A DNA stretch of 36,420 nucleotides from NCBI GenBank assembly GCA_002733715.2, contig NVWQ02000032.1, positions 1 through 36,420 of the forward strand, in the 5' to 3' direction. The notes under the pieces were generated by a model. It was not told where the DNA came from and ran no database searches. It was given only the letters and a program-made list of their open reading frames with translations. Positions 1 through 36,420 of the stretch are shown one piece after another (within the stretch, counting starts at the first letter, position 1; each line of letters opens with the position of its first letter). Source of the stretch: Methylophaga sp. GTDB lineage: Bacteria > Pseudomonadota > Gammaproteobacteria > Nitrosococcales > Methylophagaceae. The translations under genes were made by a program, and so were the position numbers.

Positions 1-144
1 GGGGGGGGCTGATAGTTTAGGTATTAGCCATGGCACTAAACTACTGAAAGCCTATCAACCACTCGAGATTGTTTTCAGGTTCAGAACTGGTTAGATACGA
101 ATACGTCTCGAACATCATAACCAGCAATAATCATATTCAACAGG
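1..144. other. Left edge, no supported gene
   Basis: The window opens with eight G residues, which may be a contig edge or sequencing artefact. One frame (from base 2) stays open for about 31 codons to a TAG near 95. It could be the tail of a truncated gene, but nothing recognisable is encoded. No function is proposed. Confidence 0.3.
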
Positions 145-190
145 CATAAAAAAGCCATGATAGGTTACCCCATCATGGCTTTCTATTTTT
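145..190 (-). terminator. Rho-independent terminator, probably bidirectional
   Basis: A 14-bp stem with one mismatch (151-164 with 169-182, containing AAAGCCATGAT / ATCATGGCTTT) has a short loop. An A-run lies on its left (T-run on the minus strand) and a T-run on its right. It sits 30 bases past the stop of the minus-strand VPxPA-tailed gene and would end that transcript. The T-runs on both sides mean it could also stop transcription from the left. Confidence 0.8.
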
Positions 191-211
191 TACTTAATGC
201 TTCTTTAAAAA

Positions 212-775
212 TTAAGCAACTTTGTTCGCTTTGCGACGTAAACCAAAGAAACCTAATAATGCAGGAGCAAACAATAAAGCTGCTGCTGGAATTGGGACAG
301 CACCAGGTGCTCCTGGTCCAGTTCCTGGTGGAACACTAGTAATTCCTGTTAAAGTAATTTGAACCGGTGTAAGCATTGTATCAATACAACAGTTAGTGCC
401 GGTAAAGAAGTCCCAAGTTCCATTACCAATAACAAGGGGATCCGTGAAGAACCAATCATCATTTGCTCCCGAGCCAGCATTGCCCGTATTATCATCCCAG
501 CCAGTGAGAACGCCGCTTGTAAGCATGTCATCTCTATCACTATTATTCAAGAAGCCCGTCCACTGTGCTGTAAATAGTGGAATACCACCTTGGCTTATAT
601 GAATACCTCCATTCGCTGTTGAGGGTCCACTCTGGTTGCCATGCCAATGCTCTCCCCATAAGGTAACGGTTCCATTACCATGATCTTTCCAACCAAAGGT
701 TACTAAATGTGCCTGCGCTACTGTGGAAGCAAGTAGGAGGCACGCTATACTAAAAGTACTTTTTACAATGTTCAT
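212..775 (-). CDS. Small exported protein with VPxPA / PEP-CTERM-type sorting tail
   Basis: The protein is about 187 residues from the ATG at 775. An upstream in-frame ATG at 859 lies inside the riboswitch, and the 775 start has its own AGAGGA ribosome site, so 775 is preferred. Visible parts are an N-terminal signal peptide ending near AQA-H, a Gly/Asn/Trp-rich middle (many DD, GN and WH pairs, one CC pair) with no family I recognise, and a C-terminal tail. The tail is VPIPAAALLFAPALLGFFG followed by LRRK, the layout of PEP-CTERM/VPLPA-CTERM anchors processed by an exosortase. A proline/glycine-rich linker precedes it. The tail closely matches that of the protein at 20087, so both probably use the same sorting enzyme, which is not in this window. 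The leader carries a predicted c-di-GMP riboswitch. The middle domain's function is unknown. Confidence 0.85.
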   Translation of the reverse strand: MNIVKSTFSIACLLLASTVAQAHLVTFGWKDHGNGTVTLWGEHWHGNQSGPSTANGGIHISQGGIPLFTAQWTGFLNNSDRDDMLTSGVLTGWDDNTGNAGSGANDDWFFTDPLVIGNGTWDFFTGTNCCIDTMLTPVQITLTGITSVPPGTGPGAPGAVPIPAAALLFAPALLGFFGLRRKANKVA

Positions 776-795
776 AAATCTTAATCCTCTTTCAA

Positions 796-880
796 CGTAA
801 CCCAGCCATCTTGGGTGAACATTTAATTCAAGATCTGTGGCTTTCCGCACTTGGTTCACACCAAGGTTGGCCTAGCTAAA
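796..880 (-). promoter_or_regulatory. Cyclic di-GMP-I (GEMM) riboswitch
   Basis: Read on the minus strand, a GCCAACC segment leads into a 6-bp P2 stem (850-855 with 860-865) closed by a GTGA tetraloop of the GNRA type. Next come the core CGGAAAGCC, a P3 stem (808-813 with 829-834), and the 3' core GGCTGGGTTAC. This is the order and spacing of the GEMM-I aptamer. The residue equivalent to G20 of the Vc2 aptamer appears to be G, which favours c-di-GMP over cGAMP. The SD of the downstream gene lies only about 8-13 bases past the aptamer, so control of translation is the simplest guess. Assigned by eye, not with a covariance model. Confidence 0.82.
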
Positions 881-924
881 AATCATGTTCCTTATGCAGG
901 AACGCCGTAAAACGCACTAGTCCG

Positions 925-980
925 CCCATGCGTAGAGATTATCTCCCATAAAATCATTGTAAACCCATGCATTAGAGATT
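925..980. repeat. Direct repeat CCCATGC(N)TAGAGATT, two copies
   Basis: Near-identical 16-17 base copies lie at 925-940 and 964-980, about 39 bases apart. They bracket the candidate promoter of the riboswitch transcript. They could be paired protein-binding sites. The rest of the 881-1120 gap holds a GTACT/AGTAC palindrome (1024-1035) and a CCCC/GGGG hairpin (about 983-1000). I see no gene there. Confidence 0.5.
936..963 (-). promoter_or_regulatory. Possible promoter for the riboswitch transcript
   Basis: On the minus strand TTTACA (958-963) and TAATCT (936-941) are 16 bases apart. The predicted start near 928 would place the aptamer about 50 bases into the RNA. The -35 is good and the -10 mediocre, so this is tentative. 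Confidence 0.3.
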
Positions 981-1120
981 TCACCCCCTAGAATTGGGGT
1001 ATCGCCCGCATTGATATATTATTGTACTAAAGTACTAGATCCTACTGTTTTAAATAGAGTATGCTAACCCTATATTTTTAACGCTTTACTCTAAGTTTCT
1101 CAAATTTTGGAATAAAAAAC

Positions 1121-2062
1121 ATGTCATCACTTGAAAATGAACCTAACACATGGGAACGTGGCGTTTTAGAAGACTTAGCCTTCGCCGCACTGAAAGAGCA
1201 ACAAAAATCTCGTCGATGGGGTTATATTTTTAAAGGCTTTATTGCCTTATATTTAGTTGCGCTATTGGTGGTGATGTTTTCATCAAAAAGTATAGCTATT
1301 CACAGTGAGACACATACTGCACTGGTTGATATTACGGGTGTGATTGCTGCTGATGCCGAGGCCAATGCTGATACTGTTATTACAGGTATTCGTGATGCCT
1401 TTGACAATGAAAATGCTAAGGGGCTTATTATTCGTTTAAACACCCCAGGTGGCAGCCCGGTTCAGGCTGGAATTATTAACGATGAAATTAATCGCTTGAA
1501 AACTACCCGGCCTGACTTCCCTATTTACGCCGTGATTCAAGATGTATGTGCTTCTGGAGGTTATTATATTGCTGTGGCTGCCCAAGAAATTTATGCTGAC
1601 AAGGCCAGTATTGTCGGATCAATTGGTGTGCGGATGGATACGTTTGGCTTTACTGATGCGATAGAGAAACTAGGCATCGAGCGCCGCTCGATCACTGCGG
1701 GCGAAAATAAAGCCTTTCTTGATCCCTTCTTACCGGTGCGAGAGCAAGATATTCAACATGCTCACACCATGCTTGATAATATTCATCAACAATTTATTGA
1801 TGTGGTAAAGCAAGGTCGTGGTGATAGATTAGCCAATAATCCTGATCTGTTCTCTGGTCTTTTTTGGTCTGGTGAACAAGCATTACCCTTGGGGCTTATC
1901 GATGGTTTAGCCAATAGTAGCACTGTTGCTCGTGATATTATTGGTGCTGAAGATATTGTAGATTACACATTACGGCCTAGTGTTTTAGATCAGTTCGCTG
2001 GTAAACTCGGTGTCAGCATTAGCCAGTTTCTGTCGAACGCTTCAACTATAAAGCTAAATTAG
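1121..2062 (+). CDS. sppA: Signal peptide peptidase SppA, short form (S49 protease)
   Basis: This membrane-bound serine protease degrades cleaved signal peptides. It has 313 residues, the size of the short single-domain SppA rather than the double-domain E. coli enzyme. A short cytoplasmic N-terminus is followed by one membrane segment (about 35-53), then the S49 fold. The nucleophile is Ser145 in ASGGYY and the likely general base is Lys197 in GENKAF. That 52-residue gap matches the Ser147/Lys199 dyad of Bacillus SppA. NTPGGSP (107-113) and VGSIGV (165-170) are further family motifs. It starts a plus-strand run reaching through adk to the pilus genes. The SD is weak (a TGGAA about 8 bases before the ATG). 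Confidence 0.93.
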   Translation: MSSLENEPNTWERGVLEDLAFAALKEQQKSRRWGYIFKGFIALYLVALLVVMFSSKSIAIHSETHTALVDITGVIAADAEANADTVITGIRDAFDNENAKGLIIRLNTPGGSPVQAGIINDEINRLKTTRPDFPIYAVIQDVCASGGYYIAVAAQEIYADKASIVGSIGVRMDTFGFTDAIEKLGIERRSITAGENKAFLDPFLPVREQDIQHAHTMLDNIHQQFIDVVKQGRGDRLANNPDLFSGLFWSGEQALPLGLIDGLANSSTVARDIIGAEDIVDYTLRPSVLDQFAGKLGVSISQFLSNASTIKLN

Positions 2063-2076
2063 AATCTAACTAACCA

Positions 2077-2916
2077 ATGTCGCTCACTCCTATAGCATTA
2101 GTCGAAAGAACGCCTGAACTGGCCTCGCCACCGACAGTTTATAACAAGCTGTCGTCAATGCTAAATGATGAAAATAGTTCAGCTGAACATATTAGTGCCG
2201 TCATCAACACTGATCCCGCATTAGCCACTCGATTACTCAAAATAGTCAATAGCGCCTTTTATGGTTTTCCATCGCAAATCGCCACAATTTCACGTGCCAT
2301 TACTATTATTGGTACAACCGAGCTGACAAATTTGGTGCTGGCCACCTCTGTTATCAATTCATTCAAAGATATTCCCGATAGCCTAATTAATATAAATGAG
2401 TTTTGGCATCAAAGTCTTAGCTGTGCTATTGCTTCAATGTATATTGCCAAGCAGTGCGGCCAACGTGCCACCGAACGTTTTTTTATTTTAGGTTTATTGC
2501 ATAATATTGGTAGCTTAGTGCTATATCAAACTCTGCCTGAGCTTTCTAAACAAGTATTGATGGCTGCACGTTTTGATAATGAACCCGTGCACCAAGCTGA
2601 GAAACGAATCATTGGCTTTGATCATTGTGAAGTAGGTCTGGCATTAAGCCAAGCATGGCGCTTACCGCCATCAATAGGGGAAGTTATTCGTTATCACCTA
2701 TCACCCTCAGAAGCTGAAAGTTTTCCTACTGAAACCGCGATTATTCATCTCGCTAATATTGTTGTTGGAATAGCACGCCAAGGTGATGATGCAACCGTGT
2801 CAATAGAACCGGAGGCATGGGATTTATTACAGCTAAATACTGATGTATTACCTGAAATTATCCATCAAATGAACGAACAGCTTGAAAACATTACTTCTGT
2901 AATGTTAGATTCATAA
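2077..2916 (+). CDS. HDOD domain protein
   Basis: This 279-residue protein is almost entirely one HDOD domain. It has the typical ALATRLLKIVNSAFYG segment and the SRAITIIG helix, then LLHNIGSLVL where many relatives have HD rather than HN. HDOD proteins resemble HD hydrolases but usually lack activity and act as signalling scaffolds, often near chemotaxis, pilus or c-di-GMP genes. It starts 14 bases after sppA with little SD, suggesting co-transcription. It lies a few genes before a pilus cluster and shares the window with a GGDEF enzyme and a PilZ protein, so a signalling role is plausible. No partner domain is present. Confidence 0.88.
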   Translation: MSLTPIALVERTPELASPPTVYNKLSSMLNDENSSAEHISAVINTDPALATRLLKIVNSAFYGFPSQIATISRAITIIGTTELTNLVLATSVINSFKDIPDSLININEFWHQSLSCAIASMYIAKQCGQRATERFFILGLLHNIGSLVLYQTLPELSKQVLMAARFDNEPVHQAEKRIIGFDHCEVGLALSQAWRLPPSIGEVIRYHLSPSEAESFPTETAIIHLANIVVGIARQGDDATVSIEPEAWDLLQLNTDVLPEIIHQMNEQLENITSVMLDS

Positions 2917-2951
2917 ATTAATAGTAAAAATTATAGATTTTAGAGGTAAAC

Positions 2952-3599
2952 ATGAGAACAGTTTTATTAGGCGCACCCGGTTCAGGAAAAGGCACACAAG
3001 GGGTTGTGCTTGCAAAGAAATATAATATCCCCCAAGTTTCTACGGGCGATTTATTACGTGCTGCTGTTAGTGCAGGCTCTGAACTAGGCAAAAAAGCAAA
3101 AACGGCAATGGATGCCGGTGCGTTAGTATCGGATGATATTGTAATTGGCTTGATAAAAGAACGTTTAGCAGAAGAGGATGCTAAAAACGGTTATATCCTT
3201 GATGGTTTCCCTCGCAATATTGCACAAGCCGAAGCCCTAGATTCAATGCTTTCAGGGCTTAATCAACCTTTACAAGGTGTGGTATTGCTCGATGTTGCCT
3301 TTGATGAATTATTACAGCGCTTAACGGGACGTCGTACCTGCAAAGACTGCGGTGCAATTTACAATATTCATTTATCACCCGCGAAGGTCGAAGGGCATTG
3401 TGATGCATGTAATGGTGAATTGTTCCAACGTGCTGATGATAATGAAGAAACAATTGGTAACCGACTTAATGTTTACCAAGAACAAACCGCACCTTTAATT
3501 GATTTTTATACTAAGCAAAACAAATTGCACAGTGTTGCCGGTGTCGGTGATGTTAATGAAATTGCCCAAGCTGTTAGCGCGGTGTTTGATACTTTATAG
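2952..3599 (+). CDS. adk: Adenylate kinase
   Basis: The enzyme interconverts ATP + AMP and 2 ADP in the cytoplasm. It has 215 residues, the normal long-form length. The P-loop GAPGSGKGT is at 7-15, the AMP-site segment STGDLLR at 30-36, and DGFPRN at 84-89. The LID has four cysteines (C130, C133, C150, C153) in the zinc-binding arrangement of many bacterial and archaeal forms, unlike E. coli Adk. An AGAGG SD sits before the ATG. A sugar kinase follows only 3 bases after the stop, implying translational coupling. Confidence 0.97.
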   Translation: MRTVLLGAPGSGKGTQGVVLAKKYNIPQVSTGDLLRAAVSAGSELGKKAKTAMDAGALVSDDIVIGLIKERLAEEDAKNGYILDGFPRNIAQAEALDSMLSGLNQPLQGVVLLDVAFDELLQRLTGRRTCKDCGAIYNIHLSPAKVEGHCDACNGELFQRADDNEETIGNRLNVYQEQTAPLIDFYTKQNKLHSVAGVGDVNEIAQAVSAVFDTL

Positions 3600-3602
3600 C
3601 TT

Positions 3603-4466
3603 ATGGCAAAAATTCTTGCTGTTGGTATCGCCACACTCGACATTATTAATACGGTCGATAGTTATCCATCAGAAGATACCGAAGTGCGCGCCCTCTCCCA
3701 GCGAAAAGTTCGAGGGGGTAACGCAACTAACACCTTAGTCGTATTAAGCCAGTTAGGACATCAATGCCATTGGGCCGGTGTATTAATTGATGAACCAGAC
3801 AGCGCCATCATTCAGCAAGAATTAACACAATTTAATATTGATAGTTCGGCTTGCCGCGTCATAACTGATGGGAAAATGCCTACTTCTTATATCAGTGTTA
3901 GTCAGGAAACGGGTAGCCGCAGTATTGTTCATTTTAGAGATTGCCCTGAATTTAGCTTTACTGATTTTGAAAAAATTGATTTAACACTATTTGATTGGAT
4001 TCATTTTGAGGGTCGAAATATCGATCAAACAAAGCTGATGTTGCATTATCTTGCTGAACATTACCCCTCTATCCCCTGTTCTCTCGAAATTGAAAAACCT
4101 CGCGCCGACATTGAAAGCTTATTTTCACTGCCCTCTATCCTGCTATTTTCTCAAAATTATGCCGTTGCTCATCATCGCAAAACAGCCCAAGAATTATTGA
4201 ATTCATTACCAAAAGGAATTGTCGCTAGCTGCACTTGGGGAAATCAAGGTGCATGGGCGATAAATAAAGAGCAGAATTTATTTCATAGTAAAACTTATGA
4301 TCCAGACAATGTGGTCGATACATTAGGCGCAGGGGACACGTTTAATGCTGCATTTATTGACGGACTACTCAATAAATTAGAATTATCTCAAGCGCTCACA
4401 AAGGCATGTGAATTAGCTGGACGAAAATGTGGTCAACAGGGTTTAACGAATTTAGTCAGAAAATAG
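3603..4466 (+). CDS. PfkB-family sugar kinase, ketohexokinase-like
   Basis: This 287-residue PfkB/ribokinase-family enzyme probably phosphorylates a sugar with ATP. The catalytic GAGDTF motif has its base at Asp245, and an RGGNATNT substrate-side motif lies near residue 37. Several stretches recall animal ketohexokinase (fructokinase) more than bacterial ribokinase: YPSEDTEVRALSQR, FEKIDLTLFDWIHFEGRN, EIEKPR, VVDTLGAGDTFNA and AGRKCGQQG all have close counterparts there as I remember that protein. Fructose to fructose-1-phosphate is therefore a reasonable guess, but the substrate is not proven. It has no SD of its own and starts 3 bases after adk. Confidence 0.85.
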   Translation: MAKILAVGIATLDIINTVDSYPSEDTEVRALSQRKVRGGNATNTLVVLSQLGHQCHWAGVLIDEPDSAIIQQELTQFNIDSSACRVITDGKMPTSYISVSQETGSRSIVHFRDCPEFSFTDFEKIDLTLFDWIHFEGRNIDQTKLMLHYLAEHYPSIPCSLEIEKPRADIESLFSLPSILLFSQNYAVAHHRKTAQELLNSLPKGIVASCTWGNQGAWAINKEQNLFHSKTYDPDNVVDTLGAGDTFNAAFIDGLLNKLELSQALTKACELAGRKCGQQGLTNLVRK

Positions 4467-4474
4467 AGTAACGT

Positions 4475-4843
4475 ATGTCGCATCATTTTTTATGTAAACA
4501 ACAAGAAATAATAGAAGGTAATCCTCGTGATTTTAGCTTAGAGCTTGAATCGGGAAAGTTTGAATTATTCCTAGTTAAACATGACGGTATTATCTACGCT
4601 TACAAAAATCAATGTCCCCATCTGGGCATTCCTTTGAATTGGCAGCCTGGCGAATTTTTATCACTAGAGCTGACACATATTCAATGCTCGACTCATGGCG
4701 CCTTATTTAATCTTGATAATGGTTATTGTATTTTAGGCCCTTGTGCAGGTGAATCTTTAACATCACTTACTGTTGAACAGCGTGATGATGAATTATGGCT
4801 ACAGCTTGATTCACTCATTCCCATAACTGAAAAAGTGGCTTAA
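4475..4843 (+). CDS. Small Rieske [2Fe-2S] protein
   Basis: This 122-residue cytoplasmic protein consists of one Rieske domain. Cluster ligands are C47-P-H49 and C71-S-T-H74, with LNW between them as in stand-alone Rieske ferredoxins. It lacks the signal or membrane anchor of a bc1 Rieske subunit and the large C-terminal domain of ring-hydroxylating oxygenases. Likely an electron carrier or redox cofactor of unknown partner. Its TAA shares one base with the ATG of the pilus ATPase, so it is probably in the same transcript. That linkage may be incidental. Confidence 0.88.
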   Translation: MSHHFLCKQQEIIEGNPRDFSLELESGKFELFLVKHDGIIYAYKNQCPHLGIPLNWQPGEFLSLELTHIQCSTHGALFNLDNGYCILGPCAGESLTSLTVEQRDDELWLQLDSLIPITEKVA

Positions 4844-6573
4844 TGGATATCAAAAAACGCATTAGAATTGGCGACCTTTTAGTTGAAAATAAATTAATTT
4901 CTGAATCACAGCTCACTTCAGCCCTTACAGAACAAAAGAAAACACGCCGAAAATTAGGCAGAACACTCATCGATTTAGGCTATATCGAAGAATCGCAACT
5001 ACTGCGTTTACTGTCTAAACAACTTAAAATTCCTTATCTTGATCTTCGTCAACACCCTATTGACTTAGAAACATTCCATTCATTACCTGAAATTTATGCA
5101 CGCCGATTTAGAGCGATAGCATTGAGTAAAGAAGATGGGAAAGTGTTAGTCGGCATGGCTGATCCAACAGATATATATGCCTATGATGAGTTACAAAAAG
5201 TATTAAAATCCCCTATTGATATTGCAGCAATTAGTGAAACTGATCTACTTAAACATATAGATGCTGATTATCGAAAAACAGACCAAATTGACTCGCTAGC
5301 AGAAGTGCTCGATGATGAACTGGCCGAAAGTGATTTTGATCTTCAGTCAATAACACAGTCAACTTCAACTGCTGACGCACCGGTAGTCAAACTATTACAA
5401 GCAATTTTTGAAGATGCCGTAGCAACACAAGCATCAGATATACATATTGAGCCAGATGCTACCGTGCTCAGAATCCGTCAACGAATAGACGGTGTATTAC
5501 AAGAACAAATTGTTGATGAAACCCGGATTGCTAATGCCCTCACCTCTCGTTTAAAACTGATGGCAAGCCTCAATATTTCTGAAAAACGCTTACCTCAAGA
5601 TGGACGATTTAATATTAAGGTCAATAAGAAAAACATTGACGTTAGGCTATCAACAATGCCAACGGTGCACGGTGAATCTGTAGTAATGAGATTGCTTGAT
5701 CACTCAAAAGGCATGCTAGATTTCAGTAAATTGGGCATTCCCGATAATATTCTATTGCCACTACGCCAATTAATTAAAAAACCTCATGGTTTGATATTAG
5801 TGACTGGGCCAACAGGTAGCGGTAAAACCACAACACTTTATGCCGCATTAAACGAGATTAATACACCTGAAACTAAAATTATAACCGCAGAAGATCCTGT
5901 CGAATACCAGCTACCTCGCATCAATCAAGTACAAATTCATAACAAGATCGGTCTTACTTTTCCAACCGTATTACGTACTGCCTTACGCCAAGATCCTGAT
6001 GTTATTCTCATTGGTGAAATGCGCGATCAAGAAACAGCTGAAATTGGTTTAAGAGCTGCAATGACGGGGCATTTAGTTTTTTCTACTCTGCATACTAATG
6101 ATGCAATTAGCACTGTGAGTCGTTTGCTGGATATGGGCGCAGAGGATTTCTTACTGGCATCATCATTACAAGCAGTAATGGCACAACGGCTTGTTCGTCG
6201 TTTATGTCCCGAATGTCATAAACCCCACACGCTTGATGAGCAAGAACAACACTGGCTCTCCCAATTACTAGGTTCACCTACACAGCTGCCTGAGCTTTAT
6301 CAAGCTGTCGGCTGCCACCAATGTAAAAATATAGGGTATAAAGGTCGGGTTGGTGTTTATGAATTATTAGTTATGACAGCTGAATTAACCGATGCTTTAC
6401 AGCAGGGCAATATTACCTCCTTTATCGCCTTAGCGACCCAACAACAGCAAAATAAAACATTAGCCAGTAATGCCGTTGAATTGGCTAAACAAGGTATCAC
6501 CAGTTTAGATGAAATTATTCGTATTGCCGGTGATCTTGATATTAACGTGCCTTCGAATACAGCAGTAAAATAA
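4843..6573 (+). CDS. mshE: MshE-like pilus extension ATPase with c-di-GMP-binding MshEN domain
   Basis: This hexameric cytoplasmic ATPase of the GspE/PilB/MshE family (576 residues) drives pilus extension. The N-terminus has two 24-residue MshEN motifs: R8-Q31 (starting RIGDLL) and K37-Q60 (starting KLGRTL), separated by five residues. This is the tandem layout known to bind c-di-GMP in Vibrio MshE. The lead Arg of the second motif is Lys here, a conservative change. The Walker A box GPTGSGKT is at 322-329, followed by the Asp box, the Walker B-like DVILIGEMRD, and a four-cysteine CPEC...CHQC zinc site. It is one of several visible c-di-GMP links in the window. The platform protein follows after 3 bases. 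Confidence 0.93.
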   Translation: MDIKKRIRIGDLLVENKLISESQLTSALTEQKKTRRKLGRTLIDLGYIEESQLLRLLSKQLKIPYLDLRQHPIDLETFHSLPEIYARRFRAIALSKEDGKVLVGMADPTDIYAYDELQKVLKSPIDIAAISETDLLKHIDADYRKTDQIDSLAEVLDDELAESDFDLQSITQSTSTADAPVVKLLQAIFEDAVATQASDIHIEPDATVLRIRQRIDGVLQEQIVDETRIANALTSRLKLMASLNISEKRLPQDGRFNIKVNKKNIDVRLSTMPTVHGESVVMRLLDHSKGMLDFSKLGIPDNILLPLRQLIKKPHGLILVTGPTGSGKTTTLYAALNEINTPETKIITAEDPVEYQLPRINQVQIHNKIGLTFPTVLRTALRQDPDVILIGEMRDQETAEIGLRAAMTGHLVFSTLHTNDAISTVSRLLDMGAEDFLLASSLQAVMAQRLVRRLCPECHKPHTLDEQEQHWLSQLLGSPTQLPELYQAVGCHQCKNIGYKGRVGVYELLVMTAELTDALQQGNITSFIALATQQQQNKTLASNAVELAKQGITSLDEIIRIAGDLDINVPSNTAVK

Positions 6574-6576
6574 ATA

Positions 6577-7806
6577 ATGGCTGCTTTTCAATACAAAGGT
6601 CGAATTTCACAGGGTGAGTCCGTCACGGGTGAGCTGGAAGCAAACTCAAGCAACGATGCCGCCAGCCACTTAATCAACATTGGTATTACGCCTATCGATA
6701 TTGCTGCTGCTAAAGTTGAACAGGCTAATGCACTAGAAAAAATTCAAGATCTACTTGATAACCCAATACCCGATACTAATGAACTGATAATGTTCAGCCG
6801 TCAAATGGCAACACTACTTAAAGCGGGCATTTCAATCTTGCCAACCTTACAAGGCCTTCAAACACATATGGTCCATAAAGGTATGCGTAATGCTGTGGGA
6901 GAAATTGCCACAGATCTCGAAGCAGGTCGCACGCTTGCAGGTAGCATGCAAAAGCATCCTAAAATTTTCTCCAACTTATTTATCAGCATGATGAACGTGG
7001 GTGAAAACACCGGGCAACTCGACATTGCATTTCAGCATATCTATAAATATTTAGAAATTGATAAAGAAACTAAAGATCGCGTTAAAGAAGCGTTACGCTA
7101 TCCAACATTTGTAATGATAGCAATGGCTATTGCTATCGGCATCATCAACCTAATGGTGATCCCTCAATTTGCCAAAACATTTGAAAGTTTTGGCAGTGAA
7201 CTGCCATGGGCAACCAAAATATTAATGGCAACATCACAATTTACGGTGGATTATTGGCAATACATTTTAGTTGGGTTAGTCATTGCATTTATGGGCATCA
7301 AGGCTTATATCAAAACCGATGAAGGAAAATATAAGTGGGATCGTCAAAAACTACGATTACCTCTCGTCGGCACTATTATAAACCGTGCTACGCTTGCCCG
7401 ATTCTCACGCGCCTTTTCAATGGCTTTTCGTGCTGGCGTGCCTATCACCCAAACCTTAGTTATAGTGAGCCGTGCCGTTGATAACAGCTATATTGAAAAA
7501 AGAATTTTAGATATGCGAGACGGCCTAGAACACGGTGAGTCATTGACTCAGACTGCAGTTGCCAGCAATTTATTTACCCCTTTAGTGCTACAAATGATAA
7601 ATGTAGGTGAAGAAACTGGCGCGGTGGACGATATGTTAGATGAGGTCGCCAATTTTTATGAACGCGAAGTCGAATATGATACAAAAAAATTAAGCAGTGC
7701 TATAGAGCCAATTATGATAACCGTAATTGGAATAATGGTATTGATTTTGGCCCTAGGCGTATTTCTACCGATGTGGGATTTGGGTAGTGTTGCAATGGGG
7801 CGTTAG
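6577..7806 (+). CDS. mshG: Inner-membrane platform protein, GspF/PilC/MshG family
   Basis: This protein anchors the pilus motor in the inner membrane. It has 409 residues with the usual duplicated layout: a soluble N-terminal part, a first cytoplasmic T2SSF domain containing NELIMFSRQMATLLKAGIS, membrane segments near 172-195 and 217-240, a second T2SSF domain (ARFSRAFSMAFRAGVPI), and a last membrane segment near the C-terminus. GENTGQLD and GEETGAVDDML are the paired repeats of the family. It directly follows the ATPase, as in MSHA clusters. Confidence 0.93.
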   Translation: MAAFQYKGRISQGESVTGELEANSSNDAASHLINIGITPIDIAAAKVEQANALEKIQDLLDNPIPDTNELIMFSRQMATLLKAGISILPTLQGLQTHMVHKGMRNAVGEIATDLEAGRTLAGSMQKHPKIFSNLFISMMNVGENTGQLDIAFQHIYKYLEIDKETKDRVKEALRYPTFVMIAMAIAIGIINLMVIPQFAKTFESFGSELPWATKILMATSQFTVDYWQYILVGLVIAFMGIKAYIKTDEGKYKWDRQKLRLPLVGTIINRATLARFSRAFSMAFRAGVPITQTLVIVSRAVDNSYIEKRILDMRDGLEHGESLTQTAVASNLFTPLVLQMINVGEETGAVDDMLDEVANFYEREVEYDTKKLSSAIEPIMITVIGIMVLILALGVFLPMWDLGSVAMGR

Positions 7807-7834
7807 ACAAGATAGGTGAAGAAAGGATAGAACA

Positions 7835-8284
7835 ATGAAAAGACAACAAGGTTTTACGTTAATCGAATTAGTAATGGTCATTGTAATTTTAGGTATTTTA
7901 GCGGCTACCGCATTGCCAAAGTTCGTTAGCCTACAAAAAGATGCCAAGATTGCTAGTCTAAAAGGGATAAAAGCATCGTTGCAAACGGCAGCGCAAATTG
8001 GTCATGCAAAAGCTCAGATTAACAGTGTGAATCCAGCCATTGCTGTTTGGGTTGATATGAATAATAATGGCGTTACCACTGAAGCTGATGGCGATATTGT
8101 CGTAAGGTTTATGTATCCTGAAGCGTCGACAAGAGGTCTTGCAAATTTATTAGAACTCGATGGTTTCACTCAAGTTGGAGGGGAATTTCGACTCAATGGA
8201 CTCGATGGTTGTGAAGTTGTTTATGCTCATCCAACTGCACAAGGTGGCTCACCAACCTATACCATTACCGATACAGCCTGCTAA
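7835..8284 (+). CDS. Type IV pilin, probable major (MshA-like) subunit
   Basis: This 149-residue prepilin has a very short leader, MKRQQG, cut before F7 (FTLIE with Glu at +5), then a classic hydrophobic N-terminal helix to about residue 30. Two cysteines (C126 and C149) frame a C-terminal disulphide loop, as in MshA pilins. It has the best ribosome site in the cluster (AAGGA, 7 bases before ATG), consistent with a highly made structural subunit. A calcium-site-like run (DMNNNGVTTEADGD, near 74-87) resembles pseudopilin/EF-hand-like loops. MshB or a GspG-type role is possible. No second mshA/mshB copy is seen next to it. Confidence 0.88.
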   Translation: MKRQQGFTLIELVMVIVILGILAATALPKFVSLQKDAKIASLKGIKASLQTAAQIGHAKAQINSVNPAIAVWVDMNNNGVTTEADGDIVVRFMYPEASTRGLANLLELDGFTQVGGEFRLNGLDGCEVVYAHPTAQGGSPTYTITDTAC

Positions 8285-8346
8285 CGAGATAATTATTGGC
8301 TAATTTGGAACCAAGCCTTAGAAAAATTAAGTCAGGATTATCTTAT

Positions 8347-8817
8347 ATGTTATCGCGTTCTTACCATCAGTTAGGGTTTACGCTAATTGAGCTTATCTTG
8401 GTCATTGTTTTACTGGGTATTGTCTCTGCCGTTGCTTTGCCTCGTTTTATAGGTAGTTCAGGATTTGACGAACGGGTTTTATTTGATGACACTTTAAACG
8501 CTGTACGTTATACCCAAAAAGTAGCCATTGCTACAGGCTGTAATACTCGTTTTTCCATAAGTGCTAATAGCTACACTGTACTCAGAGATGACAGCTGTGA
8601 CAGTGGTAATTTTTCCTCTGGCTTGACTGTGAACCACCCTGCGAATGGAGAAAGTAGTTACACAGGAAAACAAGCTAATGTCAGCCTTACAGCGACACAA
8701 ACTAACACTACATTTGACGCCTTAGGACGGGCTGATAACAACAATACTATTTCTGTTGGCTTTCGCCGAATTTCAATCATCGCAGCTACAGGTTTTAGCT
8801 ATGACAGCACACCCTAA
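8347..8817 (+). CDS. Minor pseudopilin, MshC/GspH-like
   Basis: The ATG at 8347 is preferred. It has an AGGA SD about 9 bases upstream and gives a 10-residue leader, MLSRSYHQLG, before FTLIE. A TTG at 8296 would add 17 residues. The mature protein (about 146 residues) has the hydrophobic helix, the SAVALPRF turn and a C-terminal beta-rich domain with C-x(n)-C pairs, fitting MshC/GspH-type minor pilins. It lies between the major pilin and an MshD-like gene, its place in MSHA clusters. Confidence 0.85.
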   Translation: MLSRSYHQLGFTLIELILVIVLLGIVSAVALPRFIGSSGFDERVLFDDTLNAVRYTQKVAIATGCNTRFSISANSYTVLRDDSCDSGNFSSGLTVNHPANGESSYTGKQANVSLTATQTNTTFDALGRADNNNTISVGFRRISIIAATGFSYDSTP

Positions 8818-8878
8818 TAACCAAGGTAATCAAGGGGTCAGCCAGCTTGATTTGGCAAGATCCCCGACAAAAACCAAG

Positions 8879-9325
8879 ATGGGTGGCTCCTTAATTGAAA
8901 AGGGTGCCACATTAATTGAGTTGATTATTACCATCGTGATCATTAGCGTTGCACTATCAGGTATTTTAAGTGTGGTTAATATCACCACTAAACATAGTGC
9001 CGATCCCATTATCCAGTCTCAAGCAATTGCTATTGCAGAATCGTATCTTGAAGAAATTTTACTACTTCCTATAATCGACCCGAACGGCAATAATGCAGGT
9101 GAAGATCGCGCCACCTTTGATAATATTGATGATTACAATGGCCTTTCAGATCTCGGCGCTATTGATCAGTCTGGTAGTGCTATTGCAGGGCTTGAAAATT
9201 ACAATGTTACTGTCACCGTGGCTGATAACACTGTTTCTGGTGTCACAATGAAAGCCGTCACTGTTTCCGTCTCGCTACCCAGCATAACGACTATTGAGCT
9301 TGTCGGTTATCGAGCGAGTTATTAG
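8879..9325 (+). CDS. Minor pseudopilin, MshD-like
   Basis: The start is chosen at ATG 8879, giving the leader MGGSLIEKG before ATLIE (Glu at +5). An in-frame ATG at 8801, inside the end of the previous gene, would give an unusually long leader of about 35 residues. The mature protein has the usual hydrophobic helix and an ESYLEEILLLPIIDP segment like that in MshD/PulI-like minor pilins. The 61-base gap after the previous gene contains ATCAAGGGGTCAG, faintly like the palindrome inside tmcA. That resemblance is too weak to call. Confidence 0.82.
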   Translation: MGGSLIEKGATLIELIITIVIISVALSGILSVVNITTKHSADPIIQSQAIAIAESYLEEILLLPIIDPNGNNAGEDRATFDNIDDYNGLSDLGAIDQSGSAIAGLENYNVTVTVADNTVSGVTMKAVTVSVSLPSITTIELVGYRASY

Positions 9326-9327
9326 CC

Positions 9328-10179
9328 ATGTCTAGTCGCAGAAAACAACAAGGCTTCACCTTAATTGAACTAATTATCACCATCGTATTAGGTGGTATTG
9401 TCGCCTCAATAACATCTTCTATATTAACCCAACCTATTAATGCTTATATTGACTCATCACGCCGCGCAACACTCACCAACTCAGCAGAATCAGCTTTGCG
9501 ACGTATGCAACGTGATATTCGCAGCGCCCTGCCTAATAGCATTCGTATTTCTGCCGATGGTAAAACATTAGAGCTACTTCATATCATTAATGGCGGCCGT
9601 TATCGCGTCTTTAAAGATGCCAGCAATGCCGCATGTGCAAGTAGCTCAATAGCCAGTGATTGTAATGTGTTAAATTTCACCTTAGCAGACACCAGTTTTG
9701 ATATTTTTGGTGACTTGCAAAATTTTACTGATATTACAATAGGGGCAGATAAGATTGCGGTTTATCCCCTTAATACAATAGGTAATAATGCTTATGCGGG
9801 TGATAATACAGTTACCGTCGGTGCAGGCTCCACCGCTAGTCGCCTCTCTTTTTCTGCCTTTAAATTCCCCCTTAAATCACCTGCCCAGCGATTTTTTATT
9901 ATTGACACGCCCGTTAGTTATCACTGTGACACCTCAGCACCCGCTACAAAAGATAAAGTATTACTACGTTATCAAGGTTATGCCATTCAAGCCATTCAAG
10001 CCACGCCGCCCACCACGGGAGCCGCTATTCAAGCCAATTATATTGCTGATTGTGAATTTAGCTATAACGCAGGTTCTAGTTCACGTTCTGGCTTAGTGAC
10101 ACTGGCACTCACCTTAACCGATGGATCAGGTGAATCTGTCCGATTAATGCATCAAGTGCATGTCAATAATCAGCCATGA
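9328..10179 (+). CDS. mshO: Prepilin-like protein, MshO-like
   Basis: A 283-residue minor pilin with leader MSSRRKQQG before FTLIE (cleavage after Gly9, Glu14 at +5). The hydrophobic helix is followed by a large soluble domain: ALRRMQRDIRSALPNSIRI and LELLHIINGGRYRV are typical of MshO/PilW-type minor pilins. Its start is 2 bases after the MshD-like gene, and its stop overlaps the next ATG by 4 bases (ATGA), so it is part of one translationally coupled operon. Minor pilins of this size usually form the tip or priming complex. Confidence 0.88.
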   Translation: MSSRRKQQGFTLIELIITIVLGGIVASITSSILTQPINAYIDSSRRATLTNSAESALRRMQRDIRSALPNSIRISADGKTLELLHIINGGRYRVFKDASNAACASSSIASDCNVLNFTLADTSFDIFGDLQNFTDITIGADKIAVYPLNTIGNNAYAGDNTVTVGAGSTASRLSFSAFKFPLKSPAQRFFIIDTPVSYHCDTSAPATKDKVLLRYQGYAIQAIQATPPTTGAAIQANYIADCEFSYNAGSSSRSGLVTLALTLTDGSGESVRLMHQVHVNNQP

Positions 10180-10568
10180 TAATTAAACAACAAGGCATTA
10201 CCCTTATTGGAGCAATTTTTGTATTAATTATTGTGTCACTACTCGGCTCATATTTAGTCAAGATCTATAGTGTTCAGCAAAAAACCAGCATATTAGCACT
10301 GCAAACAGCCCGCGCTTATCAAACCGCCAATGGCGGTATTGAATGGGGCATTGCCCGTGTAATCAATGCCAATAGTTGTAGTGCCAGCACAACACTTTCC
10401 CCCAATTTGAATAATTTCAGCGTTACAGTAAACTGCCAACTGCTTGGCGCTTATTCTGAAAACACAATCACTAAAAATGTATATCTGATCACCGCAAACA
10501 GTGAATTTAGCAGTTATGGTAGTCCTGATTATGTATCACGAACAATGCAAACAACTATTCATGACTAA
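10176..10568 (+). CDS. mshP: Prepilin-like protein, MshP-like
   Basis: A 130-residue prepilin-like protein with leader MIIKQQG and mature start ITLIG. The conserved Glu at +5 is replaced by Gly, as in GspK/PilX-like tip subunits and in MshP. A hydrophobic segment of about 20 residues and a QTARAYQTANGGIEWGIARV segment follow, the latter typical of MshP. Overlaps the previous stop by 4 bases and the next start by 8 bases. Confidence 0.86.
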   Translation: MIIKQQGITLIGAIFVLIIVSLLGSYLVKIYSVQQKTSILALQTARAYQTANGGIEWGIARVINANSCSASTTLSPNLNNFSVTVNCQLLGAYSENTITKNVYLITANSEFSSYGSPDYVSRTMQTTIHD

Positions 10569-13554
10569 GCTTTCATTTTTAATTATTTATTTAGTATCCA
10601 CTCTCGGGATTGCCACGAATATTAAGGCAGATCCGATCAATGTAACTGAATCACCAGGAGGGATCAGAGATGTCATTCCAGCTGTTAGCACATGGTCACC
10701 GATCTATATTAATGATGGTGTCACTACGGCAGGTGATGGTCGTAACTGGTTAAGCCGCAACAATAATGTAAGTGGCAATACCTTTGAATTTACCTTAGAT
10801 CGTATTCAAGAAGGTGTCACGGGAGAGGCTGGTGACGCAAATGATATATACCAATTAGACTCGATTTCTCTTTATCTACCCGCTAGCAATCGTGCTTTAA
10901 AAGATTTCACGTTAGAAGCTAGAAATACCAGTGGCACATGGCAAAGACTTTATTCATCTCAAGCCGTCGAGGCTCCCTATAACTTTGCTAAAACAGTAGT
11001 AGGGGGAATTCGCTCTGTTATTCCAGCTGTTAGTAGCACATGGTCACCGATCTATATTAATGATGGTGTCACTACGGCAGGTGATGGTCGTAATTGGTTA
11101 AGCCGCAACAATAATGTAAGTGGCAATACCTTTGAGTTTACCTTCGACCCAAGTTTAAACGGCACCGCTGGTGAGATCGTTGACCAATTTACTTTAGACT
11201 CGATTTCTCTTTATCTGCCCGCTAGCAATCGTGCTTTAAAAGATTTTGAAATCACCGTCCAAACAACGGCAGGCTGGCAGGCTACTATACCGTTACAAGC
11301 CAGCAATATCAGTAGTCAACAAACCTTTAACATCGGGCCTTATAACAATGTATTGCGTGTAAAGCTAGAAACTATTTCTAATTATGGTGACAGCTATGTG
11401 CAAGTCAATGAACTGGCTATTAATGGCATTTGGGCAGGCGATAACCCTGTATTTAAGGCTACAAAAACGTCTGGAGAACAACTATTTAATTTAGCGGCGG
11501 CTACAGTCAATAATGATGGCCGTCGTGATAACCTAACAGATCTCAGATTTACAACCATTTCTAACTATGGTGATAGTTATGTACAAGTCAATGAACTGGC
11601 TATTAATGGCATTTGGCCAGGCGATAACCCTGTATTTAAGACTACAAAAACGTCTGGAGAACAAGCATTCGATTTAACAGCCACTACTATCAATAATGAC
11701 GGGCGCCGTGATGATATTGCTCGATTACGTTTGAGCACTATTTCTAATTATGGTGACAGCTATGTACAGATCAATGAATTCCAAGCTTTCGGTATTATTA
11801 ATCAACCGCTGGCAGGTAGGTTTAATGCTTTCGATACCGCTACAGCCGCAACGGCTATAACAGGCTCACTTCAAACTCGAGTTGCCAATAATGCCGCTAT
11901 AAGTTTTGATGTTATAGCGCTTAATACCGACAAATCAGCCGTAGACGCTAGCTTTTCAAAAGAAGTAAAAGTTGAGTTACTTGCTAATATGAATAGTGTC
12001 GCACTCAATACTGATAACTGCCCCGTTAGTTCTACTATAATATCCACACTACCAGCCACAACAATTGCTAATGGTCGTTCTACCGTTAGCATGCCAGCTG
12101 TTAATAATGTTTGGAAAGACATTGCTATTCGTATAACGTATCAACCGCCAACGGGAGCACTTATTACTACCTGCGCTATCGATAGATTTTCTATTCGCCC
12201 TGCTGCATTTACACTTGTAGCCCAGCATGATGATTGGGAAACGGCTGGAAATAGCCAAACGATTAATGCTTCAACAGCTAACGCTAACCCCACTCATAAG
12301 GCGGGACGCCCTTTTTCATTACTCTTAAAAGCGGTTGATTCAGCCGGCACAATTATGACCAATTATGCTGACATACCTATCTTAACAAACAGTTATCCTG
12401 CATTAGTTACCCCTGCCGGAGGCATATTAGGAGATTTTAACTTAGGTACATTGACTAATTCAAATGGGGTAATCAGTAGTGATACTACTCATTACTCAGA
12501 AGTCGGTGCTATTTCATTAAAAATTAGTGATGAAGATTTTGCTGGGGTTGATGCAGCAGATGGAACCTCGCTTATAAACCGTACTATTTCTTCACCAGAA
12601 ATAACCATCGGTCGATTCATTCCCGATCATTTCAAAGCCACTACTGTTAATAACGGTTCATTTGACAATGCCTGCAGTGGTTTCAGCTACGCTGGACAAC
12701 CTTTTACCTATCAATCTGTACCAGAATTAAAAATAACGGCTTATAATTCCAGCTCCGCTATCACTCATAACTATACTGGCAGCTTTGCTAAGTTAACTCC
12801 GTCTGACTTTTCAGTTATTACACCCACAAGTGATGCTATAGTTTTACAAGCTAATAACATTGATCTTATTAGCTTAAATTGGAATCCATCTGCACCGTCA
12901 TTAAATGATAATAATGATGGTAGCCTAAACTTTGTTTTTGGTGCTGATTCTTATAATCATTTACATATTCCGAATAGCTTAGTCGCACCTTTTGCGAATA
13001 CTGTTAATCTTAGTTTCACAGCTATTACCGACAGTGATGGCGTAACAACGCAGGCTCTCCCCCATATTTTGCAACCTTCTGGTGGTTCTGTACGTTTTGG
13101 ACGAGTTGCTATCAGCAATGCACATGGTAGCGAATTAGCGCCTCTGACGGTAAACATAAAAACAGAATATTTCAATGGCATTGACTGGACAGATAATACG
13201 GCCGATCAATGCACAACACTTGCATTGGCTGCTCAGTTTCAACTATCAAACCCTGAAACCGGCGGCGGTTGGGTGTCAGGCAATACAACCATGACCATTG
13301 CTAATGGGACAACAACCGGTACATTGACAAACAATAGCCCGGTGGCAAATGGGCGCACAGTATTATCACTTTCAGCCCCAGGCGAAGACAACCAAGGCTA
13401 CGTTAATATAAGAAGCCAAATTTCAGGCTCTGATAACTGGTTATTAGGTGATTATAATGGTAATGGCAGCTATGATAATGAAGCTTCTGCACGAGCCAGC
13501 TTTGGCTTATTTAAAGGCAGTGATACCATTATTTTCCGCCGCGAAGTTTATTGA
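10561..13554 (+). CDS. mshQ: MshQ-like large secreted protein (DUF6701 C-terminal region)
   Basis: The start is taken at ATG 10561. This gives a clean signal peptide (MTKLSFLIIYLVSTLGIA...KA, cut before DP), whereas the ATG at 10501 would not. The protein is 997 residues. The N-terminal third is made of repeated units: two copies of a beta domain containing WSPIYINDGVTTAGDGRNWL and two full copies plus a partial third of a 61-residue unit beginning TISNYGDSYVQ. The C-terminal 600 residues match the MshQ/DUF6701 type, including RPAAFTLVA, GRFIPDHF and a final IIFRREVY. In MSHA clusters this gene closes the operon, and the product is thought to be exported to the cell surface or pilus tip. Its 3' end overlaps convergent tmcA by 7 bases. 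Confidence 0.87.
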   Translation: MTKLSFLIIYLVSTLGIATNIKADPINVTESPGGIRDVIPAVSTWSPIYINDGVTTAGDGRNWLSRNNNVSGNTFEFTLDRIQEGVTGEAGDANDIYQLDSISLYLPASNRALKDFTLEARNTSGTWQRLYSSQAVEAPYNFAKTVVGGIRSVIPAVSSTWSPIYINDGVTTAGDGRNWLSRNNNVSGNTFEFTFDPSLNGTAGEIVDQFTLDSISLYLPASNRALKDFEITVQTTAGWQATIPLQASNISSQQTFNIGPYNNVLRVKLETISNYGDSYVQVNELAINGIWAGDNPVFKATKTSGEQLFNLAAATVNNDGRRDNLTDLRFTTISNYGDSYVQVNELAINGIWPGDNPVFKTTKTSGEQAFDLTATTINNDGRRDDIARLRLSTISNYGDSYVQINEFQAFGIINQPLAGRFNAFDTATAATAITGSLQTRVANNAAISFDVIALNTDKSAVDASFSKEVKVELLANMNSVALNTDNCPVSSTIISTLPATTIANGRSTVSMPAVNNVWKDIAIRITYQPPTGALITTCAIDRFSIRPAAFTLVAQHDDWETAGNSQTINASTANANPTHKAGRPFSLLLKAVDSAGTIMTNYADIPILTNSYPALVTPAGGILGDFNLGTLTNSNGVISSDTTHYSEVGAISLKISDEDFAGVDAADGTSLINRTISSPEITIGRFIPDHFKATTVNNGSFDNACSGFSYAGQPFTYQSVPELKITAYNSSSAITHNYTGSFAKLTPSDFSVITPTSDAIVLQANNIDLISLNWNPSAPSLNDNNDGSLNFVFGADSYNHLHIPNSLVAPFANTVNLSFTAITDSDGVTTQALPHILQPSGGSVRFGRVAISNAHGSELAPLTVNIKTEYFNGIDWTDNTADQCTTLALAAQFQLSNPETGGGWVSGNTTMTIANGTTTGTLTNNSPVANGRTVLSLSAPGEDNQGYVNIRSQISGSDNWLLGDYNGNGSYDNEASARASFGLFKGSDTIIFRREVY
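10658..11247 (+). repeat. Long direct duplication inside mshQ-like gene
   Basis: Two copies of about 245-250 bases (roughly 10658-10908 and 11002-11247) stay nearly identical at DNA level over long stretches, for example from ACATGGTCACCGATCTATAT onward and again in the segment starting GACTCGATTTCTCTTTATCT. Only scattered silent changes separate them in those stretches. The centres differ (copy 1 has extra residues after the DRIQEG segment). This indicates recent duplication or gene conversion. Confidence 0.85.
11371..11790 (+). repeat. 183-base (61-codon) tandem repeat in mshQ-like gene
   Basis: Units begin at 11371, 11554 and 11737 (period 183 bases), each starting ACYATTTCTAA. The first two are nearly identical over most of their length. 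The third is cut short after about 50 bases and runs into unique sequence. Each unit encodes a galactose-binding/jelly-roll-like strand set (TISNYGDSYVQVNELAINGI). The exact fold is not established here. Copy number may vary between strains. Confidence 0.85.
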
Positions 13555-15623
13555 TCTAATAAAATAGCAATAGCTTCACGCAACGCATTTTGTGCTTGGG
13601 ATTTTCCTGCAAACCCTAAGTTGCTAGCAATGTCGCCCCATGATAGGTGTTGTAAGATCGACTCTACACACAGAGCTTGCTGCTGCTGACTTAACTTTAA
13701 AAAATCAGCGCGACTGATTTGCTGATTTAGCCAATGCCATAATGTGACTTGGCTAAATTCATAGCCACGCTGACCATAAGTAAACGCCCTGATTTCTTGT
13801 TTATCATCATCTTTGAATTCTGTATTTGGCGCGCCGAGTAATTGAGATAATTGAACAACCTGCTCGGCTGCTAATTGATTAAACTGATACTGTAATAAAT
13901 GCGGCCAGTGTTGCTGAAAACGGTGTTTAGCTGCATTTACAACTATCACTCCCTCGGCTGAAATTGCCTGCAACATCATCACTGAATGACTACCACTAAC
14001 CTCATCACGGTGTATGCCTAAGCGCACAAATTCAAATGCTGATTTATCCCAAAATGAAATTAAATTATCTGTCATCGCAAAGCTAGATCCGATTATATCG
14101 AAATCATGTTCAGCTGCTTGTTTTGCACAATAATTTAATAATGCTTTACCAATATTGCGTTGCTGAACAGCAGGGTGGACGGCAGCACGCACTACACGCT
14201 GATAATGTAATGATCCCGCTGACAAAATACCCGCATGAGCCAATAAAGATTGCGGTAACAGATGACCTTTTAAGCGGCGTTTACCTTCATATACGGCTTG
14301 CGAAAGTTCAGGATCTAATTTTCCTTCGTTCACCAGCCATGCACTCGCGATAATATGACCACAATAACGAACAACCATGACTGTAATATCATCACGATCA
14401 AGCAGCATTTGTAAATCCGATGGGCGTGTTCGATAATGTGCCAACACCATTAATCCAAATAGTTGGCTAAGACTTTGCTCATCTTCAATTAATTGTTTTT
14501 TATCTAACAATTCGATCTGACATTGTTCAATTTCAGCATCGGCAATTAACTCATCGGCAACAGGCACAGCATTCAACAATAATGACTGAAAGCTAAACGC
14601 TTCTAGCATGTCATCATCCGCCCAACGAATAGGTGTTGCCATTCGGTAGCTATGCCAACCAGGTGTTTTTTTGTCGAGTATTTTTTGAAAGCGAACTGCA
14701 AAGCCGCGCCCGGTGCCTTCATAACCATGCAAGGTAGTAGCAAAAACAAGTCGCGAATATTTCTGTAATAATCTTTCCAACATGGATGCAGGAATAGCCG
14801 CCGCTTCATCCACCAGCACAAGATCGGCTTTAAGCTCTGATTCGATTAATGCATCAGGTGCAATAAAGCGCAGTTCGGCACCATTAAATGTGAGTAATCC
14901 CGCTGAGTAATTCGCCTCTGTGAGTAATCGACTTGCATGCTCAAATACCGTATCGGCAATGGCCAGACTCGGCGCGGTAACTAAAATGGTTTTTTTGCCT
15001 TCGACTAATAATTGAGCCGCAGCAATACCTAATGATGCAGATTTGCCCCTGCCTCGGTCAGCAGATAATACCAATGGCCGCCGTCTGTGACCATGAACAA
15101 CTCTTTTGACTGCTTCAACAGCCTTTTGCTGATCCTGCGTTAGATACAAATCAATGGGGTCAGACTCGATTGATTTATTTACACATTCAACCTCATTGCT
15201 TGAAATCAATCGAGTCTGACCCCATTGATTCAGTTGAGGTAAAACCCGCCCTTGCTGAACAATAGTAAAATTAGAACTTTGCTCATCAAATTCTTTTAGA
15301 ACACGTTTAAAACGCTGAATCCACAAACTGTTTTGGCTATTCTCTAGCCATATAATCAGCACACCTCCTTGTTTTATCGTACCAATAATGGCGCCTAAAC
15401 TATCAGGATTAAAATCGACCAAAGCATCAAATATTACCGCATCAAATTCTTTACCTAAGTATTGCTGCGCTTGTTTTTGGGAGATGGTTACATAATCAGC
15501 TGTCGGTTGATTAGATAAAGCAATGATATTGGCAGTATTAAACTGTTCCAACAATAATGCCGATGATATTTCACACCAGCCCTGTTCGCCTTGTAGAATG
15601 ACACATTGTCGTTGTTGTTGCAT
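13548..15623 (-). CDS. tmcA: tRNA(Met) cytidine acetyltransferase TmcA
   Basis: The enzyme makes N4-acetylcytidine at the wobble base of elongator tRNA-Met using acetyl-CoA and ATP. It has 691 residues, slightly longer than the roughly 670 of E. coli. Domains in order: an N-terminal DUF1726-type region (about 1-125), a RecD-like helicase domain with Walker A SADRGRGKSA (187-196) and Walker B-type LVDEAAAIP, a GNAT domain with RVVRAAVHPAVQQRNIGKAL, and a C-terminal tRNA-binding region. Residues about 132-158, in the linker before the helicase domain, are encoded by a perfect palindromic DNA element inserted in frame. This probably explains the extra length. It ends 7 bases inside the 3' end of the mshQ-like gene. 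Confidence 0.94.
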   Translation of the reverse strand: MQQQRQCVILQGEQGWCEISSALLLEQFNTANIIALSNQPTADYVTISQKQAQQYLGKEFDAVIFDALVDFNPDSLGAIIGTIKQGGVLIIWLENSQNSLWIQRFKRVLKEFDEQSSNFTIVQQGRVLPQLNQWGQTRLISSNEVECVNKSIESDPIDLYLTQDQQKAVEAVKRVVHGHRRRPLVLSADRGRGKSASLGIAAAQLLVEGKKTILVTAPSLAIADTVFEHASRLLTEANYSAGLLTFNGAELRFIAPDALIESELKADLVLVDEAAAIPASMLERLLQKYSRLVFATTLHGYEGTGRGFAVRFQKILDKKTPGWHSYRMATPIRWADDDMLEAFSFQSLLLNAVPVADELIADAEIEQCQIELLDKKQLIEDEQSLSQLFGLMVLAHYRTRPSDLQMLLDRDDITVMVVRYCGHIIASAWLVNEGKLDPELSQAVYEGKRRLKGHLLPQSLLAHAGILSAGSLHYQRVVRAAVHPAVQQRNIGKALLNYCAKQAAEHDFDIIGSSFAMTDNLISFWDKSAFEFVRLGIHRDEVSGSHSVMMLQAISAEGVIVVNAAKHRFQQHWPHLLQYQFNQLAAEQVVQLSQLLGAPNTEFKDDDKQEIRAFTYGQRGYEFSQVTLWHWLNQQISRADFLKLSQQQQALCVESILQHLSWGDIASNLGFAGKSQAQNALREAIAILLDQ
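15149..15230. repeat. Perfect 28-bp-arm inverted repeat inside tmcA
   Basis: Arms 15149-15176 and 15203-15230 are exact reverse complements, centred on a 26-base spacer. Each arm holds GGGGTCAGACTCGATTGATT or its complement. The element is read through in frame as linker residues of TmcA. The form recalls REP/RAYT-type or other non-autonomous palindromes of Gammaproteobacteria. Its family is inferred from appearance only. Confidence 0.92.
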
Positions 15624-15645
15624 AACAGTACTTAGTTACCCTGAC

Positions 15646-15788
15646 CGTCACTCCGGTATGTTTTAAGCCGGGGTCTTATTTGTGCGGAGATCCCGGCTAA
15701 AAGCATACCGGGATGAGAAGGTTTTTTTTTGAAAATTGAAGTATCACGGGTATATATTTCGGCTAAAAGACTACCGAAACGAAGTAAC
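15646..15788. repeat. Dispersed GTCATCC-type palindrome, copy A, with degenerate neighbour
   Basis: Between slyX and tmcA, bases about 15646-15716 form an imperfect long palindrome. CTCCGGTATGTTTTAAGCCGG on the left pairs with CCGGCTAAAAGCATACCGGG on the right. A worn partial copy follows at about 15747-15788 (TTTCGGCTAAAAGACTACCG). It belongs with copies at 28133, 32407 and 33723. No gene is supported in the 198-base gap. Confidence 0.75.
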
Positions 15789-15821
15789 AGCAGGTTCAAT
15801 GACGGTGTTGGTTGGTTTAGT

Positions 15822-16037
15822 TTAATAATGCGGTGGCAACTCATGTTGCGAGCCTGATCCTTGACTTGCAGACTGCATGGTATTGACTTGAACTTTCATT
15901 GTTTCTAGTGCTAATTCTAATTTTGTTATTTGCTTCTGCTGGTCTGTTACAACTTGATTGAGTTGCTCCAATAAATCATCCTGAAAAGCCAATTTCATTT
16001 GCAAATCATCAATTGCAGTTTGCACCTTATCCGTCAT
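15822..16037 (-). CDS. slyX: SlyX family protein
   Basis: A 71-residue acidic, heptad-rich coiled coil (DLQMKLAFQDDLLEQLNQVV...QQKQITKLELALETMK) ending in PPHY, the usual C-terminus of SlyX. Function in the family is not settled. Its ATG overlaps the TGA of metH (ATGA), so it is translated with metH, and tmcA follows across a repeat-bearing gap. Confidence 0.9.
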   Translation of the reverse strand: MTDKVQTAIDDLQMKLAFQDDLLEQLNQVVTDQQKQITKLELALETMKVQVNTMQSASQGSGSQHELPPHY

Positions 16038-19000
16038 CAGTCATCTCCATCATATGATAAAGCAGGTGCTAACCAACGTTCAGCTACATCCATAGTCCAA
16101 GCTTTACGCAGTGCATAATCTTCAACTTGATCTCGATCTATTTTTCCTAAGCCAAAATAACGTGATTCAGGATGTGCAAAATAGAAACCACTGACCGCTG
16201 CTGTAGGCAACATCGCATAACTTTCAGTGATGGTAATACCCACATTTTTCTCCGGCTCTAACAATTCCCATAACAAGCCTTTCTCTGTATGATCTGGGCA
16301 GGCAGGATAACCCGGTGCAGGACGGATACCTTGGTATTTTTCATCAATTAATGCTGCATTGTCTAGTTGTTCATCAGACACATAGCCCCATAAGTCTTTA
16401 CGCACTAACTCATGCAAGCGTTCAGCAAAGGCTTCTGCTAATCGATCTGCCAATGCTTTATTCATAATACTCTGATAATCATCATGGTCATCTTCAAAAC
16501 GATCAACATGCTCCTCAATACCAATACCAGCCGTTACCGCAAAACCGCCTATAAAATCTTTTACGCCACTGTCTTTGGGGGCAATAAAATCAGCCAATGC
16601 TGCATTAGGCCGGCCTGGTGGACGTTCACCCTGCTGACGAAGACTATGCAAAGTCATCCGTACTTCACTACGACTATCATCGGTATACACTTCAATATCA
16701 TCGTCGTTAATACTGTTGGCTGGAAACAATCCGATTACCGCTCGTGCGGTTAACCATTTTTCATCGACTATTTTAGTTAGCATCTCTTTCGCATCATTGA
16801 ATAAATGTGTCGCATGTTCACCGACAATTTCATCTTCTAAAATGCGTGGATATTTTCCTGCCAACTCCCATGTTTGAAAAAACGGTGTCCAATCAATTCT
16901 TTCAACTAAATCAGCTAAAGGGTAATCATCAAAGATTTGCACACCTAATTTCTTAGGAATAGTGGGCGAATAATCAGACCACTCAATTTTTGTTTTATTA
17001 GCCCGAGCATCCGCAATTTTTAATTGTCGCCGCGTACTCTTGCGCCCTTTATGACGAGCACGCTTCTCAGCATAATCTGCTTTTATTTTAGCAATGAAAT
17101 CATCGCGCTTTTCAGGTGTAATCAGGTTCTGAGCCACGCCAACCGCACGTGAAGCATCTTTCACATAAATACTGGCACCATGATAATTTTGCTCAATTTT
17201 CACTGCCGTGTGAATCAATGAAGTAGTGGCACCACCAATCATTACAGGGATCTCAAATCCTAGGCGTTCCATCTCTTTGGCCACATGCACCATTTCATCC
17301 AATGATGGCGTAATCAAACCTGATAGACCGATAATATCGACGTTTTCTTCCTTAGCTTTGGCAAGAATGTCGGCACACGATACCATCACACCCATATCAA
17401 TGATTTCAAAGTTATTACATTGCAACACCACGCCCACGATATTTTTGCCAATATCATGCACATCGCCTTTAACGGTCGCCATTAAAATCTTGCCATTACT
17501 GCTACTTTCATCGCCCTCTTCTTTTTCATCTTCGATATAGGGCATTAAATAGGCGACCGCTTTTTTCATAACACGAGCAGATTTCACTACTTGTGGCAAA
17601 AACATTTTACCGTCACCAAATAAGTCACCAACGACGTTCATGCCATCCATTAACGCGCCTTCAATCACATGAATAGGTCGCTCGGCATTTTGACGGCAAA
17701 GTTCAGTATCTTCTTCGATAAAGTCGGTAATTCCTTTAACTAAGGCATGTTCTAGACGTTTCTCAACTTGCCAAGATCGCCATTCTAAATCTTCTTTAAC
17801 TTCAACTTTTTTGCCATCACCACGATATTTTTCAGCAATATCTAATAGGCGTTCTGTTGAATCATCACGACGGTTAAGCACCACATCTTCAACACGTTCA
17901 CGTAGCTCTTCGGGCAAATCATCGTAAATAGCTAATTGTCCGGCGTTAACAATCCCCATATCCATACCTGCTTTAATGGCATGGTATAAAAACACAGCAT
18001 GAATCGCTTCACGCAGTGGATTATTACCCCGGAATGAGAACGATACATTACTGACACCACCACTGACCATGGCATGCGGTAATGCTGTTTTAATATCACG
18101 CACCGCTTCAATGAAATCAACAGCATAATTATTATGCTCATCAATCCCAGTCGCAATCGCAAAAATATTGGGGTCAAAAATAATATCTTCTGGTGGAAAA
18201 CCCACCACTTCAGTCAATAATTCATACGACCGCGTACAAATCTCACGTTTGCGCTTGCGGGTATCAGCCTGCCCTTGCTCATCAAAAGCCATCACGATAA
18301 CCGCCGCACCATAACGACGAACTAATTTGGCTTGTTCGATAAATTTAGCTTCGCCCTCTTTCATGCTGATCGAGTTAACAATACCTTTACCCTGAATGCA
18401 TTTTAAGCCGGCCTCAATCACTTCCCATTTGGATGAATCAATCATAATTGGCACACGGCTGATATCTGGCTCAGATGCGATCAAATTCAAAAAGATAACC
18501 ATCGCCTCTTTAGAATCCAACATGCCTTCATCCATATTGATATCAATGATCGGTGCACCATTTTCAACTTGTTGACGAGCAACACTTAATGCTTCGTCGT
18601 AATCTTCTTCTTTGATTAACCGTGCAAAGCGTTTCGAACCAGTCACATTAGTACGCTCGCCTACGTTCACATATAAGCTGTCTGGCGTAATAGTAAAAGG
18701 TTCTAAACCGCTGAGATTACAATAATGTTTATTCTCAACAGGTACACGAGGTTTAATTCCATCCACCGCTTCGGCAATCGCCTTTATATGTGCAGGCGAC
18801 GTTCCACAACAACCACCAACGATATTTAGAAATCCAGCTTCTGCCCACTCTTTCATTTGTGCGGCCATGACTTCTGGTGATTCATCGTACTCGCCAAATT
18901 CATTGGGTAAACCGGCATTGGCATGAGCACTAATATGACAGGTGGTAATTCCTGACAATGCTTCAATATATTGTCGTAACTGCTCTGCACCTAAAGCACA

Positions 19001-19738
19001 GTTCAAGCCCATGCTAATCGGCTGTGAATGCGATAACGAGTTCCAGAATGCTTCCGCTGTTTGACCTGATAAAGTTCGGCCACTGGCATCAGTGATTGTG
19101 CCCGAGATCATGATCGGCAAATGAACATCATGCTGGTCATAATACGTTTCAATTGCAAACAGTGCCGCTTTTGCATTTAAAGTATCAAATACCGTTTCAA
19201 CTAATAATAAATCAGCCCCACCATCGATAAGACCCGCTATAGATTCTAAATAAGATTCAACCAACTCATCGTAACTAACATTTCGAAACCCTGGATTATT
19301 TACATCAGGTGAAATACTGGCTGTACGGTTAGTAGGTCCTAACACACCGGCTACAAAACGGGGTTTATTGGGTTCATTTTTCGTAAATTCATCTGCAACC
19401 GTGCGCGCTAGTTGAGCAGAAACTTTGTTTAGTTCATAAACAAGATCTTCCATCTCATAATCAGCCATCGCAATCGATGTGCCGTTAAAGGTATTAGTTT
19501 CAACAATATCAGCACCAGCTTCAAAATAAGCGCGATGAATATCACTAATTATTTTAGGCTGAGTTAATGACAAAAGATCATTGTTACCCTTAACATCACA
19601 GCTATGCTCAGCAAAACGATCGCCTCGATAATCAGCTTCTTCAAGTTGATAACTTTGAATCATCGTACCCATCGCACCATCTAAGATGAGAATGCGTTGC
19701 TGTAGAAGATGTTTGATATCGTGTGTTGCAGTGGTCAA
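16037..19738 (-). CDS. metH: Cobalamin-dependent methionine synthase
   Basis: Transfers methyl from 5-methyltetrahydrofolate to homocysteine through methylcobalamin. About 1233-1235 residues, close to E. coli MetH. Numbering below is from the longer start. Domains in order: homocysteine-binding barrel with zinc cysteines C249 (GLNC) and C312-C313 (GGCCGT); pterin-binding domain ([12 protein letters not shown]); cobalamin domain with DVHDIGKN near 755-765; and a SAM-reactivation domain ([12 protein letters not shown]). No ATG is available. Two TTG codons fit, at 19744 and 19738. The second lies 8-9 bases past AGGA and is preferred, while the first would be only 3 bases from it. No cobalamin riboswitch is seen upstream. 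Confidence 0.97.
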
Positions 19739-19783
19739 AGTCAATATTCCTAATATGGGGCTAATCTAGCGATCTAACAGCAT

Positions 19784-19792
19784 ATTATATCA
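19784..19792 (-). promoter_or_regulatory. Extended -10 promoter for metH
   Basis: On the minus strand TGATATAAT (19784-19792) is a perfect extended -10. The region at the -35 distance is A/T-rich with no good hexamer, as is common with extended -10 promoters. A start near 19777 would give a leader of about 35-40 bases to the TTG start. Confidence 0.5.
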
Positions 19793-19934
19793 GATTGATT
19801 TAACTGTTTTCTAAGATACAAACAAGCTTTATAACTTTGGCTATAGAAGTAAGGTAGTCTCTGAGGAATTATCTATTTCACCCACTAAAACACGTGTTTA
19901 AAATTAACATTTAAGTGTATTACAATGAGTCTTG

Positions 19935-19975
19935 CATACCAAGAATTTGGTATGTACCAAACCATAAGTTATAGG
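19935..19975 (+). promoter_or_regulatory. Candidate promoter with overlapping operator dyad
   Basis: An 8-bp perfect dyad CATACCAA/TTGGTATG (19935-19942 and 19947-19954, 4-base spacer) overlaps a possible -35 TTGGTA (19947-19952). TATAGG (19970-19975) sits 17 bases on as -10. A start near 19982 fits the aptamer beginning about 20 bases later. A regulator bound to the dyad would cover the -35. The rest of 19745-20000 shows no gene. Confidence 0.4.
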
Positions 19976-19997
19976 TAATAATGTTTAGGCTTTTAAT

Positions 19998-20070
19998 ATT
20001 GCCAAATATGGCGTGAGCCATAGACGGAAAGCTTCAGGTCTTAAAAATTTTTGAGATAGCTGGGTTGCAT
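19998..20070 (+). promoter_or_regulatory. Cyclic di-GMP-I (GEMM) riboswitch
   Basis: GCCAAA (20001-20006) leads into a P2 stem TATGGC/GCCATA (20007-20012 with 20017-20022) capped by a GTGA tetraloop. The core GACGGAAAGC, a P3 hairpin (about 20039-20056), and ATAGCTGGGTTGC (20056-20068) follow. The last segment is very close to the GATAGCCAGGTTGC-type consensus. It shares the CGGAAAGC core variant and the GTGA loop with the first riboswitch. The G20 equivalent appears to be G. An AAGGAA SD begins 6 bases past the aptamer, suggesting translational control. Confidence 0.86.
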
Positions 20071-20086
20071 AACTAAGGAAATTTTC

Positions 20087-20779
20087 ATGAAAAAATATTT
20101 AATTCTATTGGGCTTATTCACTAGCCTAAGTGCCAATGCAGCCCTACTTAAAAGTTATGACTTTGATGGTGGCCTAACGGATACGCTTAGCAATGGCAGT
20201 GATTTAATTGCATCAGGAGGAACCGTTACTGGCGGCCGTTATGATTTCACTGATAACCAAGGCTTGAAACTTACATCAGCATTAGCGAATACTAGTGATT
20301 ATGCCATCGAAATTAAAATGCAAGTTAATGATAGTGTCGGTGGTTTTAATAAAGTTATCGACTTTAGTGAACTTGCCTCCGATACTGGATTATACATTTT
20401 AAGTGGCAAACTAAATTTCTTCGGCGCAGGTGGAAATGTAGGTTCTCTCACTCTTAACACAGACTTTACTGTTGGATTAGCACGCTCGGGAGGTAATCTA
20501 GAACTGTTTCTAAATGGCACTTCTCTTTGGAGTGGCGCTGATTCTACAGGACACGGTATTTCAGCCTCAAACATCTTAAACTTTTTTGAAGATGATAATG
20601 CTACAAACCAAAATGAATCATTTGCAGGCTCTGTAGACTTTATTCGTATTCATGATGATGCCTCTACTTTTGGTAGTGTGATTGCACCTCCTAATGCTGT
20701 ACCCGTTCCCGCGGCACTCTTTATGTTTGCACCGGCATTATTAGGTTTTTTAGGTTTGCGTCGTAAAACACAGGCATAA
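20087..20779 (+). CDS. Exported LamG-like protein with VPxPA / PEP-CTERM-type sorting tail
   Basis: The protein is 230 residues. The signal peptide (MKKYLILLGLFTSLSANA, cut before ALL) is followed by a domain of about 180 residues that reads like a concanavalin/LamG-type beta sandwich. Supporting segments are SYDFDGGLTDTLSNG, the YAIEIKMQV strand, LELFLNGTSLWSG and GSVDFIRIHDDA. Then come a short linker and the tail VPVPAALFMFAPALLGFLG with LRRK, almost the same as the protein at 212-775. LamG-type folds often bind carbohydrate, so a matrix or surface glycan role is plausible but inferred. AAGGAA SD 6 bases before ATG. A c-di-GMP riboswitch fills the leader. Confidence 0.88.
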   Translation: MKKYLILLGLFTSLSANAALLKSYDFDGGLTDTLSNGSDLIASGGTVTGGRYDFTDNQGLKLTSALANTSDYAIEIKMQVNDSVGGFNKVIDFSELASDTGLYILSGKLNFFGAGGNVGSLTLNTDFTVGLARSGGNLELFLNGTSLWSGADSTGHGISASNILNFFEDDNATNQNESFAGSVDFIRIHDDASTFGSVIAPPNAVPVPAALFMFAPALLGFLGLRRKTQA

Positions 20780-20789
20780 ATAAATTTAA

Positions 20790-20945
20790 GGAACCTCTGA
20801 TTAAATCGGTTAGAATTAGGCGCAGAAAAAAGTGTCGCTATTTTCCACGAAATGAGTGGTAATAGTCACTCTATTGCTACGAACTTCGTGGAAAATATCG
20901 GCGCTTTTAGCAAGCCTAAAATAATTGGACTTGATCAGAGGTTCC
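20790..20945. mobile_element. MITE with TTAA target duplications
   Basis: A 156-bp non-coding element has 15-bp terminal inverted repeats starting GGAACCTCTGAT (one mismatch). It is flanked on both sides by TTAA (20786-20789 and 20946-20949), a 4-base target-site duplication. The whole element is one long imperfect hairpin: TATTTTCCACGAA near 20838-20851 recurs inverted near 20885-20897. It lies between the stop of the VPxPA gene and that gene's terminator. The ends recall IS5-type termini, by memory only. Confidence 0.85.
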
Positions 20946-20958
20946 TTAATACTTAGTT

Positions 20959-20993
20959 TAAAAAGCCATCTCCTAGTGAGGTGGCTTTTTTTT
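20959..20993 (+). terminator. Rho-independent terminator
   Basis: AGCCATCTC / GAGGTGGCT forms a 9-bp stem (one G-U) with a 5-base loop, followed by eight Ts and preceded by A-run. It would end the VPxPA-gene transcript after the MITE. The A-run also makes it a possible terminator on the other strand. Bases 20994-21133 show no gene. Confidence 0.85.
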
Positions 20994-21133
20994 GCCTTTT
21001 ATTTATAAAATAATGTGAGCTTTATCTATATTCAATACACGGTAAGTTCAGAAGTTTTATAAATATGGCATACTATTCGCTACTAGTTTTAGATACCGTT
21101 AATCCCATCGTAAAATTTTAGAGGTACCCGTTT

Positions 21134-21730
21134 ATGGAAAACATGTCAGAATTTAATAGTGATAGGCGAGAATTTTTCCGTATTAATGACACTGTTTTTG
21201 TTGAAATATCTGCTATTGATGGCAAAGAACTAGAGCACCGCGTAACTGCCATTAGCAACCCTGTCCCTAATGATACAAACTTGGCACAACAACAATTCAA
21301 TGAATTAACAACTTCTCTTACACATATAATAGATCAAATTAGCCAGTCTGATCGCGAAACAGCACGTGCATTACGTTTGTTAGATGAAAAAATAAATCTC
21401 ATTGCTAGCACGGTCCAACATCAACAAAACATAGCTGATCACTTAGACACCACCGATGTAAATCTAAGCGGTGGCGGTATCGCATTCCTTTCTGCTGAGG
21501 AATATGCAATTAAAAGCCCCGTTGAAATACGTATTGAACTAAGCCATTCAGGCACATTTATCACGGCTATTGCCAATGTGATTGCATGTGACAAATTAGA
21601 TGATACGCCTGAAGAAACCCCATACTATTTAAGACTTGCTTTTAGCCATATGAGTGAGCATGACCGCAATTTATTGGTGAAACACACTTTATCTCGTCAA
21701 GCTCAGGCACTGCGTATTGCCCAAAAATAA
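21134..21730 (+). CDS. PilZ-domain protein with long helical insertion
   Basis: A 198-residue protein. The c-di-GMP motif R12-x3-R16 (in RREFFR) and the second motif N110-L-S-G-G-G115 are both intact. About 70-90 residues lie between them instead of the usual 20-30. The insert (about 45-105) is rich in Q, L and charged residues, and reads as a helix or coiled coil. Inserted helices occur in tetrameric PilZ proteins of xanthomonads, so an oligomeric effector is possible. A GAGG SD sits before the ATG. Its stop lies 2 bases from the stop of the convergent RND gene, leaving no room for a separate terminator. The target pathway is unknown. Confidence 0.85.
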   Translation: MENMSEFNSDRREFFRINDTVFVEISAIDGKELEHRVTAISNPVPNDTNLAQQQFNELTTSLTHIIDQISQSDRETARALRLLDEKINLIASTVQHQQNIADHLDTTDVNLSGGGIAFLSAEEYAIKSPVEIRIELSHSGTFITAIANVIACDKLDDTPEETPYYLRLAFSHMSEHDRNLLVKHTLSRQAQALRIAQK

Positions 21731-21732
21731 GT

Positions 21733-24700
21733 TTAGACGTATTTTCGTTTGGTAAAAGCATAATACATAACTGGAATAACCAATAGCGTCAATACCGTTG
21801 ACACTAAAATTCCAAATAATAATGCTACCGCTAAGCCATTGAATATTGGGTCATCTAGGATAAATAAGGCGCCCAACATCGCTGCCGCAGCGGTCAGTAT
21901 AATCGGTTTTGCGCGTACTGCTGCTGCACGAATTACCGCTTCTTCCAATTTCATACCTGATGCCAACGCCTGATTAATAAAGTCCACCAGCAAAATTGAA
22001 TTTCGCACAATAATGCCCGCCATCGCGATCATGCCAATCATTGAGGTTGCTGTGAATTGCGCACTTAATAAGGCATGACCCGGCATGACGCCAATAATAG
22101 TTAACGGAATCGGCGCCATAATAACCAACGGTATTAAATACGAACGGAACTGCGCCACTACCAGCAAGTAAATAAGGATAATACCCACAGCATAAGCTAG
22201 GCCCATATCACGGAATGTTTCATAAGTTACCTGCCACTCACCGTCCCATTTAAGACTATCATTAACAGGTAAAATAGGTGCATTGATAAAGAATTGCTCT
22301 ATCGAAGTATCTTGTAGGCCAGCAAAAATATCGAACATACCATATAAAGGGCTATCCAAGTCTCCAGCCATATCAGCCGTTACAAAAACAACAGGTAGCA
22401 GATCTTTATGATAAATAGTTTGCTCACGTTGTGTATCAACCACATTCACTACATCACCCATGGCGATTAAGTTGCCTGATGTATTTCTAAGACGTAATTT
22501 TAGTACTGCAGATAAATCACGCTGCTCGCTGACGGGGAACTCCAATCGTAACGGCACGGCATATTTAACTGTAGAATCATGCAAATAACCCACATCTTCA
22601 CCTGCTAATGCCATGCGAATTGCCGACACGATTTGTGACTGAGACAAACCTAATAATGCCGCTTTTTGTTGATCGATTTTTACTACTTTACGTGGTGCCG
22701 CAAATTCGACACTGTCATCAATATCAACCACATCATCTGACTGTTCGAATGCTGCCCGAACTTGTTTTGCCACAGTAAGCTGACTGTCATAATCTAAACC
22801 ATAGATTTCAGCAACAATCGGTGATTGCACGGGCGGACCAGGTGGTACTTCAACAATTTTGATATTGCCTCCCCAGCGCTGTCCTATCTCTTGTAAAGCC
22901 TCACGTGTTGAACTAGCGATCTCATGGCTCTTGCGGTCTCGTAGTTTTTTATCAACTAAATTAACTTGAATATCCGCAACCTCTGAACCTTCACGCAAAT
23001 AATACTGCCTAACCAAGCCATTGAAGTTAATCGGTGAAGCAGTGCCGACATAAGCCTGATAGTCCGTTACTTCTGGTACGGTTGATAGATGCGCACCCAA
23101 TTCTCTCATTAATCCTGCCGTGTGCTCTAAGCTTGTGCCTTCGGGCATATCAACCACAACTTGAAACTCAGATTTATTATCAAATGGCAGCATTTTTAAC
23201 ACAACCAACTTCATCGTACCCAAACCGACTGATGCCGCTATAAGTACAATCATGACTAGCAATAACATCCATCGCCACAACCGTGCTGCACGACTTAATA
23301 CAAATACGCCAATCACTCGATTAAAGAGTCGATATGAGGCATTATTTTGTGATATTTCAGATGAGGAATTTGTAGAGTGACTCTGGCTCGCCATCATTTT
23401 TAACACCATCCACGGCGTTAAAATATAGGCAACTAGTAATGACAATAACATTCCCATACTGGCATTAATCGGGATCGGCGCCATATAGGGCCCCATCAAA
23501 CCGCTTACAAAAGCCATAGGTAACAATGCCGCAATAACAGCAAAAGTTGCTAGAATAGTTGGGCCACCTACTTCATCAACGGCTATTGGAATCGCTTCTT
23601 TTAACGACTTGCCACCAATCTTCTGATGTCGGTGAATATTTTCGACCACCACAATGGCATCATCGACCAAAATACCGATTGAAAATATCAGTGCAAACAA
23701 TGACACCCGATTGAGGGTGAATCCCCAAGCCCATGATGCAAACAGCATTAACATAAGAGTGATCACTACTGCCACACCGACAATAATGGCTTCTCGCCAA
23801 CCTAATGCTAGCCACACTAACAACACCACAGCAATCGTTACAAACACCAGTTTTTTGATTAATGTTTGTGCCTTATCATCGGCTGTTTGACCATAATTAC
23901 GCGTGACAGTAACTTCAACACCATCTGGCACTACAATACCTTTTAGATCATTAAATCGAGCAATCACCGCATCTGCGATATCGACCGCATTTTGTCCCGG
24001 CTGTTTAGCAATGGCCAAGGTCACGGCTGGGAACTCCCCTTGAACAGCAATACCTTTATGTTCTGCCGCTGGCCCAGTGCCCATCCATACATACTCTGTC
24101 GGCTGATCAGCTCCCGCTATAACCGTAGCAACATCACGCAAGTAGATCGGCGCTTCATTTTTAATACCAATTACCAGCGATGAAATCTCCTCAAGTGTGG
24201 TCAAAAATACACCTGCTTGCACAGATGACTCTTGATCAGCTTGAACTAATACACCTGCTTCTGCTGAGCTATTAGCGGCTAATAAAGCCTGTTTTAATTC
24301 TTCAAGATCAATGTCATAACCCGCCAAACGTTGTGGATCTAACTGAATACGCACCACATTATCAGGTCCGCCAATCGTATAGATATCACGTGTTCCCGGC
24401 ACACGCTTTAGCTCGGCTTCAACCGCATGCGCTACCTTTTGCAGTTCATGTGCCCCGCGCTGCGGGTCCTCAGTCCAAAGCGTTAAACTTACAATCGGTA
24501 CATCATCAATGCCTTTCGGTTTAATAATAGGCTGTGCTACGCCCAGTTGAGTCGGCAACCAATCACTATTTGAATAAATTTTGTTATATAACCTAACAAT
24601 CGCTGAAGTGGATTCTTCACCCACCTCAAATTGCGCCGTTAAGATTGACAGCCCCGGTTTAGAAACTGAATAGACATGCTCAATACCTTCAATCTCGGAT

Positions 24701-24936
24701 ACAATTTGTTCTGCTGGGGTTGAAATTAATCGTTCCACTTCACCAGCCGAAGCGCCTGGGTAAGCGATAAAAATATTGGCAAAAGTGACATCAATTTGTG
24801 GCTCTTCTTCTCGCGGCGTCACCATAATTGCAAACAAACCAAGCAACAAACCGATTAATGCTAGTAAAGGCGTAATCTCAGTATCTTGAAATGCCTTAGC
24901 AATTCGACCTGAAATACCTAATGGCTTATCACTCAT
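21733..24936 (-). CDS. RND efflux transporter, inner-membrane subunit
   Basis: A 1067-residue AcrB-type proton-driven pump. The first membrane helix is at about 21-40, followed by porter subdomains with YPGASAGEVERLISTPAEQ. The central bundle holds GILVDDAIVVVENIHRH, whose adjacent aspartates (about 424-425) are the proton relay in TM4, and a second half repeats the architecture, ending in TM8-12. The substrate cannot be read. Multidrug/amphiphile-type is more likely than metal, since no methionine-rich heavy-metal signature was seen. ATG overlaps the stop of the adaptor gene by 4 bases, so they form an operon. No outer-membrane channel gene is here. Confidence 0.93.
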   Translation of the reverse strand: MSDKPLGISGRIAKAFQDTEITPLLALIGLLLGLFAIMVTPREEEPQIDVTFANIFIAYPGASAGEVERLISTPAEQIVSEIEGIEHVYSVSKPGLSILTAQFEVGEESTSAIVRLYNKIYSNSDWLPTQLGVAQPIIKPKGIDDVPIVSLTLWTEDPQRGAHELQKVAHAVEAELKRVPGTRDIYTIGGPDNVVRIQLDPQRLAGYDIDLEELKQALLAANSSAEAGVLVQADQESSVQAGVFLTTLEEISSLVIGIKNEAPIYLRDVATVIAGADQPTEYVWMGTGPAAEHKGIAVQGEFPAVTLAIAKQPGQNAVDIADAVIARFNDLKGIVVPDGVEVTVTRNYGQTADDKAQTLIKKLVFVTIAVVLLVWLALGWREAIIVGVAVVITLMLMLFASWAWGFTLNRVSLFALIFSIGILVDDAIVVVENIHRHQKIGGKSLKEAIPIAVDEVGGPTILATFAVIAALLPMAFVSGLMGPYMAPIPINASMGMLLSLLVAYILTPWMVLKMMASQSHSTNSSSEISQNNASYRLFNRVIGVFVLSRAARLWRWMLLLVMIVLIAASVGLGTMKLVVLKMLPFDNKSEFQVVVDMPEGTSLEHTAGLMRELGAHLSTVPEVTDYQAYVGTASPINFNGLVRQYYLREGSEVADIQVNLVDKKLRDRKSHEIASSTREALQEIGQRWGGNIKIVEVPPGPPVQSPIVAEIYGLDYDSQLTVAKQVRAAFEQSDDVVDIDDSVEFAAPRKVVKIDQQKAALLGLSQSQIVSAIRMALAGEDVGYLHDSTVKYAVPLRLEFPVSEQRDLSAVLKLRLRNTSGNLIAMGDVVNVVDTQREQTIYHKDLLPVVFVTADMAGDLDSPLYGMFDIFAGLQDTSIEQFFINAPILPVNDSLKWDGEWQVTYETFRDMGLAYAVGIILIYLLVVAQFRSYLIPLVIMAPIPLTIIGVMPGHALLSAQFTATSMIGMIAMAGIIVRNSILLVDFINQALASGMKLEEAVIRAAAVRAKPIILTAAAAMLGALFILDDPIFNGLAVALLFGILVSTVLTLLVIPVMYYAFTKRKYV

Positions 24937-26024
24937 GGTGTAGACCTAGAAGAATTTAACTTTAACAACTGTGCCGCTTCTAAAGGATCTGAGGCAACTT
25001 TTTCTCCCACTTTCAAACCCGCCAATACTTCTCTGTAATTTCCTTCAAGCAAACGACCTAAACGAATTTGCCTAAAAATAAGCGGTTGTTCATCTGTTAA
25101 TACATACACACCCGCCACTTCACTACGTTGCACAATGGTGGATTGTGGAACGACTCGAACCTGCTCTTCGCCTGTAGAAAAATGTAATTTCCCAAAGCTA
25201 CCAGGGTAAATATTTTTAACAGCTTCAGGCAAGTCAACACGGACTAAAAAACTATGACTAGCACTATCGGCATAGGGAATAATAGTCACCTTCTCACCCA
25301 TAATCTGTCGATCATCAAACATAAATTCTGGACTAGCAGCAGACTGAATGTTACTTAATAAATATTGAGGCACATTAATCACTACTCGTAAATGATCCAA
25401 TGAAACACCTGTTATTAAATGTTGTCCAGGGCTGACCATTTCACCTAATTCAATAAAGCGCTCCGTAACCACACCACTATAAGGTGCAATAATTTGTGTA
25501 TAGGATAATTGCACCTTAGCTTCTGTTAATTGTGCTTGGCTAGATTTTGCTTGTGCCTGTACCGCCTGCACACGTGCATTAGCCGCACTTAAATTTGCAT
25601 TGGCTCCATCCAGTGCCGCTTGTGAAATCAATTTACGCGCAAATAAGCTTTTAACGCGTTTCGCTTCGGCTCTCGCCTCTTTCTGGCGTGCAACGGCTTC
25701 ACGGCTTTGCGCTTTATCCGCTAATATATTGGCTTCAACTTGAGCAACGCGTGCCTGAAACTCCGCTGCTTCAAACTTCATAATAACGGCACCTTTAGGC
25801 ACAACATCATTAACATCGAAATTAAGTTCAATCACCTGTGCTGAAATGCGTGATGACACTGTCGAATGATTTACCGCCTCGACCACTGCATCAAACACTT
25901 CATGCTGAATAAAACTCTTTTCAACCACGGTTACACTTTCTAACGGTGCCCGCGCATACACGATGCTCACTTGTATGGCTAAAAAGCAACTTAACAATAC
26001 ATACCACGGCGATGGATATTTCAT
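24933..26024 (-). CDS. RND periplasmic adaptor (membrane fusion protein)
   Basis: A 363-residue adaptor that links the RND pump to an outer-membrane channel. An N-terminal signal segment (MKYPSPWYVLLSCFLAIQVS...YA) is followed by the split lipoyl domain (SRISAQVIELNFDVNDVVPKG and later APYSGVVTERFIELGEMVSPG). Between the two halves is an alpha-hairpin of about 80 residues rich in Ala/Gln/Lys. Beta-barrel and membrane-proximal domains (VVPQSTIVQR) complete the order. It is the first gene of the operon with the pump. Confidence 0.93.
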   Translation of the reverse strand: MKYPSPWYVLLSCFLAIQVSIVYARAPLESVTVVEKSFIQHEVFDAVVEAVNHSTVSSRISAQVIELNFDVNDVVPKGAVIMKFEAAEFQARVAQVEANILADKAQSREAVARQKEARAEAKRVKSLFARKLISQAALDGANANLSAANARVQAVQAQAKSSQAQLTEAKVQLSYTQIIAPYSGVVTERFIELGEMVSPGQHLITGVSLDHLRVVINVPQYLLSNIQSAASPEFMFDDRQIMGEKVTIIPYADSASHSFLVRVDLPEAVKNIYPGSFGKLHFSTGEEQVRVVPQSTIVQRSEVAGVYVLTDEQPLIFRQIRLGRLLEGNYREVLAGLKVGEKVASDPLEAAQLLKLNSSRSTP

Positions 26025-26060
26025 GGCTAAATCCTGTTTTTATTTTTCGATTAAATAATA

Positions 26061-26075
26061 ATACCAGCCAGTATA
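26061..26075 (-). promoter_or_regulatory. Possible operator/-10 of the RND operon
   Basis: ATACCAGCCAGTAT is a partial dyad (ATAC...GTAT) of the size bound by TetR-type repressors. It overlaps a minus-strand -10, TATACT (26070-26075). The -35 is poor, and no repressor gene is adjacent. Low confidence. Confidence 0.3.
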
Positions 26076-26143
26076 TTAGAAAATGCTAATTAACGAAACA
26101 TTTTTTGATGTTTCTAGCCCCGAAATAGATTAATATTAAATGT

Positions 26144-26590
26144 ATGGACATAACAATTCGCCAAGCAAATATCTCTGATATTAACTTTCTTATCGCATTA
26201 CTAAAAGAACTTTTTGAAATTGAAGAAGACTTTATCTTTGATGAGGAGAAACAACGCCGAGGTGTAGAATTATTACTTGCCAGCGATAATGATTACATCA
26301 TAGTCGCAGAACATGACTCTGAAGTTATTGCCATGTGTACAGTCCTCACAATCATCTCTACTGCAGAAGGTGGTCATGTCGGTCTTATTGAAGATATGGT
26401 GGTTCAGAAAGCCTATGCATGTAAAGGCATTGGTCGACAATTACTTTCAGCCGTTGAACTCCGGGCTAAAGAACAGGGGTTAACACGCCTGCAATTATTG
26501 GCTGATCGCAACAACCAGCATGCATTAACATTTTATAACAAAATGGACTGGCAGAAAACACAGTTAATTGGCTTAAGAAAATTTATTTAA
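26144..26590 (+). CDS. GNAT N-acetyltransferase
   Basis: A 148-residue single-domain acetyl-CoA transferase. Strand 4 and the acetyl-CoA loop read GLIEDMVVQKAYACKGIGRQLL, containing the Q/R-x-x-G-x-G/A-type motif as KGIGRQLL. The C-terminal NNQHALTFYNKMDWQ is motif B. The acceptor is unknown; small molecules, protein N-termini and tRNA-linked substrates are all possible. Divergent from the RND operon across about 120 bases. Confidence 0.88.
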   Translation: MDITIRQANISDINFLIALLKELFEIEEDFIFDEEKQRRGVELLLASDNDYIIVAEHDSEVIAMCTVLTIISTAEGGHVGLIEDMVVQKAYACKGIGRQLLSAVELRAKEQGLTRLQLLADRNNQHALTFYNKMDWQKTQLIGLRKFI

Positions 26591-26591
26591 T

Positions 26592-26611
26592 CCTGTACCA
26601 ACAGGCTTTTT
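26592..26611 (+). terminator. Weak hairpin terminator
   Basis: CCTGT-ACCA-ACAGG (5-bp stem) followed by C and five Ts directly after the GNAT stop. The short stem makes it only a moderate candidate. Confidence 0.4.
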
Positions 26612-26619
26612 ACAAAAAG

Positions 26620-26648
26620 TTAACATTCTCTTTATTTTCGATTAGTAT
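26620..26648 (+). promoter_or_regulatory. Promoter for the DUF4139 gene
   Basis: TTAACA (26620-26625) and TAGTAT (26643-26648) are 17 bases apart. A start near 26655 leaves a leader of about 31 bases to the preferred ATG at 26686. It excludes the upstream ATG at 26647, which lies in the -10. Confidence 0.5.
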
Positions 26649-26685
26649 GATGGTTGTGTCTTATCACTTTTTTAAAGGATTCAAA

Positions 26686-28125
26686 ATGAAACAGTCACTA
26701 TCATTAATTAGCTTGGCACTTTGTCTTGCCAGCCCTGTTTTTGCAGGTGATGCTGAGCAACGTACAACATTAGATGATCAAACTTCTGTTGCCGTTACTA
26801 TATATAATGAGAACCTTGCCTTAATAAAAGATCAACGCAAAATCACCTTGAACAAAGGCTTCAACAATCTTGCCTTTCGGGGTGTCAGCGCCAGAATGCG
26901 TCCTGAAACGGCATTGCTTCGAAGCTTAAACCCGAATATCCAACTTCGTGTTTTAGAACAAAATTTTGATTTCGATTTACTCACTCCTCAAAAATTACTT
27001 GAGAAATATGTCGGCAAGCAGGTTAGGTTAGCCAGAACTAATCCGGCAACAGGTTTGGAAACGATTGCAACAGCCACCGTACTCAGTACCAATAGCGGTG
27101 TGGTATTAAAAATTGGCAATAAAATTATCACCAATCCTCGTGGTGAGTATATTTTTGATAATGTGCCGGATAATTTACGTGACCAACCAACACTGGTTAC
27201 ACAACTAACAAGTTCATCGGCTAAAACTCAAACGGTAGAATTGGGTTATCTCACAGGCGGCCTTTCTTGGAAGGCAGATTATGTAGCCGAACTCAGCAGT
27301 GACGATAGCCATCTAGATCTAACCGGCTGGGTCACACTCACTAATCAAAGTGGCACCCAATATAATAATGCCAAATTGCAATTAGTCGCGGGCGATGTCA
27401 ATCAAGTTCAACCACAATTTCGAGGTCGATCCGCTCCACGAGTAGCAATGATGGAAAAAAGTATGATGGCTGATGATGGTATGGCTGAAGAAAGCCTATT
27501 TGAATACCATTTATATACGCTAGGCCGAACAACGGACTTGAAAGACAAGCAAACCAAACAAGTCGCCTTACTTTCAGCTAGTTCTGTGCCCGTAACAAAG
27601 CAGTTTTTATTGCGCGGTAATAACTACTATTACAGCAGTAGTCGAGGCCAAATTGGCCAAAAAATGAAAGTCGGCGTATTTGTTGAGTTTAAAAACAGCG
27701 AAAAAGCACAATTAGGCATGCCTATTCCTAAAGGGATAGTACGTGTTTACAAAAATGATTCGAAAGGCAATGCTCAATTTGTAGGTGAAGACAATATCGA
27801 CCACACACCCAAAAATGAAGACATTCGCTTAAAACTAGGGGATGCGTTTGACGTGACCGCCAATATGAAACAAACCAATTTCAGAAAAGTACCGCACAAC
27901 AAACCCCATCATGTGGCCTATGAAAGCAGTTATGAAATTGAATTAAAAAATGCCAAATCAGAGCCTGTTACCGTCACCGTTCGTGAACCTGTTCCCGGTG
28001 ACTGGAAAATGGTAAAGGAAAGCCAGGCCCATAAAAAAGTAGCTTCTGGCACAGCAGAGTGGAATATCACCGTGCCAGCTGAAAGCAGTACAAAATTGAC
28101 GTATACCGTTCAAGTTCAGTATTAA
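26686..28125 (+). CDS. Secreted DUF4139 domain protein
   Basis: A 479-residue protein from ATG 26686, which has an AAAGGA SD 6 bases upstream and gives a clean signal peptide (MKQSLSLISLALCLASPVFA, cut before GDA). The ATG at 26647 would bury it. The domain begins with VAVTIYNENLALIKDQRKI, a typical DUF4139/mucoidy-inhibitor-like opening, and ends with SYEIELKNAKSEPVTVTVREPVPGDW and a KLTYTVQVQY finish. The predicted fold is periplasmic beta-rich. Function of the family is unknown. A methionine-rich patch (MMEKSMMADDGMAEE) lies mid-protein. It stands alone, followed by a dispersed repeat. Confidence 0.86.
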   Translation: MKQSLSLISLALCLASPVFAGDAEQRTTLDDQTSVAVTIYNENLALIKDQRKITLNKGFNNLAFRGVSARMRPETALLRSLNPNIQLRVLEQNFDFDLLTPQKLLEKYVGKQVRLARTNPATGLETIATATVLSTNSGVVLKIGNKIITNPRGEYIFDNVPDNLRDQPTLVTQLTSSSAKTQTVELGYLTGGLSWKADYVAELSSDDSHLDLTGWVTLTNQSGTQYNNAKLQLVAGDVNQVQPQFRGRSAPRVAMMEKSMMADDGMAEESLFEYHLYTLGRTTDLKDKQTKQVALLSASSVPVTKQFLLRGNNYYYSSSRGQIGQKMKVGVFVEFKNSEKAQLGMPIPKGIVRVYKNDSKGNAQFVGEDNIDHTPKNEDIRLKLGDAFDVTANMKQTNFRKVPHNKPHHVAYESSYEIELKNAKSEPVTVTVREPVPGDWKMVKESQAHKKVASGTAEWNITVPAESSTKLTYTVQVQY

Positions 28126-28132
28126 ACTCCCC

Positions 28133-28218
28133 CGTCATCCTCGCATGCTTTAAGCGGGGATCCATGAATTGAGCATACTAGCCACTATCGTTGGATCCCC
28201 GTTTTCACGGGGATGGCA
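28133..28218. repeat. Dispersed GTCATCC-type palindrome, copy B
   Basis: Starts CGTCATCCTCGCATGC and ends near ACGGGGATGGCAAG. Inner arms GGGGATCCA / TTGGATCCCC are complementary. Read in reverse it matches copy C at 32407 through the shared segment ATCCAACGATAGTGG and the block GGATCCCCGC...GCGAGGATGAC, so the two are one family in opposite orientations. Confidence 0.85.
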
Positions 28219-28269
28219 AGTTTTTGTAAAAGATATGCGTTTTATTCAAATTGAATAGTCATAGGAACA

Positions 28270-28923
28270 ATGGAAAAGATAAATGCCATGAATAGCAATA
28301 TTCTATATAGCTTTCGCCGCTGCCCCTATGCCATGCGTGCTCGCATGGCAATAGCAGTGAGCGGCATTCAAGTCGAACTGCGTGAAGTAGTGCTACGTGA
28401 TAAGCCGCAAGCTCTGCTAGATATTTCACCTAAAGCTACTGTGCCCGTATTACTTACAAACGATCAGACTGTGATTGATGAAAGTTTAGATATTATGCAC
28501 TGGGCACTGAAACAGTCCGATCCTGATAATTGGTTAAGCAATATCAATAATGAATTAATCGCCAATAATGATGGTGACTTTAAGCATTGGCTAGATCGTT
28601 ATAAATATGCTGACCGTTACCCAGAACATAGCGAACACTACTACCGCCAGCAAGGTGAGAAAACATTGTTGATGTTAGAGGCATTGCTAGAAAAATCAGC
28701 TTATTTAACAGCTAACAATATAACGTTTACCGATATTGTAATCTTCCCCTTTATTCGCCAATTTGCATTTTCAGATATGAATTGGTTTGAAATAGCACCC
28801 TACCCTAAACTACGTGCTTGGCTTATTGCATTAATTGATAGTGTCTTATTTCAAAAAACCATGGTTAAATATCAGCCATGGAAGGCAGATGGACTTGTTA
28901 CCGTTTTTCCAGAAGATGTTTGA
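28270..28923 (+). CDS. Glutathione S-transferase-like protein
   Basis: A 217-residue GST-fold protein. An N-terminal thioredoxin-like domain has SFRRCPYAMRAR, with a CPYA cysteine motif like that of glutaredoxin 2/omega-type GSTs, and cis-Pro at TVPVL. An alpha-helical C-terminal domain contains FTDIVIFPFIRQFA, the N-capping-box region of GSTs. Likely a glutathione-dependent thiol transferase or reductase. Start is uncertain: ATG 28270 has an AGGA only 3 bases away, and ATG 28288 would remove six residues without changing the fold. Confidence 0.85.
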   Translation: MEKINAMNSNILYSFRRCPYAMRARMAIAVSGIQVELREVVLRDKPQALLDISPKATVPVLLTNDQTVIDESLDIMHWALKQSDPDNWLSNINNELIANNDGDFKHWLDRYKYADRYPEHSEHYYRQQGEKTLLMLEALLEKSAYLTANNITFTDIVIFPFIRQFAFSDMNWFEIAPYPKLRAWLIALIDSVLFQKTMVKYQPWKADGLVTVFPEDV

Positions 28924-29024
28924 TTGCGCCTTTCTCGGTTTATAGGCTTAATAAGAATATCTGTTCGTATATGTGCATATAAGTACGTTCTCGTTATTAA
29001 CAAGGTATATGCAGAGAGAAAACT

Positions 29025-29546
29025 ATGAATGAAATGAAATTAAAACGAACCCTTCAGTCAATAGGAATGAGGTGTTTTATTGATTATTTTGATCTTTTCT
29101 CATCAGATAGGTTTTCTAATGAAGAGATTCGTGAATGCCTGTTTAACGAAAATGACTTTACTGAAAAATCATGCCGATCAAGAACAAATCATGCAAAGCG
29201 TATATTTTCTGAAAAAAAAGAAATTGATACATTAAAGATCATCGAAAATTCAAAGAGATTATCACCATACACAAAGCTACAAGCAGCAAAACTACGGGCA
29301 AAATTAACACTTACGCCAATTATCATTGGTGAAATTCCAGTAATTAAAAAATTACAATCTTTTAAAGCCAAAGACGCCAAATGCAAAAAATTGTACTGTA
29401 CAACTTGTGGTGGCCTATCAACTGTAATCGAAAAGAATTTAGACTCAAACTTAGTATTCGAAATACAAGAATTCCTCACCAGTCAATCAGAAGAAGAGCT
29501 ATACCTTCTTGACGACTGGTATGAATTTTTAATCAAGTATAAATAA
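29025..29546 (+). CDS. Hypothetical cassette protein
   Basis: A 173-residue protein with no family I recognise. It has no signal peptide or clear membrane segment. The N-terminal half is basic and helical, with the run SCRSRTNHAKRIF; this is followed by the KLQAAKLRAKL helix and a cysteine cluster C-x4-C-x2-C near 119-127 (KKLYCTTCGG), a possible metal site. The C-terminus is acidic and ends DDWYEFLIKYK. Start ATG is 31 bases inside the predicted cassette. The next ORF begins 16 bases after the stop, so they are co-transcribed, if transcribed at all. It could be an effector partner of the Rap1a-like protein. That is only a guess. Confidence 0.7.
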   Translation: MNEMKLKRTLQSIGMRCFIDYFDLFSSDRFSNEEIRECLFNENDFTEKSCRSRTNHAKRIFSEKKEIDTLKIIENSKRLSPYTKLQAAKLRAKLTLTPIIIGEIPVIKKLQSFKAKDAKCKKLYCTTCGGLSTVIEKNLDSNLVFEIQEFLTSQSEEELYLLDDWYEFLIKYK

Positions 29547-29562
29547 TAAAAGGCTAACAATA

Positions 29563-29943
29563 ATGAAACGGATCTATATATTTTTATTGCTATCAATATT
29601 ATCACCTATTACTTTAAGTGATGAAGGTATCGCATTAGACTTATTTATCAATGGCTGTCAGTCCTATTCATCAAACATTGATTTAAATACCAATACAAAA
29701 GACCAGCTTGGTATTGGGTATTGTATTGGCTTGGTGGAGGGCGTTTCACGAACTATATACTACTACAACAGCAAACAAGTCTGTTTTCCAGAGCCAACTC
29801 CCAGTTTGAAGAATTTAATAAATGATGTACTGACATATATACACGAACACCCAAGAAAGGTTGAAAAATTATCAGGCTTAGGGGTTTTTACAATTAATGA
29901 TCTTGTCCACATATCACTAATGTCTACATATCCATGCACATAA
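29563..29943 (+). CDS. Secreted Rap1a/Tai-family immunity-like protein
   Basis: A 126-residue protein with signal peptide MKRIYIFLLLSILSPITLS. The mature part reads like the Rap1a/Tai fold: GYCIGLVEGV, then CFPEPTPS, LINDVLTYIHEHPRK, and a YPC near the C-terminus. The four cysteines fit this family's disulphide pairs. Characterised members neutralise T6SS amidase effectors in the periplasm, but many are orphans of unknown role. No T6SS genes or amidase effector are in the window. The stop TAA is part of the attC R'' box. Confidence 0.75.
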   Translation: MKRIYIFLLLSILSPITLSDEGIALDLFINGCQSYSSNIDLNTNTKDQLGIGYCIGLVEGVSRTIYYYNSKQVCFPEPTPSLKNLINDVLTYIHEHPRKVEKLSGLGVFTINDLVHISLMSTYPCT

Positions 29944-30001
29944 CAAACATGTCAAGTACGACGCGCAAAAAAACGCGCGCGTCTTACCTAAAACGTTAGG
30001 A
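29938..30001 (+). other. attC recombination site
   Basis: R'' ACATAAC (29938-29944) and R' GTTAGGA (29995-30001) flank an 11-bp stem with one mismatch (29956-29966 with 29977-29987, loop 29967-29976). TAACAAAC, then 3 bases, TCAAG, 3 bases and GAC parallels the start of Vibrio VCR sites, and CGACGCGC recalls the aadA-type attC. The last R' base (A) departs from the GTTRRRY consensus. Assigned by eye. Confidence 0.65.
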
Positions 30002-30033
30002 TAGACCTCTCGGCCAGCAACAGCTTTCTCAAA

Positions 30034-30690
30034 CTAAATTACATCAATAAACATACTAGCCAACTCACCTACCTCAAGCTGAGGAACATGCCCTAAACAA
30101 TGTGCGCTAATAGCTTTTTTTAACGTTTTTATTATATCCTCTGCTTGCTCATTAGCTTCAATCTCATTAGCCACCCAGCCTTGCAATAGCAAACCTGAAT
30201 CTTCAATCGCTTTTACCGTCAACAATGCATGGTTTATACAGCCCAACTTTATGCCCACAACCAAGATTATGGGTAAATCTAATGCTAGCGCTAAGTCAGC
30301 CATTGTTTGTGTTTTGTTCAGTGGTACTAACCATCCACCGGCACCTTCCACCACTACAGCATCTGATTGTTGTTTTATCTGCGTGAAGTTTTCTTTGATT
30401 TTGGCCAGATCAATTTCAATGCCCACTTGTTCTGCTGCAATATGTGGGGCAATGGCAGGCTCAAAAGCATAGGGGTTGATTAGATCATAGGGTAATTCAA
30501 TATTAGCTTGCTGGCTGAGTTGCACCGCATCATCATTGCGTAAGCCTTGTGCTGTTTGTTTGCAACCGCTGGCAATCGGTTTCATGCCCGCTATAACACC
30601 GCCTTGCTGTTGTAATAATTCAATTAAGGCGACGCTGATGCGAGTTTTGCCAACGTCGGTATCCGTGCCCGTGACAAAAAAGCCATTCAT
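30034..30690 (-). CDS. bioD: Dethiobiotin synthase
   Basis: Adds CO2 to 7,8-diaminopelargonate with ATP to form dethiobiotin. 218 residues. P-loop GTDTDVGKT is at 8-16. The next conserved parts are GMKPIASGC and VVEGAGGWLVP, in normal order. It overlaps the stop of bioC by 4 bases (ATGA), so translation is coupled. It is the last gene of the bioB-F-H-C-D run. The attC site lies 30 bases beyond its 3' end. Confidence 0.95.
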   Translation of the reverse strand: MNGFFVTGTDTDVGKTRISVALIELLQQQGGVIAGMKPIASGCKQTAQGLRNDDAVQLSQQANIELPYDLINPYAFEPAIAPHIAAEQVGIEIDLAKIKENFTQIKQQSDAVVVEGAGGWLVPLNKTQTMADLALALDLPIILVVGIKLGCINHALLTVKAIEDSGLLLQGWVANEIEANEQAEDIIKTLKKAISAHCLGHVPQLEVGELASMFIDVI

Positions 30691-31583
30691 GATGCTTTGC
30701 GACCTTGGATCTGATCGATTGAGACCCGCACTTCACCCTCATTATGTTGTTGCTTGGCTTGCCCGCCCCAAGCATGTCCATAAACCACTTCATACGTTGC
30801 TGGTAATAAATCATTAATACGAAATTGCTCATAGGTTTCAGCTACTTTCTGTAGTGCCTGCTTGCCTGTTAAACCTCGACGTCGTGCTGAGTTTACGTTT
30901 CGCGCACCTAGTATTTTTAAATCTTTCATCAATGCCATTGATGTTTCATAGGTCAAAGTATAGTGGTCTGTATCTAAAACTGGCTCAGCAAGACCCGCTT
31001 CCATCATTGCCTCACCCACATCATGCATATCATAAAACATATTCACATGAGTGTAATCATCGACACTTGCCCATGCTTGGCGTAGCTCAGTCAAAGTATC
31101 TGGCCCTAAACTGGTGAACATTAATAAACCATCAGGCCGTAACACGCGTTGAATTTCAGCAAAACTTGTTCGAGGATCGCACCATTGCAAGGTTAAATTA
31201 GCAAAGATCAAATCGACACTATTATCAGCAAGTGGTAAATTTTCAGCATCACCTGCAAGATATATGGGTTTAATTGAGCTGGGTAGCCAGCGCTTTAAGC
31301 CTTCATCTTGACGATAGTTCGCTCGCGCTTGTTGCACCATCTCGGTGGCAATATCCACAGCAACAAGTTGTGCTTTAGGGTAACGTTTAGCTAACAAGCT
31401 TAAATTGCGCCCTGTTCCCACCCCCAAATCTAATATTCTTTCAGGCTGTAAAGTAACCAAAGATAAACGATCTAATAACTCATCACCTGTTTGACGTTGC
31501 AGTACAGCAACATCATCATAATACATCGCCGCTTGACCAAATGATCGCGCAATAAGGTTTTTATTCGGTAATTGATTACTCAT
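30687..31583 (-). CDS. bioC: Malonyl-ACP O-methyltransferase
   Basis: Methylates malonyl-ACP with SAM to start pimelate synthesis. 298 residues, somewhat longer than E. coli BioC. SAM-binding motif ILDLGVGTGRNLSLLA, then acidic loop VAVDIATEM, and FANLTLQWCD, which matches BioC signatures. Overlaps bioH by 8 bases and bioD by 4 bases. Confidence 0.95.
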   Translation of the reverse strand: MSNQLPNKNLIARSFGQAAMYYDDVAVLQRQTGDELLDRLSLVTLQPERILDLGVGTGRNLSLLAKRYPKAQLVAVDIATEMVQQARANYRQDEGLKRWLPSSIKPIYLAGDAENLPLADNSVDLIFANLTLQWCDPRTSFAEIQRVLRPDGLLMFTSLGPDTLTELRQAWASVDDYTHVNMFYDMHDVGEAMMEAGLAEPVLDTDHYTLTYETSMALMKDLKILGARNVNSARRRGLTGKQALQKVAETYEQFRINDLLPATYEVVYGHAWGGQAKQQHNEGEVRVSIDQIQGRKAS

Positions 31584-32349
31584 TGATAAATTGTTCTATC
31601 TCATGCTGACATGCCGCTGCTTGAGCGATAAAAGGCGCATGACCTGCTCCCGCCAACAAAGCTGTTGCTAATTTAGGATTCAATTGTTTTGCGTTCTCTA
31701 ACATTTGTTTCGGGATCAAAGTATCTCGATCACCTAAAATCATTTTTAACGGACATTGTAATGTAGAGAATTGTGTTCTCAAATCAATTTCTATTAATAA
31801 TGTTAATCCCGCCTGCAACGCTTCTGCCACAGGCGGTTTTTCTATTGTTAATTGCTGCGTCAATTGCCGAATGGTTTCACGACTATGTTGTGAGCCTCGT
31901 GCTTGCAGTAATAAAAATCGTTGTAATGTCACAGCCTGATCATCATCTAAATTATCGGCAAATGTTTTAAATACTGATGCATCCATCGCGCAAGGCCAGT
32001 TTTCAACTTGCACAAAACAGGGTGTTGCTGACAACAATACTAATTTTTTCACACGTTCAGGAAAACCATCGGCAAAGGCAATGCTAATTAAACCACCTAA
32101 TGACCAGCCTAGCCAGTAGGCTGTTTGAGGTAATTCATTGGCTAGCTTATTAATCAATACGTCGAGCTCTAAAGCATCTGGCTGCCAGTCACTTTGACCA
32201 TGGCCCGGTAAATCAACCAGATGCAGGGTAAAGTGCTTAGCTAAGCCTTCGGCAAGATCATGCCACACTGCACTGTGCATACTCCAGCCGTGTAACATTA
32301 CCAAGTCAGGGCCTTGCCCTATTACTTTAATGTGCATAGGTTCTAACAT
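31576..32349 (-). CDS. bioH: Pimeloyl-ACP methyl ester carboxylesterase
   Basis: Removes the methyl group after pimeloyl chain completion. 257 residues, alpha/beta-hydrolase fold. Nucleophile motif GWSLGG, oxyanion part LHGWSMHSAVW near the N-terminus, GDRDTLIP for the Asp and GAGHAPF for the His. The start could be ATG 32349 or ATG 32337; neither has a strong SD. The bioF-bioH gap holds tandem 21-bp repeats and palindrome copy C. Confidence 0.93.
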   Translation of the reverse strand: MLEPMHIKVIGQGPDLVMLHGWSMHSAVWHDLAEGLAKHFTLHLVDLPGHGQSDWQPDALELDVLINKLANELPQTAYWLGWSLGGLISIAFADGFPERVKKLVLLSATPCFVQVENWPCAMDASVFKTFADNLDDDQAVTLQRFLLLQARGSQHSRETIRQLTQQLTIEKPPVAEALQAGLTLLIEIDLRTQFSTLQCPLKMILGDRDTLIPKQMLENAKQLNPKLATALLAGAGHAPFIAQAAACQHEIEQFINE

Positions 32350-32364
32350 TAAATCTATAAGATC

Positions 32365-32487
32365 CGTCGTTCAAGGCATAAGCTTCGTCATTCAACGCAC
32401 AAATTTCGTCATTCCCGCGCAGGCGGGAATCCAACGATAGTGGATATTGCAACTGCCCATGGATCCCCGCATACGCGAGGATGACAG
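32365..32487. repeat. Tandem 21-bp repeats and dispersed palindrome, copy C
   Basis: Two 21-base units beginning CGTCGTTC (32365-32385) and CGTCATTC (32386-32406) abut a longer element whose own first bases are CGTCATTCCCGC (32407). The element ends near CGAGGATGACAGG (32487). The units look like repeated copies of the element's tip. The inner part shares ATCCAACGATAGTGG with copy B in inverse orientation. All lie between bioF and bioH. Confidence 0.85.
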
Positions 32488-32496
32488 GTACGTAAT

Positions 32497-33678
32497 TTAA
32501 TCCGTACATATAACTTCCAAAGCATCTAATAGCTGCTGCACCTGTTGTTCACTATGATTGGCCGATAAGGTGATGCGTAAACGTGCCGAGCCTTCTGGCA
32601 CGGTAGGCGGTCTAATCACGCCAACTAATATGCCTTTTTCTTCTAATGATTTGCCAATAGCTATCGCTTTTTTATCATCCCTCACCAACACTGGCTGAAT
32701 AGGCGTAGAGGAATCCATCAAATTCAAGCCTAACCCTTTTGCACCTGCTCTAAACTGAGCAATTAATGCCTGTAATTTTTCTCGTCGCCAATTTTCGTCT
32801 TGCACTAATTTTAAGCTGGCTAATGTGGCGGCAGCGATTGCCGCTGGTTGTGCCGTGGTATAAACGTAAGTGTGCGCTTGCTGGATCAAGGTATCAATCA
32901 CCTCTTCATCGGCTGCAACAAAGGCACCGGCTGTGCCAAAGGCTTTGCCAAATGTGCCCATTATAATTGGCCGTTCATCTTGTTTGATATTGCAATGACT
33001 AACGCTGCCACGGCCTTGTTCGCCCAAGACACCTAGTCCATGTGCATCATCAACAAAAACAGCGGCTTTATGTTGTTTTGCCTCGGCAATAATCTCAGCT
33101 AGTGGTGCAACATCGCCATCCATACTAAAGACGCCATCTGTCACAATAAGTTTATGTTTTGCGGCAGAAGCCGTATGTAAGCGCTTATGCAGTCGTGATA
33201 TATCGGCATGTGGATAGCGTAGTAAATCTGCTTCACTTAAGCGTGCACCATCAAGCAGTGATGCATGATTGAGCTTATCTTGAATAATGGCATCGCCCCG
33301 CACCATCAAGCCATCAATCACACCTAAATTTGCTTGATAGCCAGATGAAAATAACAAGGCTTTCTCGTGGCCCATAAAATCAGCGAGCTCTTCTTCTAGC
33401 TGTTGATGGTAATGACTATGACCCGTTAATAAGTGTGCGGCACCTGCGCCGACACCTTCTTGCTCAGCAGCATCAATAAAAGCTTTTTTTAAATCTGGGT
33501 GATTAGCAAGACCAAGATAGTCATTACTGCAAAATGAGAGTAGCGGCTTACCATCGACAACAACTTCAACACCTTGCGCGCCCAAACGTGTTCGCTGTTG
33601 GCGATAACGTCCAACGGCTTTACGTTCAGCTAAATTCTCAGCTAGTTGTTTTGACCAAGGCAGGCTTGCCATTTTCAC
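32497..33678 (-). CDS. bioF: 8-amino-7-oxononanoate synthase
   Basis: PLP enzyme joining pimeloyl-ACP/CoA and L-alanine. 393 residues. Substrate-site segment FCSNDYLGLANHP, the HDAHG-type box as DDAHGLGVLG, and PLP lysine in TFGKAFG near 240. ATG 33678 is used; ATG two codons later is possible. It lies between two repeat-bearing gaps but reads intact. Confidence 0.96.
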   Translation of the reverse strand: MKMASLPWSKQLAENLAERKAVGRYRQQRTRLGAQGVEVVVDGKPLLSFCSNDYLGLANHPDLKKAFIDAAEQEGVGAGAAHLLTGHSHYHQQLEEELADFMGHEKALLFSSGYQANLGVIDGLMVRGDAIIQDKLNHASLLDGARLSEADLLRYPHADISRLHKRLHTASAAKHKLIVTDGVFSMDGDVAPLAEIIAEAKQHKAAVFVDDAHGLGVLGEQGRGSVSHCNIKQDERPIIMGTFGKAFGTAGAFVAADEEVIDTLIQQAHTYVYTTAQPAAIAAATLASLKLVQDENWRREKLQALIAQFRAGAKGLGLNLMDSSTPIQPVLVRDDKKAIAIGKSLEEKGILVGVIRPPTVPEGSARLRITLSANHSEQQVQQLLDALEVICTD

Positions 33679-33722
33679 ATCTCGATTTAAAAAGTTGCCC
33701 CGTCATCCGCTGAATTAATAAT

Positions 33723-33799
33723 CGTCATCCCGGTGGGCTTTTTAGCCGGGATCTAATTTACACTCAAGATTCCCGCTACAAACATGCGGGAATGACGTA
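33723..33799. repeat. Dispersed GTCATCC-type palindrome, copy D
   Basis: CGTCATCCCGGTGGGC...GCCGGGATC forms one hairpin arm, and ATTCCCGC...GCGGGAATGACG forms the closing arm. A further CGTCATCC lies just upstream (33700). The element sits between bioB and bioF, inside the operon. Related to copies A-C by the GTCATCC/GGATGAC tips. Confidence 0.8.
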
Positions 33800-33805
33800 A
33801 GGGAG

Positions 33806-34816
33806 TTAATGACTACAGGCTTCCTTCGCAGGAGCAGAATGTTCACCAATCACGGTATTAATACCTAAGCGTGCAAATAGTTTTTGGTCATGATCCATAC
33901 CAGGGTTATCGGTGGTCAGCAATTTATCACCATAGAAGATCGAATTTGCACCGGCAAGAAAACACATGGCTTGCAGTTCATCACTCATACTTTCACGACC
34001 CGCTGATAATCGAACGTAAGACTTAGGCATCATCAAGCGGGCAACAGCAATGGTGCGTACAAATTCTAAAGGATCAATATCCTCATTATCAGCTAACGGT
34101 GTGCCTTCAACCTTAACTAATAAATTAATCGGCACACTTTGGGGGTGGCTTGGCATATTCGCTAAACCCATTAATAAGCCCGCACGATCTGCATCATTTT
34201 CACCTAGGCCCACAATACCACCACTACAGACATTGATATCTGCATCGCGCACATAACTCAATGTGTCTAATCGGTCTTGATACGTTCGTGTAGTAATTAC
34301 ATCGCCATAAAATTCAGGTGAAGTATCCAAATTATGATTGTAATAATCTAAACCCGCTTCTTTTAAGCGTTTTGCTTGATGATCTTCTAGCATACCTAAA
34401 GTAACGCACGTTTCTAAGCCCATGTCTTTAACGCCTTCAACCATAGTCACAATACGTTCGAGATCACGATCTTTCAGATTACGCCACGCTGCGCCCATAC
34501 AAAAACGACTTGCACCGGCATCTTTGGCTTGTGCCGCATTTTCTAATACTTTATCAAGCGGCATTAAAGGCTCTGCTTTCACTGACTGTTCATGATGAAC
34601 ACTTTGCGGGCAATAGCCACAATCTTCAGCACAACCGCCTGTTTTAATACTTAATAGTGTGCTCACTTGCACGGCATTAGGATCAAAGTTTTCACGATGC
34701 GACGTTTGAGCACGATACATTAAATCAGCAAAAGGCAAGGCATAAAGCGCTTCGACTTCTTCAACGCTCCAGTTATGGCGAATAATTTGGTCGGTTTTTA
34801 TTACATTTTCAGGCAT
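33806..34816 (-). CDS. bioB: Biotin synthase
   Basis: Radical SAM enzyme inserting sulphur into dethiobiotin. 336 residues. The CxxxCxxC cluster motif [12 protein letters not shown] binds [4Fe-4S]. Further conserved parts are [21 protein letters not shown], and RLSAGRESM with the Arg ligand of the [2Fe-2S] cluster. ATG at 34816. First gene of the biotin cluster; no bioA is present in the window and no BirA-type operator (TTGTAAACC/GGTTTACAA) is seen upstream. Confidence 0.97.
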
Positions 34817-34849
34817 GATATAACTTCATTAAATTTAATGGATTAGATT

Positions 34850-35578
34850 TTGAACTCAACGGATTTATTCTCAACATTGGCTCATCGTTTCGGTCAATTA
34901 TACAGTAAATTGATGCCTATTCCTTGTCTACTGTGTGGCAGCTCTTCTGGCAATGATTGCCTATGCCAAGCATGCAGTGAACAATTGCCTCTACTAGGTC
35001 ATGCCTGCCCACGCTGTGCATCACCACTCCAGCAAACAATGTTATGCGGTCATTGTTTAAATAAACCACCTGAACAAGATGCTAGTTTTAGTTTATTTCG
35101 CTATCGCTCCCCCATAGATAGGTTAATTGTCGATCTTAAATATCATGACACCTTGGTGCTTAGTCAATTCTTCGCTACCCAAATGGCTGAGCAATTGAAA
35201 AAACGTCCCTTGCCACAGTTATTAATACCTATTCCACTTCATCCCCGACGACTTCGGGAACGTGGTTACAATCAATCGTTAGAATTAGCTAAGCAATTAT
35301 CCAAACAGCTTAATATTCCAGTTCGACATGATATTCTAATGCGCATTAAAGACACTCCACCACAAGCCTCATTGCCTTTCGCCGAACGTAAAAATAATAT
35401 GAAAAAGGCCTTCCAAATCAACAATACTAATATTCCCAATCACATAGCTTTAATTGATGATGTGCTTACCACAGGACATACAGTCAATTTTGCGGCCAAA
35501 GTTTTACATGAAATGGGCGTTAAGACGATTGAAGTGTGGACTATTGCTCGTACTATTAAAAACGACCATTCACCCTAG
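34850..35578 (+). CDS. comF: ComF family protein / phosphoribosyltransferase-like
   Basis: A 242-residue ComF/GntX-type protein linked in other bacteria to DNA uptake. N-terminal zinc-binding region with CLLCG, CLCQAC, CPRC and CGHC pairs (about 26-65), then a type I PRTase domain with RERGYNQS and PRPP loop ALIDDVLTTGHT. The start is TTG 34850 with a GGA about 7 bases upstream. The next ATG at 34913 would remove the short helix before the zinc region. Divergent from bioB across 33 bases. A diguanylate cyclase gene follows after 26 bases. Confidence 0.9.
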   Translation: MNSTDLFSTLAHRFGQLYSKLMPIPCLLCGSSSGNDCLCQACSEQLPLLGHACPRCASPLQQTMLCGHCLNKPPEQDASFSLFRYRSPIDRLIVDLKYHDTLVLSQFFATQMAEQLKKRPLPQLLIPIPLHPRRLRERGYNQSLELAKQLSKQLNIPVRHDILMRIKDTPPQASLPFAERKNNMKKAFQINNTNIPNHIALIDDVLTTGHTVNFAAKVLHEMGVKTIEVWTIARTIKNDHSP

Positions 35579-35604
35579 CTACTATTTTTGTTATAGTCGA
35601 TATT

Positions 35605-36420
35605 ATGCCGTCTGACGTTGAATCAATACAAGCAAAACTCGATGCCTTTTTACGCATCGCAAAGAACAATGAGCAAAAGCATGTCAACTTTCAAGAATAT
35701 GAATTAGGCCTACTCAATTGTTCGGGTGTTTTTGAGCTATTCTCCCTAATTCTTGAACAACATCGTGACCGATTCCAGTTATCAGAAGTAACCTTGCTGT
35801 TATTTGATCCTGAATATGAATTTCAACGACTGCTAGATCTGCATGAAAAACCTTCTTCTTGGCGAAATCGTTTACTGTTTACCGATAAAGAACATGCATT
35901 AGTTGATACCTATCATATTTTTCCTAAACCCAAGCTATCCGTCTTTTCTAAAAACTTTCACCAAGTATTATTTCCCGATCATACTGAGTTGAAATCAGTT
36001 GCTATCCTACCGCTGAAACGACAAAATAAACTGATTGGTAGTCTCAACTTAGGTAGCCGCAAAACCGATCGATTTCAACCCAATATCGGCACCTTATTTT
36101 TAGAGCATCTTACCGCTGTGATTTCTGCTTGCATTGAAAATTCCTGCTTGCAAGAACGTATTGAACAACTTGGTTTAATCGACCCATTGACGGGACTTAA
36201 CAATAGACGTTTTTTCGATCAACGTATTACTGAAGAATTCACCTTGGCACAACGTAACAGCACACCATTATCGTGTTTATTTATTGATCTTGATCACTTC
36301 AAACGTGTTAATGATGCACACGGTCATCATGCTGGTGATCTAGTATTAAAACAGGCCGCACGCATTTTCAGTGATAGTATGCGAACCAGTGATGTGCTTG
36401 CACGCTATGGTGGCGAAGAA
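35605..36420 (+). CDS. Diguanylate cyclase (GAF-like + GGDEF), cut at right edge
   Basis: Open from ATG 35605 to the last base (272 codons), so the C-terminus is missing. Residues 40-170 look like a GAF/DUF484-type sensor (SVAILPLKRQNKLIGSLNLGS). The GGDEF domain starts near residue 190 (DPLTGLNNRRFF), continues with IDLDHFKRVNDAHGHHAGD, and the window stops exactly after GGEE of the active loop. The enzyme would make c-di-GMP from two GTP. It may be co-transcribed with comF (26-base gap). It is the only c-di-GMP synthase visible beside the riboswitches and receptors. Confidence 0.92.
   Translation, partial: MPSDVESIQAKLDAFLRIAKNNEQKHVNFQEYELGLLNCSGVFELFSLILEQHRDRFQLSEVTLLLFDPEYEFQRLLDLHEKPSSWRNRLLFTDKEHALVDTYHIFPKPKLSVFSKNFHQVLFPDHTELKSVAILPLKRQNKLIGSLNLGSRKTDRFQPNIGTLFLEHLTAVISACIENSCLQERIEQLGLIDPLTGLNNRRFFDQRITEEFTLAQRNSTPLSCLFIDLDHFKRVNDAHGHHAGDLVLKQAARIFSDSMRTSDVLARYGGEE

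Follow-up and report, generated by a model that had tools for sequence, protein, structure and literature searches.

The window, by which is meant the whole stretch of 36,420 nucleotides of a Methylophaga sp. contig that was analysed, carries an intact tmcA gene with a perfect inverted repeat inside its coding sequence. The arms, each of 28 nt, are 100% complementary and stand on either side of a 26-nt spacer, giving a palindrome of 82 nt in all. The genome in which it lies (G000 below; other genomes carry G, contigs C and loci L numbers) is a 2.83-Mb draft of 80 contigs. The features concerned are:

13548..15623, minus strand: tmcA, tRNA(Met) cytidine acetyltransferase, 691 aa, intact (ORF and Pfam)
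15149..15176, plus strand: first arm, a TIR/REP-like unit AATCAAT-GGGGTCAGACTCG-ATTGATT plus T (inverted-repeat comparison, DNA fold)
15177..15202, no strand: spacer, 26 nt, between the arms (spacer comparison)
15203..15230, minus strand: second arm, exact reverse complement of the first (inverted-repeat comparison)
15151..15228, no strand: probable core of the inserted element, TCAATGGGG...CCCCATTGA, 78 nt (flank comparison and core length)

A first-pass annotation made from the letters had described arms of 28 bases and a spacer of 26, and both were recovered exactly, the arms at 15149-15176 and 15203-15230. On the 691-aa ORF, Pfam places TmcA_N at residues 42-106, the helicase domain (NAT10_TcmA_helicase) at 185-351 and the acetyltransferase domain (GNAT_acetyltr_2) at 387-497. 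The palindrome is translated without a stop as residues 132-159 (NQWGQTRLISSNEVECVNKSIESDPIDL), and since these fall between TmcA_N and the helicase domain, the annotation was right to place it, in frame, in an interdomain linker. When the window was shuffled twelve times with its dinucleotides kept, the longest perfect arms were 10-12 nt, against the 28 observed. At the palindrome the tmcA mRNA is predicted to fold, as had been suggested, into an RNA hairpin of -49.9 kcal/mol (z -9.6), which is strong enough that an effect on translation is possible. In E. coli tmcA is dispensable; between G000 and its nearest relative, G017, a dN of 0.125 and a dS of 0.646 outside the linker indicate that the gene is under purifying selection.

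The arm belongs to a dispersed repeat family, as the annotation had supposed when it proposed a search of the genome. A 20-mer (GGGGTCAGACTCGATTGATT) occurs at ten places in G000 with up to three mismatches, the window's two arms included, and at none in the reversed control. Two further full inverted pairs are present, one at the 3' end of tatB and one between cysD and cysN (names read from translations, not from a family search). The tatB pair has one mismatch in 29 and is read in frame as SMGSDSID...SIESDPIE, the cysD-cysN pair lies outside both genes, and single arm matches fall on contigs C72, C4, C15 and C77, the last at three mismatches; copies of the arm in this genome are few. A search of G000 with a 17-mer at up to three mismatches returned 17 matches against five in the reversed control, and its weaker matches were therefore not used. 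With no more than one mismatch, the 20-mer was found in 23 of 143 genomes, G000 among them, and its reversed control matched in none. On a wider scale, a search for paired 12-mers in a GTDB-based collection of 84,980 species' genomes yielded 94 stretches; the 80 loci listed from these hold 82 palindromes. The records are mostly proteobacterial, with single ones titled Gemmatimonas, Gemmatimonadaceae, Nitrospirae, Nitrospinota and Saprospiraceae, and as many are MAGs some may reflect binning errors. This exact pattern overlooks copies with a mismatch or a long spacer: it found pairs in two of 57 genomes, though tmcA of G008, tatB of G000 and contig C53 of G023 also bear them.

Each arm alone is predicted to form a stem-loop, with a 7-bp stem and four inner pairs, that folds as single-stranded DNA at -4.7 kcal/mol (z -3.55). 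In a set of 115 distinct arms whose core is exact, the two halves of the stem are complementary at 4.67 of 7 positions on average, compared with a mean of 4.00 and a maximum of 4.31 in 2000 re-dealings of the stem partners, a comparison uncorrected for the relatedness of the arms; stem position 4 alternates between C-G (62 arms) and A-T (40 arms). By reading, the arm is open in two of three frames per strand, which is about chance level, and for that reason we do not claim that it evolved for coding. Outside TCAATGGGG, 75 distinct flanks look random beyond about 3 nt, which places the edge of the element at TCAATGGGG; the flank position -1 is A or T in 72 of them. Thirty-two elements fitting the strict TCAATGGGG...CCCCATTGA pattern showed no excess of direct repeats between their flanks: the mean longest direct match was 1.03, against 1.29 in re-dealt pairs, and a match of at least 4 was observed in two elements where 1.8 were expected. 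Insertion thus left no target-site duplication at the ends of these 32 elements, which in this respect differ from a classical MITE of a DDE transposon. HUH-Y1 enzymes are expected to leave no direct repeats at the ends of an element.

The arm motif GGGGTCAG, present in both arms, fits GGGGWSAS, and in relatives the arm borders HUH/Y1 transposase genes that share one sequence type (HAYVLMTNHVHLL...YIELNPVRA, with close variants). The Y1 ORF has inverted arms on both sides in G142 (L129) and G059 (L130), where an arm 15-mer starts 6 nt before the low end of the ORF and, on the other side, 17 and 64 nt past its high end. In G075 and G007 one side has an arm with 0-1 mismatches and the second side one with two, and in G013 and G001 an arm stands at one side only. 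Among 25 distinct Y1 ORFs chosen by motif (30 rows, with five genes appearing twice), only eight have the 15-mer within 500 nt at up to two mismatches, namely those of the six genomes just mentioned, that of G073, where the match has two mismatches and the ORF is short, and L124 of G017, where the arm is upstream only and the transposase is of another sequence type. Many of the remaining ORFs are accompanied by other GGGGWSAS repeats, and some by none. HUH and Tyr motifs, together with a Pfam Y1_Tnp match above its cut-off, were present in all six arm-flanked transposases checked, and none of the six had a Pfam HTH match at E up to 0.1; the best NCBIfam match of L130 and L129 was 'REP-associated tyrosine transposase', at 70 and 73 bits, below the cut-off of 80.

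An intact cognate transposase was not found in the 80-contig assembly of G000. Its sole Y1_Tnp match, at the end of contig C19, comes with a different repeat, GGGGACAG, and was rejected as the cognate enzyme, the repeat upstream of it being GGGGACAGACC and not the tmcA arm. At the end of contig C15 (L023), 45 aa of a cognate-type Y1 transposase are left as a remnant; an arm lies upstream of it, and a gene read as pyrG adjoins it. Elsewhere, in G017, G007 and G075 (L124, L126, L131), an arm and a Y1 transposase gene lie directly downstream of a type IV pilin-like ORF. In three places (L012 at 60-150, L014 near its end, L125 at 3643) the arm and a second GGGG motif together form a compound end, TTTCGTGGGGATnnnTCAGGGTCAGACTCGATT; these places are in G000, close to two contig edges, and in G001.

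Palindromes in coding frames are not peculiar to tmcA. Forty-five of the 82 lie inside a stop-to-stop frame of at least 60 aa and 32 inside one of at least 100 aa, counts in which spurious frames are included. Forty spanning frames reach 100 aa or more, and Pfam was run on 30 of them, covering 29 of these 32 palindromes (L179, L188 and L195 left out), and ten of the 30 frames had a match at E up to 0.001, those of L140 and L214 being below Pfam's own cut-off. Domains lie on both sides of the palindrome in L150, a P-type ATPase; in L153, an error-prone DNA polymerase (NCBIfam 1327 bits against a cut-off of 939); in L163, the transporter ArsJ (NCBIfam 586 bits against 400); and in L160, a sigma-54 regulator with a FleQ domain, where it sits between the AAA lid and the HTH; for this FleQ-like regulator no NCBIfam model exceeded its cut-off among the 25 matches listed. 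A domain was found on one side only in L140, L157, L173, L207 and L214, and HisI of G023 (L189) matches Pfam PRA-CH, an assignment supported by orthologues. Several long spanning ORFs (L149, L155, L156, L174 and L183 among them) had no Pfam match and are possibly spurious. Among the in-frame copies read, the two arms are translated in four different combinations of frames, so that no single peptide is favoured. REPs have been reported in DnaE2 genes (PMC3733652), and together with the in-frame TIR dimer of L153 they may hint at a shared preference.

Whether sister strains have an empty linker, a comparison that the first-pass annotation had recommended, could be answered from 30 tmcA loci (a match having turned up in 42 of the 59 genomes searched), the linker being measured between an LPxL-like motif and a DQQ motif. 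Only G000 and G008 carry the palindrome; the other 28 are without the insert, and the opposite case, in which relatives share the same linker residues in non-palindromic DNA, does not hold. The linker is 30 aa long in G000 and 36 aa in G008, 14 aa in ten relatives (G017, G023, G005, G015, G025, G014, G020, G007, G021 and G001) and 11-15 aa in another three; automatic measurement misfired in three rows and failed in twelve, in which the alignment shows no insert. Relative to G017, the linker of G000 has a net gain of 48 nt for a palindrome of 82 nt, so this was not a clean insertion, and about 30 nt of the old linker would have been lost at or after it. In hisI of G023, set against the proteins of 14 relatives and counted by hand, a clean gain of 30 codons is suggested.

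As the linker of G017 is empty, the tmcA insertion is younger than the split of G000 and G017, unless it was lost in the latter. The annotation had called the insertion recent: the empty linker of this sister species bears that out only in part, and the near-perfect arms, taken alone, are no clock. The tatB copy illustrates the point: G017 shares it, but in G000 its two arms are still identical at all positions except one, which makes arm identity a poor measure of age. This element is present in three of 25 tatB genes, decaying in G017 and more so in G023. In G013, which falls beside G023, it cannot be recognised.

The best explanation, to which we give a probability of about 0.87, is that the tmcA palindrome is a non-autonomous, REPIN/MITE-like TIR dimer that moved into the tmcA linker in frame. 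Such an element would be built from the terminal repeat of a RAYT/TIRYT-like (HUH-Y1) transposase gene, present in two inverted copies with a short spacer. Everything beyond the linkage of arm and transposase we infer: a Y1 transposase of the arm-linked group may act in trans on single-stranded hairpins of the arm and so move the short dimer, by analogy with the TnpAREP of E. coli, which cleaves and rejoins REP sequences and belongs to a superfamily that processes single-stranded DNA (PMC6006769). One such dimer would then have landed in frame in the interdomain linker of tmcA in a Methylophaga genome, where it would be tolerated because it adds about 16 residues to the linker and leaves both flanking domains intact; the linker is probably flexible and TmcA presumably still works. 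Most copies that land in genes would be lost, and those in frame in linkers and tails would survive.

An older origin, in which the insert was ancestral to the clade holding G008 and G000 and was cleanly lost in G017 and in the G023/G013 line, would account for the fact that both inserts occupy the same linker in the same two frames (NQWG.TRLI, SIESDPID) at positions differing by only 2-4 residues. Some weak similarity of their spacers, equalled by 45 of 1000 shuffles, points the same way. A quick tree of TmcA, with SH-aLRT support and the linker columns left out, groups G000 with G017 (99), joins G023 and G013 to them next (100), and then G008 (81), so that the placement of G008 beside the G000 group has 81% support only; the same quick tree rejects a clade of G000 and G008 (AU p 8.9e-11), and on it an ancestral insert costs three changes against two. 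Since the tree parts the two carriers, two separate insertions are more parsimonious. Furthermore, the linkers of G017 and G023 are of the length found in eight further relatives measured, and the spacer of G008 matches that of hisI in G023 (at 15 of 16 nt, equalled by none of 1000 shuffles) rather than that of G000. Of the 15 spacer pairs compared, uncorrected for multiple pairs and with a few arm bases included, two are clearly similar, namely the G008 and hisI pair just mentioned and, within G000, tatB with cysD-cysN (equalled by 10 of 1000 shuffles), and most are not. The tmcA spacer of G000 has no significant similarity to the tatB or the cysD-cysN spacer of the same genome. One shared insertion is therefore disfavoured by spacers and tree and appears unlikely, and two separate insertions in one tmcA linker are, as far as sequence comparison can tell, the better and more parsimonious reading. 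Different REPs at about the same recB site have been described in two Xanthomonas species (PMC3733652).

The in-frame TIR dimer might also be kept for the benefit of its host, through slowed translation between domains, control of the tmcA mRNA or a useful linker peptide, and both the predicted RNA hairpin and the presence of palindromes in two tmcA linkers of one genus would suit such a role. It is distinctly improbable, however, given that 28 of 30 tmcA genes manage without the insert, that the same arms occur in unrelated genes and at intergenic sites, that the four frame combinations favour no peptide and that the tatB copy is falling into decay in G017 and further in G023; apart from the predicted hairpin, no evidence of a selected host function was found. 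Inverted chimeras are a known artefact, and the genome is a draft, but a chimeric inverted read from assembly or amplification is hardly credible when several independent genomes and genes have the same arms, with differing spacers and open frames, when arm-flanked transposase genes exist and when the tatB copy is common to G017 and, in decayed form, G023. A palindrome arising as a chance outcome of codon choice is ruled out by the shuffles and by the repeat family in this and other genomes.

Much of what surrounds the reading as an inserted TIR dimer is already described, namely TIRtrons, GGGGWSAS repeats, TIR dimers, in-frame GTAG and CGTC REPs and the Rickettsia elements (PMC3733652, PMC6006769, PMC10969869, in the passages used here). 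In TIRtrons (Di Nocera et al. 2013, PMC3733652), long terminal inverted repeats (TIRs) marked by GGGGWSAS surround the gene of a Y1/HUH enzyme, the TIR-associated tyrosine transposase (TIRYT), and TIRs also occur as dimers scattered apart from that gene; here too the motif (as GGGGTCAG) is in both arms, inverted copies surround a Y1 HUH gene in relatives, and dimers are dispersed. TIRYT has been proposed to equal TnpAREP subclass 2.1 (PMC6006769), for which a C-terminal helix-turn-helix domain would be expected. The intragenic units in Table 1 of PMC3733652 are GTAG and CGTC repeats and not TIRs, whereas in the present case several genes carry TIR dimers in frame. Each TIR is in addition a weak stem-loop on its own, and that paper notes self-complementary TIRs in some species. 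REPINs (Bertels and Rainey 2011, PMC3116915) are likewise RAYT-linked repeats paired in inverted orientation around a variable spacer and predicted to form one long hairpin, but they are extragenic in the passages compared, and the element here is intragenic, in frame and of few copies in G000. By reading, the arm contains no GTAG or GTGG, the foot of GTAG REPs and REPINs, and the CGTC tag (or its TGTC or CCTC variants) is absent at the arm ends.

Rickettsia palindromic elements (Ogata et al. 2000, 2002; via PMC10969869 and PMC3733652) are likewise in-frame palindromes in unrelated protein genes. They are described as about 150 bp long (PMC10969869) or as CGTC-tagged without a dedicated transposase (PMC3733652, which places RPE-4 and RPE-6 among the CGTC repeats), and these descriptions set them apart from an element that is GGGG-tagged and linked to Y1 transposase genes. 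In-frame REPs inside tnpAREP genes of subclass 2.4 (PMC6006769) share with the tmcA case the frame-keeping insertion of a palindrome in a peripheral protein region, but, as described there, involve another transposase subclass and another host gene. No report of in-frame GGGGWSAS TIR dimers was found in the literature searched, the supplementary intragenic-repeat list of PMC3733652 lying outside that search, and a query with the letters of the arm gave no title on bacterial repeats among the matches listed. An in-frame coding palindrome is here tied to a transposase family, a link that the passages of PMC3733652 used here call missing for CGTC repeats, and the TmcA proteins of G000 and G017 form a natural pair, with and without, for asking if such inserts are neutral. 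The odds are about even, in our judgement, that GGGGWSAS TIR dimers are a second widespread class of coding palindromes next to GTAG/CGTC REPs and the Rickettsia elements, moved by a TIRYT-type transposase across several phyla and repeatedly entering interdomain linkers and tails in frame, with the tmcA linker of Methylophaga as a recurrent site.

The window holds other repeats as well. Just upstream of tmcA, at 15692-15716, lies a second dispersed repeat with self-complementary ends (CCCGGCTAAAAGCATACCGGGATGA), which has 29 places in G000 at up to three mismatches and none in the reversed control. At 20786-20949, just after an ORF ending at 20779, nested inverted repeats (outer arms of 22 nt, 120 nt apart and 91% complementary; inner arms of 38 nt, 5 nt apart and 79% complementary) look like another small hairpin element.
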